Assembly (NCBI RefSeq): GCF_902506345.1
Contig: NZ_LR733413.1
Coordinates: forward strand, 2,664,617-2,728,616
Direction of reading: 5' to 3'
From: Flavobacterium sp. 9R
GTDB taxonomy: Bacteria > Bacteroidota > Bacteroidia > Flavobacteriales > Flavobacteriaceae
Length of the DNA stretch: 64,000 nt
The notes beneath the pieces were generated by a model. That model worked only from the letters and a program-made list of their open reading frames with translations. It was not told where the DNA came from and searched no databases. How positions within the stretch are numbered: the stretch's first letter is position 1; the number at the start of each line of letters is the position of its first letter. Below, one piece after another: positions 1 through 64,000 of the stretch. The translations under genes were made by a program, and so were the position numbers.

Positions 1-3000
1 TATATGCACCGGTATCCGTTGCACTATAGGTTTGAGCTGTTGCACCAGAAATAGCAGTACTATCTTTGTACCATTGGTTTCCTGAGGCAGCACTACTGGT
101 TAGTAATACAGACCCCGGAGCACAGAAAGCCGTAGGGCCGCTAGCTGAAATAGTGGGTTTGGTCGGTAAAGCAGTAACAGTAATGGTGCCGGTTGCGTTT
201 AACGAGCTACACCCTCCAGTTAAAGGAATACTGTAGTTGAAAACACCACTTGTAGTGGGAGTACCGGAAATTGTTACCGTATCGTTGTTCCAAAAAGCAC
301 TTACTCCAGCTGGTATCCCAGATGCTACTCCAATGCCAGTGGCGCCTGTTGTAGTATGAGTTATCGCATTTAAAGGACTATTGATACACAAGGTAGGACT
401 ACTCGAAGCTGTACCCACCGTATTGTTTGGGCTTACAGTAACTTCTTTGGTAACAATTGTAGTACAGCCACTAGAATTTGCTACCGTATATTTAATAGTT
501 ACTTTGCCTGGGCTAACCCCAGTAACTAGACCGTTTGCATCAACCGTTGCAATAGTCGCATCATCGCTTGACCAAATCCCATTGGCTGTTGTATTAGATA
601 ATTGTAGGGTAGCCGTAATACAAACATTAGCACTTCCTGGATCTGTAATGGTGGGTACTGTAGGCAAAGGATCTACTCCTAAAAAAGTAAAATAAAAAAC
701 ACCATTGAGACCTTGCTGAGGTGTGGTAAAAGTTAATTCATCTTTATTTACATCTAATGTAACATTATATATTCTTACACGATTATTTACACCACTTTGA
801 CTTACTGTAAAATCATCATTGGCTACTTTCGTTATCATTTTGAAATCATGTACCCCTCCCGGTAAATTAATCCCTAATTTGGATAATTTTAAAGTAAAGG
901 ATACTATAGTCCCAGTTATTTCACATTTCCACACTCTATTTAATCGTACAGCACAAGCAGTTGCAGCCGGCATATTGAATGTGCCTGGTGGAGGTAAATT
1001 TGCTGTAGTAGTAGTCAAAGGAGCATTATTATGACCAATGACTATGAAATGCTTGTCCGCTAAAGTTGGATATTCCAAAATAATATTTCCCTTGCCAGAT
1101 ATGGGTGTACCATCTCCAAGACCTGAGTTGATGCTGTTTGATTTTCTCTGAGAAAGACCACTACCTGAATCTTTTCCAACACCAAAAATATCATACTTAT
1201 AGACTGCATCTGCGGGATAAATAATTGTACCATCAGAAGCATAGTAATTAACAGTACTGACATTGTTTCCTAAAGAGATTGCGTATTTTAATGCTAAATA
1301 GGAGGAAACTTTGAGTCGATCCGTAGGATTTAGAGCGGTAGGATAAGTGATAATTTCAGCTACTTCTCCTCTAAAATGCTTCCATCCATCAATAGGGTTG
1401 GTACCTGCATTGTTTGTTCCTCCTATTCTTGGAGTAAAAGTGATACTAGAAAAATCAGCCCCTACCCCATCTGTTATGGATTGTTGATCTCCATTATAAT
1501 AACCATTGGCTTTAGATGGGGCACTGGCGCTAACATCAAAATCAACCAATCCATACTTAGAGGATAATTCAGAATTCGTAAAATGACTATATTGCTGGTA
1601 AACACCATTTCCTACCCAAGCATCATTACTATTCACCCCTCCAAATAATGCAATTCCATAGACAGATCCAGGGGTAATAGAACCTAGAACGGTACCACCT
1701 TCTGTAGTATTCTGTTTTTTATAGACAGCAAATGCTTCAATAACAGTAATGTTATCACTACCGTCCAATCGATTCGATGGGTTTGATCCTATCGCATCGG
1801 TATTATTAAATGAAACCGATGGGTTAAAATTAATAGCATTGTTTGCAAAACCAATTGTACCTGAATTTGTAAACGTATTTATATTTGTTTGATCTACCCA
1901 ATTGGTCAAATTTGCGCCACTATTGGTCACCCCTTCGTTGGCTTTTAACCAAAGACTGGCACCCAATACACCCGGGCCTGTTGGAATAAGTACTTTTGAG
2001 AGGATAGTAAACACAGCATTATCTGGTAAAGTAACAGCATTGAAGGTTACAACATTATTCGCGAAAGAATTGGCATCTATGCTTACTGTACTATTTGAAA
2101 AATCACCATCACCATCCGTATCGATTAGTAATTTAAAATCACTGCTAGTTGTGCCGGAAAGGGCAAGACCAAGAGTGTTAAAGGTTAATGAAATAGTGCC
2201 AACACCGCCAGTACTTTTCACTTTCCACTCTCTAATTAATCGTTTAGAGTCCTTAAAAGCGGTTGGCAAATCGGTGCGTTGTTCCGTTAAAGCGCCATTA
2301 TCATGACCCACCAATAAAAAATCAGTATCGTCTAATGAGGAAGGATTATTCATTACAATATTCCCTTTTCCTGATTGCCCTGCACCATTACCACTACCCG
2401 AATTGATACTATTACTGCTCGTTTGATTCAAACCAGTACTAGTATCTTTCCCAATCCCAAAAATATCGTATTTGAATGTAGCATTAGCCGCCCAAATCTC
2501 GGCATAAGATGAACTTCTGTAAGATAAGGCATTGGTATTGTTACCAAGACTAATACCGTATTTTAAAGCCAAATAGGAGGTTAGTTTTTCTCTCTCTTGA
2601 GGGGTTATAGCTGTTTGAAACGTTATGATTTCGGCTATTTGTCCATTAAAAGCACCCCATCTTGAATCATTTGTGCCCCTTATAATTGGAGTAAAATCAA
2701 TGGAAGTAAAATCCACACCTGTTGAATTAATGGGACTGATAGGTACCCCATTTATAGAGACTTGTGAAGTAGTTGTGGAATAATCTATTTGACTGATTGA
2801 AAATGTTGAAGTAGTAGGATTTATATAATTTTGAGACCCAACATTTGATGAATGGTAAGTCTTCGTATCTCCATTATTTCCGCCAAATACTACTTTATTA
2901 CTACTTGCAGTTGGATCGCCCATAAGGGTACCTCCAGCTGTTTGAGAATACACCACTATGGCTTCTTGAACAGAAAGAGGCTGATTACCCGTTATATTGT

Positions 3001-4144
3001 TTGTTGGAATAGTTCCTGCAGGAGTAGTATTGCTTATAGAAACCGTAGGATTAAAGTTAAGCGCATTAGTGTTATACCCGATTGTTCCATTAATATTATA
3101 AATATTTGGAGAGACCTGATCTAGCCAATATCTTAAATTTGCTCCGTTTGCATTTGCTCCTGCATCGGCTCTAAGCCATAGTTTAGAATTGGCAACTCCT
3201 CCAGGATTTGATGGGGTTCTAAAATCAAGAAATAGGTTGTAGGGGACTGCTTCTCCATCGGGTTGGTATATCCTAAAACGTATTGGGGTATTCGTTTTTA
3301 AATCTTGACTACCAGGATTATCTGAAACTACGATATACCCTGAACCTTTCAGAATTCCTGCTCCAACACTTGTATAATCTGGCTGTACTATTGTAAAAGG
3401 TGCACAATAGTCTTGTGGTCCAGCGGTAAATTCGGTATATTCAAATTGCCATTCAAAATCTTTTCCTAACCCATCTATAGTAAAATAGACAATACCGGGA
3501 ACTTTTGGCGTAAACACCCAGAAATCGGATTCACTTCCAGTATCACTTGTACCTGTATATAATCCAGGGCCTGGTATTACAGTAACAGTATTACAATCAT
3601 TATTGGGTTCTATTTCAGTACCTGTTGAAGAAGGTGTGGTAGGAACCCCAGTACCCGTTAAGGGGTCCGAAGAGTTGGTAAATGATATGGTATAATTAAT
3701 ATCTCCTCCAGCGGTACCACCTGTTGTGTTATTGATTTCCAAAACAATATAGAGTAATTTCCCTTGTGATGAAGCTTCTGGCCAATTAAATGGAGTTGGA
3801 TTTCGGCTATTTAAAGCTGCACTCGTCCTAAAGGAACAGGGATTAGTATTTCCAGCAGGAAATCCATCTTCAACAACATAATAGGTTCCACCTACTACAC
3901 CACCAGATTGATCAGTCAAATTAATTGTCATACTCCCCGAAGCTGTTGAAATGGGAATAATCCAAAAATCGGATTCGTTTCCTGTAATCGTTCCCGAATA
4001 GGAAGTTGTTGTTCCTTTATCAATAAAATTTTTGATTGCCACGGCTTGCTGGCAATTGTTGTTTGGTTCAACTTCAGTTACTTGTGAAAAGGAAAAAGCG
4101 TAACATAGGGTAAGTAGTGTAACTAATAGATATTGTTTTTTCAT
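1..4144 (-). CDS. Very large secreted multidomain adhesin-like protein, 3' end missing
   Basis: One reading frame stays open from an ATG at 4144 to the left edge (about 1381 codons, no stop), so the C-terminus is outside the window. It starts with a signal peptide (MKKQYLLVTLLTLCYAFSFS). Residues ~25-280 hold two repeats that begin with an E-x-EPNN-x-C motif and contain SDFW, like pre-peptidase C-terminal beta sandwiches. Two long modules follow (about 305-715 and 715-1130), each opening with LWL(R/K)A and a WxDQ motif typical of LamG/concanavalin-like modules of Flavobacteriia, then a YLALKYG(I/A)SLGNN segment. From ~1160 comes a BIG2-like domain (WSSDDATIATVDANG), then Ig-like repeats with GTPTTSG and QWYKD. 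Such proteins are usually exported by the type IX system with a C-terminal sorting domain, expected beyond the edge. The plus-strand ORFs here are shadows. Function in adhesion is inferred. Confidence 0.88.
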   Translation of the reverse strand, partial: MKKQYLLVTLLTLCYAFSFSQVTEVEPNNNCQQAVAIKNFIDKGTTTSYSGTITGNESDFWIIPISTASGSMTINLTDQSGGVVGGTYYVVEDGFPAGNTNPCSFRTSAALNSRNPTPFNWPEASSQGKLLYIVLEINNTTGGTAGGDINYTISFTNSSDPLTGTGVPTTPSSTGTEIEPNNDCNTVTVIPGPGLYTGTSDTGSESDFWVFTPKVPGIVYFTIDGLGKDFEWQFEYTEFTAGPQDYCAPFTIVQPDYTSVGAGILKGSGYIVVSDNPGSQDLKTNTPIRFRIYQPDGEAVPYNLFLDFRTPSNPGGVANSKLWLRADAGANANGANLRYWLDQVSPNIYNINGTIGYNTNALNFNPTVSISNTTPAGTIPTNNITGNQPLSVQEAIVVYSQTAGGTLMGDPTASSNKVVFGGNNGDTKTYHSSNVGSQNYINPTTSTFSISQIDYSTTTSQVSINGVPISPINSTGVDFTSIDFTPIIRGTNDSRWGAFNGQIAEIITFQTAITPQEREKLTSYLALKYGISLGNNTNALSYRSSSYAEIWAANATFKYDIFGIGKDTSTGLNQTSSNSINSGSGNGAGQSGKGNIVMNNPSSLDDTDFLLVGHDNGALTEQRTDLPTAFKDSKRLIREWKVKSTGGVGTISLTFNTLGLALSGTTSSDFKLLIDTDGDGDFSNSTVSIDANSFANNVVTFNAVTLPDNAVFTILSKVLIPTGPGVLGASLWLKANEGVTNSGANLTNWVDQTNINTFTNSGTIGFANNAINFNPSVSFNNTDAIGSNPSNRLDGSDNITVIEAFAVYKKQNTTEGGTVLGSITPGSVYGIALFGGVNSNDAWVGNGVYQQYSHFTNSELSSKYGLVDFDVSASAPSKANGYYNGDQQSITDGVGADFSSITFTPRIGGTNNAGTNPIDGWKHFRGEVAEIITYPTALNPTDRLKVSSYLALKYAISLGNNVSTVNYYASDGTIIYPADAVYKYDIFGVGKDSGSGLSQRKSNSINSGLGDGTPISGKGNIILEYPTLADKHFIVIGHNNAPLTTTTANLPPPGTFNMPAATACAVRLNRVWKCEITGTIVSFTLKLSKLGINLPGGVHDFKMITKVANDDFTVSQSGVNNRVRIYNVTLDVNKDELTFTTPQQGLNGVFYFTFLGVDPLPTVPTITDPGSANVCITATLQLSNTTANGIWSSDDATIATVDANGLVTGVSPGKVTIKYTVANSSGCTTIVTKEVTVSPNNTVGTASSSPTLCINSPLNAITHTTTGATGIGVASGIPAGVSAFWNNDTVTISGTPTTSGVFNYSIPLTGGCSSLNATGTITVTALPTKPTISASGPTAFCAPGSVLLTSSAASGNQWYKDSTAISGATAQTYSATDTGAY

Positions 4145-4568
4145 AATCAATAAAGTATTATTTAATATGATTTCAAAAAAATTGACAAGGGGAAAGAGAA
4201 ATGAATTATTAAATAAATAATAGTAAAAACTCTTTTAAAGTGAAATTTTTCATAATTATTTAAAAAACACACCAACATAATTTTATAGTTTATGTTAATA
4301 GATTGCCAAACTTTTTTAAAGGTAAAAAAAATAATAATACAAAAACTACAGAGAGTTTGTAATTTGCTGATTTTTAATGGTAAGTGGTTTTATAAAAAAG
4401 GAATTGGATAGCCTTTATTCAGAAAGTCATTTTTTTGAGAACAAGAGATTATAAAACGAATCTTAATATAATGAAATACAATTTTATTAAAAAAATTTTT
4501 ACTCTTTGTGATAACCTATTCCTTTTTTATATAATTTTAGTATGTAAATCAATAAAAATAAAATAGAT
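4145..4568. other. 424-bp AT-rich divergent intergenic region
   Basis: It lies between the divergent starts of the large adhesin-like gene and the small secreted protein at 4569. It is very AT-rich with many A and T runs and should hold both promoters. I found no exact TAnnTTTG box; the nearest plus-strand candidate is a TTTG at 4505-4508 with TAATTTTA at 4532-4539. No ORF with a plausible start, RNA gene or repeat was seen. Confidence 0.5.
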
Positions 4569-4967
4569 ATGAAAACAAATTTAAAACGTATTGTAATGGT
4601 ATTATTAGTGCTAGTACCTATGATTGCTATTTCTCAAGTAACGACAAAGAAAGTGGTTTTTCCAAGAGGGAAATCAGGAACCACAATAAAAGGGGTTTGT
4701 AAAGGTGAACAAACCATAGAATACATTTTGAGCTTAGGGCCTAATCAAGCATTGGCGGTAGATATGAAAACGAATGTGAATGCTTGCTATTTTAATTTAA
4801 TTGCACCTAACGGAGATTTTTTATTAGCAGGTGAAAGAGAAGACTTAAAGAAATTTAAGGCAACGGTTACTGCACCAGGCGATTATAAAATTCAAGTATA
4901 CAATATGAGAAGTGTTGCCAGGAAAGGAACCCCATCATCCTACACGTTGACTATTAGTGCAAAATAA
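4569..4967 (+). CDS. Small secreted PPC-like beta-sandwich protein
   Basis: 132 residues with an N-terminal signal peptide (about 1-22, ending AIS-Q). The mature part is one beta-rich domain. Its features are an FPRGKSGTTIKG start, a GEQTIEYILSLGPNQ segment, a YFNLIAPNG turn and a C-terminal GDYKIQVYNMRSVARKG motif. The pattern (ttI-G-I-G-qtidY-l-a-Gq ... YfnvlpPG ... sGdYtirVYlmRsaARkG) belongs to a family often labelled 'DNA breaking-rejoining protein' in databases. That label is misleading, because the signal peptide and PPC-like fold suggest a periplasmic or outer-surface role. It is a paralog of the next gene (28-bp gap), so the two are probably co-transcribed. No enzymatic residues are recognisable and the function is unknown. 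Confidence 0.8.
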   Translation: MKTNLKRIVMVLLVLVPMIAISQVTTKKVVFPRGKSGTTIKGVCKGEQTIEYILSLGPNQALAVDMKTNVNACYFNLIAPNGDFLLAGEREDLKKFKATVTAPGDYKIQVYNMRSVARKGTPSSYTLTISAK

Positions 4968-4995
4968 TTTTTAAAATAAACTTTAAAATTTTATT

Positions 4996-5715
4996 ATGAA
5001 AACATTCAAAAAAATCATTCATTTTCTTTTTGTAATAGGTGTTCCTTTTGTAGGATTTTCACAAATTACCACTAAGAAAGTTACTTTTCCAACGGGAAAG
5101 AGTAGTACCACTATAAATGCTGCCATTAAGGGAGATCAAACCATTGATTATGTGGTTACTGCCAATGCAGGTCAGGTGTTAAATGTAAAGTTAACCACCA
5201 AAAGCACCTCTTTGTATTTTAATGTTTTGCCACCTGGTTCTAATGATGAAGCTATTTTTATTGGAAGTAATGAGGGCAATTCATTCGGCAGAACTTTAAA
5301 CACATCAGGTTCTTATAAAATAAGAGTCTATCTATACCGAAGTGCAGCACGAAAAGGAGTATCGGCTAATTATTCTCTTTCGATAAGTGCAAAAGGAGGG
5401 GCTTCAACTAGTAGTTCGGATGCTAAAGTTTCTGGAACTAATTATAATGCTACTGGAAATTTGCGTGCAGCTACAGGAGGCAATAGTACATCAGCAACGT
5501 TTGGAGTTATTCGATCAAGTGGTGGAAAAGCGGAAGTTCATACTAAAATTTCAGGAGGTTTGAGTAGGGTATTTGTTTTTTCTCAAGGAGAATGGTCTTG
5601 TAAATCCGAAAACTGTAAATTGACCTTTGCAAAAATAGGAGCTGATGAATGGGAATTAATAGTGAATGATTATGAAAAATATTATATCCCGGATGCTGTA
5701 ATCTACGGAGGATAA
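4996..5715 (+). CDS. Secreted two-domain paralog with PPC-like N-terminal domain
   Basis: 239 residues with a signal peptide (about 1-22). Residues 23-131 repeat the domain of the preceding gene, with TTKKVTFPTGKSSTTI near the start and SYKIRVYLYRSAARKG near the end. A Ser/Gly-rich linker follows (about 132-150). A second C-terminal domain covers ~150-239 and contains two Cys (SCKSENC) that could form a disulfide. The C-terminal module (ATFGVIRSSGGKAEVHTKI, then WELIVNDYEKYYIPDAVIY) looks like a small beta domain that I cannot assign. The gene sits 28 bp after its paralog and ends in a strong intrinsic terminator. Both look like products of a tandem duplication with later loss or gain of the C-terminal domain. 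Function unknown; probably periplasmic or exported. Confidence 0.8.
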   Translation: MKTFKKIIHFLFVIGVPFVGFSQITTKKVTFPTGKSSTTINAAIKGDQTIDYVVTANAGQVLNVKLTTKSTSLYFNVLPPGSNDEAIFIGSNEGNSFGRTLNTSGSYKIRVYLYRSAARKGVSANYSLSISAKGGASTSSSDAKVSGTNYNATGNLRAATGGNSTSATFGVIRSSGGKAEVHTKISGGLSRVFVFSQGEWSCKSENCKLTFAKIGADEWELIVNDYEKYYIPDAVIYGG

Positions 5716-5755
5716 AAAAAGAGAGGGCAAATTAATTGCCCTCTCTTTTTTTGTT
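5716..5755 (+). terminator. Intrinsic terminator after the secreted-paralog pair
   Basis: A perfect 15-bp inverted repeat (5716-5730 and 5736-5750, AAAAAGAGAGGGCAA with its complement) encloses a 5-nt loop and runs into T residues. It starts at the stop codon of the 239-aa gene and separates it from the CPBP gene. Confidence 0.9.
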
Positions 5756-5787
5756 TTTTTTAAAATTTATCAACTTAAAATTTCATT

Positions 5788-6687
5788 ATGCAAAATAGCA
5801 CTATAAAATCATATTTAGATTGGGCCACAATAGGCAGAAAATCAATACTATTATACATCATTGGTTTTATATTAGTAATTTTCATAAGTTTAATTTTGGG
5901 TCAAATGTTTTTTATTGTTGGAGAAATAATTATGCCTTTTAATTCTCCTGGATTGAAAATTTTTAAATTTACTTTTTTTAGTTTTATTTTTTCATTTATT
6001 AGTATACCACTACTTATAGGATTACTTCATAAACGACCTTGGTGGAGTATCGCTATGCCAGAAAAAAAAATTGAGTTCAAAAAATTTTTTATTGGATTTT
6101 GTTTAGTACTAAGCATTAATATTATTTTTAATGCCATTGGTTATTTTTATGATCCTTCACAATACATTTATTCGGGATGTAATACTTACGAGTGGTTTTC
6201 CTTATTTTTATTGGCTTTTTTAGCTTTTTTCATTCAAGCAGCCACCGAAGAAATGGTGTATAGAGGTTACATTTCTCAATTTATATACAGAATCACCAAA
6301 AATCCCTTACTAGTTGTATTGGTATCATCAATAATTTTTTCCTTACCACATTTTGGCAATATTACTGGAGCCAACGGTATATATGCAGTATTGCCCTATA
6401 TTGAAATGGGAGTTATGTTTGGCTGGCTAGCTTATAGATCCGGAAGTTTATGGATGAGTATAGGAGCACACATGGCAAATAATTGGTTTATAACAATGTT
6501 TGTGGGTAGTAATTTAGAAAAGATTCACAAATTATCTTTGTTTACAAAAATCAGCGAGACAAGTAGCCCAGAATCACAGTCAATTTCTTCCTTTATTTAT
6601 GCGCTTTTGGTTATAGTAGTAGCAGAAATAATAATGAAAATTACTAAAACGAGAGTAACGGATAAAAAGGAACAATTAATAGATTAA
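5788..6687 (+). CDS. CPBP family intramembrane metalloprotease
   Basis: 299 residues with about eight hydrophobic segments. The three motifs of the CPBP (CAAX protease and bacteriocin-processing, Abi) family are present: TEEMVYRG (E154, E155, R159), FSLPHFGN (H188) and GAHMANNW (H228, N231/N232). Family members are intramembrane glutamic endopeptidases related to Rce1. In bacteria some process or give immunity to peptide bacteriocins, but most have no known substrate. There is no partner gene beside it here. Its 3' end overlaps the convergent DUF3667 gene by 4 bp. The family call is secure; the substrate is unknown. Confidence 0.88.
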   Translation: MQNSTIKSYLDWATIGRKSILLYIIGFILVIFISLILGQMFFIVGEIIMPFNSPGLKIFKFTFFSFIFSFISIPLLIGLLHKRPWWSIAMPEKKIEFKKFFIGFCLVLSINIIFNAIGYFYDPSQYIYSGCNTYEWFSLFLLAFLAFFIQAATEEMVYRGYISQFIYRITKNPLLVVLVSSIIFSLPHFGNITGANGIYAVLPYIEMGVMFGWLAYRSGSLWMSIGAHMANNWFITMFVGSNLEKIHKLSLFTKISETSSPESQSISSFIYALLVIVVAEIIMKITKTRVTDKKEQLID

Positions 6688-7451
6688 ATTTTACCTCCAT
6701 TTATTGCAAATATTAAAATCCAATATATTAGCATAAATATCGTTGAAATGATCATTCCTAGTATCACTGAAAGAGAGGATTTTGTTATTATACCCAACTT
6801 GCTATAAAGTGTTTTATCATTAAAAAATTGATAAATGAACCAAAAGGAATAGACAAAAACACCTATTTGTACCAATTCATTTATCACTTTTAAAAAAGTT
6901 AAGTTATTAGTTATAAAAGAAAAAACGGATACTATTTTGGTCAAAATCAATAAGGCCGAAGCTTTGTATATATTTAAAATTAAATGTTCTGAAAAGTTGA
7001 ATTTACTTTTCTTGAAAAACAAAAAGGTAAAAACAGCAACAATAGGAATGGTTATAGCTATGTAGGTTTTGGGATTGTCACGCACAAAATTGAAATAATT
7101 GGCGAGTAATTTTTTCCCTTCAACGTCTTCTGTAGTTATATCAGCTTGAGAAAAATGAGAATATTGGTCTATAAAAATGCCAATTCCAGATAGTAGCAAG
7201 AACAAACTCATATAATTCATATGATTGACTCTTTTTCCTAATAAATATTCTCGAATAGAGTGTCCAGGTCTTGTAAATAATTCTTTTATTGTATAAAATG
7301 CAGGATTTTTTAAAAAAGAATAATATTTACTTGCAATATCATTTTGAAAAATATGCTTAAATGAAAAACGAGAAGTACTTGTTTTTTGGCCACAATTATA
7401 ACAAAATGAACCTGTGGCTTCGGAATTACAGTTTAAACAATTCATAGGCAA
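6684..7451 (-). CDS. DUF3667 family zinc-ribbon membrane protein
   Basis: 255 residues. It opens with a zinc ribbon (CLNC near residue 5 and CYNCGQKT near residue 17, two CxxC pairs). A region with RPGHSIREYLLGKRV (about 60-75) follows, then several membrane helices (about 80-95, 130-146, 160-180, 190-210, 225-250). This arrangement is the DUF3667 family, common in Bacteroidota. These are predicted inner-membrane proteins with a cytoplasmic zinc ribbon and no established role. The stop overlaps the convergent CPBP gene. It is followed upstream by a small membrane-protein gene on the same strand. Confidence 0.82.
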   Translation of the reverse strand: MPMNCLNCNSEATGSFCYNCGQKTSTSRFSFKHIFQNDIASKYYSFLKNPAFYTIKELFTRPGHSIREYLLGKRVNHMNYMSLFLLLSGIGIFIDQYSHFSQADITTEDVEGKKLLANYFNFVRDNPKTYIAITIPIVAVFTFLFFKKSKFNFSEHLILNIYKASALLILTKIVSVFSFITNNLTFLKVINELVQIGVFVYSFWFIYQFFNDKTLYSKLGIITKSSLSVILGMIISTIFMLIYWILIFAINGGKI

Positions 7452-7467
7452 TTGGTTTGGCTTAAAA

Positions 7468-7656
7468 TTATTTTTTTCTTAAATAGTGATATAGTGAAAT
7501 CAAAATAAAAAAAAATAAAACAGGGTAAATAAAGATAAGATCAACTCTTAATACTGGCGTTTCTTCGGATTGAGCCCATATTTGTACTATAATTTCCCAA
7601 ATGACATATAGCACAAGCAAGGAAATTGTAATCTTTTGTACTAGAGTTAGTTTCAT
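7468..7656 (-). CDS. Small two-helix membrane protein
   Basis: 62 residues from the ATG at 7656 (MKLTLVQK), with two hydrophobic helices (about 8-27 and 38-56) and a basic tail (YLRKK). The frame stays open further upstream to 7716, but that extension would begin inside the T-rich arm of the tatA terminator. I therefore prefer the internal ATG. It lies 16 bp upstream of the DUF3667 gene on the same strand and may be co-transcribed with it. No family recognised. Confidence 0.55.
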   Translation of the reverse strand: MKLTLVQKITISLLVLYVIWEIIVQIWAQSEETPVLRVDLIFIYPVLFFFILISLYHYLRKK

Positions 7657-7712
7657 ACTATTTTTACTAGTAAAGTACTGTAAAAAAATATAAAAAAGCA
7701 AGCATAAAAAAA

Positions 7713-7746
7713 CCAAACCCTTTATCTATTGAAGTAAAGGGTTTGG
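7713..7746 (-). terminator. Intrinsic terminator after tatA
   Basis: A perfect 12-bp inverted repeat (CCAAACCCTTTA at 7713-7724, complement at 7735-7746) has a 10-nt loop. On the minus strand it is followed by a run of seven T, so it ends tatA transcription. The plus strand also has a T-rich tail, so it may act in both directions. Confidence 0.88.
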
Positions 7747-7772
7747 TCTTTTTATTTTTAATTTTGAAAAGT

Positions 7773-7952
7773 TTATTCTTTTGTCTCTTCTTCTTTTTTC
7801 GAATTAGCAGGTTGGTCGTCTTTGGCTGCGTTTTTGAATTCTTTAATTCCGCTTCCTAAACCTTTCATTAATTCTGGAATTTTTTTACCTCCAAAAAGTA
7901 ATAAAACAACTGCTAGTATAACTAGGATTTCTGTAACTCCAAATCTTCCCAT
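7773..7952 (-). CDS. tatA: Sec-independent translocase subunit TatA
   Basis: 59 residues, read directly from the sequence because it is too short for a standard ORF cut-off. It starts [20 protein letters not shown], a single N-terminal transmembrane helix. The conserved hinge [20 protein letters not shown] follows, with the FG and amphipathic helix typical of TatA/E. The tail is charged (KKEEETKE). TatA forms the pore-like oligomer of the twin-arginine pathway, which exports folded proteins across the inner membrane. No tatB or tatC is nearby; in Bacteroidota tatC is usually elsewhere. It is divergent from the M23-like gene at 8164, and its own terminator lies 27 bp downstream. Confidence 0.93.
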
Positions 7953-8113
7953 GATTGTATTTTTTATTGCCGAAGCAAATTTGTACTAATTAATGCTGCA
8001 AATGTATACAGAATTCCTTAATCTGTTTTGTTTTTGCAAGAATTATTTATTCGTCTTAGCGTTAAATATATGATAAATTTGAGTTTATATGGTAATAATT
8101 ACGGCTAAGGGCC

Positions 8114-8145
8114 TTTAAGCTAACAAGCATTAATCGTTATATTTG
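8114..8145 (+). promoter_or_regulatory. Predicted Bacteroidota sigma-A type promoter of the M23-like gene
   Basis: TTTA at 8114-8117, a 20-bp spacer, then TATATTTG at 8138-8145, an exact TAnnTTTG box. The predicted transcript starts near 8152, so the ATG at 8164 would have a very short leader. Confidence 0.55.
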
Positions 8146-8163
8146 CCCAAATAAAAAGGAATT

Positions 8164-8664
8164 ATGTTTAAAAATCGTTTGTTACCGAATCATCTGAAGA
8201 GAGTAGTATTCATGAAAAAACGGTTGATTCTAATCAATGAAGAAACCTTTGAGGAGTTATTTTCGTTCAAATTGAGTCTTTTGAATGTATTTGTTGCGGG
8301 TACTTTGGGTGCTATTTTTTTAATCACAAGCACTACATTACTAATCGCTTTTACTCCGTTACGGGAGTACATTCCGGGATATTCATCTTCTCAGCTTAAA
8401 AAAGAAGCTACGATTTTGGCATTAAAAGCCGATTCGTTGAGTCAGGCTTTGGAGAAAAACGAGGCCTATCTCAAGGGTATTCAAAAAGTTTTAACAGGCA
8501 AATTAGAACATGTGGCTTTTAATAAAGATTCGATTTTAGCTCAAACTCAATCAACAATTTCTCCTGAAGCCCTCAAAGCTTCGGAAGAAGAATTAAGTTT
8601 AAGAAAAGAAGTCGCCAAAGAAGAAAAAAGAGGCACTACTAAGGGTTCATTTAGCAAAAAATAA
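8164..8664 (+). CDS. Membrane-anchored N-terminal part of an M23-like peptidase, catalytic domain absent
   Basis: 166 residues: a basic N-terminus, the motif RLILINEETFEELFSFKLSL, one transmembrane helix (about 40-62), FTPLREYIPGYSSSQLKKEA, a coiled coil (about 80-125) and a Lys/Glu-rich tail. From memory of the family, this is the N-terminal half of a conserved Bacteroidota M23 peptidase that normally continues into a LytM domain with HxxxD and HxH zinc motifs. No such domain follows: the frame ends at 8664 and the GH3 gene begins 43 bp later. An ATG at 8212 (MKKRLILINEE) is an alternative start; the predicted promoter allows either. The protein may still act as an envelope scaffold. Truncation is inferred, because full-length relatives cannot be aligned here. 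Confidence 0.65.
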   Translation: MFKNRLLPNHLKRVVFMKKRLILINEETFEELFSFKLSLLNVFVAGTLGAIFLITSTTLLIAFTPLREYIPGYSSSQLKKEATILALKADSLSQALEKNEAYLKGIQKVLTGKLEHVAFNKDSILAQTQSTISPEALKASEEELSLRKEVAKEEKRGTTKGSFSKK

Positions 8665-8707
8665 CAATAAGCATCATCTAAAACGTTGCGTTTTAAACAA
8701 AAAATAA

Positions 8708-10198
8708 ATGTCAATAAAAGCAATTGCAGCAAAATTATTTGCTAAAAAAATAGTCCGAAAGACACAAGAATGGGCACAGCATCCTGTTGCCACTCAAGAG
8801 GCTGTTTTTAAAAAATTGATAAAAGAAGCCAAAAACACTCAATTTGGGAAGGACCATCATTTTGAGAAAATACAATCGTATGCCGATTTTGTTCAAAATG
8901 TTCCTATCAGAGATTACGAAGGATTAAAATCGTATGTAGACTGTGTGGTGAATGGAGAAGAAAATGTACTTTGGAAAGGCAAACCACTTTATTTTGCCAA
9001 AACCTCGGGAACCACATCGGGTGCAAAGTACATTCCGTTAACCAAAGAGTCGATGCCGACACATATTCAAGCCTCTCGAAACGCCATTTTTCATTACATT
9101 CATGAAACTGGCAATGCTGATTTTGTAGATGGAAAAATGATTTTCTTGCAAGGAAGTCCAATTTTAACCGAGAAAAACGGTATCAAATTAGGGAGATTAT
9201 CGGGCATAGCTGCTCATTTTGTTCCAGGCTATTTGCAAAAAAACAGAATGCCTTCTTGGGAAACCAACTGTATTGAAGATTGGGAAACCAAAGTCAATGC
9301 TATTGTGGAAGAGACCATAAAAGAAGACATGCGGGTGATTTCTGGAATTCCGTCTTGGGTACAAATGTATTTCGAAAAATTGCAACAAAAGGCGCAAAAG
9401 CCAGTTGGGGAATTGTTCAAAAACTTCAATTTATTCATTTATGGAGGTGTTAATTTTGAACCGTATCGCGCCAAATTCGAGAATTTAATTGGTCGAAAAG
9501 TAGATAGCATCGAACTTTTTCCTGCTTCTGAAGGCTTTTTTGCCTACCAAGATTCTCAAAAAGAGAAAGGAATGTTGTTGCTTTTGAATTCAGGAATTTT
9601 TTATGAGTTCATCAAAAGTGATGCCTTTTTTACCGAGAATCCAAAGCGTTACACCATAGGCGAAGTCGAATTGGGTGTCAATTATGTATTGATTATTTCG
9701 ACCAATGCGGGACTTTGGGGCTACAATATTGGTGATACAGTACAGTTTACTTCATTGAAACCTTATCGCGTTATTGTTTCGGGTAGAATCAAACATTACA
9801 TTTCTGCTTTTGGGGAACATGTGATTGGCAAAGAAGTAGAAAGTGCGTTGCAAGAAGCGATTCAAGGCACTAACATTCGCATCAATGAATTTACGGTGGC
9901 TCCGCAAATCACACCAAAAGAAGGATTACCTTATCACGAATGGTTTATTGAATTTGAAAACGAACCAGAGGATGAGGTTGCTTTTGTCGAAGCTATTGAC
10001 CAAGCGATGCGCAAGCAAAATATCTATTATGACGATTTGATTGTTGGCAACGTTTTGCGAAAAGTAGTCATCACCAAAGTCGCCAAAAACGGTTTCCAAG
10101 ACTATATGAAATCCATCGGGAAATTGGGTGGGCAAAATAAAATTCCGAGATTGAGTAATGATCGAAAAATTGCTGCCTTTTTTGAAAATAAAAATTAG
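8708..10198 (+). CDS. GH3 auxin-responsive promoter family protein (acyl-adenylating enzyme)
   Basis: 496 residues, full length for bacterial GH3 proteins. The adenylate-forming loop FAKTSGTTSGAKYIPLT lies near residue 97. LFPASEGFFAYQD (about 272) and NIGDTVQFT (about 344) match the remaining conserved motifs of the GH3/ANL fold. Plant GH3 enzymes conjugate amino acids to acyl acids such as indole acetate. The substrates of the widespread Bacteroidota homologs are not known to me, so only the chemistry (ATP-dependent acyl adenylation and amide formation) is suggested. It follows the M23-like gene by 43 bp, and the next gene starts 2 bp after its stop, so it is probably in an operon with both. 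Confidence 0.88.
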   Translation: MSIKAIAAKLFAKKIVRKTQEWAQHPVATQEAVFKKLIKEAKNTQFGKDHHFEKIQSYADFVQNVPIRDYEGLKSYVDCVVNGEENVLWKGKPLYFAKTSGTTSGAKYIPLTKESMPTHIQASRNAIFHYIHETGNADFVDGKMIFLQGSPILTEKNGIKLGRLSGIAAHFVPGYLQKNRMPSWETNCIEDWETKVNAIVEETIKEDMRVISGIPSWVQMYFEKLQQKAQKPVGELFKNFNLFIYGGVNFEPYRAKFENLIGRKVDSIELFPASEGFFAYQDSQKEKGMLLLLNSGIFYEFIKSDAFFTENPKRYTIGEVELGVNYVLIISTNAGLWGYNIGDTVQFTSLKPYRVIVSGRIKHYISAFGEHVIGKEVESALQEAIQGTNIRINEFTVAPQITPKEGLPYHEWFIEFENEPEDEVAFVEAIDQAMRKQNIYYDDLIVGNVLRKVVITKVAKNGFQDYMKSIGKLGGQNKIPRLSNDRKIAAFFENKN

Positions 10199-10199
10199 A

Positions 10200-11096
10200 A
10201 TGAGAAATAAGTATTGGTTTTGGATGCTGCTTTTTGCATTTCAATTTAGTTTTTCGCAATTAAAAGGTGTTGTCAAAGATAGTATTTCAGGTCAGCCCAT
10301 TCCTTATGTAAATATTTGGGTGGAGAATGAAAACATTGGAACCACCTCAGAACTAGATGGCACTTTTACTATCAATGCAACGTCGGATAAAGTATTGGTT
10401 TTTTCGGCTTTGGGATTTGCATCCAAAAAGATAAAAGCAGATAAAATTGAAAGTGTTGTTCTCAAAAATGAAGCCATTGCATTGCATGAGGTAATCATTG
10501 CACCTCCAAAACACGATTCCGAAATTGTAATTGGAAATTATAATAAGGGATCGATTAATCATTATTTCGCCTGCGGTACTTCTCCTTTTATTGTGGCTAA
10601 ATTTTTTCCATTTACCAAAGAAATGGAACAGCATTCTTTTCTAAAAAGTTTACTTGTCTTAACAAAAGCGGAAAAAGAAAACGCCAAGTTTGTATTGCGT
10701 TTCTTTGAGGTTAATCCAGATGGAAGTCCTGGAAATGATTTGACCGCTCAAAATATTGTAGTTCCTATTAAAAAAGGAAAAAAGAATACTTCAATTGATT
10801 TAGAATCTTACAAAATAAAAGTACCTACAAACGGTTTTTTCGTTGCTGTTGAGTGGTTGATCATCGAAGACAATCGTTATGAGTATCAATTTACAAAGGT
10901 CAACGAAGGTTCTAAAAAATTTGATGGGATAGGTTTCGATCCTAGAGTAGGGATAATTCCTAGTGAGGAAACATCAACTTGGGAATATTACAAAGGAAAA
11001 TGGCGAAATAATAATTTTAAAAATTCTCAGACTGAATCAGCTCGTTACAAAGACAAATATTTAGAATTAGCGATGAAATTAACGTTAACCAACTAA
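10200..11096 (+). CDS. Secreted carboxypeptidase-regulatory-like domain protein
   Basis: 298 residues from the ATG at 10200. The longer frame start at 10158 lies inside the GH3 gene and would put a basic peptide before the signal sequence. The signal peptide is MRNKYWFWMLLFAFQFSFSQ. A CarboxypepD_reg-like beta sandwich follows (LKGVVKDSISGQPIPYVNI ... TSELDGTFTI ... VFSALGFASKKI, about 20-95). The rest (about 100-298) is a beta-rich region seen in Bacteroidota proteins with this N-terminal domain but without a TonB-dependent barrel. Location is probably the periplasm or outer membrane. It starts 2 bp after GH3, which suggests translational coupling. No function assigned. Confidence 0.75.
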   Translation: MRNKYWFWMLLFAFQFSFSQLKGVVKDSISGQPIPYVNIWVENENIGTTSELDGTFTINATSDKVLVFSALGFASKKIKADKIESVVLKNEAIALHEVIIAPPKHDSEIVIGNYNKGSINHYFACGTSPFIVAKFFPFTKEMEQHSFLKSLLVLTKAEKENAKFVLRFFEVNPDGSPGNDLTAQNIVVPIKKGKKNTSIDLESYKIKVPTNGFFVAVEWLIIEDNRYEYQFTKVNEGSKKFDGIGFDPRVGIIPSEETSTWEYYKGKWRNNNFKNSQTESARYKDKYLELAMKLTLTN

Positions 11097-11141
11097 AAAA
11101 AACTTTTACTTACCTTTGAAAAGTGATAAAAAGCAAAGAAG

Positions 11142-12821
11142 ATGAATACAACCAAACATATATCAAGATCTAGAGCGCAAGAATCTTCTGCGGCTATAGA
11201 AAAAATGTACATTACGATGCGCCATTTATTCAACCGTGGGTTTTATAAACCAATGGGAATTTCGGGAGATACCTTACGGGAAGCTTTATTGGCTTTACGC
11301 CCAGAAATTTATGGTTCTATTGCCGATGAAAAAGTAGAATTGAATGGTTTATTATACGTTATCGAACGACTTCCAGTAGGGATTGAAGAATGTCGATTTA
11401 TTAATCTTACTTCGGATGAAGGGTATTCTAAATCGCATTTTCAAGCTATTGTTCCGCCAAAGCGAAGAAGAAATTGTTACCGAATTGACGAAGAGCAAAT
11501 GAATGTTGAAATCACTCGCGGACGTTCCGATATTTATGATATTTTGACGCATCTGACCTTCATTTTTATCGAATCTCATAAAATCAAAGACCGCGTTTTA
11601 CTTGATGATACTGGCGAAGTTTCTAGAGATTGGTTAAAGCTAGAAGTAGCTGTAAACCAAACGAATAAGTTAACACAAATCGAAAAAGAAAAAGCGATTT
11701 CGCATGCGTCTAATATTTTAGGAAGAACTTTTGAAGAAGTATTAGACATTTATGATGCTTTTGGTTCAGAGAATGCACCTGATCGTTTTCTGCATGTGAT
11801 CTATTGGTTAGGAAAATTAGCCATCGAGGAAGTGGTAGACAACAATAAAAGAACCATCACGTTTAGCCCTATTTTGAGAGAACGTTTGGGACACCATATT
11901 CATGGCGAAGTTTGGGCGAATAATATCAAAGAAGTTTTACAATCCAAAAACTTATTAGACCGACCTATTCACGTAATCAGTGCGAATATGCACAGTGTGA
12001 TGAATTCTATTTTTGCCACATCACTACTCAAATCGAAGTTTAAGGATCAATCTGATTTTGTGATTTATGAAGAATTGAGTAAATCAGGCGCCAAAGAATT
12101 ACGTAAGCAAGTAGAAACCGTGGCCGAGAAAAACGGAATGGTTTTTTTACCTGATACTTCAGGAACCAATATTGATGTGCAATTGTTTGATACCGCCAAA
12201 ATTGATTGGTCCAAAACCGCTTTTCCAAAGGCAAAATTAGGAGACAAAGCGCCTGTTTTGATCGTTATGGATTATGCTTTTGGGGAACAAGCCTATGAAA
12301 CCATTGATGAATTATTAAAACCCTACAAAAAAGAGACCTTGCTTAATGTACAGTCGGTTTCTATTATGGGAAAAGCTGGAATTCTCGAAGGAGGCAAAGG
12401 CGATATTATGATTCCAAATGCCCATATCAACGAAGGAACAGCCGATAATTATTTCTTTGAAAATGAATTGACCGCTGAGATGCTCGAAGGTAATGACATC
12501 GCTGTTTTTGCAGGACCAATGGTTACCGTTTTGGGAACATCGCTTCAAAATAGAGATTTATTGAAGTTTTTCCACGAATCGACTTGGGGAGTAATAGGTC
12601 TAGAAATGGAAGGGTCTTATTACCAAAAAGCAATACAATCGGCCTCTAAAATCAGAAAGAGTGTACCAAAAGACATCAAAGTGCGTTATGCTTACTACGC
12701 TTCGGATAATCCGTTAGAAACAGGAAGTACATTGGCTTCAGGAGGTTTAGGAACTACTGGCGTAAAACCAACGTATTTGATTACGATTAAAATTTTAGAA
12801 CAAATTTTGAATACGCTATAA
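11142..12821 (+). CDS. DUF6909-like protein with nucleoside phosphorylase-like C-terminal half
   Basis: 559 residues, cytosolic with no signal. The N-terminal half (MRHLFNRGFYKPMGISG, LREALLALRPEIYGS) is specific to Bacteroidota; I recall the family as DUF6909. The C-terminal half (about 385-559) resembles the PNP/UDP phosphorylase and AMP nucleosidase fold. It has a GKAG-ILEGGKGDIMIPNAH segment, AGPMVTVLGTS, and GLEMEGSYY, which matches the purine-binding MEG motif, then YYASDNPLETG near the end. A role in nucleoside or nucleotide hydrolysis or salvage is inferred only. A TACCTTTG -7 box at 11111-11118 gives a likely promoter 24 bp before the ATG. It is followed by the polysaccharide locus after 7 bp. 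Confidence 0.7.
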   Translation: MNTTKHISRSRAQESSAAIEKMYITMRHLFNRGFYKPMGISGDTLREALLALRPEIYGSIADEKVELNGLLYVIERLPVGIEECRFINLTSDEGYSKSHFQAIVPPKRRRNCYRIDEEQMNVEITRGRSDIYDILTHLTFIFIESHKIKDRVLLDDTGEVSRDWLKLEVAVNQTNKLTQIEKEKAISHASNILGRTFEEVLDIYDAFGSENAPDRFLHVIYWLGKLAIEEVVDNNKRTITFSPILRERLGHHIHGEVWANNIKEVLQSKNLLDRPIHVISANMHSVMNSIFATSLLKSKFKDQSDFVIYEELSKSGAKELRKQVETVAEKNGMVFLPDTSGTNIDVQLFDTAKIDWSKTAFPKAKLGDKAPVLIVMDYAFGEQAYETIDELLKPYKKETLLNVQSVSIMGKAGILEGGKGDIMIPNAHINEGTADNYFFENELTAEMLEGNDIAVFAGPMVTVLGTSLQNRDLLKFFHESTWGVIGLEMEGSYYQKAIQSASKIRKSVPKDIKVRYAYYASDNPLETGSTLASGGLGTTGVKPTYLITIKILEQILNTL

Positions 12822-12828
12822 ATAAAAA

Positions 12829-13827
12829 ATGAATACACAAGCCCCAAACAATCAAGGAGAACAAGAAATTGATTTAGTACAGATTTCGAAAAAAATAAGT
12901 GCATTTTTTGATGGGATAAGCACTTCTATTTTTAGAGGAATTCAGTTTTTTATCCATAATCTGAAAGTCATTTCATTATTAGTTGTTATTGGATTTGGTG
13001 TGGGTTTATTTTTTGATAAGACACAAAAACAGTTTAATAATGAAATAATCGTAAAGCCAAATTTTGAAAGTGTGGATTATTTGTATTCAAAAATTGATTT
13101 GATTCAATCAAAAATACAAACTAACGATACTGCATTTTTTAAGGCTATTGGCATACCAAATAGTCCAAAAATTACTAAAATCTCGATTGAACCTATTATT
13201 GATGTTTTTAAGTTCGTTAACAATAATGAACAAAATTTAGAAGTATTAAAGTTAATAACTGCTAATAGCGATTTAAAATCTATTGTTAATGAAAAAACAA
13301 CTGTAAAAAATTATCCATTTTATAGTATCGTTTTTACTACGAATGGGGTCTTAAAGGATGAACAAACAGTAAAAGCATTATTAAATTATTTCAATACTAG
13401 TCCATACTATTCTAAAATTCAAAAAAGACAATTAGCTAACATTGCGCAAAGAATTAAAGAAAACAATCAATTAGTTACTCAAATTGATGCTGTTTTGAAT
13501 AATTTTTCAAATGCTCAATCTACGGGTTATCAAAAAAGTGATAAACTAGTATATTATAATGAAAACACGCAATTGAATGATATTATTAAAACCAAAGACG
13601 GACTATTGAGGGAGAATGCTAATCTTAAATTAGAATTAATTATAGCAGATAAAATTGTAAAAGAGAATTCGGTTGTAATTAACATTTTGAAAAAAGAAGC
13701 TATTGAAGGCAAGCTTAAATTTATTTTGCCAATATTGTTTATCCTTATTTATCTTTTGACCTATCATTTTAAAAAGTTCTATCAAAGACATTCTGAAATT
13801 GAAAAAATTAATAAACCCCAATCATAA
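12829..13827 (+). CDS. Wzz-like polysaccharide chain-length determinant protein
   Basis: 332 residues with a helix near each end (about 43-62 and 293-312) flanking a long periplasmic region rich in Lys, Asn and coiled-coil-like stretches. This is the topology of Wzz/PCP-1 chain-length regulators, which set the modal length of O-antigen or capsule made by Wzy. It has no C-terminal tyrosine kinase domain. It starts 7 bp after the DUF6909-like gene and is followed after 8 bp by a lipoprotein gene and then a Wzy-like gene, which supports the role. Sequence motifs are weak, so the assignment rests on topology and context. Confidence 0.7.
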   Translation: MNTQAPNNQGEQEIDLVQISKKISAFFDGISTSIFRGIQFFIHNLKVISLLVVIGFGVGLFFDKTQKQFNNEIIVKPNFESVDYLYSKIDLIQSKIQTNDTAFFKAIGIPNSPKITKISIEPIIDVFKFVNNNEQNLEVLKLITANSDLKSIVNEKTTVKNYPFYSIVFTTNGVLKDEQTVKALLNYFNTSPYYSKIQKRQLANIAQRIKENNQLVTQIDAVLNNFSNAQSTGYQKSDKLVYYNENTQLNDIIKTKDGLLRENANLKLELIIADKIVKENSVVINILKKEAIEGKLKFILPILFILIYLLTYHFKKFYQRHSEIEKINKPQS

Positions 13828-13835
13828 TAAATAAA

Positions 13836-14363
13836 ATGAATTCAAAATTGTGTTATCTCTATTTCGTATTGTTTTTGACCTTGGCTTCTTGTAATCAAAA
13901 AGAAGAATCAGCGACAATTTCCAAGGACAATTTTACTGTGACTATAGAAGGTGTTTTTGGAAAAAATGACAAACTACAGGTTTTTTATCTCACCAAAGAT
14001 TCAGAGTGGAATGATGAAAATTCTGTTGTTATGCCAGTTTATGCTTCCTCTGAAATGCAAAAGATAGAAGTTGCTCTTCCTGAAAAAGTTTCTCCAATAA
14101 ATATTAGAGTTGATGTTGGTGAAAACAAGTTTCAGTCCAATATAACGATTAAGAACATTTCGGTTCTTTACAAAACGAAAACTATAGAAGGTAATAATGG
14201 TAATTTTACGGATTACTTTTATCCTAATGAGTTTATTTCTTGGGATCCTGAATATTATGGATACAAACTTAATTCAATAGGAAACGCATACGACCCTTTC
14301 TTTATGGGGAATGACCTGTTAATTAGTAAATTGGAGCAAATAAATACTCCACCAAAAGAGTAA
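13836..14363 (+). CDS. Lipoprotein of the polysaccharide locus
   Basis: 175 residues. The N-terminus is a lipoprotein signal (LYFVLFLTLASC, lipobox LASC, Cys19). The mature part has a beta-rich pattern (KDNFTVTIEGVFGKNDKLQVFYL) with no motif I recognise. It lies between the Wzz-like and Wzy-like genes with short gaps (8 and 46 bp), so it probably takes part in export or assembly of the same polysaccharide, or senses it. Function unknown. Confidence 0.72.
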   Translation: MNSKLCYLYFVLFLTLASCNQKEESATISKDNFTVTIEGVFGKNDKLQVFYLTKDSEWNDENSVVMPVYASSEMQKIEVALPEKVSPINIRVDVGENKFQSNITIKNISVLYKTKTIEGNNGNFTDYFYPNEFISWDPEYYGYKLNSIGNAYDPFFMGNDLLISKLEQINTPPKE

Positions 14364-14409
14364 CTATTTAATAGAATTTTATTAATCTTATTTGTAGCGT
14401 AAAATCAAG

Positions 14410-15594
14410 ATGCTTTTTAATTTCAAAATAAGCTATACTAATGAAAAAATTAGAGAGTATCTTTTTTTACTAGCTACTATACTTTTAATTTTTATACCCA
14501 AGGGAGGATTTAAACTTGCAGGTGTTCCAATTACTTGGGGTTATTTGTATTTAGGGTTTCTGTTTTTGCTTTCGCTTTTAATTATTTTAGACAAGAAAAA
14601 GTTCTTAGTTTCTTCTAATCATTTTTTGAGTTATTTAGCGACTCTTCCTTTTGTTTTATATTTTTCAATTAACTTGTTTTTTAGAGGTTATGATGGGACC
14701 TTAGGAAATTTAATTGCTTTTTATGTCAGTTTTGGGTTTATTCCCTTATGTTTTTTATTGTTAAGTCCATTCATAAAGAAAATTAATCCTTCCTATTTAG
14801 ATACTTTGATAAGTAAAGCTGTTTTTTGGGTGTCTTTTTATGGTATTCTTTTATTCCTTTTTAAGCAACTTACGGGTCACTATATTGAGATTCCATATAT
14901 CACAGTCAACTCAGGCGATTTAGGTACTTTAGAAGATAAGTATAATATGAGAGGATCATTGTATAAGTTAATTTCTACTTATAATAATGGAAATATTTTT
15001 GGAGTTTGTATGTTATTATTATTTCCAATTTTCCACAAGCAAAATCAATCAAAAATAAAATTAGCTATAGTTGTTTTGGCTTTGTTATTGACGCTTTCTA
15101 GAACGGTTTGGTTAGGGTTACTTTTTTATTTTATTCTAATTTATCGTGATAGAATTTATAAGCTGATTAAGATTTATGCGCTCTTAGGTATTATTTTTTT
15201 ATTCTTCGCTACGTTGTTAATGGATCGTTTTTTTCAATACCATTCTTTCTCTGGATTTGTTTTGGATTCTAATTTGGGAGGGAGAATTAATCAAATAAGG
15301 CAGTTTACAGGCTTAAGTTTCTTTGGAAGTCAAACTTTTGATTTTATTGAAGAAATTGTTTATCTATCTATTTTTAAACAACTTGGGATTGTAGGTTTAT
15401 TATTATTTTGTATTTCTTTTTTTTTACCAATTTATTTGGCTTTAACTACAAAAGGGAATAATCATACCTATCTTCTAGGAAGTATTACTTATCTATTTGT
15501 TTGTTTTAGTGACGGTTGTATGCTGTATATTCCCACTTTAGTTTTTTTCTATTTTGTGAATACTATGATTTTTATGCCTAAAAATACTGCCTAA
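14410..15594 (+). CDS. O-antigen polymerase/ligase-like membrane protein (Wzy type)
   Basis: 394 residues with 10-12 hydrophobic helices and a large periplasmic loop around 155-185. SRTVWLGLLFYFILIYRDR (about 234) fits the O-antigen ligase/Wzy_C pattern of a conserved Arg next to a helix. Wzy proteins polymerise undecaprenyl-linked repeat units in the periplasm. The 3' end overlaps the convergent gene 15538-16749 by 57 bp, an unusually long tail-to-tail overlap that puts two polymerase-like proteins end to end. The overlapped codons encode the last helix of each protein. Confidence 0.78.
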   Translation: MLFNFKISYTNEKIREYLFLLATILLIFIPKGGFKLAGVPITWGYLYLGFLFLLSLLIILDKKKFLVSSNHFLSYLATLPFVLYFSINLFFRGYDGTLGNLIAFYVSFGFIPLCFLLLSPFIKKINPSYLDTLISKAVFWVSFYGILLFLFKQLTGHYIEIPYITVNSGDLGTLEDKYNMRGSLYKLISTYNNGNIFGVCMLLLFPIFHKQNQSKIKLAIVVLALLLTLSRTVWLGLLFYFILIYRDRIYKLIKIYALLGIIFLFFATLLMDRFFQYHSFSGFVLDSNLGGRINQIRQFTGLSFFGSQTFDFIEEIVYLSIFKQLGIVGLLLFCISFFLPIYLALTTKGNNHTYLLGSITYLFVCFSDGCMLYIPTLVFFYFVNTMIFMPKNTA

Positions 15595-16749
15595 AAACAA
15601 AAGGTCACAAACAAAATATATATAGATACCGTATTGTCTAACCAAAATATTTTCTGTAATAAATGAAATTACAAACAACACAGTTATTGAAAAATAAAGA
15701 TATTGTTGCTGTCGTAGTGTTTCTTTTATTTTAATGAATAATGAAGAAAAAAAGGCAATAAATAAACTTAAACCACCTTTTAGTAAAAAATCTAAATATT
15801 GATTGTGGGAGTTTATTTTAAATTTTTTTAATTCAAAGTTATCAATAGGCTCATAACATTGATTTAATTTTTCTTGAATTAAACTATAATCCATTCCTAA
15901 GAAATGAGACTCACAAATTAATTTCCAACTGCATGACCAACTAGCATAACGAGTTGAATTTGTATAAGAATCAGTGCTAAAAAAACGAAAGGCATCAATA
16001 TATCTTTGAGAAAATAAAACAACCAATATAATACTGCATCCAATGGCAATTTTGATTGAAAAAGGAATAGCATTTTTTTGTTTTTTAACAATTAGAATAA
16101 GAAGAAAAGAAACGAGTACTAATCCTAAAATAATATTCCGAGAATTGTAAATGATTAATCCAGAAAGTAAAGATGCAAACATACATATAAGGGCAAACTT
16201 TAAAAGAGTTGAATATTTTTTATAACCCAAACTATAATCTACTAAAAATAAAAGGGCAATTCCAATCCAAAGACACATATAGGTGCCGTGAATTTTGCTG
16301 TGCATTTCAAGATTGTATCTTGCCAAATACCAATCGAAATGATGATTAGGAATGTCAATGGCATAAAAACCAAGAAAGTATAAGCATAGTAAGCTTATGG
16401 AGACACAATACGCAAATTGAATCCTCTGTTTGTTTTTTATAAATGCATCTATTTCATACAAATAGCAACTGAATAGAGGAGCAAGGAACAGCAAAAAACT
16501 TTCTCCTATAAGTTTTAATGAAGGACTATTAAAATAAAGCAAATAGTAGAAGGTCGCAATAGCAAACGAACCTATAAAAGGAGCATTTTTATAAGTACAC
16601 TTAAAATCACGAAACTTTACTACAGACAATAGAAGCAAACTCATTAGAATCATAAGTAGTGATTGAATTGCTTCTAAATAATAAAAAAAGGAAGATAGTA
16701 TAAGTAAGTATAGCAAAGGGACTAGTAAAGGTTTGGCTGTTAGTTTCAT
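15538..16749 (-). CDS. Second O-antigen ligase/polymerase-like membrane protein
   Basis: 403 residues, about 11 hydrophobic helices. The segment HSKIHGTYMCLWIGIALLFL and then YNSRNIILGLVLVSFLL (about 200) match the Wzy_C/WaaL family, with an Arg at the membrane face. A periplasmic loop around 265-310 (CWKLICESHFLGMDYS ... NSHNQYLDFLLKGG) carries the HNQYL motif typical of O-antigen ligases. It is on the opposite strand to the first polymerase-like gene and 5 bp downstream of the flippase gene, forming a Wzx-Wzy pair. One of the two proteins may be the polymerase and the other the ligase; the HNQ motif favours ligase for this one. Confidence 0.8.
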   Translation of the reverse strand: MKLTAKPLLVPLLYLLILSSFFYYLEAIQSLLMILMSLLLLSVVKFRDFKCTYKNAPFIGSFAIATFYYLLYFNSPSLKLIGESFLLFLAPLFSCYLYEIDAFIKNKQRIQFAYCVSISLLCLYFLGFYAIDIPNHHFDWYLARYNLEMHSKIHGTYMCLWIGIALLFLVDYSLGYKKYSTLLKFALICMFASLLSGLIIYNSRNIILGLVLVSFLLILIVKKQKNAIPFSIKIAIGCSIILVVLFSQRYIDAFRFFSTDSYTNSTRYASWSCSWKLICESHFLGMDYSLIQEKLNQCYEPIDNFELKKFKINSHNQYLDFLLKGGLSLFIAFFSSLFIKIKETLRQQQYLYFSITVLFVISFITENILVRQYGIYIYFVCDLLFLGSIFRHKNHSIHKIEKN

Positions 16750-16754
16750 TTGAT

Positions 16755-17996
16755 CTAGTCTATTTGAGGTTTAAAAAAATTCAACTTTTTATCGTGAATT
16801 ATTGAAAAATTAAGATAAAGAGTTATAAATACTTCTGTCAGAATCAACGCAATTATAATTCCATATACAGCAAAAAAATAGCACAGCACAGTAGCTAAAA
16901 GAATATTAAGAAGTAAGCCAAATAAATGGGAGTAAAAATAGCTGTTTTTCTTATGATGGAGAATCAAACTTATATAGGCAGATTGATTCAAGGCTGCAAT
17001 CAAGGGTAATGGAGCAAGCATGATTAAGTATTTGCTAGATTCTGCCGTTGCGGTGTAACTAAAAATTTGAATAAGTTGCGAAGGAATAAAAAGTATGAAT
17101 ATGGTGCCCAAACCATAGATAACCAAGTAAAAAATAAAAATGAATTTTAGAAACCTGTTAAGTCGTGTAGTATTAGCAATACCAATGGAACAAGCTTTAT
17201 AGTAGACCCCCTGAAATAAAACACTTATTGATTGTTTGCAAAGCATAATTATTTTTTCTGCAACATTGTAAATTCCCACTGTTGCATTGTCTAAAAACAA
17301 GCCAAGGATTAATGTACTTGAATTGAGTAAAGCACAAATCGTTACATTTGTCAGGAATAATTTAAAACCTAGCTTTAGTTCATTATATACCTCAGATAAG
17401 TTCGAAACTTTATAACGAAAGCGACATTTAATAATCAAATATAAGGTTGATAAAAGAAATAGTAAGATGTCCGTTATTCCTAAATAATAGAAAACATATT
17501 GGTAATCTTCTTGTTTACTTAAGGTTACAATAATTAATACAATACAAGTAATTTTAACTACTGTATTAATTATAAAATAAATGTTTACTTTATTCATGCC
17601 AATAAAGAAACAAAGATTGTTTTGTGATCTGGAAAACAAGAAAATCAAGAGTGATAATGAAAATACGATTTGGTTTTTCAAATCTTCAAAAAAGAAAACA
17701 AATGCTCCTAAAAATAAAAGTGTTGGGATAAAAATATAAACTTTTGTAGTAATGACTTTAGAAATATACTGATTTAAAAAGTTACTATTATCACCAATTT
17801 TCTTTATTTCAATTGGTGCAAAAGCATACCAGGAATAGTCATAAATGACAGATATCAAATTGATTAACGCCATAGAAATGGCAATTAACCCATAGTTTTC
17901 AATTCCAAATGTTTTGATGTAAAAGGGAATTAAAAAAAGGGGAAACAATAAATTGACTATATTAATTCCAAAACTCAGAGAAATATTTTTAAACAC
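16755..17996 (-). CDS. Wzx-type oligosaccharide flippase
   Basis: 413 residues with about 12 transmembrane helices over the full length and an N-terminus FKNISLSFGINIVNLLFPLFL, typical of the polysaccharide_synt/MATE-like Wzx family. Wzx moves undecaprenyl-diphosphate-linked repeat units across the inner membrane. The motif GLIAISMALINLISVIYDYSW (shown in part) fits the family's first helices. It is the first gene of a minus-strand pair with the ligase-like gene (5-bp gap) and is divergent from the glycosyltransferase gene at 18111. Confidence 0.85.
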   Translation of the reverse strand: MFKNISLSFGINIVNLLFPLFLIPFYIKTFGIENYGLIAISMALINLISVIYDYSWYAFAPIEIKKIGDNSNFLNQYISKVITTKVYIFIPTLLFLGAFVFFFEDLKNQIVFSLSLLIFLFSRSQNNLCFFIGMNKVNIYFIINTVVKITCIVLIIVTLSKQEDYQYVFYYLGITDILLFLLSTLYLIIKCRFRYKVSNLSEVYNELKLGFKLFLTNVTICALLNSSTLILGLFLDNATVGIYNVAEKIIMLCKQSISVLFQGVYYKACSIGIANTTRLNRFLKFIFIFYLVIYGLGTIFILFIPSQLIQIFSYTATAESSKYLIMLAPLPLIAALNQSAYISLILHHKKNSYFYSHLFGLLLNILLATVLCYFFAVYGIIIALILTEVFITLYLNFSIIHDKKLNFFKPQID

Positions 17997-18048
17997 TATT
18001 TACAGATAGATTGCGTTTATAAAAGTAATCGTAAAGCAAAGTTTCTTT

Positions 18049-18083
18049 TTTGAAACTTTTTACAAATTAAAATTTTATTTTTG
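18049..18083 (+). promoter_or_regulatory. Predicted promoter of the glycosyltransferase operon
   Basis: TTTG at 18049-18052, a 23-bp spacer and TATTTTTG at 18076-18083, matching TTG-N17-23-TAnnTTTG. The box covers a TTG codon at 18081 that could be called a start, so the real start must lie downstream, at the ATG at 18111. Confidence 0.55.
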
Positions 18084-18110
18084 GAAAAATCAGAAAACAA
18101 GAACTTTTTA

Positions 18111-19130
18111 ATGCACAAAATAAAAGAAGGATACAGCATTGCCATTCCAGCTTATGGGAGACCTAAAGAATATGAAGAATTATTGCAGTCCATTCTTGAT
18201 ATGAATCGAATGCCAGATGAAGTTGTTATATGTGAAGATTTTTCAAAAGAGCGATCAGTAATTACTCAAATAACCAATCAGTTTAAGCCCTTATTTGAAT
18301 TAAAAAACGTTATTCTGACTTATGTTGAAAATGAAGAAAACCTTGGGTATGATGCTAATATTAGAAAATTAATTGATATAGCACTTTATAAATGGGTTAT
18401 CCTTATTGGTAATGATGATTTGTTTCTAAAAAGTGGATTAGAAGAGATTCATTCTTTTTGTCAGCGAAACAATTCTGTTGCAATGATTTCAAGACCTTTT
18501 GTGCGTTTTGAAAAAGACATAAATAAACCCTTAGGAATTTCTAGAATTTTGTCAGAAGAAACAATTATTAAGAAAGGTGATTCTCCTAAATTAATATTTA
18601 GAGCCTGTGGGTTTGTTGGCGGATTAGTGATTAATAAAATTTGGGCTAAAGAGTTGGCAACTGATAAATACGATGGCACGCTTTATTATCAAATTTATCT
18701 TGCTGCTCATGCCTTTTGCACAAATGGAATAGGATATTTGTCTATGCCTTCTGTAGCGGGAAGAGCAGGAAATCCACCACTTTTTGGGGATTCAGATAAG
18801 GATGGGAAAACACATATTTCAGGAGCATATTCTGCCAAAGGTAGAGCATCAATGTGGAAAGGAGTAATAGATATAAGTAATGATGTCGAAAGATTTTATA
18901 ACGTAAAAATAGCTCAAGAGTTAAGAAATGAGTTAATGATCCGACAGTCGTTTCATATTTTTGAAATGAATGTGGGAGTAACCAAAAAAATCTTATTTGA
19001 ACTTAAGACAGAATTAGAAAAACTGAGCCTATTCAATCACTGGTTTCCTAAACTTCTGTATTTTATAAATCTAAATTTTGGTAAAAACGCGTATTACTTT
19101 TATTACTTTGCACGAAAAATTTTCCAATAA
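18111..19130 (+). CDS. Family 2 glycosyltransferase
   Basis: 339 residues from the ATG at 18111. A TTG at 18081 in the same frame is within the predicted -7 box, so I reject it as start. GT-A fold markers are SIAIPAYGRPKEYEELLQSI at the N-terminus, EDFSKE, and the DxD-like metal site IGNDDLFLKSG (about 100). The C-terminal third is less conserved. The protein transfers a sugar from a nucleotide donor onto the lipid-linked polysaccharide repeat unit in the cytoplasm. Donor and linkage are unknown. The next glycosyltransferase starts 6 bp after its stop, so both are co-transcribed. Confidence 0.82.
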   Translation: MHKIKEGYSIAIPAYGRPKEYEELLQSILDMNRMPDEVVICEDFSKERSVITQITNQFKPLFELKNVILTYVENEENLGYDANIRKLIDIALYKWVILIGNDDLFLKSGLEEIHSFCQRNNSVAMISRPFVRFEKDINKPLGISRILSEETIIKKGDSPKLIFRACGFVGGLVINKIWAKELATDKYDGTLYYQIYLAAHAFCTNGIGYLSMPSVAGRAGNPPLFGDSDKDGKTHISGAYSAKGRASMWKGVIDISNDVERFYNVKIAQELRNELMIRQSFHIFEMNVGVTKKILFELKTELEKLSLFNHWFPKLLYFINLNFGKNAYYFYYFARKIFQ

Positions 19131-19136
19131 ACTTTC

Positions 19137-20252
19137 ATGAAAAAAGCATTAATTAACGATTGGTATTATGTAAACGGAGGTGCAGAAAAAGTAATCCATT
19201 CCTTGAATCAAATATGGGATGATTTTGATCATTTTGCATTAATCGATTTTCTGAATGAAAACGACAGAACTTTTATTTTAAATGGGAAAAAGGCAAAAAC
19301 AACCTTTATTCAAAATTTACCAACAGTTAAGTCCAATCACCGAAAGTTTTTACAACTTTTCCCCTTAGCTATTCAACAATTTAATTTGAGGGAATACGAA
19401 ATAATATTGAGCTCATCGTCTTCAATTGCAAAAGGAGTTCGTACTACCAAAAATCAGTTGCACATTTGTTATTGTCATTCCCCTATGCGTTATGCTTGGG
19501 ATTTACAAGAGCAGTATTTGGACGATGCTGGGTTGAAAGGACTAAAAAGAGCGTATGCAATATTTGTTCTGAATAAAATTAAAAAATGGGACATTGCTAA
19601 TTCCCACAACGTAAGTTTTTTTATTGCCAATTCTAAATGTATCGCCCAACGAATAAAAGCGATTTATAACCGAGAAGCAACAGTTATTTACCCTCCTGTA
19701 GATGTTGATTTTTTTAGTTTAGAAACTCAAAAAGAAGCGTATTATTTTACCGCCTCACGAATGGTTTCCTATAAAAAAACACAATTAATTGTTGAGACTT
19801 TTAATGAATTACCACACTTACAATTAATTGTAGCTGGCGATGGACCAGAGTTTCAAAAAATACAAAAAATAGCCAAAAGTAACATTCAACTTGTTGGATT
19901 TGTGGATGCCATACTTTTAAAAAAGTACATGCAAAAAGCCAAAGGATTTGTTTTTGCAGCAGAAGAAGACTTTGGAATTATTCCCGTAGAAGCTCAAGCT
20001 TGTGGAACTCCTGTTATTGCTTTTGGTAAAGGAGGCGCTCTCGAAACGGTACTTGAAGATAAAACGGGAACTTTTTTTAAGGAACAAACCATTAAAAGTG
20101 TTAAAGAAGCTATCTTACATTTCGAAACAATATCTTTTGATCCAAATGTAATTCGACAACATGCTTTGCAATTTTCTAAAGAAAGATTTGAAAGAGAAAT
20201 TAAATCTTTTGTGGAAGAAAAATATAAAGAACATAGCACTTCAAACAAGTAA
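19137..20252 (+). CDS. Family 4 glycosyltransferase
   Basis: 371 residues with the GT-B/GT4 pattern. The N-terminus has YYVNGGAEKVIHSL (acceptor-side Gly loop). HICYCHSPMRYAWD (about 103) is typical of mannosyltransferase-like GT4 members. A donor-binding E-x7-E region lies in the C-terminal half (AEEDFGIIPVEAQACGTPVIAFGKGG, cited in part), in which the two Glu bind the nucleotide sugar. It is a cytoplasmic enzyme of repeat-unit assembly. It starts 6 bp after the GT2 gene. The exact sugar is not predictable from sequence alone. Confidence 0.85.
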   Translation: MKKALINDWYYVNGGAEKVIHSLNQIWDDFDHFALIDFLNENDRTFILNGKKAKTTFIQNLPTVKSNHRKFLQLFPLAIQQFNLREYEIILSSSSSIAKGVRTTKNQLHICYCHSPMRYAWDLQEQYLDDAGLKGLKRAYAIFVLNKIKKWDIANSHNVSFFIANSKCIAQRIKAIYNREATVIYPPVDVDFFSLETQKEAYYFTASRMVSYKKTQLIVETFNELPHLQLIVAGDGPEFQKIQKIAKSNIQLVGFVDAILLKKYMQKAKGFVFAAEEDFGIIPVEAQACGTPVIAFGKGGALETVLEDKTGTFFKEQTIKSVKEAILHFETISFDPNVIRQHALQFSKERFEREIKSFVEEKYKEHSTSNK

Positions 20253-20323
20253 TTATGTGATAAAAACTTCCAAAAGGGAGTTATTACAAACCTCATTCTT
20301 TCTATATTTGTTCACAAGAACAT

Positions 20324-21313
20324 ATGTCTATGAAAAGAATACTTATCACTGGAGCTGCAGGATTTTTGGGATCGCATTTGTGTGATCGTTTTATTAAGGA
20401 AGGATACCACGTAATTGGGATGGATAACTTGATTACTGGAGATTTAAAAAATATCGAGCATTTATTTAAATTAGAACATTTTGAGTTTTACCATCATGAT
20501 ATTACCAAGTTTGTGCATATTCCAGGAAAGTTAGATTATATTTTGCATTTTGCATCACCAGCGAGTCCTATTGATTATTTAAAAATTCCAATTCAAACCC
20601 TAAAAGTTGGGTCATTAGGCACTCATAATTTATTGGGTTTGGCGAGAGTTAAAAAAGCCCGAATTCTTATCGCATCCACTTCAGAGGTATATGGAGATCC
20701 ATTAGTTCATCCACAAACGGAGGAATATTATGGAAATGTCAATACCATTGGACCTCGTGGGGTGTATGATGAAGCGAAACGTTTTCAGGAATCGATTACG
20801 ATGGCGTACCACACTTTTCACGGAGTAGAAACCAGAATTGTTAGAATATTTAATACCTATGGACCAAGAATGCGTCTCAATGATGGTCGTGTAATTCCAG
20901 CATTTATTGGACAAGCCATTCGTGGCGAAGACTTGACTATTTTTGGAGATGGGATGCAAACGCGTTCTTTTTGTTATGTAGACGACCAAGTAGAAGGCAT
21001 TTTTCGATTGTTGCATTCGGATTATGCATATCCTGTAAATATTGGTAACCCAGACGAAATTACGATTAAAGATTTTGCCGAAGAAATCATCAAGCTAACG
21101 GGCACTTCTCAAAAAGTGGTGTACCATCCATTACCAATAAATGATCCTTTGCAGCGTCAACCAGATACTACCAAAGCCAAAGAATTATTGGGTTGGGAGG
21201 CCAAAGTGAATCGTGCAGAAGGAATGAAAATTACCTATGATTATTTTAAATCGCTATCCAAAGAAGAGTTGTCTAAGGAAGAACATAAGGATTTTTCGAA
21301 GTATATTTTTTAA
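20324..21313 (+). CDS. UDP-glucuronate decarboxylase-like NAD-dependent sugar epimerase/dehydratase
   Basis: 329 residues of the extended SDR family. The Rossmann motif is [14 protein letters not shown] (GxxGxxG, about 8-21). The catalytic STSEVYGDP stretch is at ~117 and the YDEAKR motif (YxxxK) near 146. [11 protein letters not shown] and the C-terminal [10 protein letters not shown] fit UDP-xylose synthases (UXS), which convert UDP-glucuronate to UDP-xylose. The next best reading is a dTDP-glucose 4,6-dehydratase relative. It supplies an activated sugar to the polysaccharide locus. A TATATTTG box at 20303-20310 suggests its own promoter. The start could be 20324 or the ATG at 20330. Confidence 0.85.
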
Positions 21314-21337
21314 TCCCAAAGCTCATTCTCATCATCA

Positions 21338-22687
21338 GTGAAGACCAAAACCGGTAGATATTCAGGATACATTCGGCCCTTTTCCTATGTTTTGGATAGT
21401 GCAATCATTTTAGTAGCGGCTATTTATTGTACCGATTTGCCTTTGTTGTCGTATGATCCTCTTGCTTTAATAATGGCTTGGTTCGTTATTGCATCGACCT
21501 TAGGATTTTATGAAGTCTATCGTTACACCAAAGTTATTGCTATACTGAATTGCGCTTTCAAACAGTGGATGCTATTTTTCTTGTTTTCGTTAGCCGTAAT
21601 CTTTATCAATAACTCAAGCGCCAGTATTCAAAAGACGTTCTTTTTTAGTTCTGTTGTTATTGCGGCTGTGTTGTTTTTTAAGTTGGCGATTTACTTTTTT
21701 CTCCAAAAATTCAGAGTGCTTTTTGGAGGTAATTTTAGAAAAGTGGTCCTTTTGGGTAGTCCAAAAAACATTGCGCCTTTGCAACATTTTTTTACCGAAA
21801 ACCCAGATTATGGTTATGTGTTAGAAAAAGTATTCGACTTAGAACATCATCGCAAAGATCATATTATAGAAAGTTGTGAGTATGTTTTAGCTCATAAAAT
21901 CGACGAGATGTACTGCGCGATGGACGACCTGAGTCAGAGACAAATCTCGGACTTGGTTGATTTTGCAGACAATAACTTGAAGACCTTGAAGTTTATTCCC
22001 AACGAAAAACAAATCCTTTCTCGAAACTTTACCTTCGATTATTACGATTACATTCCAGTAATTTCGTTGCGCACCATTGTTTTGGATAGTGCATTGAACA
22101 AAGGCATCAAAAGAGTTTTTGACCTACTATTTTCTTTATTGGTTATCATTGGGATTCTGTCTTGGCTCACCCCAATTTTAGCAATTATCATCAAACTAGA
22201 GTCTAAAGGCCCCTTGTTTTTTGTGCAAAAAAGAAACGGACTCAACTACCACGAATTTGATTGTTACAAGTTCCGTTCTATGAATTTGAATCCAGAAGCC
22301 CATATTGAGCAAGTTTCCAAAAACGACCCTAGAATTACTCGAGTGGGACGATTTTTACGAAAAACCAGCATCGACGAGTTACCGCAATTCATTAATGTTT
22401 TTTTGGGACAAATGTCGGTCGTGGGACCAAGGCCACATATGGTGAGCCATACCGAAATGTATGCGCAACGCGTCAATAAGTTTATGGTACGTCATTTTGT
22501 AAAACCAGGCATTACAGGATTGGCGCAAACCAAAGGCTATCGCGGCGAAGTAGAAAAAGAAACAGATATCATCAACCGAGTGAAATATGATATTTTTTAT
22601 ATGGAAAACTGGTCGATTTTGTTGGACATCAAAATCATTTTTATGACGATTTTCAACACCATCAAAGGTGAAGATAAAGCGTATTAA
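21338..22687 (+). CDS. Polyprenyl-phosphate sugar-1-phosphate transferase (exopolysaccharide initiating enzyme)
   Basis: 449 residues starting at a GTG (21338), 24 bp after the UXS-like gene. Four N-terminal transmembrane helices (about 15-125) and a CoA-binding-like domain (about 130-240) precede a fifth helix. The C-terminal bacterial sugar transferase domain is complete: FFVQKRNGLN, the FRSM motif, KTSIDELPQ with catalytic Asp-Glu, VVGPRPHM, and KPGITGLAQ. This WbaP/WcaJ-like enzyme transfers a sugar phosphate to undecaprenyl phosphate and starts repeat-unit synthesis at the inner membrane. It is followed after 1 bp by a GT2 gene, so they are translationally coupled. The first sugar is unknown. 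Confidence 0.9.
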   Translation: MKTKTGRYSGYIRPFSYVLDSAIILVAAIYCTDLPLLSYDPLALIMAWFVIASTLGFYEVYRYTKVIAILNCAFKQWMLFFLFSLAVIFINNSSASIQKTFFFSSVVIAAVLFFKLAIYFFLQKFRVLFGGNFRKVVLLGSPKNIAPLQHFFTENPDYGYVLEKVFDLEHHRKDHIIESCEYVLAHKIDEMYCAMDDLSQRQISDLVDFADNNLKTLKFIPNEKQILSRNFTFDYYDYIPVISLRTIVLDSALNKGIKRVFDLLFSLLVIIGILSWLTPILAIIIKLESKGPLFFVQKRNGLNYHEFDCYKFRSMNLNPEAHIEQVSKNDPRITRVGRFLRKTSIDELPQFINVFLGQMSVVGPRPHMVSHTEMYAQRVNKFMVRHFVKPGITGLAQTKGYRGEVEKETDIINRVKYDIFYMENWSILLDIKIIFMTIFNTIKGEDKAY

Positions 22688-22688
22688 T

Positions 22689-23465
22689 ATGGAAAAACTA
22701 GTTTCAATCATCATTCCAACCTACAATTCAGCCGATTTTATTGCTGACACGCTTGCTTCGGTACAACAGCAAACCTATCCAAATTGGGAAGTAATTTTGG
22801 TAGACGATGGTTCAACAGATGCAACGCTCGCCATCGCTCAACATATCGCTCAAACTGACCACCGCATTCGGATTTTCAAAAATCCAACCAATTCCGGAAC
22901 AGGTGTTACGCGTAATAATGCCCTCCATCATTGCCAAGGCAACTACATCGCTTTTTTGGACGCCGATGATTTATGGAAACCCAATAAGTTGGAACGGCAG
23001 CTTCAATTTATGCAAGAACAACAGCAGCCATTTACTTTTTCTTTTTACGAATGCATAGACGAAGCGGGAAATCCATTGCATAAACTAGTCGAAGCCCCCA
23101 AAAATCTATCCTACCGTCAGTTGTTTTTTTGCAACTATGTGGGCAACTTAACAGGCATTTACGACGCCGATTTTTTTGGAAAAATCGCCATTTCTTCCAT
23201 TCGAAAACGTCAAGATTGGATGCTTTGGCTCACCATTCTAAAGAAATTGAAAAGCGCCAAACCCGTTCCCGAAAGTTTGGCCTATTACCGCATTCGCAAC
23301 AACTCGCTTTCGGCTTCAAAGGTCGCCTTATTGCAACACAACTTTGCCGTTTATCGCCAATTTCATCGGTATAATTTTGTGGTGGCTTTGTTTATTATGC
23401 TCGGCTTTTTGTTTACACAATTGGTTGTTAAGCCTAGATATATCAAAAATGTAGTTACTGTTTAG
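22689..23465 (+). CDS. Family 2 glycosyltransferase
   Basis: 258 residues from the ATG at 22689, just after the previous stop; the in-frame ATG at 22668 lies within the upstream gene. Classic GT-A features are present: VSIIIPTYNSADFIADTL, VDDGSTD and the DxD site AFLDADDLWKPNK (about 87-99). RKRQDWMLWLTILKK (about 175) and a C-terminal hydrophobic stretch (FVVALFIMLGFLFTQ) suggest membrane association. This group resembles WcaA/WfgD-like transferases that add the second or later sugar of a repeat unit. It is the last gene of the plus-strand polysaccharide operon. Confidence 0.88.
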   Translation: MEKLVSIIIPTYNSADFIADTLASVQQQTYPNWEVILVDDGSTDATLAIAQHIAQTDHRIRIFKNPTNSGTGVTRNNALHHCQGNYIAFLDADDLWKPNKLERQLQFMQEQQQPFTFSFYECIDEAGNPLHKLVEAPKNLSYRQLFFCNYVGNLTGIYDADFFGKIAISSIRKRQDWMLWLTILKKLKSAKPVPESLAYYRIRNNSLSASKVALLQHNFAVYRQFHRYNFVVALFIMLGFLFTQLVVKPRYIKNVVTV

Positions 23466-23500
23466 GAGCAGAAACAATGGGTTTTATCAGTCATCATCGT

Positions 23501-23568
23501 CCCGTGATCCGCTATATCTTTATTTTTTTAAAGAAAAAAAACAAAGGATGCCGCTCCTCCCGGGGCTA
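23501..23568 (+). repeat. Possible palindromic intergenic (REP-like) element
   Basis: This GC-richer stretch in an AT-rich gap contains an A/T-run inverted repeat around 23516-23549 (ATCTTTATTTTTTT ... AAAAAAAACAAAGGAT), flanked by CCGC and CCGCTCC. I have an impression of similar sequences between genes of other flavobacteria but cannot check copy number. The plus strand could encode a 30-residue peptide from 23477, which I do not call as a gene. Confidence 0.35.
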
Positions 23569-23610
23569 AAAGGAGAGATTTAGCCTATTTGTTGGTAACC
23601 AAAAAACGAT

Positions 23611-24138
23611 TTATTTTTTATACCCAATCGTTGGTCTCTTGGGTTCGTTCTCTTTCTTCTCAGTCAACTCATCCAAATAGGAGAAAACCAATTCAATATT
23701 TTTGTCGTGATTTTCTAGTTTTTTCTTAATCTGCAGGATGTCGATTTTTAGGTCTGTGGTGTCCAAAAGCATTTGTCGTACTTTCGTAAATATGCGCATA
23801 ATTTGGATATTCACCTGAATGGCTTTATCGCTTTTTAAAACGCTCGATAACATCAAGACGCCGTGTTCGGTGAAAGCCATAGGTAAATAGCGCAAGCCCA
23901 TCTTATCCGAATTGGAGGTCGCAATTTGCGACCTCCAATTTTCAAATTCTGATTTAGTAAGCTCAAACATAAAATCTTCTGGAAACCGTGAAATATTACG
24001 TTTAACTTGCTCTTTTAATCTTTTAGTCTCAATTCCGTAAAGTATCGCTAAATCACGATCCAGCATCACTTTTTGGTTACGGATAAAGTATATTTTGTTA
24101 GCAATAGTTTCTTCCGAAAGTAGCGAATTGATAGTCAT
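23611..24138 (-). CDS. ORF6N domain DNA-binding protein
   Basis: 175 residues. The ORF6N domain is at the N-terminus: IYFIRNQKVMLDRDLAILYG, ETKRLKEQVKRNISRFPEDF and AFTEHGVLMLSSVL (about 15-115). A helical C-terminal tail (about 120-165) looks coiled. The domain occurs in phage antirepressors (KilA-N superfamily) and in stand-alone genes scattered through Bacteroidota chromosomes. No phage genes are next to it. It sits between the two arms of the polysaccharide locus and is transcribed against them. It may be a cargo gene or a remnant of mobile DNA; regulatory targets are unknown. Confidence 0.85.
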   Translation of the reverse strand: MTINSLLSEETIANKIYFIRNQKVMLDRDLAILYGIETKRLKEQVKRNISRFPEDFMFELTKSEFENWRSQIATSNSDKMGLRYLPMAFTEHGVLMLSSVLKSDKAIQVNIQIMRIFTKVRQMLLDTTDLKIDILQIKKKLENHDKNIELVFSYLDELTEKKENEPKRPTIGYKK

Positions 24139-24170
24139 ATGTTCTCTTTTGAAAACACTAATATACGATT

Positions 24171-25490
24171 TTATTTACTTTTTAAAAATGAAGTAAACTG
24201 CTTCAATTTCCCACGATGACTTCGTTCGAGTTTTTCTTTTCGAATGAAACTAAAAATCAATCCATTTTCTAAATACAAGGCAATAGCACTTTCGATTTTT
24301 TGAATTTGTGCTGCGTTCAATTCGGTTTGGCTTACATATTCAATTTCAAACGTATTGATTTGGGTTTGTTTGATGATAAATTCCTTGACATTACCGTCGT
24401 CTTCAATGATGCTTTTGGTCACATAATAAAAAGTCAATCCGGGTGATTTTTTTCCACTGGGTAATTGCGCCACATCATTGGTTCGCCCAATTAGTTGTTT
24501 GAGAATAGGTTTTTTTGGAGTGCTTTTTTCATCCAAAATACCAATATCACCCAAGTCATAGCGAATAAATGGATGTGCTTTATTGAAGAGAGAAGTAATC
24601 ACAATTCGCCCAGGAGTACCATTCGGAACCGCTTGATTGTTCTCGTCCAAAATCTCTACAAACAAGGTTTCAGCGTTGACTTGCCATTCTCCGACTTGAT
24701 TTTCAAAGGCAATCAAATCCAACTCAGACGCGCCGTATTCATTAACCACCGGAACGCCAAATTGTTTTTCTAAGAGTATCTTGTCTTCTGGGAAAAGCAT
24801 TTCTGAAGTGACGACACAAACCTTCAGCGTAGGACAAATCGTTTTGAGCACCTTGTTTTTTTGCTGCAAAAATTTGGCAAACATAACTATCGAAGAAGTA
24901 TAGCCATTGATGTAATCAAATTTTTTGGTCTCGAATTGTTTCAAAAAACCATCTAAAATCCTATCCGACAAATCAAAAATAGGAAAGCGATATCGATGAC
25001 TCAAAAAGTCTTTCAATCGTTCTTTTCTATAGCCCAAAAAATCCATCGGAATGCCATAAAATCGGGCTTGATAGGAGCTGTTAAAATCAATACCGTGCCA
25101 ACCAAATCGGGCGATATTCGATGCCCAAGTTAATGCATGGGTGTATTTGTCTTTGGCAAAAACAAAAGGAGTTCCGCTTGAGCCTGAGGTTTTATTGAGA
25201 TAAACATTTTTGGTTGTATAACCTTTCGACAAACGTTCCGCCAATGGTTTTTGAAGATGTTGTTTGTTTAAAACGGGTAAATCGTGCCAGTTTTCAATGG
25301 TTGTTTTGCCAACCAATGTTTTATAAAAAGTATTGTTCTTTAAATGATACGCCACAATTTCCTTCTTTTTTTTGGCTAAAAAGGCCTGGTGTTCGGCATC
25401 GGATAATTTAAAAATGGTATCCAATTCCAATTCTGCTTCACGAATTGGGAAACCATTGAGTCGAAGGGTTAAATCAAAAAGACGAAACAT
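24171..25490 (-). CDS. PaaK/CapK-like phenylacetate-CoA ligase family protein
   Basis: 439 residues from the ATG at 25490 (MFRLFDLTLRLNGFPI, a typical start for the family). The frame is open to 25586, but the extension lacks conservation features and enters the divergent promoter region. Adenylate-forming motifs are YLNKTSGSSGTPFVF (P-loop, about 125), NEYGASELD (about 265) and FIRYDLGDIG (about 338). Relatives encoded in capsule loci are called CapK and are thought to activate or transfer acyl groups for polysaccharide decoration; true phenylacetate degradation is unlikely here. It is 32 bp upstream of the ORF6N gene on the same strand and divergent from purD. Confidence 0.82.
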   Translation of the reverse strand: MFRLFDLTLRLNGFPIREAELELDTIFKLSDAEHQAFLAKKKKEIVAYHLKNNTFYKTLVGKTTIENWHDLPVLNKQHLQKPLAERLSKGYTTKNVYLNKTSGSSGTPFVFAKDKYTHALTWASNIARFGWHGIDFNSSYQARFYGIPMDFLGYRKERLKDFLSHRYRFPIFDLSDRILDGFLKQFETKKFDYINGYTSSIVMFAKFLQQKNKVLKTICPTLKVCVVTSEMLFPEDKILLEKQFGVPVVNEYGASELDLIAFENQVGEWQVNAETLFVEILDENNQAVPNGTPGRIVITSLFNKAHPFIRYDLGDIGILDEKSTPKKPILKQLIGRTNDVAQLPSGKKSPGLTFYYVTKSIIEDDGNVKEFIIKQTQINTFEIEYVSQTELNAAQIQKIESAIALYLENGLIFSFIRKEKLERSHRGKLKQFTSFLKSK

Positions 25491-25587
25491 TGCATAAAAT
25501 TTTATCAAAAATAAACTATCTAAGTGGGCATCGGTAGATATACACGAACTTTTTACAATTAAATTATTTTTTACGTTCAAAAGCAAT

Positions 25588-25595
25588 TATTTTTG
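25588..25595 (+). promoter_or_regulatory. Predicted -7 box of purD
   Basis: TATTTTTG, an exact TAnnTTTG box, 48 bp before the purD ATG. No convincing -33 TTG lies at the usual distance. Confidence 0.4.
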
Positions 25596-25643
25596 CACCA
25601 CTTCTTCAATAGGAGAAAAATCAACACAATAAACAACTACAAC

Positions 25644-26918
25644 ATGAATATTTTACTATTAGGTTCAGGTGGAAGAGAACATGCTTTTGCTTGGAAAATG
25701 ACTCAAAGTCCACTTTGTGACACGCTATTTGTAGCGCCTGGAAATGCAGGAACAGCAACGATAGCAACCAATTTAGATTTTAGCGCTACAGATTTTGAAG
25801 CCATCAAAGCCGTGGTGATAAAAGAAAACATAGAGATGGTAGTCGTAGGACCAGAAGACCCATTAGTAAAAGGCGTGTATGATTTCTTTTTGAATGATGC
25901 AGATTTAAAACATATCCCTGTTATCGGTCCTTCAAAATTGGGAGCACAACTTGAAGGAAGCAAGGAATTTGCTAAAGAATTCATGATGAATCACCAAGTT
26001 CCTACTGCGGCTTACGATAGTTTTACAGCCGAAACAGTAGAAAAAGGATGCGAGTTCTTGGCGACGTTACAACCGCCTTACGTTTTAAAAGCAGACGGAT
26101 TAGCGGCTGGAAAAGGTGTTTTAATTATTCAGGATTTAGCCGAAGCACAAACTGAATTACGCAATATGTTGGTAGGTCAAAAGTTTGGTGCGGCGAGTTC
26201 AAAAGTAGTTATCGAGGAATTTTTGGATGGAATCGAGTTAAGCTGTTTTGTACTAACCGATGGTAAAAGTTACAAAATTTTGCCTACAGCCAAAGATTAC
26301 AAACGAATTGGCGAAGGAGATACTGGATTGAATACTGGCGGAATGGGAGCGGTTTCTCCTGTGCCTTATGTAGATGCTGTTTTGATGGAAAAAATTGAAA
26401 CGCGAATTGTACAACCTACTATTGCTGGTTTACAAAAAGATGGCATTCCGTACAAAGGTTTCGTATTTATTGGTTTGATTAACGTGAATAACGAACCGAT
26501 TGTGATTGAATATAACGTTCGTATGGGTGATCCAGAAACCGAAGTAGTCGTGCCTCGCTTAAAATCGGATATAGTTGAGTTGTTTTTGGCAGTAGCCAAT
26601 GAAAAACTAGACGAATTCAATTTAGAAGTTGATGAAAGAAGCGCTACTACCGTAATGATAGTTTCAGGAGGTTATCCAGAAGATTTCGAGAAAGGGAAAG
26701 TAATTTCAGGTTTAGAAAACGTAGAAAACTCTATTGTTTTCCACGCGGGTACCAAATTAGACAACGGAGCTGTTGTTACTAATGGTGGACGAGTGATGGC
26801 TATTACTTCTTACGGAAGCAATTTTGAAGAGGCCTTACAGCAATCCTACGAAAATGTAAGTAAAATTCAATTCGAAAAAATGAATTATAGAAAAGACATC
26901 GGATTCGATTTGGTGTAA
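25644..26918 (+). CDS. purD: Phosphoribosylamine--glycine ligase
   Basis: 424 residues from the ATG at 25644 ([15 protein letters not shown], the canonical N-terminus). The upstream ATG at 25593 would overlap the -7 box. ATP-grasp markers are present: [53 protein letters not shown] and [10 protein letters not shown]. It catalyses the second step of de novo purine synthesis, joining glycine and phosphoribosylamine with ATP. It is monocistronic with its own terminator just downstream, and is not clustered with other pur genes. Confidence 0.97.
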
Positions 26919-26932
26919 ATTATAAGCACAAG

Positions 26933-26973
26933 AAAGCCCAGTAGTAAAAAATTAAACTACTGGGCTTTTTTAT
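26933..26973 (+). terminator. Intrinsic terminator after purD
   Basis: A 13-bp inverted repeat (26933-26945, AAAGCCCAGTAGT, and 26956-26968) with a 10-nt loop is followed by T residues. It begins 14 bp after the purD stop and could also stop the convergent DUF6341 gene. Confidence 0.88.
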
Positions 26974-27000
26974 TGTTAATTCTTACAATAGAGCTACGTC

Positions 27001-27231
27001 TTATTTTAAGAAAGAATGTGCTGTAGTGTCTTGGTTTTCAGTTCCTGCGTCATCAAAAATCTGCAATTGTTTGATCCAATAAACGATAGCTGCTGAACAG
27101 ATAATCATAAAAATCCAGTTGATGGTATTAGCAGCAAACCAAGAATAAAGTTCCAAATCACGCAATAAATCTAGTGGCTTGAATAAAATGTCTACAAATA
27201 AAAATTGTATTGCTTCGAAAAATGCTTTCAT
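27001..27231 (-). CDS. DUF6341-like small membrane protein
   Basis: 76 residues with one clear transmembrane helix (about 37-54, NTINWIFMIICSAAIVYWI) and an amphipathic N-terminus (MKAFFEAIQFLFVDILFKPLDLLRDLE). The tail TTAHSFLK matches what I remember of the DUF6341 family, found next to the DUF6427 and upp genes in Flavobacteriaceae, as here. Inner-membrane protein of unknown function. It is divergent from the DUF6427 gene across 144 bp. Confidence 0.75.
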   Translation of the reverse strand: MKAFFEAIQFLFVDILFKPLDLLRDLELYSWFAANTINWIFMIICSAAIVYWIKQLQIFDDAGTENQDTTAHSFLK

Positions 27232-27375
27232 AACTTATATAAATTAAGGATGTGTTGTGTTTTTCAGGGTAGCGAAAGAGTAAAAGCAATCAAAAATTGA
27301 ATAATCTTTAGCACTTGCGCATTTCCTTTTTAAACAAGTATTATATTTACAGTCACAAAAGTATAAAATATCCTT

Positions 27376-28305
27376 ATGATTACAAGTGTTTTTAAAAAAT
27401 CTACACCATTAAATTATTCGTTAGTAGTAATTTTGATGTTGTTTTTCTTTTTAATGTACCAATTTCAAGAAATGATTTGGTTCAAATCGATGCTTTTGAT
27501 TGCACAAAAGGTGTTTATTTTTTTGCTTTTAGTAGGGACGCTTTTTATTACTAATTTTATTTGTAAAAAAAATGGACTCAGCAAAGACAGTACTTTCACG
27601 GTTTTCTTTTTCTTTTTGTTCCTCCTTTTTTTCCCCTCGATATTTGATAATTTAAAAATCGTTGTCGTTAATTTATTTTTGCTTTTAGCGTTGCGACGAT
27701 TACTTTCTTTACAATCTTTGAAAGCCTCAAAAGAGAAGATATTTGATGCTGCATTATGGATTTTGTTGGCCTCAATTTTACAACCTTGGTGCGTTTTGTT
27801 TATTGCCTTGGTATTTATTTCGGTACTTTTTCATGTTTCTAGTGATTACAGAAACTGGTTTTTGCCTTTTATTGCCTTGTTTGTTGTCAGTATTGGTTTT
27901 TTAGTATTCCTGACTTTTGAAACCACAACCTTACAAGAGTTTTGGTTAGATAAGTTGTATGTTGACTTATCCTTAAATTATTTTACGAATAGTTATCAAA
28001 ATTGGGCATTTGCAATCTTTATGACGGCGTCTCTTTTCTTGCTAATCGTTATGCTGTTGTCATATTCGAATAAACCGCAGCTTTTGCATAGCTCTTATAA
28101 AAAAATGATTGCTTTTTTTGTAATTGCGATAACTGTGTTTTTTATTTCTCCTGATAAAAATAATGACCTATTGCTTTTTGCGTTTGCGCCTTTGGCCATC
28201 ATGGGAACCAATGCCTTAGAAGTATTTCAACAGCAGTTAAAACAAGAATTGATTTTGGGTGTTTTGATTGTATGCAGTTTGTTTACTTTTTTTACACAAC
28301 TATAA
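27376..28305 (+). CDS. DUF6427-like polytopic membrane protein
   Basis: 309 residues, almost entirely hydrophobic, with about 9-10 helices. The start MITSVFKKSTPLNYSLVVIL matches the DUF6427 family of Flavobacteriia as I remember it. No catalytic motif is visible. The topology resembles glycosyltransferase or O-antigen-type membrane proteins, but similarity is not strong enough to say more. The last 6 bp overlap the convergent upp gene. The conserved trio DUF6341-DUF6427-upp suggests an old gene order rather than a shared pathway. Confidence 0.75.
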   Translation: MITSVFKKSTPLNYSLVVILMLFFFLMYQFQEMIWFKSMLLIAQKVFIFLLLVGTLFITNFICKKNGLSKDSTFTVFFFFLFLLFFPSIFDNLKIVVVNLFLLLALRRLLSLQSLKASKEKIFDAALWILLASILQPWCVLFIALVFISVLFHVSSDYRNWFLPFIALFVVSIGFLVFLTFETTTLQEFWLDKLYVDLSLNYFTNSYQNWAFAIFMTASLFLLIVMLLSYSNKPQLLHSSYKKMIAFFVIAITVFFISPDKNNDLLLFAFAPLAIMGTNALEVFQQQLKQELILGVLIVCSLFTFFTQL

Positions 28306-28953
28306 TTTAGTGCCGTAAGCCAAATCGCCAGCATCTCCTAGTCCAGGAACGATATAGCTTTTTTCGTTTAATTTATCGTCGATGGCCCCAATCCATAAAT
28401 GACAAGTGCTTGGCAAATGTTCTTTTAGGTAAGCGATTCCTTCTGGCGCAGCAATAACCACCGCAATGTGAAGCGCGGCTGGTGTTTTCTTCTCCACTAA
28501 TTTTTTGTAAACCGCAACGATAGATTGTCCAGTGGCTAGCATTGGGTCAACAAGAAGCACGTTTTTGCCTTCAATGTCGGCTACGGCTTGGTATTCGACT
28601 AAAATATCAAAGTAATCATCATTATTCGGATGATGACGATAGGCAGAAATAAACCCATTTTCGGCAGCATCAAAGTAGTTCAAAAAACCGTGATGCAAGG
28701 TTAATCCAGCTCGAAGTATGGAGCAAATTACTAGGGGATCTTTGATTTTTGTGGTAGCTTTTGTTCCCAAAGGAGTTGAAATGCTAACGTCTTCATAGGA
28801 CACGACTTTGCTTAATTCATAGGCCATAATTTCGCCAATGCGTTCAATATTTCTGCGAAAACGAAGGCTATCATTTTGAATGGATACATCGCGGATTTGT
28901 GCTAAAAAATGATTTAAAACACTATTTGATTCCGATAAATTATGGATTTGCAT
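28300..28953 (-). CDS. upp: Uracil phosphoribosyltransferase
   Basis: 217 residues, full length. The PRPP-binding loop is LLVDPMLATGQSIVAVY (about 130-146). ICSILRAGLTLHHGFL (about 76) and the C-terminal uracil-binding region with IVPGLGDAGDLAYGT are all conserved in Upp. It converts uracil and PRPP to UMP (pyrimidine salvage) in the cytosol. It is divergent from the DUF4254 gene, with an 89-bp gap. Its 3' end overlaps the convergent membrane-protein gene by 6 bp. Confidence 0.96.
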   Translation of the reverse strand: MQIHNLSESNSVLNHFLAQIRDVSIQNDSLRFRRNIERIGEIMAYELSKVVSYEDVSISTPLGTKATTKIKDPLVICSILRAGLTLHHGFLNYFDAAENGFISAYRHHPNNDDYFDILVEYQAVADIEGKNVLLVDPMLATGQSIVAVYKKLVEKKTPAALHIAVVIAAPEGIAYLKEHLPSTCHLWIGAIDDKLNEKSYIVPGLGDAGDLAYGTKL

Positions 28954-28987
28954 GATAAGCGAATTTGAAATTTAATTTTTGTAAAAT

Positions 28988-29021
28988 TTTGAATACTATA
29001 AAAGTATAAAAAGTATCTTTG
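28988..29021 (+). promoter_or_regulatory. Predicted promoter of the DUF4254-GT9 pair
   Basis: TTTG at 28988-28991, a 22-bp spacer and TATCTTTG at 29014-29021, matching the Bacteroidota consensus. The ATG at 29043 is about 15 nt past the expected transcription start. Confidence 0.6.
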
Positions 29022-29042
29022 TCTTTTTAAAATTTAAAAGAT

Positions 29043-29648
29043 ATGTTTTCAAAATTAGCGTATTCCGTATTCGAGCAAAGCATCAAAGATTATCATCAAT
29101 TTGATAGCGTTGATCAACCGATAAATAATCCTTACCCAAAAGAAAAATTCGAGCATTTATTATACTTGAAAAATTGGATAGATACTGTACAATGGCATTA
29201 TGAAGACATCATCCGTGATCCAAATATCGATCCAGTAGCAGCGTTGACTTTAAAAAGAAAAATCGATGCATCGAATCAAGAACGTACCGATATGGTAGAA
29301 TACATCGATAGTTATTTTCTTCAAAAATATAGCGGTGTAGCGGTAAAAGATTCAGCAAAAATCAATTCTGAAAGTCCAGCTTGGGCATTTGACCGTTTAT
29401 CAATTTTGGCGTTGAAAATTTATCATATGAACGAAGAAGCTACTCGTGTTGAAGCTTCTCAAGAACACAGAGACAATTGTCAAACCAAGTTAAATATCCT
29501 TTTGGAACAAAGAACCGATTTGTCTACAGCCATCGACGATTTGTTGCAAGACATTGAAAACGGTGACAAGTTTATGAAAGTGTACAAACAAATGAAAATG
29601 TACAACGACGATGAATTGAACCCAGTTTTATATCAGAATAAAAAATAA
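29043..29648 (+). CDS. DUF4254 family protein
   Basis: 201 residues, helical and soluble. Conserved family stretches are PYPKEKFEHLLYLKNWIDT, QWHYEDIIRDP and LKRKIDASNQERTDMVEYID. DUF4254 genes are typically linked to glycosyltransferase family 9 genes in Bacteroidota, and a GT9 gene follows here after 88 bp. A role in lipopolysaccharide core synthesis, possibly through the partner, is inferred from this linkage only. No catalytic residues are recognisable. Confidence 0.85.
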   Translation: MFSKLAYSVFEQSIKDYHQFDSVDQPINNPYPKEKFEHLLYLKNWIDTVQWHYEDIIRDPNIDPVAALTLKRKIDASNQERTDMVEYIDSYFLQKYSGVAVKDSAKINSESPAWAFDRLSILALKIYHMNEEATRVEASQEHRDNCQTKLNILLEQRTDLSTAIDDLLQDIENGDKFMKVYKQMKMYNDDELNPVLYQNKK

Positions 29649-29736
29649 ACAGTATATTAATTCTTCATTAAAGGAAGTAAGAGCGTTAAGTACCACTTAA
29701 AATTCTTATTTCCTTTTTTTTATAAACCTCACTTCA

Positions 29737-30762
29737 TTGTCTAGTACTATACAACATATCGCGATTATACGACTTTCGGCTATGGGAGACGTGGCGATGA
29801 CCGTTCCCGTAATTCGCGCCTTTGCTCAGCAATATCCCAAGGTAAAAATTACGATGGTTTCTCGACCTTTTTTTCAACCTTTTTTTGATGGCATTCCAAA
29901 TCTTACTTTTTTTGCGTTTGACGAAAAAGTGAATCACAAAGGATTTTTAGGACTAGTACGTCTTTTTCGAGAGTTGCATTCACTGAAAATAGACGCTTTT
30001 GTAGATTTACATAATGTGCTTCGTTCTCAGGTCGTGCGTACCCTTTTTAGGTTGTCAGGTAAAAAAGTGGTAGCGGTAGACAAAGGTAGAGATGGAAAAA
30101 AAGCCTTAACGCGTCCTGAAAATAAGGTGTTCAAGCCCCTGACGACAATGTTTGAAAGACATCGCCAAGTTTTTGAAGCACTGGGTTTTACTTTAGATTT
30201 GTCCAATCCTATCTTTACTGAAAAAGCAGTTTTATCCGATGAAATCTTGAAAATCATTGGTAATCCGAATCAAAAATTAATTGGAATTGCTCCTTTTGCA
30301 CAATATGAATCGAAAGTCTATCCTTTGGATTTAATGCAGGAAGTCATTTCAAAATTAGCAGCGAATCCAGACCAAACTATTTTGCTTTTTGGTGGAGGGA
30401 AAAAAGAAACGGAGCTATTGGATACCTTGGCAAAACCATTTGATAATGTAATCAACATAGCAGGAAAAATAAAGTTTACACAAGAACTACAATTGATTAG
30501 TAACCTTGATGTAATGTTGTCTATGGATTCAGGCAATGCACATATAGCTGCGATGTTGGGCGTAAAAGTCATTACACTTTGGGGAGCAACCCATCCTTAC
30601 GCTGGTTTTTCACCATTTAATCAACCGTTAGAAAATGCCTTGGTGGCGGATAGAAATCTGTTTCCAAAGTTACCTACTTCGGTGTATGGCAATAAAAAAG
30701 TAGAAGGCTACGAAGACGCTATGAGAACGATTGCTGTTGATTCTATTATAAATGTTTTATAA
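29737..30762 (+). CDS. Family 9 glycosyltransferase (heptosyltransferase-like)
   Basis: 341 residues with a probable TTG start (29737). The next ATG (29781) falls within the conserved IRLSAMGDVAMTVPV motif and would remove the first beta strand, so the TTG is preferred. GT9 features are the N-terminal SAMGD loop, DLHNVLRSQVVRTL (about 88), GIAPFAQYESKVYP (about 186) and the donor site MSMDSGNAHIAAMLGVKVITLWGATHP (cited for its SGNAHIA core). The family adds heptose or related sugars to the LPS inner core at the cytoplasmic face. Gene pairing with DUF4254 is typical. Confidence 0.88.
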   Translation: MSSTIQHIAIIRLSAMGDVAMTVPVIRAFAQQYPKVKITMVSRPFFQPFFDGIPNLTFFAFDEKVNHKGFLGLVRLFRELHSLKIDAFVDLHNVLRSQVVRTLFRLSGKKVVAVDKGRDGKKALTRPENKVFKPLTTMFERHRQVFEALGFTLDLSNPIFTEKAVLSDEILKIIGNPNQKLIGIAPFAQYESKVYPLDLMQEVISKLAANPDQTILLFGGGKKETELLDTLAKPFDNVINIAGKIKFTQELQLISNLDVMLSMDSGNAHIAAMLGVKVITLWGATHPYAGFSPFNQPLENALVADRNLFPKLPTSVYGNKKVEGYEDAMRTIAVDSIINVL

Positions 30763-31004
30763 TTGTTATAAGTAAGAAACTATCCCGCATTCTTAGTTAA
30801 ACCTAATATTTTCTTAGTGTTTTATTGAAAGAATAATTTTATCAATTTTTTAACTAATAGTTTTTAATTAATTCGTATTAAAAATACTACTTTGGCTACC
30901 TGTGAGTTTGCTCTTACAAGTAAAAGTTAAATCTAAGAGAATAGAGTATTTTTTGAGATGCTTTGTTATCGTGAAATTTTAATACAATTAAACAGAAACT
31001 ATTT
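30763..31004. other. Intergenic region upstream of the TonB-dependent receptor
   Basis: 242 bp, AT-rich. A near-consensus -7 sequence (TACTTTGG, around 30888-30895) may belong to the receptor promoter. That would leave a leader of about 100 nt. No gene, RNA or repeat was seen. Confidence 0.35.
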
Positions 31005-33788
31005 ATGCAAAGAATTACAGGATTAATTACAATTTTGTTTTTATATTCATTTTCAGTCTTTTCTCAACAAGTACATCTCTCGGGTACTCTAACCGATGGA
31101 AATGAAAAAACACCCGTTTACAATTCAGTTGTTGCTTTATTAACTCCCGTAGATTCTATTTTATATAAGTTTACCCGTTCCGATAAAAAGGGAAATTTTA
31201 ATTTTAAAAATGTAAAAGCAGGAAACTATATCCTGATGACTTCACATTATCAATATGCCGATTATATAGATCCTATAATCATTAAGGAAAACGAAAATAA
31301 GTTGGAAACGATTGCTTTGAAAAGCAAGATAGAACTGCTGCGTGAAGTGGTTATCAAAACAGGTTCGATTAAAATCAAAGGGGATACTACCAGTTACAGA
31401 GCAAGTGATTTTGTTGTTAGTGAAAACGCAAATGTAGAAGAGCTTTTAAAAAAGTTACCTGGAATACAAGTAGATAAAAATGGAACCATAAAAGCTATGG
31501 GTGAGACGGTGCAAAAAGTTTTGGTAGATGGTGAAGAATTTTTTGGAGATGACCCAGGTATGGCGGTAAAAAACTTACGAGCCGATGCAGTAAAAGAAGT
31601 ACAAGTTTTTGATAAGAAAAGTGATCAAGCCGAATTTACAGGAATAGATGACGGTAATACTAAAAAAACAATTAATTTAAAATTAAAAGAGGACAAGAAG
31701 AAAGGATATTTTGGTAAAATAGACGGTGCCAACGAACCATTTACAGCTGCTGATTCCCGATACAATACCAATCTTATGTTTAGTAGTTTTAAAGGCAAAA
31801 GAAAACTTTCTGCATTTTTATTAAACGGAAATACTGGTCAAGATGGACTGGGTTGGGAGGATAGTGAGAAATTTGGATCTCGCGATGATAGTTTTAGTAT
31901 GAATATGGATGATGATGGAAATGTAAATTATGAATGGGTAGGCGATAATAACGATGGTGAACCATACGTAGATACTCAAAATGGATTTATCAAGAACACC
32001 AATGCAGGATTACAATACTCTAATAAGTGGAATGAAAAACAAAATTTGAATGTATCTCCAAAATTCAATAAGCAAATTTATACTAATAATAATAGTAGAC
32101 TTTCTCAATCACAAGTTGGAGATACGCAATTGAATGTAGATGAGACGACAGTAACAAATGTAGATCGAAGTAATTTTAAACTCAAAGCTATTTATGATGT
32201 AAAATTAGATTCAGTAAACTCCTTGAAAATTACAGCGAACTCAAATTTTTATGATACAGAAAGTGATGAATTTACAAACGGAACTACAACAGGAAGTGAT
32301 GGAATATTGAAAAATAAACAACAGCGAGCTTTTACCACAAATTCAGATAAGGCAGTGTTGTTTGCTAGTGTTTTGTTTAAACATAAATTTGCTAAACCGC
32401 GTCGTACTTTTACCGTAAATAGTAGTTGGAATATGATGAATACCAACTCGAATAATTTTTTAAAGTCCTCTAACGAGAGTTACGTCAATGGTGTTTTTGA
32501 TACAAAAAATGATGTAGATCAAAATAAAATAGGAGATAAAACAACTAAAAATTTTTCAGCTAGTTTTAGTTATTCTGAACCTATAGCTAAACAATTTTCA
32601 CTTCAGTTTGCTTATCAAATTGCTTTTGATAAAGGTAAAAACAACTATTTTACTTATGATTATTCAGCAAATACAGGACAGTACGATCAATTGGTGGCTT
32701 CATTGTCGAATGAATTTGATCAAGCAATAATTACGCACAGACCCAATTTAAAATTGAGTTACAATGCAAAAAAAATCAATTATAGTATAGGTAGTGGTTT
32801 TGGTTTTACTTCTTTTGATTTGTTAGATAAAACTATGAATAAAGAATACAAACGTAGCTATACTAACTTTTTTCCATCGGCAAGTTTCTCATACAAATAT
32901 AAAAGTAATAGTAACTTAAGGGTTAATTATTATGGGAGAACCATTCAGCCTACTCTAGATCAATTACAACCATTAAGAAATAATCAAGATTTTTTTAATC
33001 AAACGTTAGGGAATCCAGATTTAAAACAATCTTTTAATAATAGAATAGAAATTTTTCAGAGTAGTTATGATATGTTGACAGAAACTCAATTTTATCAAGG
33101 AATTTATTTTAACACAACCACTAATGCCATTATCTATAGTAGTATAATAGATCCAGAATCGGCTAAAACCATTTCTAAACCTATTAATACCAATGGAAAT
33201 TTCTCAGGAAATTTTTATTTAGGATACGGATTAAAATTCAATAAAATAGATATGAGAGCTGATTTCAGTCCATTTTTTGGTTACATTAAATCAGCACTTA
33301 GTATTAATACTATAATGGGGAGTTCGGAGAATTTAAACACAGGACTTTCGGTTTATTTAAGTAAGTCCAAACAAAAGAAATATGATATAAACTTAAGTAA
33401 TAGGTTTACATATAATCGAAACAGTACTACTCAAAACAGTGAAATTAAATCGTTTAACACCAATACGTTGAGCTTAGATATGGGGGTTTATTTTGCAGAA
33501 AAATGGAAACTATCTACAGATTATAGTTTAAATACAAGACAAAAAACGGTTGATTTTCAAGACAATCTAACCAATCAATTGTGGAATGCTAGACTACAAC
33601 GTACTTTTAAAAATGACGAATTTACGGCCTATTTTATGGTACGCGATATTTTGAATCAAAACATAGGCATACAAAGAAATATTTCTGGAAACACCATTAG
33701 TCAGGAACAAAACGATAGGCTAAAAAGATATGCTATGATAGGTTTTACTTGGAATTTTAAAAATAAAGGTGAAACAGAAAAAAAATAG
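31005..33788 (+). CDS. TonB-dependent receptor-like outer membrane protein (OMP_b-brl_3 type)
   Basis: 927 residues. Signal peptide 1-20 (MQRITGLITILFLYSFSVFS). A CarboxypepD_reg-like domain covers about 22-105. A plug-like region at ~110-230 includes NVEELLKKLPGIQVDKNGT and the KVLVDGEEFFGDDP motif typical of this receptor group. A large beta-barrel with alternating aromatic strands runs to the C-terminus, ending in FTWNFKNKG. This subgroup has a short plug compared with SusC. It is followed after 83 bp by a GLPGLI-family gene, a common pairing. Ligand unknown; metal or peptide uptake has been suggested for relatives. Outer-membrane location. Confidence 0.87.
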   Translation: MQRITGLITILFLYSFSVFSQQVHLSGTLTDGNEKTPVYNSVVALLTPVDSILYKFTRSDKKGNFNFKNVKAGNYILMTSHYQYADYIDPIIIKENENKLETIALKSKIELLREVVIKTGSIKIKGDTTSYRASDFVVSENANVEELLKKLPGIQVDKNGTIKAMGETVQKVLVDGEEFFGDDPGMAVKNLRADAVKEVQVFDKKSDQAEFTGIDDGNTKKTINLKLKEDKKKGYFGKIDGANEPFTAADSRYNTNLMFSSFKGKRKLSAFLLNGNTGQDGLGWEDSEKFGSRDDSFSMNMDDDGNVNYEWVGDNNDGEPYVDTQNGFIKNTNAGLQYSNKWNEKQNLNVSPKFNKQIYTNNNSRLSQSQVGDTQLNVDETTVTNVDRSNFKLKAIYDVKLDSVNSLKITANSNFYDTESDEFTNGTTTGSDGILKNKQQRAFTTNSDKAVLFASVLFKHKFAKPRRTFTVNSSWNMMNTNSNNFLKSSNESYVNGVFDTKNDVDQNKIGDKTTKNFSASFSYSEPIAKQFSLQFAYQIAFDKGKNNYFTYDYSANTGQYDQLVASLSNEFDQAIITHRPNLKLSYNAKKINYSIGSGFGFTSFDLLDKTMNKEYKRSYTNFFPSASFSYKYKSNSNLRVNYYGRTIQPTLDQLQPLRNNQDFFNQTLGNPDLKQSFNNRIEIFQSSYDMLTETQFYQGIYFNTTTNAIIYSSIIDPESAKTISKPINTNGNFSGNFYLGYGLKFNKIDMRADFSPFFGYIKSALSINTIMGSSENLNTGLSVYLSKSKQKKYDINLSNRFTYNRNSTTQNSEIKSFNTNTLSLDMGVYFAEKWKLSTDYSLNTRQKTVDFQDNLTNQLWNARLQRTFKNDEFTAYFMVRDILNQNIGIQRNISGNTISQEQNDRLKRYAMIGFTWNFKNKGETEKK

Positions 33789-33871
33789 ATTAAAGGCTAA
33801 TTAGGTTATAATAAACAGAAATTTTAATAAAAATTCTATCATTTGTAATCTTAACTCACAACTTAAAAACA

Positions 33872-34633
33872 ATGAAAACAATACTTTTTTTTATAACGGC
33901 ACTCTTTTTTACAATAACATCAACTGCTCAGCAATTTGTAGATAAAGCTGTAATTGAATACGAAGTAAATACCAATCTAAAAAAGACGATGAGCAACGAT
34001 AGCTGGGATGAGATGATGAAGGACAATCTTTCGGACCTTAAAATTTCTTATTTCAACTACACTTTTGCCGATAATAAAAGCGTATTTAAATTTGATAGAT
34101 GGAGTCCAAAAACAAGAATTCCAAAATACCTAAAAGATTCAGATGAAGAAAACAGTTGGTATTTTGATTTTAATTTAGGAATATTCAATATGCAAAAGCA
34201 AATTATAGGAACTAATTTTGTTGTATCTGATAGTATTCCAAAAATTGAATGGAAGATTACGAACGAAAACAGAGAAATTGCGGGGTATAATTGCAGAAAA
34301 GCGGTTGGTAAAATTTTTGATGACGTCTATGTATTTGCTTTTTACACTGATGAAATTACGATTTCTGGTGGTCCAGTTTCAATAAGTGGGTTGCCAGGTA
34401 TGATTTTGGGGCTTACAATTCCAAGGTTATATACTTCTTATGTAGCTACTAAAGTAGATGTTTCAGTTAAAGATACTACCATTATAAAGCCCATTGTAGC
34501 CAAAAAAACATATGACATAAAGGGTTTAAAATCGTTGATGGAAGAGAAAACAAAGGAATGGTTTACCTATGGTGAGGATAAAGAAGAAAACAAAAGACAA
34601 AAAAATATGTTCTTGTGGAATGCTTTTTTATAG
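33872..34633 (+). CDS. GLPGLI family secreted protein
   Basis: 253 residues with a signal peptide (about 1-19, ending STAQ). The name-giving motif is present as SGLPGMILGLTIPR (about 170-183). AGYNCRKAVGKI (about 140) is the other conserved stretch. GLPGLI proteins are small periplasmic proteins of unknown function, found almost only in Bacteroidota and usually beside a TonB-dependent receptor, as here. An operon with the receptor is likely. A terminator-like hairpin follows at 34683. Confidence 0.9.
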   Translation: MKTILFFITALFFTITSTAQQFVDKAVIEYEVNTNLKKTMSNDSWDEMMKDNLSDLKISYFNYTFADNKSVFKFDRWSPKTRIPKYLKDSDEENSWYFDFNLGIFNMQKQIIGTNFVVSDSIPKIEWKITNENREIAGYNCRKAVGKIFDDVYVFAFYTDEITISGGPVSISGLPGMILGLTIPRLYTSYVATKVDVSVKDTTIIKPIVAKKTYDIKGLKSLMEEKTKEWFTYGEDKEENKRQKNMFLWNAFL

Positions 34634-34645
34634 TAATCAATGAAA

Positions 34646-34897
34646 AAGACACTATCTCAAAAAGTGTGTAAGTTGAAAAGTCAAGGCTTCGGTTTTTATA
34701 ATCGGAGCCTTTTTTCAAATATAAGGGTAAATTGGTTTAAAACCACTCCCCAATTTCGAATAGGCATTGACCTGTCAATCATAACTATGTAAATATATAA
34801 AAGGTTAAAAAGTTATTTCCGAAAATTTTTGAGCTTTTTGAATTAGCTCAAATTTTCAGAATAACTTTTCAACTTACACAGTTAGTGAGACACTACC
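34646..34897. mobile_element. Possible MITE or insertion-sequence remnant
   Basis: About 250 bp bounded by inverted repeats. TGTGTAAGTTGAAAAGT at 34665-34681 matches the complement of ACTTTTCAACTTACACA at 34864-34880 over 17 bp without error. Weaker similarity extends outward (about 8 of 13 positions, including TCTCA). Next to the right repeat is a long hairpin (arms 34807-34834 and 34845-34869). No transposase ORF is inside. The ends look like those of a non-autonomous element. No clear target-site duplication was found. Confidence 0.5.
34683..34716 (+). terminator. Terminator-like hairpin after the GLPGLI gene
   Basis: AAGGCTTCG (34683-34691) pairs with CGGAGCCTT (34703-34711) with one G-U pair, and T residues follow. 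It lies inside the left end of the MITE-like element. Confidence 0.6.
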
Positions 34898-34946
34898 ATG
34901 AAAAAATCCAAATTCCAAGAGTATAGTTATTGGAATTTGGATTTTA

Positions 34947-35255
34947 TTATAAATAAATCTTCTCGTCTCGACAGCGTTCTAGGATATAGCTTTTCAAATT
35001 CGAAATAGTGGCTTGATAATTCGGCGCTTCATAGCCAAAACGCTCGTGTTCCATTTGTTCTTTTTCGATAGCATTGCAACCTTTGAGCACTTCTTTCAAC
35101 ATATCGAGCATTGCTAATTCTTTGTTCTTGGCTTGTTGAAATTTGAATTCTACAATTTCATCTTGCAAGGCTTCGCAATAGTCCATCAATTCTACCACTT
35201 CAGGTTCGTCCAAAAGATAGTCTTTGTTTTTAAAAATTTCACGTATCGATTTCAT
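34947..35255 (-). CDS. Conserved-looking hypothetical protein, helical
   Basis: 102 residues, acidic and fully helical by pattern (MKSIREIFKNKDYLLDEPEV ... LQDEIVEFKFQQAKNKELAM). It contains one Cys in the middle (KGCNAIEKE) and one near the end (ERCRDEKIYL). No signal peptide or membrane helix, so a small cytosolic protein. It is transcribed with, and 88 bp downstream of, the PaaE-like reductase gene; the gap holds a heptanucleotide array. Family not recognised. The codon pattern and position support a real gene. Confidence 0.65.
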   Translation of the reverse strand: MKSIREIFKNKDYLLDEPEVVELMDYCEALQDEIVEFKFQQAKNKELAMLDMLKEVLKGCNAIEKEQMEHERFGYEAPNYQATISNLKSYILERCRDEKIYL

Positions 35256-35306
35256 AAAACGCGGCTAATTTCAATTCCAACAATCAATAATAGTATTCAC
35301 AATAGC

Positions 35307-35340
35307 GACTGACGACTAAGGACTGAACACTGAATACTAC
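35307..35340. repeat. Heptanucleotide array 1
   Basis: Four 7-nt units in a row: GACTGAC, GACTAAG, GACTGAA, CACTGAA (35307-35334), then a partial TACTAC. It lies in the gap between the co-directional reductase gene and the 102-aa gene. Similar 7-nt-period arrays occur at 41073, 46774 and 49803. Confidence 0.6.
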
Positions 35341-35343
35341 CTA

Positions 35344-36396
35344 TTACACATCATCAAAATCCACACGAAGTGTTGAAGAAGTTGGATAGGCTTGACAACT
35401 TAGAATTAAACCTTCGGCAATTTCATCATCAGAAAGAATAGAGTTTTTCTTCATTTCGGCTGTACCTTCGGTGATACGACATAAACAGCTGCTGCAAATT
35501 CCGCCTTGACATGAATAAGGAGCATCGATACCTTGTTTAAGTGTCGCTTCGAGTAGGGTTTGCTTGGCCGACATTTCGAAAGTGGTTTCTTCGTCGTCTA
35601 CCAATACGGTAATAGTAGTATGACCATCTACAGTTGCGGAAATCGTTTTTTCTTGCGTAGAAGAAGTAAACAATTCAAACTTAATAGCCGATTCTTTTAC
35701 ATTTTTCTCTTTTAAGATGGTAGAAACGGTAGTAATCATTTCTTCGGGACCACACAAAAAGTACTTGTCAAAATTCAGCGCGGCGTGTTTTTGCGTAAGT
35801 ACGGCATTCACAACCGATTTGTCAATTCGTCCAAAAAAGCCTTCTCCAGCGTGTACTTTGCTATAAACATAATGTACAAAAAGACGTCCAACATATTGCA
35901 ATTGCAAGTCGTGTAATTCTTGATGAAAGATGGTTTCTTCAGGTGTTTTATTACCATAAACCAAGACAAAAGAACTTTTTGGTTCGCTTTTTAATACCGA
36001 TTTTAAGATAGAAATTACAGGAGTAATTCCGCTACCTGCTACAAAAGCGGCGTAGTTTCTTTGACGTTCGGCATCAGGAGTGAAGGTGAATTTTCCTTCG
36101 GGTTGTCCTACTTCGAGTACGTCTCCCGCTTTTAATCGGCTTGTGGCAAATTGAGAAAACAGTCCATTTTTTACCGCTTTTACAGCAATGCGCAATTCCC
36201 CACTTTCAGGAGCAGAACAAATAGAATAGGCTCTGCGAATCTCTTGATTGTCTAGGGTTAAACGCAAGTTAAGGTATTGTCCTGCGGTAAAAGTATAATT
36301 AGAGGTAAGTTCTTCTGGGACATTAAAAAGTATGGAAACGGCGTCTTTGGTTTCGCGTTTTACTTCTTTGATAAGGAGTTTTAAAAAGGAAGGCAT
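35344..36396 (-). CDS. PaaE-like FAD/2Fe-2S oxidoreductase (ferredoxin-NADP reductase type)
   Basis: 350 residues from the ATG at 36396 (MPSFLKLLIKEVKRE). The frame is open to 36447, but the extension is Cys-rich, unlike the family. The FAD-binding RRAYSICSAP motif (R-x-Y-S, about 56) is followed by GSGITPVISILKSVL (NAD(P) binding, about 120) and CGPEEMI. The C-terminal plant-type 2Fe-2S ferredoxin domain has CQGGICSSCLC (C-x4-C-x2-C) and the fourth ligand in LILSCQAYP. It passes electrons from NAD(P)H to an oxygenase. In PaaE the partner is the phenylacetyl-CoA epoxidase, but no paaABCD genes are here, so the partner is unknown. Confidence 0.88.
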   Translation of the reverse strand: MPSFLKLLIKEVKRETKDAVSILFNVPEELTSNYTFTAGQYLNLRLTLDNQEIRRAYSICSAPESGELRIAVKAVKNGLFSQFATSRLKAGDVLEVGQPEGKFTFTPDAERQRNYAAFVAGSGITPVISILKSVLKSEPKSSFVLVYGNKTPEETIFHQELHDLQLQYVGRLFVHYVYSKVHAGEGFFGRIDKSVVNAVLTQKHAALNFDKYFLCGPEEMITTVSTILKEKNVKESAIKFELFTSSTQEKTISATVDGHTTITVLVDDEETTFEMSAKQTLLEATLKQGIDAPYSCQGGICSSCLCRITEGTAEMKKNSILSDDEIAEGLILSCQAYPTSSTLRVDFDDV

Positions 36397-36471
36397 AATT
36401 TGATTTTTTTTACAAAGATAGCAAAGACCATAACTTTGATTGCGCAACCGATTGAATTTTTTATACCTAAT

Positions 36472-36503
36472 TTTGTTATGTATAAGAATCTTATGTATAT
36501 TTG
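36472..36503 (+). promoter_or_regulatory. Predicted promoter of the padR operon
   Basis: TTTG at 36472-36475, a 20-bp spacer and TATATTTG at 36496-36503. The transcript would start near 36510 and the PadR ATG lies at 36538. A frame-open ATG at 36400 lies upstream of the promoter and is rejected as start. Confidence 0.65.
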
Positions 36504-36537
36504 TGATTCAAAAATAGATTTTCTAATTCTTCAAAAT

Positions 36538-36873
36538 ATGAAAAACTCACAGTTATACAAAGGCAGTCTCAACACCATTATTATGAAGTTGTTGGAAGAA
36601 AATGGTAAAATGTATGGGTACGAAATTACCCAGAAAGTAAAGGCGTTGACGCAAGGAGAATTGACCATTACCGAAGGTGCCTTGTATCCAGCGTTGCACA
36701 AATTGGAAGCCGAAGGATTGCTAGATGTAGAGATAGAACGAGTAGACAACCGCTTGAGAAAGTATTATAAACTCACCGAAAAAGGAACCACAGAAACCGT
36801 TAATCGATTAGCGGAGTTGGAGGATTTTATCCGAAATATGCAAAGTTTAGTGAATCCAAAATTAGAATTTTAG
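36538..36873 (+). CDS. PadR family transcriptional regulator
   Basis: 111 residues from the ATG at 36538 (MKNSQLYKGSLNTIIMKLL). The PadR winged helix is complete: GKMYGYEITQKVKAL, TITEGALYPALHKLEAEGLL, then the wing RRKYYKLTEKG-like LRKYYKLTEKGT. The C-terminal helix for dimerisation is short. PadR proteins usually repress adjacent transporter genes. The next four genes encode HAAS-like membrane proteins, then an ABC permease and ATPase, the arrangement seen for PadR-HAAS pairs in other phyla. Autoregulation through the promoter at 36472 is likely but not shown by a visible operator. Confidence 0.92.
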   Translation: MKNSQLYKGSLNTIIMKLLEENGKMYGYEITQKVKALTQGELTITEGALYPALHKLEAEGLLDVEIERVDNRLRKYYKLTEKGTTETVNRLAELEDFIRNMQSLVNPKLEF

Positions 36874-36879
36874 TGCGCT

Positions 36880-37485
36880 ATGGTAGTTTTAAATCAAGAA
36901 CAAATAAAATTTATTGACCACTATTTACAAGTTTCAAAAGTGCGTTATGCTGATGTGCGTTCGGAATTAACGGACCATATCGCTACAGCTGTAGAGCATA
37001 AAATGCAAGACGAAGCGCTGGATTTTTATGAAGCTTTTAAAGTGTTTATGGCAGTCAATAAATCCCAGTTGTTACAGAGAAACAATGCAACTTTTGCTTA
37101 CTTAAAAGAAGCTATTGTTAGTTTTTGTCCCACGCTATGGCATCCCATTACCTTAATTTTTGGTGGTATGATGCTTTTCTTAGTTTGGTATTTTGATTCT
37201 ATTTTATCGTTTCAAGGAATTCATTACGCAAGTTATTTTTTGATTTTGTGTTTAGGATTAACGCAAAGAATGTATTTCTCTTTGGTGATGAAAAAACGAT
37301 ACTTACGTTTAGAGTATTTGAATTATGCCTTGATGACAATTTATTTTTTAAATGCTATGCTTAATGGTTGGTTTGATGATTTTAAAGGAAACGCTATAAC
37401 TCTTTCAATAAGCATAACCTTGTTTTTTGTCTACAGTCGTTACGCTTTTTCTACCATTCAGAAATTTAAAACCAACCGTATTTAA
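36880..37485 (+). CDS. HAAS-like membrane protein, paralog 1 of 4
   Basis: 201 residues. The N-terminal soluble domain (about 1-75) has LNQEQIKFIDHYLQVS, the core VRYADVRSELTDHIATAVE and an amphipathic end. About four transmembrane helices follow (about 85-185). The Y-x-D/E-(L/V)-x-x-EL-(T/I/V)-DH motif recurs in the next three genes. It resembles the HAAS domain that accompanies PadR regulators and ABC exporters in Firmicutes. It starts 6 bp after padR. It probably acts as a membrane partner of the regulator or transporter; this is inferred from context. Confidence 0.72.
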   Translation: MVVLNQEQIKFIDHYLQVSKVRYADVRSELTDHIATAVEHKMQDEALDFYEAFKVFMAVNKSQLLQRNNATFAYLKEAIVSFCPTLWHPITLIFGGMMLFLVWYFDSILSFQGIHYASYFLILCLGLTQRMYFSLVMKKRYLRLEYLNYALMTIYFLNAMLNGWFDDFKGNAITLSISITLFFVYSRYAFSTIQKFKTNRI

Positions 37486-37494
37486 TTATTTTTT

Positions 37495-38169
37495 ATGAAA
37501 CTAACCACCGAACAAATTGATTATATAGAACATACTTTAGTTAAAAATGGTCTTGATTTTGAAGATCTTAAATTTGAATTGATTGATCATATTGCATCCG
37601 AAATTGAAGTGACAATGACTATTGATGAAATGTCTTTTATGCCCGCTTTTTATAGGGTTTTCGATACTTGGAAGGCGCAATTGAAGCCAAGTCAAAGTGC
37701 TGCTTTTTTAGGACGAAATTTAGTGGCTCCTAAAATTGTAATCGATCGATTGTCCTCTTTGAAGAAAAGAGAACTTTTAACAGGACTCGTGTTTTGTTTT
37801 ATAGTAACACTCCTGTTTTATGGTATGAGTTCTATACCAGTTTTTAGAACCGTACTGCATTATGTTGAATTAATTATTCCAAAATCATTTTTGTTAACTA
37901 TTATAGTGCTACTAGTATCCAAAATCTTATTGTATCAATCAAAATTGAAGACAACTTATTCAGTGTTGTTTAATAAATCATTTTTATTATCTGTACCATT
38001 TTGTGTCATTATTAGCTTAGGTGGTTTTTCATTTTTCCGAACTGAAAACATTGAGGATATAAGAATAAGTTCGGTTGCAGCCACTGTTTTGTATGGTTTT
38101 TTCCTTTTTTCTTCAGCGCGATTTTTATACCAACATTATCAATTTGCACAAAAAATTAAAAGAGTGTAA
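37495..38169 (+). CDS. HAAS-like membrane protein, paralog 2 of 4
   Basis: 224 residues with the same design: KLTTEQIDYIEHTLVKNG, then LDFEDLKFELIDHIASEIE (about 20-38). Four transmembrane helices follow (about 95-115, 125-145, 160-178, 190-208). The first residues (MKLTTEQI) are nearly identical to those of paralogs 3 and 4. It starts 9 bp after paralog 1 and ends 2 bp before paralog 3, so all four are in one operon. The soluble domain is the conserved part and the membrane half has diverged strongly. Confidence 0.72.
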   Translation: MKLTTEQIDYIEHTLVKNGLDFEDLKFELIDHIASEIEVTMTIDEMSFMPAFYRVFDTWKAQLKPSQSAAFLGRNLVAPKIVIDRLSSLKKRELLTGLVFCFIVTLLFYGMSSIPVFRTVLHYVELIIPKSFLLTIIVLLVSKILLYQSKLKTTYSVLFNKSFLLSVPFCVIISLGGFSFFRTENIEDIRISSVAATVLYGFFLFSSARFLYQHYQFAQKIKRV

Positions 38170-38171
38170 TT

Positions 38172-38834
38172 ATGAAACTAACCACCGAACAAATTAACTA
38201 CATCGAGAATTACATTCAATCCTTTGATATTAAATGGTACGAAATTCAAGTGGAACTGACCGACCATATGATTTCAATTATGGAAGAAATCTGGGAGCAA
38301 GACCCGGAATTGACTTTTCATCAGGTAAAGCACCAAGCGGAACAGCGTTTTGGTAGAGGCTATTTTAAATCAATAGTGGCAGAGCGAAAAGCTATTTTGC
38401 AAAAAGAATACAACAGACAACAAAGAAAAATGGTTGCTGAGTTTCTAAAATTTCCCAAAATTATTGCAAGTATTTTATTAGGTGTTGTAGCATATCAAGT
38501 TTCTTTTTATTTTGAAAATCCTGCTAAATATCTTGGAATTCTTTTTGGATCTTTATTCTTTTTGTCAGTACCGATGATTTACAATTGGATAAAATACAGA
38601 AAGATAAATGGTAAAAGTTTTTTAGCTATTGAAATTACTTCAGGGAGGGTATCAGCGGGTCCAATGTTGGGTATAAGTTTGGCGAACTTTATCAAGCAAA
38701 GTATTGACTATAATTCCAATTTTCTAATTCCGAGTATTAGTATATGGGTTTTGCTTTTTTTGATTTGTATCACGGGACTTCATATTCAAACAACTATCCT
38801 CAAAACCATCAAAAAGCAATACCAACTTTCCTAA
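38172..38834 (+). CDS. HAAS-like membrane protein, paralog 3 of 4
   Basis: 220 residues. N-terminus MKLTTEQINYIENYIQSFD, then IKWYEIQVELTDHMISIMEE and a conserved QR-FGR-GYFK segment (about 55) before four helices (about 93-112, 118-136, 165-183, 188-208). The spacing from paralog 2 is 2 bp and to paralog 4 is 6 bp, which suggests translational coupling. Compared with paralogs 1 and 2, it has a longer linker rich in Lys/Arg (KAILQKEYNRQQRKM) between the soluble domain and the first helix. That linker is shared with paralog 4. Confidence 0.72.
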   Translation: MKLTTEQINYIENYIQSFDIKWYEIQVELTDHMISIMEEIWEQDPELTFHQVKHQAEQRFGRGYFKSIVAERKAILQKEYNRQQRKMVAEFLKFPKIIASILLGVVAYQVSFYFENPAKYLGILFGSLFFLSVPMIYNWIKYRKINGKSFLAIEITSGRVSAGPMLGISLANFIKQSIDYNSNFLIPSISIWVLLFLICITGLHIQTTILKTIKKQYQLS

Positions 38835-38840
38835 ATTTCT

Positions 38841-39548
38841 ATGAAACTAACCAGCGAACAAATCGATCAATTGTATAGGTTCACGCGTCAACATTATGTT
38901 GAATGGTATGATCTCCAAACCGAATTGGTGGATCATTTGGCGAATGCTATTGAGGAACAATGGCAAGAGAATCCAAAGCTTTCGTTTGATCAAGCCTTAC
39001 AAAACGAATTCAAAAAATTTGGCGTTTTTGGCTTTATGGATGTGGTAGAAGGCAAACAACGATTTTTACAAAAGAAATACAATCAGATTGTGTGGTCTAT
39101 TGTGAAGACTTTTTTTACGCTACCCAAAATTATGGGAACGATTGGAGTTACAGGGGTACTGTTTTTGTTACTAAAATCAAGTCATTACAATGGCGATTGG
39201 GTGTTGCTTTTTTATGGATTATTGGTGCTTTTTGCTTTGTATGGTATGATCTCAAATCGTATGAAACACAAAAAGCAAATTCAAAAGCATCAAAAACGCT
39301 GGTTGATGGAGGATATTATGCATCAATACGGTGGTTTCGCTGGCGCGATTATTTTTCCATTAAATCTCTTTATGCAACTGTTTAATCGAGTAGAACATTA
39401 TATAAGTAATACCTATTTTTTAGTTTTCGCCAGTTTCTTTTTGGTACTGATGACTATTTTGATGTATGTTATCTTTTTTGAAATTCCTTCACAGTCTAAA
39501 AAATACCTTTTACAAACCTATCCAGAATATTCTTTGGCTAATTTGTAA
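38841..39548 (+). CDS. HAAS-like membrane protein, paralog 4 of 4
   Basis: 235 residues, most like paralog 3. N-terminus MKLTSEQIDQLYRFTRQH, VEWYDLQTELVDHLANAIEE (about 20-39), KFGVFGFMDVVEGKQRFLQK (about 54-73), then four helices. The pair 3/4 probably came from the most recent duplication in the cluster. The following ABC permease gene starts 48 bp after its stop, so it belongs to the same transcription unit or is directly downstream. Confidence 0.72.
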   Translation: MKLTSEQIDQLYRFTRQHYVEWYDLQTELVDHLANAIEEQWQENPKLSFDQALQNEFKKFGVFGFMDVVEGKQRFLQKKYNQIVWSIVKTFFTLPKIMGTIGVTGVLFLLLKSSHYNGDWVLLFYGLLVLFALYGMISNRMKHKKQIQKHQKRWLMEDIMHQYGGFAGAIIFPLNLFMQLFNRVEHYISNTYFLVFASFFLVLMTILMYVIFFEIPSQSKKYLLQTYPEYSLANL

Positions 39549-39596
39549 CGTTTTATATTCTTTGTTTACTTACTCTTCAACTAAACCCAAATAACT

Positions 39597-41057
39597 ATGT
39601 TTTTACGTTTTATTTACCTCGAGTGGAAAGCCTTTTTGCGTTCAGCTTCCTTTGGAACGAGCTTGGCGATGCGAATTTTAATGGGCTTTTTGATTGCTTA
39701 TTTTACCTTGTTGTTTTTAGTGCTAGGAATTGGGGGTTTTTACGCCCTTAAGAAAATGAATTTAGACCCATTGGTAACCATCAATAAATTTTTGGTCTAC
39801 TATTTTCTATTTGATTTGGCCTTTCGATTAATGCTTCAAAAAATCCCTGTGCTCAATATTCGTCCTTTACTAGTCTTACCGATTAAGAGACCTACGATTG
39901 TGCATTTTTCTCTAGGAAAGACAGCCTTATCTTTTTTCAATATTTTGCACGCTTTTCTTTTTATTCCTTTAAGTGTCGTTTTGATTTATGAAGGGTATGA
40001 TGTGGCATCTGTAGTGTTTTGGCATTTGGGTGTTTTTGCCTTGGTGTACATCAATAATTTTTTGAATATTATATTGAGTAATAAAGACCAATTATTTGGT
40101 ATTTTCCTTGCGATTCTTGCAGTGCTTGGTGGATTACAATATTACGGTTATTTTGATGTAACGCTATACAGTGCTCCGTTTTTTGAGGCTTTATTTCATA
40201 CTGTAGGAGTGTTTCTTATTCCACTTGTAATCTTAGGATTGTTGTACTATTACACCTTTGTTTATTTCAAAAACGAATTATATCTCGATGCTGGTTTGGC
40301 GGTAAAAGGTGAAATTGCTAAGACAGAAGATTTGACTTGGTTGAATCAATTTGGTACTTTAGGAACTTTCTTGAAGAATGACATTAAATTAATCAAAAGA
40401 AACAAACGTTCCAAAACAACGGTTCTTATGAGTGTGCTGTTTTTGTTTTATGGGTTGATTTTCTTTGGCAACCCAACTCAGCCACAAGTGATGTACATTT
40501 TTGCAGGAATTTTTGTTTCGGGTGGATTTTTATTCACATTTGGTCAATTTGTACCGAGTTGGGACAGTTCGTATTATCAATTGATGATGACGCAAAACAT
40601 CCCGTATCGTGGCTATTTGAATTCCAAATGGTGGTTAATTGTAATAGCAACTTTTGCTTCTACGATTTTGGCTAGTTTCTATCTTTATTTTGGATGGCAA
40701 GTATATTTGACCATTGTGGCTGGCGCGATTTACAATATTGGAATCAATTCACATCTGGTACTCTTAGGAGGTGCTTTTACGAAAACGCCAATCGATTTAA
40801 CTCAAAGTCAAGGTGCCTTTGGAGACAAAAAAGCATTCAATGTCAACACGATGTTGCTCTCTATCCCAAAATTAGTTTTGCCTTTGCTTTTGTATGGTTT
40901 GGGAAAATATTTTGGCGGACAAGAATTAGGTTTGGGCCTTGTTGCTCTTGCGGGAGTAATTGGTTTTGCAATGAGAAACTGGGTGTTCCTTCAAATTGAA
41001 AAAATTTACAAAAGAGAAAAATACAAAACCATTGCGGCTTACAAACAAAAAAGCTAA
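39597..41057 (+). CDS. DUF5687-like ABC transporter permease
   Basis: 486 residues with about 12 membrane helices. It starts MFLRFIYLEWKAFLRSASFG, a pattern of ABC-2 type permeases of the DUF5687 family in Bacteroidota. Cytoplasmic stretches such as FLKNDIKLIKRNKRSKTTVL (about 260) are conserved in the family. The partner ATPase gene follows after 50 bp. With PadR and the HAAS-like proteins upstream it forms an exporter locus. Substrate unknown; lipids, peptides or drugs are all possible. Confidence 0.82.
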   Translation: MFLRFIYLEWKAFLRSASFGTSLAMRILMGFLIAYFTLLFLVLGIGGFYALKKMNLDPLVTINKFLVYYFLFDLAFRLMLQKIPVLNIRPLLVLPIKRPTIVHFSLGKTALSFFNILHAFLFIPLSVVLIYEGYDVASVVFWHLGVFALVYINNFLNIILSNKDQLFGIFLAILAVLGGLQYYGYFDVTLYSAPFFEALFHTVGVFLIPLVILGLLYYYTFVYFKNELYLDAGLAVKGEIAKTEDLTWLNQFGTLGTFLKNDIKLIKRNKRSKTTVLMSVLFLFYGLIFFGNPTQPQVMYIFAGIFVSGGFLFTFGQFVPSWDSSYYQLMMTQNIPYRGYLNSKWWLIVIATFASTILASFYLYFGWQVYLTIVAGAIYNIGINSHLVLLGGAFTKTPIDLTQSQGAFGDKKAFNVNTMLLSIPKLVLPLLLYGLGKYFGGQELGLGLVALAGVIGFAMRNWVFLQIEKIYKREKYKTIAAYKQKS

Positions 41058-41072
41058 TTTAAAAGAATACCT

Positions 41073-41100
41073 TCTAACCTCTAATTTCTAACTTCAGACT
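41073..41100. repeat. Heptanucleotide array 2
   Basis: Units TTCTAAC, CTCTAAT, TTCTAAC, TTCAGAC (41073-41100), lying between the permease stop and the ATPase ATG at 41108. The unit sequence matches the right arm of array 3 at 46774-46835. Confidence 0.65.
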
Positions 41101-41107
41101 TTTCATT

Positions 41108-41803
41108 ATGATACAAGTACAAAACCTCTCAAAATCATACAACGGAACCACCGTTTTAAAAATAGACCAATTAGAAATTCCAAAAGGAGAAAGTTTTGGA
41201 TTGGTCGGAAATAATGGCGCTGGAAAAACTACTTTTTTCAGTTTGCTATTGGATTTAATTCACCCAACTACAGGAGCCGTTATAAATAATGGCGTTCAAG
41301 TTAACACTAGCGAAGGTTGGAAACCTTTTACGGGTTCCTTTTTGGATGAAAGCTTTTTGATTGGGTATTTAACCCCCGAGGAATACTTTTATTTCATTGG
41401 TGATTTACGTGGACAAAACAAAGCCGATGTGGATGCTTTATTGGCAAAACACGAAGAGTTTTTTAATGGCGAAATCCTAAAAAACAAAAAATACCTGAGA
41501 GACTTGTCTAAAGGAAACCAAAAGAAAGTTGGGATTATCGCAACTTTAATAGGCAACCCTGAAGTCGTTATTTTGGACGAACCTTTTGCCAACTTAGACC
41601 CAACGACCGTAAACCGATTGAAAAAAATCATCAAAGAATTGGCTCAAAATCCAGACGTAACCGTTTTAGTTTCTAGTCACGATTTGTTGCATACCGTTGA
41701 AGTTTGTAATCGAATTGTCGCATTGAACAAAGGAGAAGTAGTCAAAGATATTCAAACATCAACAGAGACTTTGGCTGAGCTAGAAGCGTTTTTTGCGGTT
41801 TAA
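41108..41803 (+). CDS. ABC transporter ATP-binding protein
   Basis: 231 residues with a complete nucleotide-binding domain. Walker A is GNNGAGKTTFF (about 34). The signature is in the form LSKGNQKKVGI (about 136), followed by Walker B VVILDEPFANLDP (about 155) and the switch His in SSHDLLH (about 190). It resembles the ATPases of ABC-2 type exporters. It energises the DUF5687-like permease. It ends the PadR-HAAS-ABC cluster; the next gene (sprE) starts 68 bp later. Confidence 0.92.
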   Translation: MIQVQNLSKSYNGTTVLKIDQLEIPKGESFGLVGNNGAGKTTFFSLLLDLIHPTTGAVINNGVQVNTSEGWKPFTGSFLDESFLIGYLTPEEYFYFIGDLRGQNKADVDALLAKHEEFFNGEILKNKKYLRDLSKGNQKKVGIIATLIGNPEVVILDEPFANLDPTTVNRLKKIIKELAQNPDVTVLVSSHDLLHTVEVCNRIVALNKGEVVKDIQTSTETLAELEAFFAV

Positions 41804-41871
41804 ATTCGAATATTTCAAAAAGAAACGTATTTTTACCAGTCATTATACTAAAATGATGTTTTTCAAGTTAA

Positions 41872-44505
41872 ATGATAAAACGTTTCCTATTGAAGACTAC
41901 CGGTTGTAAGCCTTTTTATCCCTTATTTTTATTCATTTTCTTGATAGCTTGTTCTACCAAGAAGAACACTTTTTTGGCCAGAAATTCGCACGCTTTGAGT
42001 ACGCGTTACAATATTTTGTACAACGGACAAATTGGTTTAGATAAAGGTGTAAATGGGCTTACATCGGGTAATAAAGATAATTTTTGGGAGTTGTTACCCA
42101 TAGAAAGAATGCAACTTTCAGAGAGTACTACAGCTGAAGATAAACCCAAAAATGCCGATTTTGAATTGGCCGAAACCAAGGCCACCAAAGCCATTCAAAA
42201 ACACTCTATGAATATTGGTGGGCGAGAGGTCAATTATCAAATGGACGAAGCCTATCTTTTGCTCGGAAAAGCACGTTATTACGACCAGCGTTTTGTGCCA
42301 GCCTTAGATGCTTTCAATTATATTCTATATAAATATCCCGAAAGTGATAAAATATACGAAGCTAAAGTCTGGCGTGAAAAAACCAATATGCGTTTGGGCA
42401 ACGATGCTTTAGTGGTAAAAAACATCAATAAATTACTCAAAGACGAGGAATTCAAAGACCAACCTTTTGCGGATGCCAATGCACTTTTGGCGGAAGCTTT
42501 TTTGAATTTAGAACAAAAAGACAGCGCAGTAGCTAAACTCAAAATAGCAGTAGATTATACTAAAATCAATGAAGAAAGAGCTCGTTATCGCTTTATCTTG
42601 GGACAATTGTATCAAGAATTAGGGAAAAGAGACAGCGCACTTTTTTGCTACGATGCAGTAATTGCTATGAATCGCAGTGCTAAGAGAGAGTACATTATTC
42701 AGTCCTACGCTCGAAAAGCCCAATTATTTGATTATGAAACGGGTGACCCCAATGCTTTTGTAGCCATTTATAACGAACTAATGGAGGATCGTGAGAATCG
42801 TCCTTTTTTAGATGTTATCTACCACAATATGGGATTGTTTTATGACAATTATAAAAAACCAGATTCTGCTACCATTTTCTATAAAGCTTCTCTGGAAGCA
42901 CGTCCTAAAGACCCTTATTTAGAAGCATCCAATTATAGAAATATTGGGACTATTTATTTCAAGGGAACCAATTATCCTTTGGCGGCAAAATACTATGATA
43001 GTACTTTAGTAAAGCTTAATCCCAAAACAAGAGAATTTTATAAAATTCAAAAAAAGCGTAAAGATTTAGACGAAGCCATTCGATTAGAAACTAGCACCAA
43101 AAGAAACGATAGTATTCTTAAAGTTTTGTCTTTGTCTCCTTCGGAACGAAATGCCTATTATGAAAAGCATATCGTTGCCATTAAAAAGCAAGATTCTATA
43201 AAGCTAGTTAAAGAAGAATTACAAAAGCAAAAGTTAGCGAATATAGAGCGCAACTTATCGGCTTCTAGTGCAGACCCAGGAGCTGTAGCGACAGGCCCAG
43301 GTTTGCAAAACAAAGCAGCCTATTTACCTCCAAGTGATAACCAACAAACGGAGGCTACCAACACTTTTTATTTTTACAACCCAAAAACGGTGGCTTTTGG
43401 AAAGTTAGAATTCAAAAAAATGTTTGGAAATCGTGCTTTGGTCGAAAACTGGTTGTATTCAAATGTGAAAAAAGGAGCCAATGAACCAACAGAAGAAGTA
43501 ACAGCTGATAATGATGTTATTAAAGAAAAAGCTGTTGAAGAACCGCGTTATACTTTGGCTTATTATTTAAATCAATTACCTACTCAATCTTCGGCAATTG
43601 ACAGCATCACCAAAGAAAGAAATACAGCATATTACCAATTGGGAGTAGTTTATAAAGAAAAATTCAAAGAGTACGATTTAGCTAGTAGTAAGCTGGAACA
43701 ATTACTAAACTTTCATCCCGATGAAAAACTGATTCCTCCCACTCAGTACAATTTGTATAAAATATACGAAATCACAAATAAAGCCAAAGCAGCAGCCGTT
43801 AAGAATGCGATTACGGCTCAATTTCCTGATTCGAGATATGCCAAAATTATAAATGACCCAACTTTTGATGGAGCCAAAGACAAAGATTCTCCTGAGAATA
43901 AATATAAGGAATGTTACGAATGGTTTAAGGACGAAAAATTTGCGGCTGTAATTGCGCGTTGTAACACGATGATTAATCAGTTGACGGGAGAAGAAATTGT
44001 AGCCAAGTTTGAGTTGCTCAAAGCAAATGCTTTGGCTAAAACAAAAGGATTGCCAGCCTACAAAGAGGCGATGCAATACGTTGCCGACACCTATGCCAAT
44101 ACCGAAGAAGGAAAAAAAGCAGAAGAGATTATCACCACACAAATTCCTATTTTGGAACGAATGGCGTTTAGTACAGTAGACACCAAAAAGTGGAAGATTA
44201 TCTTTAGAATTCCTATCGATGATTACAAACAAGAACGAGCTATCGAAAAGCAAGTTTTGGATTTTATGGCTAAAGAAAATTTAGAAAATCTATACTATAC
44301 TTGTGATAATTATACTGATAAAGAACGCATCTTGTGTATACACGGATTCCAATCAGAAATATATGCGAATGATGTCTCGGTGATTTTTAATAAAAAAGGG
44401 TCGCCTTCAGAGGTGCAGAAGGCGATTACTATAAGCGAGGAGAATTACAAGATTGTTCAAATGAAAAAGAATTTAGACGCCTATTTAGCCCCAAAAACGC
44501 CCTAA
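41872..44505 (+). CDS. sprE: Type IX secretion/gliding motility lipoprotein SprE (PorW)
   Basis: 877 residues, matching the ~870 expected for SprE. A lipoprotein signal (FLFIFLIACSTKK, lipobox LIAC) is followed by ARNSHALSTRYNILYNGQIG, a family signature. TPR repeats run through the first half (about 100-400) and again at 590-750. A Ser/Thr/Pro-rich linker is at ~465-500. SprE/PorW is an outer-membrane-facing periplasmic lipoprotein needed for T9SS function and, in gliding species, motility. Its presence suggests the organism exports large proteins such as the one at the left edge. The bactofilin and atp genes follow closely. Confidence 0.9.
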   Translation: MIKRFLLKTTGCKPFYPLFLFIFLIACSTKKNTFLARNSHALSTRYNILYNGQIGLDKGVNGLTSGNKDNFWELLPIERMQLSESTTAEDKPKNADFELAETKATKAIQKHSMNIGGREVNYQMDEAYLLLGKARYYDQRFVPALDAFNYILYKYPESDKIYEAKVWREKTNMRLGNDALVVKNINKLLKDEEFKDQPFADANALLAEAFLNLEQKDSAVAKLKIAVDYTKINEERARYRFILGQLYQELGKRDSALFCYDAVIAMNRSAKREYIIQSYARKAQLFDYETGDPNAFVAIYNELMEDRENRPFLDVIYHNMGLFYDNYKKPDSATIFYKASLEARPKDPYLEASNYRNIGTIYFKGTNYPLAAKYYDSTLVKLNPKTREFYKIQKKRKDLDEAIRLETSTKRNDSILKVLSLSPSERNAYYEKHIVAIKKQDSIKLVKEELQKQKLANIERNLSASSADPGAVATGPGLQNKAAYLPPSDNQQTEATNTFYFYNPKTVAFGKLEFKKMFGNRALVENWLYSNVKKGANEPTEEVTADNDVIKEKAVEEPRYTLAYYLNQLPTQSSAIDSITKERNTAYYQLGVVYKEKFKEYDLASSKLEQLLNFHPDEKLIPPTQYNLYKIYEITNKAKAAAVKNAITAQFPDSRYAKIINDPTFDGAKDKDSPENKYKECYEWFKDEKFAAVIARCNTMINQLTGEEIVAKFELLKANALAKTKGLPAYKEAMQYVADTYANTEEGKKAEEIITTQIPILERMAFSTVDTKKWKIIFRIPIDDYKQERAIEKQVLDFMAKENLENLYYTCDNYTDKERILCIHGFQSEIYANDVSVIFNKKGSPSEVQKAITISEENYKIVQMKKNLDAYLAPKTP

Positions 44506-44508
44506 ACT

Positions 44509-44898
44509 ATGTTCGACAAAAAAAAGAAACAACCCTATACTGATTTATTAGGTAAAACCAATAGAATAGTAGAAGCAACTAAAATTAAGGGAGATATTTT
44601 TTCCCCAGCCGATTTTAGATTAGACGGAGAATTGATTGGAAATTTTACTTCGAATGGTAAATTAGTGATTGGTCCTTCAGGAAAAGTTATAGGCGACATT
44701 GTTTGTAAAAACGCAGATATCGAAGGTGTTTTTAATGGAAAAATAACGGTACACGAATTACTTAATATCAAAGCAACGGCTTCTGTAGAAGGCGAAGTGT
44801 GTATCGGAAAGTTGGCAATTGAACCTGGTGCTCATTTTACAGCCACTTGTGTAATGCGAATAATAGACACCAAAGTAGATGGAACCCAATCCAAATAA
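44509..44898 (+). CDS. Bactofilin family cytoskeletal protein
   Basis: 129 residues with the right-handed beta-helix pattern of bactofilins: hydrophobic residues every other position in short repeats (IKGDIFSPADFRLDGELIGN, GKLVIGPSGKVIGDIVCKNA). The N-terminal NRIVEATKIKGD is typical. Bactofilins form non-nucleotide filaments near the membrane and organise cell-wall enzymes or polar structures. It starts 3 bp after sprE, so it is co-transcribed. Its last 20 bp overlap the start of the AtpZ-like gene, linking motility, cytoskeleton and ATP synthase genes in one run. Confidence 0.9.
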   Translation: MFDKKKKQPYTDLLGKTNRIVEATKIKGDIFSPADFRLDGELIGNFTSNGKLVIGPSGKVIGDIVCKNADIEGVFNGKITVHELLNIKATASVEGEVCIGKLAIEPGAHFTATCVMRIIDTKVDGTQSK

Positions 44899-45106
44899 AA
44901 GAAAACCTAATAAGTGGTTAGCCTTAATCAATATCCCTATTCAAATGGGAGTATTGATTTTTTTATTTGCTTATTTAGGCCATTGGTTAGATGAGAATCA
45001 CCCGAGTACAAAAGTGTATTATGTTAAAATTTTAGTTATTGTTGGTGTTTTTTTGGCAATGTACAATGTGTACCGACAAGTAAATGAAATCAATAAAAAT
45101 CAATAA
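44879..45106 (+). CDS. AtpZ/AtpI-like ATP synthase assembly protein
   Basis: 75 residues with two transmembrane helices (about 14-35 and 45-62) separated by a short loop (HWLDENHPSTK), and a basic N-terminus. This is the AtpZ/AtpI_1 pattern, a helper thought to assist c-ring assembly or ion transport near F1Fo operons. The ATG at 44879 lies within the bactofilin gene in another frame. Its stop overlaps the next ATG (TAATG at 45104-45108), so translation is coupled both upstream and downstream. Confidence 0.85.
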   Translation: MEPNPNKRKPNKWLALINIPIQMGVLIFLFAYLGHWLDENHPSTKVYYVKILVIVGVFLAMYNVYRQVNEINKNQ

Positions 45107-45501
45107 TGAATACCTCTTTTTTTAAAAAAATAATTCCCCTTTTGTTAGCCATTTTAATTTCCTTTGGAGTACACGAAGGGCTGTTTTTTGTATTAAAAAT
45201 TAACACTCAAAATTTTATTTATTCTTTACCAGAACTTTATGCTTGGTTTACTTTGTTTACACTACTAGTGGTTTTTGTTTTGCTATTGGTTAAGAGGAAA
45301 AGCTTGGATAATGTAGGAATGAGTTTTCTGTTGGTAACGAGTATAAAAATGGTCTTTTGTTACCTAATTTTACGTCCTATATTAAAAGTAGCAACTCTTC
45401 AAAATTCTGCCGAAAAAATAAACTTTTTTGCACTTTTTATTCTCTTTTTGCTAATTGAGACACTTTTCACTATTCGCTTAGTAAACGAAAAGCAAAAATA
45501 G
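45106..45501 (+). CDS. Four-helix membrane protein of the atp locus (AtpI/DUF6168-like)
   Basis: 131 residues with four helices (about 10-30, 42-62, 70-92, 102-122) and a charged C-terminus. The position between AtpZ and AtpB, topology and size match the AtpI-type proteins of Bacteroidota; I remember the family as DUF6168. It shares one base with the upstream stop codon. A role in Fo assembly is inferred from position. The true atp promoter lies after this gene, at 45548. Confidence 0.72.
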   Translation: MNTSFFKKIIPLLLAILISFGVHEGLFFVLKINTQNFIYSLPELYAWFTLFTLLVVFVLLLVKRKSLDNVGMSFLLVTSIKMVFCYLILRPILKVATLQNSAEKINFFALFILFLLIETLFTIRLVNEKQK

Positions 45502-45547
45502 GGGGTTGAAAAAGCCAAATCCGCAAAAAAATTATTTTTTATATTCT

Positions 45548-45576
45548 TTTGGATATTAATAAAAAATGTACCTTTG
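45548..45576 (+). promoter_or_regulatory. Predicted promoter of the atpBEFHAG operon
   Basis: TTTG at 45548-45551, a 17-bp spacer and TACCTTTG at 45569-45576. The atpB ATG is at 45620, giving a leader of about 37 nt. The box lies downstream of the AtpZ/AtpI-like genes, so those two are probably transcribed from sprE. Confidence 0.6.
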
Positions 45577-45619
45577 CACCAAATTTCAGAAACGTAATAA
45601 ATTAAGATAATTAACTGTT

Positions 45620-46771
45620 ATGGTGATTTCAAACAAACCACTTCGATTTTTAGTAGCAATTTTAGTAGCCTGCCTTCCTTTATTTAGCACTGCAAACCCT
45701 GTGGTTGATAGTACTAAAGTAGAAGTGGTAGCAGAGGGTCATGAAGGAGCTGTAGCGCATGAAGGAGCTCACGCTGAACCAAAAGATGTTAAGACCGAAA
45801 TCAAAGAATTCATCAATCACCACTTATTAGACTCGCATTCTTTTAATTTCAATGCCAATAAAGAAACAGGAGAGCACTACGGTTTTTCATTGCCAATTAT
45901 TCTTTGGGATAATGGTTTGCAAGTATTCTCTTCAGCTGAATTTCACCACGGTCCTGTAGCCGATGTTGCAGAGCACAACGGAAACTTCTACAAATTACAC
46001 CACGAAAAAATTTATAAAACCGATGCTAAAGGTACACTTACTGAAGCTCACGGTCATCCAACAAATGTTCAGCCATTAGATTTGTCAATTACTAAAAGTG
46101 TAGTTGGTATTTTGTTTGTGGCAATTTTAATGTTGGTATTGTTCTCAAGTTTAGCGAAATCATATGCTAAAAATGGAGGAATTGCCAAAGGAGCAGGACG
46201 TTTCTTTGAGCCATTAGTAATCTATGTAAGAGACGAGATTGCTATCCCAAACATTGGTGAGAAAGGGTACAAAAAATACATGAGTTATTTATTGACTATT
46301 TTCTTCTTCATCTTTTTCTTGAACATTTTAGGATTAACTCCATTTGGATTCAATGTAACAGGTAATATTGCGATTACTTTTTCATTAGCTATCTTGACGT
46401 ATTTAATCACAACATTTACCGCTAACAAAAATTATTGGGCACACATTTTCTGGATGCCAGGAGTACCTACCCCAATGAAATTTATCTTAGCGCCTATCGA
46501 ATTATTAGGAACAATCATTAAACCATTTTCATTGATGATACGTTTGTATGCTAACATTTTAGCAGGTCACGTAGTATTGATGAGTATCATTGGATTGATG
46601 TTTATTTTCAAAAGCTGGATTGGAAGTACTTTGTCATTCGGATTGGCATTTGCTCTTTCTATTCTAGAAATATTAGTAGCGTTTCTTCAAGCGTACATCT
46701 TCACTATGTTGTCTGCTCTTTATTTTGGAGCTGGTAACGAAGAACACCACCACGAAGAAGCACACCACTAA
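45620..46771 (+). CDS. atpB: ATP synthase Fo subunit a
   Basis: 383 residues. It has a signal-like N-terminus (RFLVAILVACLPLFSTANP) and an extended His-rich domain (about 25-140), both usual in Bacteroidota AtpB but absent from E. coli. The membrane part (about 150-372) has the essential Arg in SLMIRLYANILAGHVVL (proton-path helix). The C-terminus is EEHHHEEAHH, a metal-binding-like tail. Subunit a forms the two half-channels next to the c-ring. First gene of the operon after the predicted promoter. Confidence 0.94.
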   Translation: MVISNKPLRFLVAILVACLPLFSTANPVVDSTKVEVVAEGHEGAVAHEGAHAEPKDVKTEIKEFINHHLLDSHSFNFNANKETGEHYGFSLPIILWDNGLQVFSSAEFHHGPVADVAEHNGNFYKLHHEKIYKTDAKGTLTEAHGHPTNVQPLDLSITKSVVGILFVAILMLVLFSSLAKSYAKNGGIAKGAGRFFEPLVIYVRDEIAIPNIGEKGYKKYMSYLLTIFFFIFFLNILGLTPFGFNVTGNIAITFSLAILTYLITTFTANKNYWAHIFWMPGVPTPMKFILAPIELLGTIIKPFSLMIRLYANILAGHVVLMSIIGLMFIFKSWIGSTLSFGLAFALSILEILVAFLQAYIFTMLSALYFGAGNEEHHHEEAHH

Positions 46772-46773
46772 AA

Positions 46774-46835
46774 GTTAGAAATTAGAAGTGAGAAGTTAGA
46801 AATTTTCTAATCTCGAATTTCTAACCTCTAACCTC
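46774..46835. repeat. Heptanucleotide array 3, inverted
   Basis: Four units GTTAGAA, ATTAGAA, GTGAGAA, GTTAGAA (46774-46801) are followed after 3 bp by four units of the opposite strand, TTCTAAT, CTCGAAT, TTCTAAC, CTCTAAC (46805-46832). The array can form a long hairpin in the gap between atpB and atpE. Confidence 0.7.
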
Positions 46836-46867
46836 AAATTGAATGTTTAATTTTTAATATATATATT

Positions 46868-47059
46868 ATGCAAATTCCAACTATTGTAGGAGCAGGATTA
46901 ATTGTAATCGGAGCAGGTTTAGGTATTGGTAAAATTGGTGGTTCAGCAATGGACGCTATTGCTCGTCAACCAGAAGCTTCTGGAAAAATCCAAACAGCTA
47001 TGCTTATTGCAGCTGCACTTATTGAAGGTATTGGTTTCGCTGCGTTGTTCGCATCTTAA
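46868..47059 (+). CDS. atpE: ATP synthase Fo subunit c
   Basis: 63 residues, two transmembrane helices joined by the polar loop ARQPEASGK. The Gly-rich GAGLGIGKIG stretch in helix 1 packs the ring. The ion-carrying Glu is E53 in helix 2 (LIEGIGFAAL). The lack of the Gln and Ser ligands of Na+-type rings around this Glu points to a proton-driven enzyme; that is inferred. The start at 46868 is preceded by an array (46774-46835), and a strong hairpin follows the stop. Confidence 0.95.
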   Translation: MQIPTIVGAGLIVIGAGLGIGKIGGSAMDAIARQPEASGKIQTAMLIAAALIEGIGFAALFAS

Positions 47060-47071
47060 TTAAAGACTAAA

Positions 47072-47110
47072 AAAACAATAGTTACAACGGTTGGTTGTGA
47101 CTATTGTTTT
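47072..47110 (+). other. Strong intercistronic hairpin between atpE and atpF
   Basis: A 17-bp stem (47072-47088 and 47094-47110) with one T-G pair and a 5-nt loop (GGTTG). The right arm ends in four T and then A-rich DNA, so it is only a weak terminator. It could be a partial terminator or an RNA-stabilising structure that raises the level of subunit c mRNA relative to the genes after it. Confidence 0.75.
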
Positions 47111-47147
47111 AAAATTAAAACATTAAAATTATATAATAGAGATAAAA

Positions 47148-47648
47148 ATGGATAAGTTAATAAATGATTTTTCGTTTGGTTTGTTTATTTGGCAAATAGT
47201 AATATTTGTTGGATTGATTCTTTTGTTGAAAAAATTTGCATGGAAACCAATTCTTGATGCGGTAAACGAAAGAGAAGAAGGAATCAAAAATGCATTAGAA
47301 TCTGCTGAAAATGCAAAGAAAGAAATGCAAGATTTGCAAGCAGACAACCAACGTATTTTACAAGAAGCGAGATTAGAGCGTGACAGTATGCTTAAAGAAG
47401 CTCGTGAAATGAAAGAAAAAATCGTTGCTGATGCCAAAAATGAAGCACAAGCTCAAGGTCAAAAAATGATCGAGCAAGCGAAAGCGGCAATCGAAAGTGA
47501 AAAAAATGCGGCTATGAATGAGTTGAAATTACAAGTTTCTACTTTGTCATTGAGTATTGCAGAAAAAGTATTAAAAGACGAATTATCTAACAAAGAAGCT
47601 CAAACTAAATTAGTTGAGAAAATGTTAGGAGACGTTAAATTGAACTAA
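47148..47648 (+). CDS. atpF: ATP synthase Fo subunit b
   Basis: 166 residues: an N-terminal membrane helix (about 8-27, FGLFIWQIVIFVGLILLL), then a very long charged helix (about 30-130) with NAKKEMQDLQADNQRILQEA and typical AKNEAQAQGQKMIEQAK repeats, and a C-terminal segment that binds delta. Only one b-type gene is present, so the stator is probably a homodimer. The gap to atpH is only 2 bp. Confidence 0.95.
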   Translation: MDKLINDFSFGLFIWQIVIFVGLILLLKKFAWKPILDAVNEREEGIKNALESAENAKKEMQDLQADNQRILQEARLERDSMLKEAREMKEKIVADAKNEAQAQGQKMIEQAKAAIESEKNAAMNELKLQVSTLSLSIAEKVLKDELSNKEAQTKLVEKMLGDVKLN

Positions 47649-47650
47649 TC

Positions 47651-48184
47651 ATGGCAGGTACAAGAGCAGCAATTCGATATTCGAAAGCAATTCTAGACAT
47701 TGCCAATGCAAAGCAAGTAGCGGATGCAGTGAACAATGACATGAAGTTGATAGGTGATACTATTGCTTCTAATCTAGAATTAAGCACTTTCATTCAAAAC
47801 CCAACATTAAAAGTAGAGGTTAAAGAACAAGCCCTTTTAGAAGTTTTTGCTTCTGCAAATGGTGTAACTAAAAGTTTATTTCATCTATTATTCGAAAACA
47901 AAAGATTCGAAATTCTAGAAGGTATTGCTTCAGAATACACTAAATTATTTGATATCATGAATGGTGTTGAAGTGGCACAAGTTACTACAGCAATTCCTAT
48001 GGATGCTGCTTTAGAAGCTAAAGTGTTGGCTAAAATTGCCACTCTTTCTGATAAAAAGATTCAAATTGAAAATACAATAGACCCTGCTATCATTGGAGGT
48101 TTTATTTTAAGAATAGGTGACAAGCAATACAATGCTTCTGTTGCTAACAAATTGCAAGTTTTAAAAAGAGAATTAAATAACTAG
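47651..48184 (+). CDS. atpH: ATP synthase F1 subunit delta
   Basis: 177 residues of the OSCP/delta family. The N-terminal helical bundle starts RAAIRYSKAILDIANAKQ. The C-terminal domain has IENTIDPAIIGGFILRIGDK (about 146-165), the usual signature. Delta links the peripheral stalk (b subunits) to the top of the alpha/beta hexamer. It begins 2 bp after atpF and is followed by atpA after 38 bp. Confidence 0.95.
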   Translation: MAGTRAAIRYSKAILDIANAKQVADAVNNDMKLIGDTIASNLELSTFIQNPTLKVEVKEQALLEVFASANGVTKSLFHLLFENKRFEILEGIASEYTKLFDIMNGVEVAQVTTAIPMDAALEAKVLAKIATLSDKKIQIENTIDPAIIGGFILRIGDKQYNASVANKLQVLKRELNN

Positions 48185-48222
48185 TTTTATCACACATTTA
48201 AGTGTCTAAATTATAAAGTAAG

Positions 48223-49800
48223 ATGGCGGAAATCAAACCTGCTGAAATTTCAGCAATATTAAAGAAGCAAGTTGAAAGTTTTGAATCTGGTGCTACACTA
48301 GAAGAAGTAGGAACAGTACTTAATGTTGGAGATGGTATTGCTCGTGTTTACGGGCTATCTAATGTTCAATATGGTGAGTTAGTTGAATTTGAAAATGGGT
48401 TAGAAGCAATCGTTTTGAACCTAGAAGAAGACAACGTAGGGGTGGTACTTTTAGGACCATCAACTGGAATCAAAGAAGGTTCTACTGCCAAAAGAACACA
48501 ACGTATTGCTTCTCTTAAAACAGGAGAAGGAATGGTAGGACGTGTAGTAAACACTTTAGGTCAGCCAATTGATGGTAAAGGACCAATCACAGGTGAGTTA
48601 TACGAAATGCCATTAGAAAGAAAAGCTCCTGGAGTTATCTTCCGTCAGCCAGTAACTGAACCATTACAAACAGGTGTAAAAGCAGTTGATGCTATGATTC
48701 CTGTAGGACGTGGACAACGTGAGTTGGTTATTGGTGACCGTCAAACTGGTAAATCAACAGTTTGTATCGATACTATCTTAAATCAAAAAGAATTTTACGA
48801 TGCAGGTCAACCTGTATTCTGTATTTATGTAGCTATTGGTCAAAAAGCTTCTACTGTTGCTGGAATTGCAAAAATGTTAGAAGAAAAAGGAGCAATGGCT
48901 TATACAGTGATTGTTGCAGCTAATGCTTCTGACCCAGCGCCAATGCAAGTATATGCTCCTTTCGCAGGTGCTGCAATTGGTGAATATTTTAGAGATTCAG
49001 GTCGTCCAGCGTTAATCGTTTATGATGACTTATCTAAACAAGCGGTTGCTTACCGTGAGGTATCTCTTTTATTAAGAAGACCTCCAGGACGTGAGGCTTA
49101 CCCAGGTGACGTTTTCTACCTACACTCTCGTTTGCTAGAAAGAGCTTGTAAAGTAATTGCTGATGACTCTATCGCTAAAAATATGAATGATTTACCAGAT
49201 TCATTAAAAGGAATCGTTAAAGGTGGTGGTTCATTAACAGCTTTACCAATTATCGAAACACAAGCGGGTGACGTATCTGCGTATATCCCAACAAACGTAA
49301 TTTCGATTACAGATGGTCAAATTTTCTTGGATGGAGATTTGTTTAACTCTGGGGTTCGTCCAGCGATTAACGTAGGTATCTCTGTATCTCGTGTGGGTGG
49401 TAACGCTCAAATTAAATCAATGAAAAAAGTAGCGGGTACTTTAAAATTAGACCAAGCTCAATTCCGTGAATTGGAAGCGTTTGCTAAATTCGGTTCTGAT
49501 TTGGATGCAGTTACTTTAAACGTAATTGAAAAAGGAAAAAGAAACGTTGAAATCTTGAAACAAGGTTTGAATGATCCTTATACTGTTGAAGACCAGGTAG
49601 CAATTATTTATGCTGGTTCTAAAAACTTGTTGAGAAATGTTCCTGTAAATAAAGTGAAAGAATTCGAAAAAGATTTTATCGAGTACATGAACAATAAAAA
49701 CAGAGCTACTCTTGATGCTCTTAAAGCTGGTAAATTTACAGATGAAATTACAGATGTAATTGAAGCAGCAGCAAAAGAAATTTCAGCAAAATATAACTAA
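48223..49800 (+). CDS. atpA: ATP synthase F1 subunit alpha
   Basis: 525 residues, full length. Walker A is GDRQTGKST (about 169-177). [13 protein letters not shown] and the [20 protein letters not shown] stretch with LYHS-type [11 protein letters not shown] are standard. The arginine finger lies in the [11 protein letters not shown] region (about 383). Alpha subunits are non-catalytic nucleotide-binding partners of beta. The gene for beta (atpD) is not in this window. A heptanucleotide array lies between atpA and atpG. Confidence 0.97.
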
Positions 49801-49802
49801 TC

Positions 49803-49865
49803 TAGTGAATAGTAATTAGTGATTAGTCAATAGCTAGTCACTAATTACTTATTACTATTTACTTA
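49803..49865. repeat. Heptanucleotide array 4, inverted
   Basis: Nine consecutive 7-nt units: TAGTGAA, TAGTAAT, TAGTGAT, TAGTCAA, TAGCTAG, TCACTAA, TTACTTA, TTACTAT, TTACTTA. The last four are roughly the complements of the first four, so the array folds back on itself. It ends 8 bp before the atpG ATG. Confidence 0.7.
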
Positions 49866-49873
49866 AAAATACA

Positions 49874-50734
49874 ATGGCTAATTTAAAGGAAATCCGTAAT
49901 AGAATTGTTTCCATTTCATCTACGATGCAAATTACATCGGCGATGAAAATGGTTTCTGCTGCAAAGTTGAAAAAAGCACAAGATGCCATCACTGCGATGC
50001 GTCCTTATGCTGAAAAACAAACGGAGTTACTACAAAACCTTTCTGCTACCTTAGACGGTGATGTAGGAGGTGAGTATACTACACAAAGAGAAATCAAAAA
50101 AGTGTTATTGGTAGCTATTACTTCTAACCGTGGTTTGTGTGGTGCTTTTAATTCTAACGTAATCAAGGAAGTTAAAGTACGTGCAGACTATTATGCAGGA
50201 AAACAAGTGGATGTTTTTGCTATTGGTAAAAAAGGAAATGACGTTTTGGGTAAAAGTTTTGCAGTAGTTGGTAACGAGAGTAAAGTTTTTGATGCCTTAA
50301 GTTTTGAGAACGTTGCAACAATTGCTGATAATTTAACACAACAATTTATTGCTGGTAATTATGACAGAATTGAATTGGTTTACAACCAATTTAAAAATGC
50401 TGCAACTCAAATCGTTCAAACGGAACAATTTTTACCTTTAGCACCAATTAAAGCTGATAAAGCGGTTACTCCTGGAGATTATATTTTTGAGCCTTCAAAA
50501 GAAGAAATCGTGTTGACTTTGATACCTAAATCATTGAAAACGCAATTATATAAAGGAATTAGAGATTCATTCGCTTCAGAACATGGCGCTCGTATGACTG
50601 CTATGCACAAAGCAACAGACAATGCTACAGAATTACGTGACCAATTGAAGTTAACTTATAACAAAGCCCGTCAAGCTGCAATTACAAGCGAAATCTTAGA
50701 AATCGTTGGTGGAGCAGAAGCTTTGAACGCTTAA
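49874..50734 (+). CDS. atpG: ATP synthase F1 subunit gamma
   Basis: 286 residues. The N-terminal helix is LKEIRNRIVSISSTMQITSAMKMVSAAKL (cited for its ITSAMKMV core). The middle domain has AITSNRGLCGAFNSNV (about 78). The C-terminal helix AMHKATDNATELRDQL and KARQAAITSEILEIVGGAEA are standard. Gamma is the rotating shaft that couples the c-ring to the catalytic sites. It is the last gene of the operon and is followed by a perfect 19-bp terminator. No atpD or atpC follows. Confidence 0.96.
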   Translation: MANLKEIRNRIVSISSTMQITSAMKMVSAAKLKKAQDAITAMRPYAEKQTELLQNLSATLDGDVGGEYTTQREIKKVLLVAITSNRGLCGAFNSNVIKEVKVRADYYAGKQVDVFAIGKKGNDVLGKSFAVVGNESKVFDALSFENVATIADNLTQQFIAGNYDRIELVYNQFKNAATQIVQTEQFLPLAPIKADKAVTPGDYIFEPSKEEIVLTLIPKSLKTQLYKGIRDSFASEHGARMTAMHKATDNATELRDQLKLTYNKARQAAITSEILEIVGGAEALNA

Positions 50735-50751
50735 TCCGTTGTTCTATACAT

Positions 50752-50793
50752 AAAAACAAAAAGAGCCAACAGACGTTGGCTCTTTTTGTTTTT
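50752..50793. terminator. Bidirectional intrinsic terminator after atpG
   Basis: A perfect 19-bp inverted repeat (50752-50770 and 50775-50793) has an AGAC loop, A-rich on the left and T-rich on the right, so it works in both directions. The right arm overlaps the stop codon of the convergent gene at 50792. Confidence 0.93.
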
Positions 50794-51061
50794 AATATTT
50801 CTTATGATTCCACTTTAATACTTGTTGTTTTTGCTTTGGTTTTTCATTTATCGTAACCACCCTTTTTATTGCTAAAATAGAATCCAATTTTTTCTGGTCA
50901 TAAATGACTAACCAAGAATAAGATTTTGATTTTTTATTTTCCCATAGAGAAGTTGCTATTTCTTCTTCTATGATGGGTAAGGCCATCTTTCCTTTTTTTT
51001 GTGAATAAGCTAAAGTAGAAAGTATGGAAAATAGTAGTAAAGAAAGTAATTTTTTATGCAT
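50792..51061 (-). CDS. Small secreted protein, unknown
   Basis: 89 residues. Signal peptide about 1-20 ([20 protein letters not shown]), then a basic mature part with SWLVIYDQKKLDSILAIKRV and a C-terminus rich in Lys and Gln (EKPKQKQQVLKWNHKKY). No Cys, no lipobox. It is at the border between the atp operon and the peptide locus and shares the bidirectional terminator. No family recognised. It may be unrelated to the bacteriocin genes. Confidence 0.6.
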   Translation of the reverse strand: MHKKLLSLLLFSILSTLAYSQKKGKMALPIIEEEIATSLWENKKSKSYSWLVIYDQKKLDSILAIKRVVTINEKPKQKQQVLKWNHKKY

Positions 51062-51209
51062 TGTTAATTTTGGGTTAGTTTGTCTGTACTGTAACTAAAA
51101 TTGTGCCAATGGCTTTTTTTTTAGTTTAAAACCGTAAGAATTAGATTTAAAATTTGGATAATCCATTCGTTTATAATTTTTAGAATAAGAGAAGTCATGT
51201 TTTTTTGGA

Positions 51210-51401
51210 TTATTGTTTCTTCTTTTTGTAAGTATCATAAGTAGCTTTTGCTACTGAAAAGACTAGGATTAAGAGAATATGCTCTAAATCTAAGAGTTTG
51301 TATAGGGTATTTTTTTTATGGTCTCTAAAAATATTTAGTACAATAAAAAAAAAGACAATTAAGAGTATGTTTTGTATCGTTTGAGAGATAAAGTATTTCA
51401 T
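51210..51401 (-). CDS. Small membrane protein, unknown
   Basis: 63 residues with one or two hydrophobic helices (about 8-24, ILLIVFFFIVLNIF, and 38-52, LEHILLILVFSVAKA) and a strongly basic end (TYDTYKKKKQ). This size, charge and place at the end of a peptide transcription unit fit a bacteriocin immunity protein, but no family match is recognised. It lies 99 bp downstream of the membrane-protein gene 51501-51713 on the same strand. Confidence 0.5.
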   Translation of the reverse strand: MKYFISQTIQNILLIVFFFIVLNIFRDHKKNTLYKLLDLEHILLILVFSVAKATYDTYKKKKQ

Positions 51402-51500
51402 TAGATGTATCTTTTAATTTTCAGTAAACTAGTTGTAACTGAAAAGATATACTTTTAAACAATTTTTTAGATTTTAGAATACTGAAGTCTGAATTCATAT

Positions 51501-51713
51501 TTATTGATTGAGTTGTGTCATATCGTTGGTTCTCATTTTTAAATATATCTTTAAAAATACTACGGCAATGAACAATCTATAGCCTCTGTATACCCAAATA
51601 TTTACTGGGAAAGAGAATAATTCGTAAGTGTCTTTGGTTTCAATTAAGGAATAAATGAAGTTTATGGTAAAGGTAATTCCAAAGAAAAAATAGAAGTTTT
51701 TGGGTAGTTTCAT
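51501..51713 (-). CDS. Small membrane protein, paralog A
   Basis: 70 residues with two hydrophobic helices (about 6-22, FYFFFGITFTINFIYS, and 43-58, RLFIAVVFLKIYLKMR). Over about 60 residues it matches the protein encoded at 55578-55781, with NFY-FFGI-FTINFIYS, ETKD-YELFS-PVNIW and YRGYRL shared. Two copies in one locus, each after a peptide gene and on the same strand, suggest an accessory or immunity function for the exported peptides. It starts 3 bp after the stop of the 55-residue peptide gene, so the two are coupled. Confidence 0.68.
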   Translation of the reverse strand: MKLPKNFYFFFGITFTINFIYSLIETKDTYELFSFPVNIWVYRGYRLFIAVVFLKIYLKMRTNDMTQLNQ

Positions 51714-51716
51714 TTG

Positions 51717-51884
51717 TTAGTGATTGTTAGGTAGTGTACCCATTAGTCCAGCCATAAAATTGGCCCAATCAGAAATTATCTCTATTGCCGCTGCAATAAG
51801 CACTAAAAATGCAGTAAAAGTAGGTCCTTTAAGAGTTTTTACTTTTGTGCTATTTAGTTGACCTAAAAATTGTTTTAAATTCAT
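51717..51884 (-). CDS. Short hydrophobic peptide of the second peptide unit
   Basis: 55 residues, read directly from the sequence and too short for a usual ORF cut-off. It starts MNLKQFLGQLNSTKVKTLKG, then a hydrophobic helix (PTFTAFLVLIAAAIEII, about 21-37), SDWANFMAGLMG and LPNNH. It has no double-glycine leader and no Cys. It follows the same operator, promoter and leader as the double-glycine peptide operon, and is coupled to paralog A of the small membrane proteins. It could be a leaderless bacteriocin, a toxin or an accessory peptide. Confidence 0.62.
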   Translation of the reverse strand: MNLKQFLGQLNSTKVKTLKGPTFTAFLVLIAAAIEIISDWANFMAGLMGTLPNNH

Positions 51885-51912
51885 TTTTCATTTTTTTTAA
51901 TCCAGTTTTTTA

Positions 51913-52021
51913 AAAAAAGTTTCTCGAGAACTTTTGTGCTTGGTTTTTGGAGACCATAGCTTTATAAACTCCTTGCTCTGTTTTTTATAGGGTTACACGA
52001 CAGCTGCATCAATCCCTCAGA
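51913..52021 (-). promoter_or_regulatory. Conserved untranslated leader element, copy A
   Basis: The transcript from the promoter at 52077-52108 would carry about 185 nt before the ATG at 51884. Within it, 51949-51997 is identical over 49 bp to 56579-56627 in copy B. Read on the minus strand, the block holds AGGG, then CAGCTGT, then CCCTATAAAAAACAGAGC, then a GGAG...GGTCTCC segment. Possible pairings are AGGG/CCCT and CTGT/ACAG (pseudoknot-like) and GGAG/CTCC. A short terminator-like hairpin follows (stem AAAAGTT/AACTTTT at 51915-51935), then a T run. It looks like a cis-acting attenuator; ligand unknown. Confidence 0.6.
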
Positions 52022-52076
52022 GCAGTAACTATATTTTAATAAATTTTAATAGAAAAAACTTTTGCTTTTCTGAGTT

Positions 52077-52108
52077 CAAAATTAGTCTCACTATTGTAGT
52101 TGTGTAAA
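52077..52108 (-). promoter_or_regulatory. Predicted promoter of the 55-residue peptide unit
   Basis: On the minus strand: TTTA (52105-52108), a 20-bp spacer, then TAATTTTG (52077-52084). The same layout and similar sequence occur at 56728-56759. The operator ends exactly 10 bp upstream of the -33 box in both. Confidence 0.65.
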
Positions 52109-52118
52109 CACTTGTTGT

Positions 52119-52159
52119 CGGAATTCAGGGAATTCGGATAGTAAATTCCTTGAATTCCG
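52119..52159. promoter_or_regulatory. Operator A (degenerate double palindrome)
   Basis: CGGAATTC-AGG-GAATTCGG (52119-52137) and GTAAATTC-CTT-GAATTCCG (52141-52159), with centres 22 bp apart. The outer arms also form a 16-bp inverted repeat with one mismatch. It is a weaker copy of operator B. Confidence 0.7.
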
Positions 52160-52202
52160 AGAACTAAATTTACTTTTTTGAATTTTCATCAAATTTTTAA
52201 GA

Positions 52203-54353
52203 TTAAACCAAACCTTGTTTTTGCCATAAGTCAAAGTATTTGCCTTTTTGTTTTAGTAGTGTATTGTGGTTTCCATTTTCTACCACAGTTCCATTTTCTA
52301 AAACCAAAATAGTATCTGCATTAGCGATAGTACTTAAGCGATGTGCAATTACAATTACTGTTTTTCCTTGTGCTTTAAAATTGTTTATCACTTCTTTTAC
52401 TACTTTTTCTGAATGGGTGTCTAAGGATGAAGTAGCTTCATCCATCAATAGAATTTCAGGATTTTTGTAAAGTGCTCTGGCTATTGCAATACGTTGTTTT
52501 TGGCCACCAGAAAGCATGGCTCCATTTTCTCCTATTTGTGTTTCAAAGCCATTGGGTAATTTCTCTACAAATTCAGTTATGGCTAATTGTTTGGATAAAT
52601 CTAATACACGTTGAATATTAGGAAATGAATCTCCTAAAGCAATATTATCTATAATTGTTCCTGAAAACAAATTGAGTTGTTGAGGTATTACTCCAACTGC
52701 ATTTCGTAAACTTTGGTAGTGAATAAATTGCGCGTCATAATCCCCAATGTAAATTTTACCTTCTTTTATGGGGTATAGATTTTGCAAAAGGGAAATTAAC
52801 GTAGTTTTACCGCTTCCACTTTCGCCAACAATGGCTGTGGTTTCATTTTTTTTGAATATAGCATTAAAATTTTTAAAAACTTCTGTTCTGGAACCATATC
52901 TAAAACTTACGTTTTCAAATTTAATGTCTCCGATATTTTCCTTTTGTAATTCGACTTTGTTCTCAGTTTCTTCTCTTTCTAAATCCATAATTTCGAAAAG
53001 ACGATCAGCAGCAATTAAAGCATTTTGAGCGGTTTTATTCATTCCAATCAAGGAAGCAACTGGAGAGGTGAAGTAGCCGATTAAGGCATAAAACGAAAAC
53101 AATTCACCTGGTGTAATGGCTCTGTCAATTACATAACCAGAACCTATCCACATTAGAATTATAGTAAAGAGAGAAGCCAAAAACTGTGTAGAAGTTCCAG
53201 CAAAAATACTATTCAATCCAGATTTATAAGTAGTGAATAATAGCTTGACAAACTTGTTTTCTGTTTTTAAGTTAGAAAATTCTACTATGCCAAATTCCTT
53301 CACCGTTCTAACATGTGTAACACTTTCGACCAATTGAGTTTGTAATTCGGCCGCATTTTCCATGATGGTTCTTTCTACTTTTTTATTGAATTTATTTAGC
53401 AGAAAATAAATTAGAGCATAAAACGGAATCACTAATAAAATGACTAAAGCCAATTTCCAATAATACGTAAACATCAAAGTAAATGAGAACAGTACAATGA
53501 AAATATTGACGATCATCTCGATAGCTACTTCATTGATAAAAGAACGTATCTTAACAGCATCATTGATTCTTGAGGTTATTTCACCAATTTGCATGGTATC
53601 AAAAAAGCGTTGGGGTAGATGTAATAAATGTTTATAGTATCCTAGGATTAGTTTGGCATCGATTAATTGACCTGTTTTCATCACAAAAATTGTTTTTTTA
53701 GAGCCGATGTAAGCTTGTAAAACAATAATAACAATCATGGAAAAGCTTAACAAATTTAGTAGTTTTCGATTGCCTTCTACCAAAACATAATCTGTTATTT
53801 TTTGAATATAAATTGACATTGCTAATCCTAAAACCGTAAAAAGGATGGCACCCACCAAAGCCTGAATTAAAATGATTTTATGAGGTTGTACCAAATGCCA
53901 AAAGCGTCGTATAGGAGCTATTTTTTCGTTATAGGTTTTAAACTCGTCGTTAGGAGCAAAAAGCACTAATACGCCAGACCATATTTTTTGAAAAGCCTCA
54001 AAAGTATAGGTTTCCATTTTTCCAAAGGCGGGATCCATAACTTCTATTTTGTCTTTGCTTACGGAATAAATCACCACATAATGATGCAATTGTTCTTTGA
54101 CCACTACGTGTGCTATTGAAGGAAGTGGAATTTTATCAATTGCATCTATGCCGCCTTTTACTCCTTTGGCGGTGAAGCCCATTTTATCAGCCGCTTCAAT
54201 GATACCTAGTACGTTGGTACCGCGTTTATCTGTATTGGCGTACTGGCGAATTCGAGCTATTGGTAAATTAACCTTGTAATGATTGCCAATAGAAGCGAGA
54301 CAAGCAGCACCGCAATCTTTAATATCATGTTGTTTTATTTTTATAGAAGCCAT
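52203..54353 (-). CDS. C39 peptidase-containing ABC exporter (bacteriocin processing and export)
   Basis: 716 residues, full length. The N-terminal C39 domain has the catalytic Cys14 in QHDIKDCGAACL with oxyanion Gln8, His91 in LHHYVVIY and Asp107 in VMDPAFG. It cleaves after double-glycine leaders. The six-helix membrane domain covers ~155-430. The nucleotide-binding domain has Walker A GESGSGKTTL (510), LSGGQ (614) and LLMDEATSSLD (636). Such exporters cut off the leader while pumping the peptide out. The two double-glycine peptides at 56145-56505 are its natural substrates, with the HlyD-like adaptor encoded just upstream on the same strand. Confidence 0.95.
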   Translation of the reverse strand: MASIKIKQHDIKDCGAACLASIGNHYKVNLPIARIRQYANTDKRGTNVLGIIEAADKMGFTAKGVKGGIDAIDKIPLPSIAHVVVKEQLHHYVVIYSVSKDKIEVMDPAFGKMETYTFEAFQKIWSGVLVLFAPNDEFKTYNEKIAPIRRFWHLVQPHKIILIQALVGAILFTVLGLAMSIYIQKITDYVLVEGNRKLLNLLSFSMIVIIVLQAYIGSKKTIFVMKTGQLIDAKLILGYYKHLLHLPQRFFDTMQIGEITSRINDAVKIRSFINEVAIEMIVNIFIVLFSFTLMFTYYWKLALVILLVIPFYALIYFLLNKFNKKVERTIMENAAELQTQLVESVTHVRTVKEFGIVEFSNLKTENKFVKLLFTTYKSGLNSIFAGTSTQFLASLFTIILMWIGSGYVIDRAITPGELFSFYALIGYFTSPVASLIGMNKTAQNALIAADRLFEIMDLEREETENKVELQKENIGDIKFENVSFRYGSRTEVFKNFNAIFKKNETTAIVGESGSGKTTLISLLQNLYPIKEGKIYIGDYDAQFIHYQSLRNAVGVIPQQLNLFSGTIIDNIALGDSFPNIQRVLDLSKQLAITEFVEKLPNGFETQIGENGAMLSGGQKQRIAIARALYKNPEILLMDEATSSLDTHSEKVVKEVINNFKAQGKTVIVIAHRLSTIANADTILVLENGTVVENGNHNTLLKQKGKYFDLWQKQGLV

Positions 54354-54430
54354 TATAAGAGTATAGATGATAGAAAAAAGACTTTAGACTTTTCTCAAAA
54401 AGGAAAGTTATTTTATAAAATTTTACTAGT

Positions 54431-55573
54431 TTAAGATCTTGATGCCATTTGTTTAGGGTTGAGCCAATCATCCATCTTGTCAAATAGTAAATCATACAAA
54501 CTGCGTCGGGCAATGGTGTATCTCGTGGTCAACGTCATTCCTTTGGACACTTTGGTTTTGTAACCCGAGTCTAAACGCATTTCTGTGGTATTCATTATAG
54601 AACGTACTTTAAAAAAAGCTTGTTCCCCTTGAATCGTAATGTTACGATCAATATCGATTACTTTTCCTTCCAGTAAACCCCATTGATTGTAATTGAAGGC
54701 ATCTATTTGGAATTTCACCGCTTGATTTTTCTTAATCAATCCTATGTCATTTGGAGAAATAGTACTTTCAACTATCAACCTATCTGTGGCAGAAATGTTA
54801 GCAATAGGTTGTGAAGCATTAATAAAGGACCCTACTTGAAGTCCTGAAAAACTTTCTATAGTACCTGATATAGGCGCTACAACTACATAATTGTTCTCTT
54901 CAATTTTAATTTTCGAAATGCTCCCTTGAATATTCTTCAATCGTTCTTCTAATTCTCTTTTTTGAGTTTCCCAACTGGCTTTTTGTTGGCTTATAAAACT
55001 TCGCAGGGCTTGATTAGCAAAACGCAACTCATACAATTGTTTTTCATATTCTGCTGTGGCAATGATACCTTTGTCGAAAAGTGTTTTGCTACGATTGTAG
55101 TTGATTTGTGCCTGCGAAACTTTGGATTGCAACTCGTCTTTTTGGGACTGAAATTTGTAGAAATCCTCTCTAGCAGCAGCTGTTTTTAGATTGGATGTTT
55201 TACCTCTCAAAACAGCGGTTACATCTTCATGCAGTGCTATAAGCGTGCTTGATAATTCGCTTTGCGTGGTTTTTTCGGTGGTTAAACCGTCTTTTACGAT
55301 TTTGATAAGCGTGTCGCCTTTGTTGACTACCGCATTATTTTTGAGTGCCAACCAACGTATACGACCGCTCACAATGGCGGTAACTGGCACATTATCTGTT
55401 TTAGAACGAATAATACCGCGACTCTGACTGCTAATGTCTATTTTGATAACAGGAAGCAACGCTATAAAAACCAATACAGCCATCACTATTACTAAGTAAA
55501 TAGAAAGGCTTTTGGTTTTGTTTTTGGCGATAAGATTTTCTAAGGTATTGATGGGGTCCGAACTGAAGTTCAT
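54431..55573 (-). CDS. HlyD family periplasmic adaptor for the peptide exporter
   Basis: 380 residues. One N-terminal membrane helix (about 25-45, SIYLVIVMAVLVFIALLPVI), then a biotinyl-lipoyl-like half-motif (VSGRIRWLALKNNAVVNKGD), a long coiled coil (about 100-220) and the second half-motif (VVAPISGTIESFSGLQVGSF, about 228). It ends in a beta-barrel. It links the inner-membrane ABC exporter to an outer-membrane channel (TolC-like; none is in this window). The order small membrane protein, HlyD, ABC on one strand with short gaps supports one operon. Confidence 0.92.
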   Translation of the reverse strand: MNFSSDPINTLENLIAKNKTKSLSIYLVIVMAVLVFIALLPVIKIDISSQSRGIIRSKTDNVPVTAIVSGRIRWLALKNNAVVNKGDTLIKIVKDGLTTEKTTQSELSSTLIALHEDVTAVLRGKTSNLKTAAAREDFYKFQSQKDELQSKVSQAQINYNRSKTLFDKGIIATAEYEKQLYELRFANQALRSFISQQKASWETQKRELEERLKNIQGSISKIKIEENNYVVVAPISGTIESFSGLQVGSFINASQPIANISATDRLIVESTISPNDIGLIKKNQAVKFQIDAFNYNQWGLLEGKVIDIDRNITIQGEQAFFKVRSIMNTTEMRLDSGYKTKVSKGMTLTTRYTIARRSLYDLLFDKMDDWLNPKQMASRS

Positions 55574-55577
55574 GAGT

Positions 55578-55781
55578 TTAATTTTTTGCAGCGCTAGCTC
55601 TCTTACTTAAATATATTTTGATAAATACCATTGCAATCAATAACCGATAACCTCTATAAATCCAAATATTTACTGGGACAGAGAATAATTCATAACTGTC
55701 TTTGGTCTCAAAAAAGGAATAAATAAAGTTGATAGTAAAGGCAATTCCAAAGAATAAATAAAAGTTTTTGGAAAGATTCAT
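55578..55781 (-). CDS. Small membrane protein, paralog B
   Basis: 67 residues, clearly related to the protein at 51501-51713 (shared NFY-FFGI-FTINFIYS, ETKD-YELFS-PVNIW and YRGYRL). Two hydrophobic helices and a basic C-terminus (YLSKRASAAKN). It lies 4 bp upstream of the HlyD-like gene and downstream of the peptide genes. Immunity is one likely role, since bacteriocin immunity proteins are often this small and membrane-bound; an export accessory function is the other. Family unknown to me. Confidence 0.7.
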   Translation of the reverse strand: MNLSKNFYLFFGIAFTINFIYSFFETKDSYELFSVPVNIWIYRGYRLLIAMVFIKIYLSKRASAAKN

Positions 55782-55926
55782 TATTTTGAGTTTAAAGTTT
55801 TCTGATGGTTAGTTTTAAATTAAAAAATAATTCTTACTAAATCGAGAGATGTCGGAAAGTAGAGAGTGGTTTTTATTATGGTTAAAAACGCAATTGTAAA
55901 TTTCACAAAACTAAAATATCAAGTAG

Positions 55927-56055
55927 TTAATTATGGGTAAAATTATAATAAGCCTCACCAATGGCGTGGCCTAAAAAATAGATAAAGAAAAAAAAACCAA
56001 TTATCAGAATAATAGTCATACTAGTTGTATCATTTATGTCTTTGAAAAATTTCAT
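55927..56055 (-). CDS. Leaderless 42-residue membrane peptide sharing a C-terminus with a bacteriocin-like peptide
   Basis: 42 residues, read directly from the sequence: a polar start (MKFFKDINDTTS), a very hydrophobic helix (MTIILIIGFFFFIYFL), then GHAIGEAYYNFTHN. The last part matches the end of the double-glycine peptide upstream (GHAVGEAYYHYTHSK), with 10 of 14 positions identical. It lacks a leader and double glycine. It may be a self-protection decoy, an alternative toxin or a diverged copy of the peptide. Same strand, 89 bp downstream of that peptide. Confidence 0.65.
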   Translation of the reverse strand: MKFFKDINDTTSMTIILIIGFFFFIYFLGHAIGEAYYNFTHN

Positions 56056-56144
56056 AATTTTATTTTTTTAGTTAATTGTGACAATCTGAAATAAACTTTA
56101 ATTTCAGATTGTCATTAAATTTAATATTATTAACAAGCAGAATA

Positions 56145-56312
56145 TTACTTACTATGAGTATAATGGTAATAAGCTTCACCAACTGCATGGCCTGCTCCAT
56201 AAAGCGCTCCAGCGATTGCTATCCCTGCCAAAACAAATTGCAAGAATCCACCTTCAATATTGATTAGTTCTTTATTCTCTAATTCTTCTATATTATAATT
56301 AGTAATTTCCAT
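56145..56312 (-). CDS. Double-glycine leader bacteriocin-like peptide 2
   Basis: 55 residues, too short for a usual ORF cut-off. Leader MEITNYNIEELENKELINIEGG (GG at 21-22, with the acidic/hydrophobic LENKEL...I pattern recognised by C39 peptidases). The 33-residue predicted mature part starts FLQFVLAGIAIAGALYGAG. It has no Cys. GxxxG helix-packing motifs (GALYG, GHAVG) are typical of unmodified two-peptide (class IIb) bacteriocins. It lies 19 bp downstream of peptide 1, so the pair may act together. Target organism unknown. Confidence 0.82.
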   Translation of the reverse strand: MEITNYNIEELENKELINIEGGFLQFVLAGIAIAGALYGAGHAVGEAYYHYTHSK

Positions 56313-56331
56313 AATTGTTTTTGTTTAGTTA

Positions 56332-56505
56332 TTATTTTGCTGCTGAATGATACCCGTTGTAAGCACCCAAAGCAAAGATTCCACCTGCTACTGCAATTAA
56401 AGCTAAGCCGCCCACTGCTGCTGCTGCAAGTCCCCAGTATCCACCCTCAACTTCTTGTACTTCTTGAGCATTCAGCTCTACTAAATTCAAATTATTTAAA
56501 TTCAT
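56332..56505 (-). CDS. Double-glycine leader bacteriocin-like peptide 1
   Basis: 57 residues, first gene of the minus-strand peptide operon. The leader is rich in Leu, Asn and Glu (MNLNNLNLVELNAQEVQEVE) and ends in GG at 21-22. The predicted mature part of 35 residues starts YWGLAAAAVGGLALIAVAGG, continues IFALGAYNGYHSAAK, and is Gly/Ala-rich without Cys. It resembles class IIb bacteriocin-like peptides (lactobin A/cerein 7B type) found in Bacteroidota. The operator, promoter and conserved leader lie upstream. Processing by the C39 exporter in the same operon is expected. Confidence 0.85.
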   Translation of the reverse strand: MNLNNLNLVELNAQEVQEVEGGYWGLAAAAVGGLALIAVAGGIFALGAYNGYHSAAK

Positions 56506-56543
56506 TTTTTTACGTTTTTAAAATTACACATTTCATTTTAATA

Positions 56544-56650
56544 AAAAGTTTCTCGAGAACTTTTAGGCTTGTTTTTTGGGAGACCATAGCTTTATAAACT
56601 CCTTGCTCTGTTTTTTATAGGGTTACAGTACAGCTGAAGTATTCCCTCAT
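56544..56650 (-). promoter_or_regulatory. Conserved untranslated leader element, copy B
   Basis: Equivalent to copy A, within a predicted leader of about 215 nt between the promoter and the ATG at 56505. Segment 56579-56627 is identical to 51949-51997. The terminator-like hairpin is at 56544-56564 (AAAAGTT, loop TCTCGAG, AACTTTT), followed by a T run on the minus strand. A reading frame starting at the shared ATGGTCTCC differs in frame between copies by a 1-bp indel, so conservation is not for a protein. Confidence 0.62.
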
Positions 56651-56727
56651 AGTAGCTACTATAGATTTTGAAAAGCAAAGGGCTTTGCGTGACGTCTTAC
56701 TACAAAACCGTTTCACTTTCCTGAGGT

Positions 56728-56759
56728 CAAAACTAGGGCAGTAATTGTTGTTGTGCAAA
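56728..56759 (-). promoter_or_regulatory. Predicted promoter of the double-glycine peptide operon
   Basis: On the minus strand: TTTG (56756-56759), a 20-bp spacer, then TAGTTTTG (56728-56735), a full match to the Bacteroidota consensus. It drives the peptides, the membrane proteins, HlyD and the ABC exporter. Operator B lies 10 bp upstream of the -33 box, the place for an activator. Confidence 0.72.
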
Positions 56760-56765
56760 CAGTTG

Positions 56766-56814
56766 TTCTCGGAATTCGCGGAATTCCGTGTCGTAATTCC
56801 GCGAATTCCGAGAA
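56766..56814. promoter_or_regulatory. Operator B (perfect double palindrome)
   Basis: Two 19-bp palindromes, CGGAATTC-GCG-GAATTCCG (56770-56788) and CGTAATTC-CGC-GAATTCCG (56792-56810), with centres 22 bp apart. Together they form a perfect 20-bp inverted repeat (56766-56785 with 56795-56814) around a 9-bp spacer. It lies between the divergent peptide operon and the regulator gene, so it can act on both. Confidence 0.82.
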
Positions 56815-56873
56815 TGTTGTTTTTTAATTAATTGGTATAGAGTAATTTAAATAAAAGTTAAAAAACGTAGTTT

Positions 56874-56908
56874 TTTACTACTAATTTAGATACGTTACCC
56901 TATTTTTG
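56874..56908 (+). promoter_or_regulatory. Predicted promoter of the TPR/AraC regulator
   Basis: TTTA (56874-56877), a 23-bp spacer and TATTTTTG (56901-56908). A separate imperfect inverted repeat (AGTTAAAAAAC-GTA-GTTTTTTACT, 56857-56880) overlaps the -33 side and may be a further control site. Confidence 0.5.
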
Positions 56909-56925
56909 CGCAAAACCCTACTATA

Positions 56926-58650
56926 ATGACTAACCTACAATCGATTAAACTAGTGCTTTTGGTACTGTGTCCGTTTTTTTTATGGTCGCAAACGGTTACA
57001 ACAACATCTTCATTGTCCTATAATACAATTGACGATAATTATTTTAAAGACGAGGGAAATGTAAAAAAGCAATTGGCATGGGCTAAAGTCTATCTTGACA
57101 AAGCTAAAAAAGATAATAAGGGAATTCGAAAAGCGAGAGGGTATTACTTGTATGCTATTCTTTATTATGCAGATCAACCGCTCAAAGCCATTCAATATCT
57201 AGATAGTGTTATCAAATACTCCAAAATAGACCCTAATAAATTCTTTCCTGCTGCGGCTTATTGCGAAAAAGCAGGTCTGTTGGTAGACCTACGTAAGTTT
57301 GATGAAGCACTAGTTAATTTTAACTTGGCTGAACAAGTCGCTTTAAAAACTAATATTGATTATTATTATGTGGTTCGGGACTATATTGGGACCACGAAAT
57401 CCGAAGAAATGGGGGAAGTGGAGGAAGCGTTACAACTGTATCACGAAAACTATAAATATTACAAAACTAAAGATTATCGAGGGAATTATTATTCCTATTG
57501 GTTTCAAAACACCATATTTGGATTGGCAGATTGTCATAAGTCTTTGAAGCAAACAGACTCTACTACGTTTTATAATAATTTAGGCTACAAAGAAGCAACG
57601 ATTACTAAAAACAAACGATATCAGCTGATGTTTACTTTGAATGAAGGGGCCAATCAAGTCGATAAAAGAAATTTTAGAGCTGCTTTAGACAGTATCAAAA
57701 AAGCATTACCAGGTTTAATAAAAGTAAAAAATACAGGAAATGTTTTAGCTTCGTATTTTTATTTAGGCAGATCTTATGCAGGTTTAGGGGATAAATTATT
57801 GGCGGTTCAAAATTTTATAAAAGTGGATTCCATGTACCGCATTAGAAAAAAAATTACTCCAGAATTTGTAGGCGGCTATGCCTTTTTGATTGAGTATTAT
57901 AAACAAATCGGGGATAAAGAGAAGCAGTTGAAATATTTAACCACATATATGGAAATCGATAGTGTGTTACAAAAAAATTACAAACACTTGAATAAAGTGT
58001 TGCGCACGGAATACGATACGCCTCATTTGTTTGCTGAAAAAGAAGCTTTAATACAATCTTTACAGAAAAAGCAGTCCGTTTCTTCTGCAGGAATTTTAGT
58101 ATTAGGAATTTTAGTGTTAGGCGTTGGTGGTTTTGGAGGCTATCAGTTTTATTTAAAAAAACAATACCGCAAACGATTTGAAGCGATTATTCATCCCGTT
58201 TCACCCGATGTTCTAGCTTCAAGAACTATAAAAAATGAAGATAGTTCTTTAGAAGAAAATAAACCACAAGAATCATTTGGTATAGCAGCAGAAGTTGTGA
58301 AGCAATTATTAGAGAAGTTAGCTGACTTCGAACGTACTAAAGGATATTTAGAGCATACAATTACTATCCAAAAAGTAGCCTTACAATTGAATACCAATAC
58401 TAAATATTTGTCTAAGGTCATTAATGAACAAAAAGGAAAAACCTTTGTGCAATATATAAACGATTTGAGAATTATGTATGCGGTAGATCAATTACAAGCA
58501 CAATCTATTTTGCAAAATTACACTATGCCTTCCTTGGCGAAGGAGTTTGGATTCAATTCTGCGGAAGCATTTTCTGCAGCTTTTTATAAAAAACACAAGA
58601 TAAAACCTACTTTTTTCATAAAGGAATTAGGAAACGAAAAACAATCATAA
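56926..58650 (+). CDS. TPR-containing AraC-type transcriptional regulator, membrane-anchored
   Basis: 574 residues. A signal-like N-terminus (LVLLVLCPFFLWSQ) suggests a periplasmic sensor part. TPR-like helices cover about 30-365. One membrane helix follows (about 386-409, GILVLGILVLGVGGFGGYQF). The cytoplasmic C-terminus (about 470-570) is an AraC-type double helix-turn-helix (KVALQLNTNTKYLSKVINEQ, then YTMPSLAKEFGFNSAEAFSA, FYKKHKIKPTFF). Bacteroidota use such one-component membrane regulators widely. It lies between operators B and C and probably controls all three operator-bearing units. The site is an inverted repeat, whereas AraC proteins often prefer direct repeats, so this assignment is not certain. 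Confidence 0.85.
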   Translation: MTNLQSIKLVLLVLCPFFLWSQTVTTTSSLSYNTIDDNYFKDEGNVKKQLAWAKVYLDKAKKDNKGIRKARGYYLYAILYYADQPLKAIQYLDSVIKYSKIDPNKFFPAAAYCEKAGLLVDLRKFDEALVNFNLAEQVALKTNIDYYYVVRDYIGTTKSEEMGEVEEALQLYHENYKYYKTKDYRGNYYSYWFQNTIFGLADCHKSLKQTDSTTFYNNLGYKEATITKNKRYQLMFTLNEGANQVDKRNFRAALDSIKKALPGLIKVKNTGNVLASYFYLGRSYAGLGDKLLAVQNFIKVDSMYRIRKKITPEFVGGYAFLIEYYKQIGDKEKQLKYLTTYMEIDSVLQKNYKHLNKVLRTEYDTPHLFAEKEALIQSLQKKQSVSSAGILVLGILVLGVGGFGGYQFYLKKQYRKRFEAIIHPVSPDVLASRTIKNEDSSLEENKPQESFGIAAEVVKQLLEKLADFERTKGYLEHTITIQKVALQLNTNTKYLSKVINEQKGKTFVQYINDLRIMYAVDQLQAQSILQNYTMPSLAKEFGFNSAEAFSAAFYKKHKIKPTFFIKELGNEKQS

Positions 58651-58688
58651 CTATTTTGTTTTGAGTTAATTATGTTTTTTGTGGCTAT

Positions 58689-58707
58689 CGGAATTCCGCG
58701 AATTCCG
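58689..58707. promoter_or_regulatory. Operator C (single palindrome)
   Basis: CGGAATTC-CGC-GAATTCCG, a perfect 8-bp inverted repeat with a 3-bp centre, in the gap between the regulator and the lanthipeptide precursor. It is about 19 bp upstream of the predicted -33 box, roughly one helical turn further than at the other two promoters. Confidence 0.8.
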
Positions 58708-58726
58708 ACAATAACTTTTAATTTTT

Positions 58727-58759
58727 TTTAGCTATTATCAGGGCAACCTTATACTTTTG
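58727..58759 (+). promoter_or_regulatory. Predicted promoter of the lanthipeptide-like operon
   Basis: TTTA (58727-58730), a 21-bp spacer and TACTTTTG (58752-58759). The precursor ATG is at 58791. The weak -33 suggests dependence on an activator at operator C. Confidence 0.55.
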
Positions 58760-58790
58760 GGATTAAAATAGTAACCAAATTTATTATCAC

Positions 58791-59006
58791 ATGAAAACAG
58801 AAAAAAAACAAGCAAAAACGCATCCAAAGTTTAATTTAGAAAAAATGAAAGTAGCCCAATTAGATAATTTGTATCTGATAAATGGCGGTGATAGTTATGG
58901 ATTTGATAAAGGAGATGATCCCGGTACAGTTACAGATAAAGATAAAGGGACTTCATCAAAAGATTGCGGTGGTGGTGGTTCAAACTCTCCAATTAAATAT
59001 CTATAA
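58791..59006 (+). CDS. Class I lanthipeptide-like precursor peptide
   Basis: 71 residues. The leader has HPKFNLEKMKVAQLDNLYLI and GG at 32-33; the FNLE-KMKVAQL box resembles the LanB-binding FNLD motif of class I lanthipeptides and the leaders common in Bacteroidota. The predicted core (34-71) is acidic and Gly/Asp-rich. It has Ser/Thr at 35, 46, 48, 54, 55, 56, 64 and 66 but only one Cys (C59, in SSKDCGGGG), so at most one lanthionine ring can form. The S8 protease and split LanB genes follow directly (4-bp gap). Confidence 0.82.
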   Translation: MKTEKKQAKTHPKFNLEKMKVAQLDNLYLINGGDSYGFDKGDDPGTVTDKDKGTSSKDCGGGGSNSPIKYL

Positions 59007-59010
59007 AAAT

Positions 59011-60708
59011 ATGCGATTTTTTGTTTTTTTATTAATGGTTGTTTTTTTTACTAATTGTAAGGTTAAGCACCTTAATAAGAGAGAACACAAATCTGAATTT
59101 GAAGTAAATAAAATACAGCAGTCTAGTGTAAAACTTTGGCATCAAAAAGATAATCAACAAGATACGATTCCCGGAATTTCGTTAGATAAATGGTATAGTC
59201 TAGATAAAAAAAAGCCAAAAAATAAGAATATAGTGGTTGCGGTTATTGATACTCAAATCGATTTAAAACATGAAGATTTGTTAGGCCAAATCTGGAATAA
59301 TACAAAAGAAGTTGCAAATAATGGTATTGACGATGACAACAATGGCTATACAGATGATAGTAATGGTTGGAACTTTATAGGAACAAAAGGAGGGAGCATC
59401 GTATGGTCTAATTTTGAATATGTTCGTATTGTAAGAGAATATGAAAAGCAATTCAAAAATAGTAAGGAATCAGAAATATTGAATAGAGATTTAAATAATT
59501 ATAAAGAGTTTATTAGGGCATTTAACTTACAAAATCAACAAAAAAAGTTTTATGGGAATTGGTTAAAATCATTAAAATATAAAACTGCGAAGTTTCCAAT
59601 TGCTAAAGACAGCCTTAAAAAGTATTTTCCAAAAGAGAATTACACCTATCAGCAATTGGATAGTATGTATAAAAAACATAAAATTAATGATAAGTCATAC
59701 ATACAGAGAAGAGATGATAATGATAGCGATTTTGGGGCATTAATTGAAGTTTTGATGTCTGCATTAGAGGTAAACCAAAATAGCTTGAGTGATATAAAAA
59801 ACTTGGAAGAAGAGATAGATTCTATTGTAAATAGAAATTTAAATATGTCGTATAACGAGAGGCACTTTTTTGACTTGAATGAACACCTTTTTAAGAAGGG
59901 ATATGGAAATAACAATGTGAGTTCTAATTTATCAGGGATAACCATTAATAATCATAGTACTAGAGTTTCAGGTATAATAGCCGCCAATCGATTTAATGGA
60001 ATTGGCGTTAAAGGAATAACGAGTAATGTTAAGATAATGCCTTTGAGTATTTCACCATCGGGAGATGAACACGATAAGGATATTGCTTTAGCTATACGTT
60101 ATGCAGTAGATAATGGAGCTAAAATTATTAATATGTCATTTGGAAAAGAATTTTCATTGCATAAAAAATGGGTAATAGATGCTTATAAATATGCAGAAAA
60201 GAATGATGTTTTATTGGTACATAGTTCAGGAAATAATAGTTTTAATGTAGATGAAAACCCCTATTATCCAAATGATGTTGATTATGAAAATCCAAATGAA
60301 GTCGTAGAGAATTTTATTAATGTAGGAGCTACTACTGCAAAAGCAGACAGTACGTTTGTAGCCTCTTTTTCAAATTATGGGAAAAAGAATGTAGATTTAT
60401 TTGCACCCGGAGCAAAGATTTATACCACTGCATCGAATAATACTTATGGGTTTGAATCAGGTACTTCATTCTCTGCACCTATGGTTTCTGGTACAGCTGC
60501 TTTGATTTGGTCGTATTATCCAAAACTTACTGCTAAGCAAGTCAAGGAGATTATTCTAGAATCGGGAACGGCGTATGATATTGAGGTTTTGGTCCCTGGT
60601 GGTCAAGGTAAGAAAGCCAAATTTTCTGAACTCTCTAAATCAGGAAAAGTATTAAATGTCTATAACGCGATGCAACTCGCTGAAAAAGTGAGTAAAAAGA
60701 AACGATAA
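59011..60708 (+). CDS. S8 family serine protease lipoprotein (possible leader peptidase)
   Basis: 565 residues from the ATG at 59011. The frame is open to 58882, but that region is the precursor gene in another frame. Lipoprotein signal MRFFVFLLMVVFFTNC (Cys16). Subtilisin triad: Asp80 in VVAVIDTQID, His315 in NNHSTRVSG (Ser and Arg replace the usual Gly and His after it) and Ser486 in SGTSFSAPM; Asn408 is the oxyanion residue. About 235 residues separate Asp and His, far more than usual, forming a helical insertion. In LanP-type systems such proteases remove the leader outside the cell. It is coupled to LanB by a TAATG overlap. Confidence 0.85.
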   Translation: MRFFVFLLMVVFFTNCKVKHLNKREHKSEFEVNKIQQSSVKLWHQKDNQQDTIPGISLDKWYSLDKKKPKNKNIVVAVIDTQIDLKHEDLLGQIWNNTKEVANNGIDDDNNGYTDDSNGWNFIGTKGGSIVWSNFEYVRIVREYEKQFKNSKESEILNRDLNNYKEFIRAFNLQNQQKKFYGNWLKSLKYKTAKFPIAKDSLKKYFPKENYTYQQLDSMYKKHKINDKSYIQRRDDNDSDFGALIEVLMSALEVNQNSLSDIKNLEEEIDSIVNRNLNMSYNERHFFDLNEHLFKKGYGNNNVSSNLSGITINNHSTRVSGIIAANRFNGIGVKGITSNVKIMPLSISPSGDEHDKDIALAIRYAVDNGAKIINMSFGKEFSLHKKWVIDAYKYAEKNDVLLVHSSGNNSFNVDENPYYPNDVDYENPNEVVENFINVGATTAKADSTFVASFSNYGKKNVDLFAPGAKIYTTASNNTYGFESGTSFSAPMVSGTAALIWSYYPKLTAKQVKEIILESGTAYDIEVLVPGGQGKKAKFSELSKSGKVLNVYNAMQLAEKVSKKKR

Positions 60709-62909
60709 TGCACCACTATCAAATTCGTCCTTTTTTTTCACATGTTTTGAGAACTCCTTTGTTACCGCTTTCTTTTTATACTAAAATAATGGAAAAGGAA
60801 GCGGTAATTACCGTGTTTGACCTTCTACAAGATCCCTTAGTATACGAGGCGCTCCAATTGGCTTCTCCTGAACTAGTTGTAATGGTAGAAAAATATTGGG
60901 AAAATCCCCAATCCTTCTCTAATAAAAAGGCAACTGCTTTGGCTTTTAGTGTCTTGAAATATGGTGCTAGGATGGCGTCTCGTAGTACTCCATTTGGGTT
61001 ATTTGCGGGTTGCACTGTTGGAGAAAGAGGCCAAACCACCAATATAGTGATGGACCATAAGGAGCTATTCAAACGTCATACACAATTAGATATGCAATTT
61101 TGGATTGCGTTGTTACAAGAATTGGCGAAGCAAGAAGAAGTCAAGAACACTTTGAGTTACAGACCCAATACAAGCCTTTATGAAGTGGGGTCTTTTTACC
61201 GATATGTGGAGTATCGTTATAAGGGAACCAAAAGGGAACACAGTATTGCAGCACTAAGAAAAACAGATCTTTTAACGCTAGTGTATCAAAAATCAAAACA
61301 AGGAATTACGATTGAAGCCTTAATTGAACTTCTTGTAGATGATGCATCAGAGTGGGAAGATGCTAGATTCTTTGTAAATCAATTGATTGATTTTCAGTTT
61401 TTAGTGAGCGATTTGGACGGTGCTTTAACCACAGAAAAAGAATGGGATAGAATACATACGATACTAGAGCGTGTTCCAAATTTTGAAAAAACAACAACTT
61501 TTTTCCAAAGGCTTAAACACCAAATAGAAAGTTTAGACGATACACTTGTTCCTTCAATTACTACTTATACTACTATAAAAAATGTACTGACGGAAGCCAA
61601 TGTGACTTTTGATGAAAAGTATCTTTTTCAAACAGATTTGACGACTTCGGCTAGTATAAACACAATACATCCAAAAGTATATCGTCAAACGCTCGAAGCT
61701 TTGGCGTTTCTTAATGGCATACAAAAAAAGCATAAAAGTCAAACACTAGAAGGATTCATAAAATCATTTTTACGTCGTTATGAGGGAAAGGAAATGCCGT
61801 TGGCTTTGGTCCTAGATACCGAAATTGGGTTAGGTTATCCAGTATCGAATCAGCGAAATGATACACACGAGCTTTTGGAATCCTTTCATTTTACAAATAA
61901 AAACAAAACTGAAATCCAAACGTGGTCTGCGTATGATCGAATATTGGAGCAAAAATTGCAAACGAGTGTGCAACAAAAGCAAACCTTCTTAGAACTCACA
62001 GAAAAAGATTTTCCTGATTTTGATTGCAATTGGAAAGAGGCGCCTACTACTTTTTCAGTGATGATTGAATTGTTAAAGGAGGATGTAGTGGTTTTGGAAT
62101 CTTCTGGTAATGTGAGTGCAGCGAAGATACTGGGTCGTTTTTGTAATGGAAATGAAGCTATCGCTACTTTGACAACAGAAATTGTGGCTAAGGAACAAGC
62201 GTATGATTCGAATCAAATTAAAGCAGAGGTCGTTCATATTCCAGAATCAAGAACCGGAAATATTTTAAAAAGACCGCCTTTGCGTCTTTATGAAATTCCA
62301 TATTTGTCACATTCAGGTGTAAGCGAAGCGTATCAGATTGGTCTTGATGATTTGATGGTATCGATTCAAAACAATACCGTTATTTTGCGCTCGAAAAAAC
62401 ATAATAAAACAGTAATACCTTGTTTATCGAATGCGCACAACTATGCTAGTAAATCCTTACCCTTGTATCATTTCTTGTGTGATTTGCATGGTCAAAATGA
62501 TAAACCTATTTATAGTTTTGATTGGGGCGTACTCCTTTCTCATTATTCTTATTTTCCTAGGGTCGTTTATAAAAAGGTAATACTTAGTAAAGCTAAATGG
62601 GTAGTTACTGCCGATGAAATTTCCTTTTTAACACAGCAACCTGAAGCTGTTTTTTTTGAGGTATTTACAAAATGGAAAAAGGAAAGACAGTTACCAAGAT
62701 GGGTGAATTGGATACAATTTGATAATACCTTGCTATTAGATTTTGATAAAGAGCTAGGTGCAAAATTATTGATTAATGCGGTAAAAAAACAACCCCAAAT
62801 TATATTGGAAGAGTTTCTGTTTATGGAGAATGCAGCGGTTAGTAATGCAGCAGAAGAAAGGTATACCAATCAGATTATTTTATCCTTTTATAAAGAAAAA
62901 GTAACATGA
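60708..62909 (+). CDS. Lantibiotic dehydratase, glutamylation domain (LanB N-terminal part)
   Basis: 733 residues. Conserved N-terminal LanB stretch ARMASRSTPFGLFAG (about 87-101), RHTQLDMQFW (about 123), and a C-terminal PF04738-like segment (RPPLRLYEIPYLS). It would use glutamyl-tRNA to activate Ser/Thr of the precursor. The elimination domain, normally fused at the C-terminus, is here encoded by the next gene in a different frame. The two overlap by 4 bp (ATGA). The start overlaps the stop of the protease gene (TAATG), so the three are tightly coupled. Confidence 0.88.
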   Translation: MHHYQIRPFFSHVLRTPLLPLSFYTKIMEKEAVITVFDLLQDPLVYEALQLASPELVVMVEKYWENPQSFSNKKATALAFSVLKYGARMASRSTPFGLFAGCTVGERGQTTNIVMDHKELFKRHTQLDMQFWIALLQELAKQEEVKNTLSYRPNTSLYEVGSFYRYVEYRYKGTKREHSIAALRKTDLLTLVYQKSKQGITIEALIELLVDDASEWEDARFFVNQLIDFQFLVSDLDGALTTEKEWDRIHTILERVPNFEKTTTFFQRLKHQIESLDDTLVPSITTYTTIKNVLTEANVTFDEKYLFQTDLTTSASINTIHPKVYRQTLEALAFLNGIQKKHKSQTLEGFIKSFLRRYEGKEMPLALVLDTEIGLGYPVSNQRNDTHELLESFHFTNKNKTEIQTWSAYDRILEQKLQTSVQQKQTFLELTEKDFPDFDCNWKEAPTTFSVMIELLKEDVVVLESSGNVSAAKILGRFCNGNEAIATLTTEIVAKEQAYDSNQIKAEVVHIPESRTGNILKRPPLRLYEIPYLSHSGVSEAYQIGLDDLMVSIQNNTVILRSKKHNKTVIPCLSNAHNYASKSLPLYHFLCDLHGQNDKPIYSFDWGVLLSHYSYFPRVVYKKVILSKAKWVVTADEISFLTQQPEAVFFEVFTKWKKERQLPRWVNWIQFDNTLLLDFDKELGAKLLINAVKKQPQIILEEFLFMENAAVSNAAEERYTNQIILSFYKEKVT

Positions 62910-63754
62910 AAAGGGAGTTTTGCTTAGGCAGTGAATGGTTGTATTATAAAATTTATACTGGTGTACAAACAGCGGACTTACTTTTATTGCAAGAATTTGC
63001 TCCTGTAATTGAACAGTTAAAAGCTCAAAAGGTAATCGAAAAATGGTTTTTTATTCGGTATAACGACCCTGATTCGCATCTTCGTCTTCGCTTTTTGGTG
63101 ACTCAGCCAGAAGCAATAGCTACCATTATAAGTGCCTTCCATCCTGTTTTTGAGGCGTTGATGGTGAGCCATTTAGTTTGGAAAGTACAAACGGATACCT
63201 ATCAACGGGAATTGGAGCGGTACGGAGAAAGTACTATGGTGGATTCGGAGACTTTGTTTGGGTATCATAGTGAGTTGATAGTAGCGTATTTAAAGCACAA
63301 ACCCAATTTTGAGGTAGCAACACAACTGTTGTTTGGGCTGTTTACAATTCATCTTTTTTTAGAAAGTTTTCAGTTGTCCATAGCTGAAAAACACGAACTG
63401 ATGCGCCAGTTGCAATTGAATTTCAAAAAAGAATTTAATGCCGATGCAGTAACAAATAAGGAGCTAGATAAACAATACCGTAACCGTGAAGTAGCAATTA
63501 CAGGCTTGCTATTAGGCAAAACAGACGCGCCATTTGGAGTGCTAACTCCTTTCATAGCAACTAAAATGACAGCAACTGCTTTGTTAAGCTCCAAGATAAA
63601 GATTCAGTTGGAGATTCCTCTTTTTGATTTTTTAAGCAGTCATATCCACATGATGGTTAATCGACAGTTTACGTCACGCCAACGGCAATACGAGCTCCTG
63701 ATATACGACCATTTGTATCGATTTTATAAAACTCAGGAGATGAAAAATGATTAA
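62906..63754 (+). CDS. Thiopeptide-type biosynthesis protein (LanB elimination domain)
   Basis: 282 residues. The N-terminus SEWLYYKIYTGVQTADLLL and FIRYNDPDSHLRLRF (about 48) are signature stretches of the thiopeptide-type/SpaB C-terminal family. DTYQRELERYGE (about 97) and the HMMVNRQF region near the end also fit. It removes glutamate from glutamylated Ser/Thr to make dehydroamino acids. A complete start and its own family-typical N-terminus argue against a frameshifted full-length LanB. No cyclase gene (LanC) follows; a terminator does. Confidence 0.87.
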   Translation: MKREFCLGSEWLYYKIYTGVQTADLLLLQEFAPVIEQLKAQKVIEKWFFIRYNDPDSHLRLRFLVTQPEAIATIISAFHPVFEALMVSHLVWKVQTDTYQRELERYGESTMVDSETLFGYHSELIVAYLKHKPNFEVATQLLFGLFTIHLFLESFQLSIAEKHELMRQLQLNFKKEFNADAVTNKELDKQYRNREVAITGLLLGKTDAPFGVLTPFIATKMTATALLSSKIKIQLEIPLFDFLSSHIHMMVNRQFTSRQRQYELLIYDHLYRFYKTQEMKND

Positions 63755-63795
63755 AAAAAAGGGCTTGATTTTTAGAATCAACCCCTTTTTATTTA
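63755..63795 (+). terminator. Intrinsic terminator after the lanthipeptide-like operon
   Basis: AAAAAGGG-C-TTGATT (63756-63770) pairs with AATCAA-C-CCCTTTTT (63776-63790) with one C-C mismatch, followed by A/T-rich DNA. It begins at the stop codon, so the operon ends without a LanC gene. It also faces the convergent gene at the right edge. Confidence 0.82.
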
Positions 63796-63812
63796 TAATA
63801 CAATAGATTTTT

Positions 63813-64000
63813 TTAATTGAATCCTGTTACTTCAAACTTACCCTTGGTTATAGTGTGTATTAAAACTCCATTGTCATAAACCTTTAGATTCATTTCGCCT
63901 TTTGTTACTTTTTGCCCATTTATGATAACGTGTTCAAGTATTGTGTAGCTACCAGCAGTTTGATATTTTTTCCAGTCAATATCTCTACTATAAGTTCCTG
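63813..64000 (-). CDS. C-terminal part of an unknown protein, cut by the right edge
   Basis: An open frame enters from the right edge and ends at a TAA at 63813-63815, giving 61 residues (ending VYDNGVLIHTITKGKFEVTG-FN). The pattern alternates hydrophobic and charged residues and looks like beta strands (GSYTILEHVIINGQKVTKGE). It resembles the end of a small secreted beta domain, but no family can be named. It is convergent with the lanthipeptide-like operon. Confidence 0.55.
   Translation of the reverse strand, partial: GTYSRDIDWKKYQTAGSYTILEHVIINGQKVTKGEMNLKVYDNGVLIHTITKGKFEVTGFN

Follow-up and report, generated by a model that had tools for sequence, protein, structure and literature searches.

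In a 64,000-nt stretch of the Flavobacterium sp. 9R genome (the window), one palindrome precedes operons for peptides of two chemically different kinds, which raises the question of which protein binds it and whether both systems are switched together. A pattern search of the window for CGGAATTC-N3-GAATTCCG (≤3 mismatches) returned sites starting at positions 52119 (1 mismatch), 52141 (3), 56770 (0), 56792 (1), and 58689 (0), and all operator coordinates given in the first-pass annotation proved right. None of 100 shuffles of the window reached five matches at the same threshold (mean 0.14, maximum 2). On the minus strand, a double operator (56770-56810; sites 56770-56788 and 56792-56810, 33 and 55 bp from a TAGTTTTG box) precedes the double-glycine peptide/exporter operon, and a degenerate double operator (52119-52159; sites 52119-52137 and 52141-52159), found by the pattern search and as an inverted repeat, precedes the P55 unit. 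A single operator from the pattern search (58689-58707, plus strand) precedes the lanthipeptide-like operon. Within each double site, 22 bp, or two helical turns, separate the two palindrome centres, as had been claimed. The 20-bp perfect outer repeat reported for the copies at 56770 and 56792 was read by eye as 20 perfect nt within an inverted repeat at 56766-56814 (23-nt arms, 96% complementary), and a second inverted repeat spans 52114-52164 (21-nt arms, 90% complementary).

The double-glycine operon (minus strand) starts with peptides a (56332-56505; TIGR03949, 32.6 bits) and b (56145-56312; 25.4 bits), both of the cerein 7B family. They score above the TIGR03949 cut-off (21.5 bits) for class IIb lactobin A/cerein 7B peptides and are putative bacteriocins. 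They are followed by a 67-aa membrane protein that may be an immunity protein (55578-55781), an HlyD-type membrane fusion protein identified by profile matches (54431-55573), and an ABC exporter (52203-54353) in which the profile search found the C39 peptidase, ABC membrane, and ATPase domains (PF03412, PF00664, PF00005). The P55 unit, also on the minus strand, encodes a 55-aa hydrophobic peptide (P55, an open reading frame at 51717-51884, which matched neither Pfam nor NCBIfam models at E up to 0.1) and a 70-aa membrane protein (51501-51713), 75% identical to the 67-aa protein and likewise a possible immunity protein.

The lanthipeptide-like operon (plus strand) begins with an open reading frame for a 71-aa precursor peptide with a GG-ending leader (58791-59006), which matched no Pfam or NCBIfam family up to E 0.1. 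Next come an S8 (subtilase) protease with a lipoprotein-type signal (59011-60708, PF00082; start chosen within a longest reading frame from 58882) and a split dehydratase, consisting of a LanB glutamylation-domain protein (60708-62909, PF04738) and a LanB elimination-domain protein (62906-63754; PF14028, TIGR03891). Both LanB domains expected of a class I lanthipeptide system (PF04738, PF14028) are thus present. The operon was named lanthipeptide-like only, because no match to the LanC cyclase domain (PF05147) was found in this genome at E up to 0.01, in a search with a positive control in 2 of 14 genomes. The precursor leader resembles the LxLxKx5L motif and terminal GG described for pinensin-type class I lanthipeptides of Bacteroidetes, which have a split LanB, in the available part of PMC7268733; this genome differs from those systems in having no detected LanC domain.

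The first-pass annotation took many unrelated genomic copies of the motif as an argument against a regulon. The whole genome (3.58 Mb) held six sites at ≤1 mismatch, three of them exact, all inside 15.6 kb of the cluster. At ≤3 mismatches the palindrome occurred at 17 places, 10 outside the cluster, and the reversed-pattern control at 7. These counts did not refute a regulon. Three units had been proposed to carry the operator, and there are four in this genome: another double site (G000:C1:2732300-2732340; L046:10301-10341), 3.7 kb past the window end, precedes genes for a 548-aa lipoprotein-like protein and two proteins of 327 and 325 aa. None of the 104 homologues of the 548-aa protein has a listed Pfam domain, and the protein matched no PHROG and no PDB fold convincingly (best E 0.027).

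The downstream leader sequence is common, in whole or in part, to all three double sites of this genome, which resemble copies of one promoter cassette and are therefore not three independent observations. This shared leader, like the long inverted repeat that a double site forms, would be expected if the repeats only belonged to an RNA hairpin or to a promoter cassette that has been duplicated, with no dedicated binding protein. That reading is very improbable: the sequence around the single site is different, in 53 of 68 cases such a site is found again 25-59 bp behind the regulator match, and the palindromes are upstream of the predicted -7 boxes, so that they would be untranscribed from these promoters. 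Because of this upstream position, a terminator or hairpin function of the double site was also set aside.

The palindrome is very probably the binding site of the regulator encoded at 56926-58650 (plus strand), judged from sequence comparisons. The structure model of this protein comprises a signal-like helix (residues 3-23), TPR-like helices (32-352), a long helix (365-422) with a predicted transmembrane span, and then a lysine/arginine-rich stretch. The C-terminal AraC-type DNA-binding domain (about 455-573) is all-helical in the model and matches HTH_18 (PF12833, 41 bits; cut-off 33.6). Pfam TPR matches were below the cut-off, and fold matches to TPR domains reached E 6.4e-8 at best. The regulator is a predicted membrane-spanning one-component protein, which would have its TPR sensor outside and its AraC-type domain inside. 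An AraC-type domain has two HTH motifs and normally an asymmetric site, and a palindrome is unusual, which counts against binding by this regulator. Its orthologues are 48-72% identical, and the operator was found between regulator and precursor in nine genomes with orthologues (eight at ≤3 mismatches; G011 by eye).

The genus consensus of the palindrome is TCG(A/G)AATTC-N2/3-GAATT(T/C)CGA. Among 299 Flavobacterium genomes, scored for the regulator at E up to 1e-80, a site at ≤1 mismatch occurred in 32 of 34 with the regulator (all except G011 and G225) and in 25 of 265 without it; for the perfect site, the counts were 24 of 34 and 1 of 265. Genome counts were tallied by hand from printed lists, and the Fisher values use those counts and ignore shared ancestry. 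In a scan of the regulator flanks, the best site had ≤2 mismatches for 53 of 68 genes within 300 bp downstream and for 50 of 67 within 350 bp upstream, and in none of 1000 random 300-bp sequences. The 68 regulator genes came from the window and 65 further loci (L086-L151, regulator score >250 bits; L150 dropped, L152 and L153 unused). Likewise, 66 loci held 142 operator sites, with 2 in mononucleotide shuffles; the flank scan and this count are not independent, as the consensus was drawn from loci among those scored. Of the 69 sites that the regulator-bearing genomes contain, at least 6 are distant from the regulator gene (two in G317 and one each in G054, G196, G261, and G304).

The palindrome could instead be the site of another transcription factor, with the adjacent regulator merely linked and acting elsewhere. 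TPR-AraC proteins are numerous in the genus if weaker relatives are included, and the 25 genomes that have the site and no regulator at E up to 1e-80 hold 27 sites, a single one in 23 genomes and a pair in each of the other two. The reversed-pattern control gave far fewer (one match in each of two scans), so chance or other uses exist. Such a factor is nevertheless quite unlikely, because the site tracks the regulator and not the exporter. Among genomes with an exporter orthologue of at least 81% identity, a site at ≤1 mismatch was present in 18 of 19 with the regulator and in 0 of 13 without it; this count omits G137, G218, G222, and G280 (exporters 54-60% identical), and three of its 32 matches are partial. 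In 11 of the 13 regulator-free genomes the stretch upstream of the exporter was read, and 2 of the 11 had 2-mismatch sites. Also against another factor, G004 encodes two regulator paralogues, each with a site behind it. By eye, no more than 11 of the 19 genomes having both genes carry the exporter less than about 15 kb from the regulator, and the exporter control therefore works at the genome level.

The predicted promoter of the double-glycine operon (56728-56759, minus strand) consists of TTTG (56759-56756) and TAGTTTTG (56735-56728), and that of the P55 unit (52077-52108, minus strand) of TTTA (52108-52105) and TAATTTTG (52084-52077); both were read by eye, and in each the second box is 33 bp from the operator. 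In both, 10 bp separate the 19-bp site from the TTTG or TTTA box. The spacing of 10 bp before the -33 box, as first described, thus holds for the double sites; it does not extend to the single site at 58689, where the predicted -7 box TACTTTTG (58752-58759, plus strand) is 43 bp from the 21-bp site, compared with 33 bp. Over the 142 sites, a TAnnTTTG box lay at 33/34 bp (71), 42-44 bp (48), or 54/55 bp (14), with 0-3 per 5-bp bin in the control. The 33/34-bp class comprises double-glycine, P55, and X548 promoters, the 42-44-bp class the lanthipeptide-like precursor, and the two positions differ by one helical turn. Among the 33-bp-class promoters, 38 of 78 had a second site at -21/-22 (≤5 mismatches), against 0 of 52 in the other class; two rows of the former (L141 and L142, plus strand) are precursor promoters, excluded from the double-glycine counts, and one of the latter (L144, minus strand) has the wrong orientation. 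In 12 of 66 loci, a double-glycine unit of the 33-bp class occurred together with a precursor unit of the 43-bp class. The 66 sources behind the box-distance, second-site, 142-site, two-unit, and module counts are L086-L149, the window beyond its first 44 kb, and L046 beyond its first 7 kb.

The regulator might bind the site and repress, or loop between sites, until a signal lifts repression; many repressor systems have tandem palindromes and divergent promoters. We regard this as unlikely, given that 33-44 bp lie between the end of the sites and the -7 box, with no overlap, that the positions about one helical turn apart, with a second site about two turns away, follow the usual activator geometry, and that the DNA-binding domain is of the AraC type. 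The operator geometry fits AraC-family activation from an upstream site.

It is therefore likely that a TPR-transmembrane-AraC one-component activator binds the palindrome and switches both peptide systems. A signal, which might be an exported peptide of the system, would be sensed by the extracytoplasmic TPR domain, and the AraC-type domain in the cytoplasm would bind the palindrome, which is upstream of the core promoter, and recruit RNA polymerase. Tandem sites 22 bp apart would serve the minus-strand promoters (double-glycine peptides and exporter, P55 unit, and 548-aa protein unit), and the precursor/S8/LanB operon would depend on one site displaced by a helical turn. Since the leaders of both peptide types end in GG and only a single C39 exporter was seen in the cluster, co-induction would also supply the exporter, which both systems may share. 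The proposal of a single regulon over two chemically different peptide systems is supported by the co-occurrence of site and regulator across the genus and by the link to both systems; its extent was underestimated, with four units here and other cargo in other species.

AraC/XylS-family activators use tandem sites, with AraC I1 and I2 21 bp apart. The present system resembles them in its AraC-type domain and in having sites immediately upstream of the promoter with a spacing of about two helical turns, whereas each site here is palindromic, the protein is a predicted membrane-spanning one with a TPR sensor, and single-site promoters also occur. As in streptococcal bacteriocin regulons (blp, competence system), bacteriocin units and an exporter would be under one switch. 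The streptococcal regulons rely on cytoplasmic peptide receptors or on pairs of histidine kinase and response regulator, in contrast to the one predicted membrane-spanning one-component protein here, and one output here is a LanB-type peptide. Bacteroidetocins have a double-glycine leader. They are peptide toxins of Bacteroidota related to class IIa bacteriocins, according to the accessible part of PMC6671954; the leader type is alike, but the peptides here match lactobin A/cerein 7B (TIGR03949) instead. Searches of the open-access PMC literature yielded no account of this operator or of a target site for any TPR-transmembrane-AraC protein. Since the site, two promoter positions, and the regulon can be read from about 60 loci, binding, activation, and the inducing signal are directly testable, and the operator is a DNA string for locating silent peptide clusters in the genus. 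It places two unrelated peptide chemistries under one code.

The operator spacer (3 or 2) goes with regulator clades, which fits both co-evolution and plain descent. Regulator residues differing between the spacer groups (e.g. 483) were considered as DNA contacts and rejected, as the differences track clades and do not prove contact.

The transcripts of 28 of the 78 33-bp-class promoters start with repeated RNA modules, predicted to be pseudoknots. In the P55 unit (minus strand), the leader RNA (51935-52018) has a type A (51972-52018) and a type B (51935-51974) module, and a terminator-like hairpin AAAAGTTCTCGAGAAAC followed by a T run lies just before P55 (51912-51935; read by eye, with similar stretches in other leaders). 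In the double-glycine operon (minus strand), type A (56602-56648) is followed by type B (about 56566-56604) and by a terminator-like hairpin AAAAGTTCTCGAGAAACTTTTT before peptide a (56543-56564), the latter two read by eye. No Rfam family reached its gathering score in window positions 51000-59500 and eight loci; the best match was BSnc120 (E 2.9e-5, 36.1 bits; gathering score 114), outside the modules of L075. Single leaders of this genome were no more stable than shuffles (z -0.67 and -0.44), and the G011 leader had z -2.62. An alignment of 35 leaders has a conserved stretch containing AGTAAGACGTTACT, for which RNAalifold predicted no pair. ToxN (PF13958) had no matches in five genomes, in which the controls were equally silent. 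The modules are likewise tandem repeats, each a predicted pseudoknot, when set beside STAXI RNAs (available part of PMC2864571) and type III antitoxin RNA repeats (available part of PMC8860590), and they occur in Flavobacterium. Literature searches gave no matching description of an RNA class of this kind, and the repeat is apparently undescribed so far. Covariance model R1 (family level, strict filters) matched 2 of 299 genomes, both of the genus Flavobacterium. Tentatively, the regulon may be a protein-and-RNA system, in which 1 to 17 tandem modules with predicted H-type pseudoknots in the leaders of double-glycine and related units, also acting in trans from stand-alone arrays (as a regulatory RNA or an RNA antitoxin-like sponge), would couple peptide production to a chromosomal RNA. 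This was rated lower because a slid control showed double changes as often as the proposed pseudoknot structure. Action in trans would follow from stand-alone arrays of the same modules between atpG and an acetyltransferase gene, mostly in regulator-free genomes (13 of 17 seen).

The palindromic operator was re-checked in the window, and the positions given by the first-pass annotation were correct: double sites at 56770-56810 and 52119-52159 on the minus strand and a single site at 58689-58707 on the plus strand. At ≤3 mismatches, the 64-kb window held five matches (mean of shuffled windows 0.14, with 0 of 100 reaching five). Many unrelated copies across the genome had been named as evidence against a regulon; all 16 contigs of the genome (3.58 Mb) held just six sites with ≤1 mismatch, including three exact ones, all inside the cluster (contig NZ_LR733413.1, 2716735-2732340). 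Allowing ≤3 mismatches raised the total to 17, with 10 lying elsewhere in the genome; the reversed-pattern control gave 7. An extra double site, a near-repeat of that at 56770-56810, was found outside the window at 10301-10341 of L046, a stretch reaching beyond the window end. Downstream of it on the minus strand lie X548, a 548-aa putative lipoprotein, and a pair of proteins related to each other, X327 (327 aa) and X325 (325 aa). The three sites proposed for three units thus hold, and the count is revised, since the double site before the X548 unit brings the candidate units of the regulon to four. The operator is real and confined to the cluster in Flavobacterium sp. 9R, and it is conserved beyond this genome.

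The regulator (predicted TPR-transmembrane-AraC protein, 56926-58650, plus strand) was called at E ≤1e-80 in 34 of 299 genomes evenly drawn from the genus. Sites with ≤1 mismatch were present in 32 of these 34 (missing in G011 and G225) vs 25 of the 265 genomes lacking the regulator, and perfect sites in 24 vs one (G205); Fisher tests, ignoring ancestry, gave 4e-25 and 2e-26, respectively. The ≤1-mismatch sites totalled 69 in regulator genomes and 27 in the others. Two observations run against a strict link: the 27 sites exceed the expectation from the reversed-pattern control (one match per search), and the regulator gene is distant from at least 6 of the 69 sites (G054, G196, G261, G304, and two in G317). 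The C39 peptidase-containing ABC exporter (52203-54353, minus strand) is the better control. Its orthologues at ≥81% identity were found in 32 genomes, where a site occurred anywhere in the genome in 18/19 with the regulator and 0/13 without; the exporter was ≤15 kb from the regulator in 11 of the 19 genomes having both. For 11 of the 13 regulator-free genomes, the sequence preceding the exporter gene was inspected (one stretch just 1.9 kb). Ten of these 11 had double-glycine leaders of the type seen in the window, weak RNA-module matches occurred in one, and the best operator match had 4-6 mismatches in nine and 2 mismatches in two. One of these two lay ~4.5 kb from the peptide gene, and the other ~210 bp before it, without the TAGTTTTG box at 33 bp. 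Together, the exporter genomes and these upstream stretches indicate that the operator tracks the regulator, not the cargo.

Regulator orthologues from nine genomes were in the same cluster type, with the palindrome again between regulator and precursor (eight found by search at ≤3 mismatches, that of G011 by eye). The spacer there was 3 in this genome and G029, and 2 in the remaining ones. A locus search by name yielded 68 loci, titled Flavobacterium or Flavobacteriaceae/Flavobacteria except for one MAG labelled Limnohabitans. Sites with ≤2 mismatches were located ≤300 bp downstream of the regulator gene in 53/68 (32 perfect) and ≤350 bp upstream in 50/67; random 300-bp sequences at 28% G+C had none in 1000. 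The 66 sources (1.31 Mb) contained 142 such sites, one of them inside a long ORF, and mononucleotide shuffles 2; the loci behind the 68-gene and 142-site counts were chosen by regulator similarity and include those supplying the consensus. On the regulator tree, rows with the same spacer length grouped together (3 changes for 10 spacer-3 rows). Residues 478, 483, 501, and 531 of the AraC-type domain vary between the spacer groups, K483 being present in 9/10 spacer-3 and 0/49 spacer-2 rows.

Under the 56770-56810 site, the double-glycine operon (minus strand) encodes two lactobin A/cerein 7B-model peptides, small membrane proteins, an HlyD protein, and the exporter. The 52119-52159 site precedes the P55 unit (minus strand; 55-aa peptide and 70-aa protein). 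Two small membrane proteins beside peptide genes (51501-51713 and 55578-55781) are 75% identical and are candidate immunity proteins. On the plus strand, the regulator is followed by the single site, a 71-aa precursor, an S8 protease, and a split LanB. The domain search found no LanC domain in this genome, and the product is therefore named lanthipeptide-like. The five full precursors read have one cysteine or none; given this and the absence of LanC, the product of 58791-63754 may be dehydrated without enzymatic ring closure. The X548 unit occupies L046:6430-10120, past the window end. X548 has homologues in other Bacteroidota, no listed Pfam domain, and no PDB fold match; X327 and X325 share 43% identity.

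TAnnTTTG is the -7 box of Bacteroidota. In the surroundings of the 142 sites, 71 occurrences of it started 33/34 bp past the end of a 21-bp site, 48 at 42-44 bp, and 14 at 54/55 bp, the last group belonging to upstream members of tandem sites (random positions, 0-3 per 5-bp bin). Another 40 occurrences (control 4) peaked at 105-119 bp, in agreement with a box immediately preceding the regulator gene; the regulator's own promoter is therefore some distance from the site. TTTG occurred exactly 9 bp past the site in 73/78 promoters of the 33-bp class and 0/52 of the 43-bp class, where one has 10 bp. A second, weaker site (≤5 mismatches) at -21 or -22 was the best neighbour in 38/78 and 0/52, respectively. 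Steps of ~10 and ~21 bp would keep the same helix face, the layout of an activator acting from upstream. With cargo named by reading the sequences and first genes as presumed targets, the 43-bp class was upstream of the precursor gene, and the 33-bp class upstream of double-glycine peptides (21 rows, 15 loci), HlyD, P55-like, and X548/X327/X325 units. In some species, its putative cargo also included a TonB-type receptor (L095), an outer-membrane barrel protein (L102), and a large RHS-like protein (L111). In 12 of the 66 sources, a double-glycine unit (33-bp class) occurs together with a precursor unit (43-bp class), so two peptide chemistries appear to be under one code.

The regulator model (mean pLDDT 85.4) comprised a signal-like helix (residues 3-23), a TPR superhelix (32-352), a long helix (365-422) with a predicted membrane span, a disordered linker, and the AraC-type domain (455-573); the best fold matches were TPR domains of LGN/Pins. 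From this architecture, we infer an extracytoplasmic sensor joined to a cytoplasmic activator. With its arms ~10 bp apart, the palindrome could conceivably be touched on both sides by a single two-HTH domain, and two domains could fit on tandem sites spaced 21-22 bp. The operator is most probably the binding site of the neighbouring regulator, and geometry and family make an activator role likely. AraC-type switches for bacteriocin operons are already known; what sets this system apart is its predicted membrane-bound TPR receptor, its pairing of two chemistries, a promoter code with two positions, and an RNA in the leader.

Many 33-bp-class leaders hold copies of a 40-50-nt module, two types in alternation (here 51935-52018 and about 56566-56648, minus strand). 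Modules followed 28/78 promoters of the 33-bp class and 0/52 of the 43-bp class. Leader BLAST detected them in 73/299 genomes of the genus, and a covariance model in just 2 of 299 family-level genomes, both Flavobacterium; Rfam returned no family at its gathering score. In 76 aligned distinct modules, the proposed H-type pseudoknot had 90.3% of cells paired (shuffles 87.6, 0/500 as high), and 24.5-57.1% when slid by 1-3 columns. Cells changed on both sides numbered 14 vs 3.8 expected (0/500 as high). Covariation support is modest, because pairs with a double change were 5 vs 2.6 (25/500 as high), sliding the structure by -1 gave 17 cells changed on both sides, and one three-pair helix was nearly invariant. 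STAXI is a known case of tandem pseudoknots (PMC2864571), and type III antitoxins are one of RNA repeats (PMC8860590).

A second conserved stretch, CAGAAAA...AGTAAGACGTTACT...TTTTCT, is located upstream of the modules at 56665-56728 (minus strand), at L046:10196-10259, and in 33 other leaders; a search of it for covarying structure found none. Between modules and peptide genes, at 51912-51935 and 56543-56564 (minus strand), there is a hairpin resembling a terminator, AAAAGTTCTCGAGAAAC, followed by a T run. Similar stretches occur in other leaders, and attenuation is possible.

Leaving aside the window itself, 17 (L069-L085) of the 29 top-scoring BLAST loci were stand-alone arrays of 2-21 modules, such as L073:1324-2385. 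The regulator was absent from the 2-3-kb stretches around them; it was found elsewhere in the genome in 4/17 (G042, G057, G214, and G304), leaving 13 without. The boldest reading is that modules may act in trans. The arrays were flanked by atpG in 15 cases, by an acetyltransferase gene in 14, and by both in 13, and the cluster of Flavobacterium sp. 9R also sits between these two genes.
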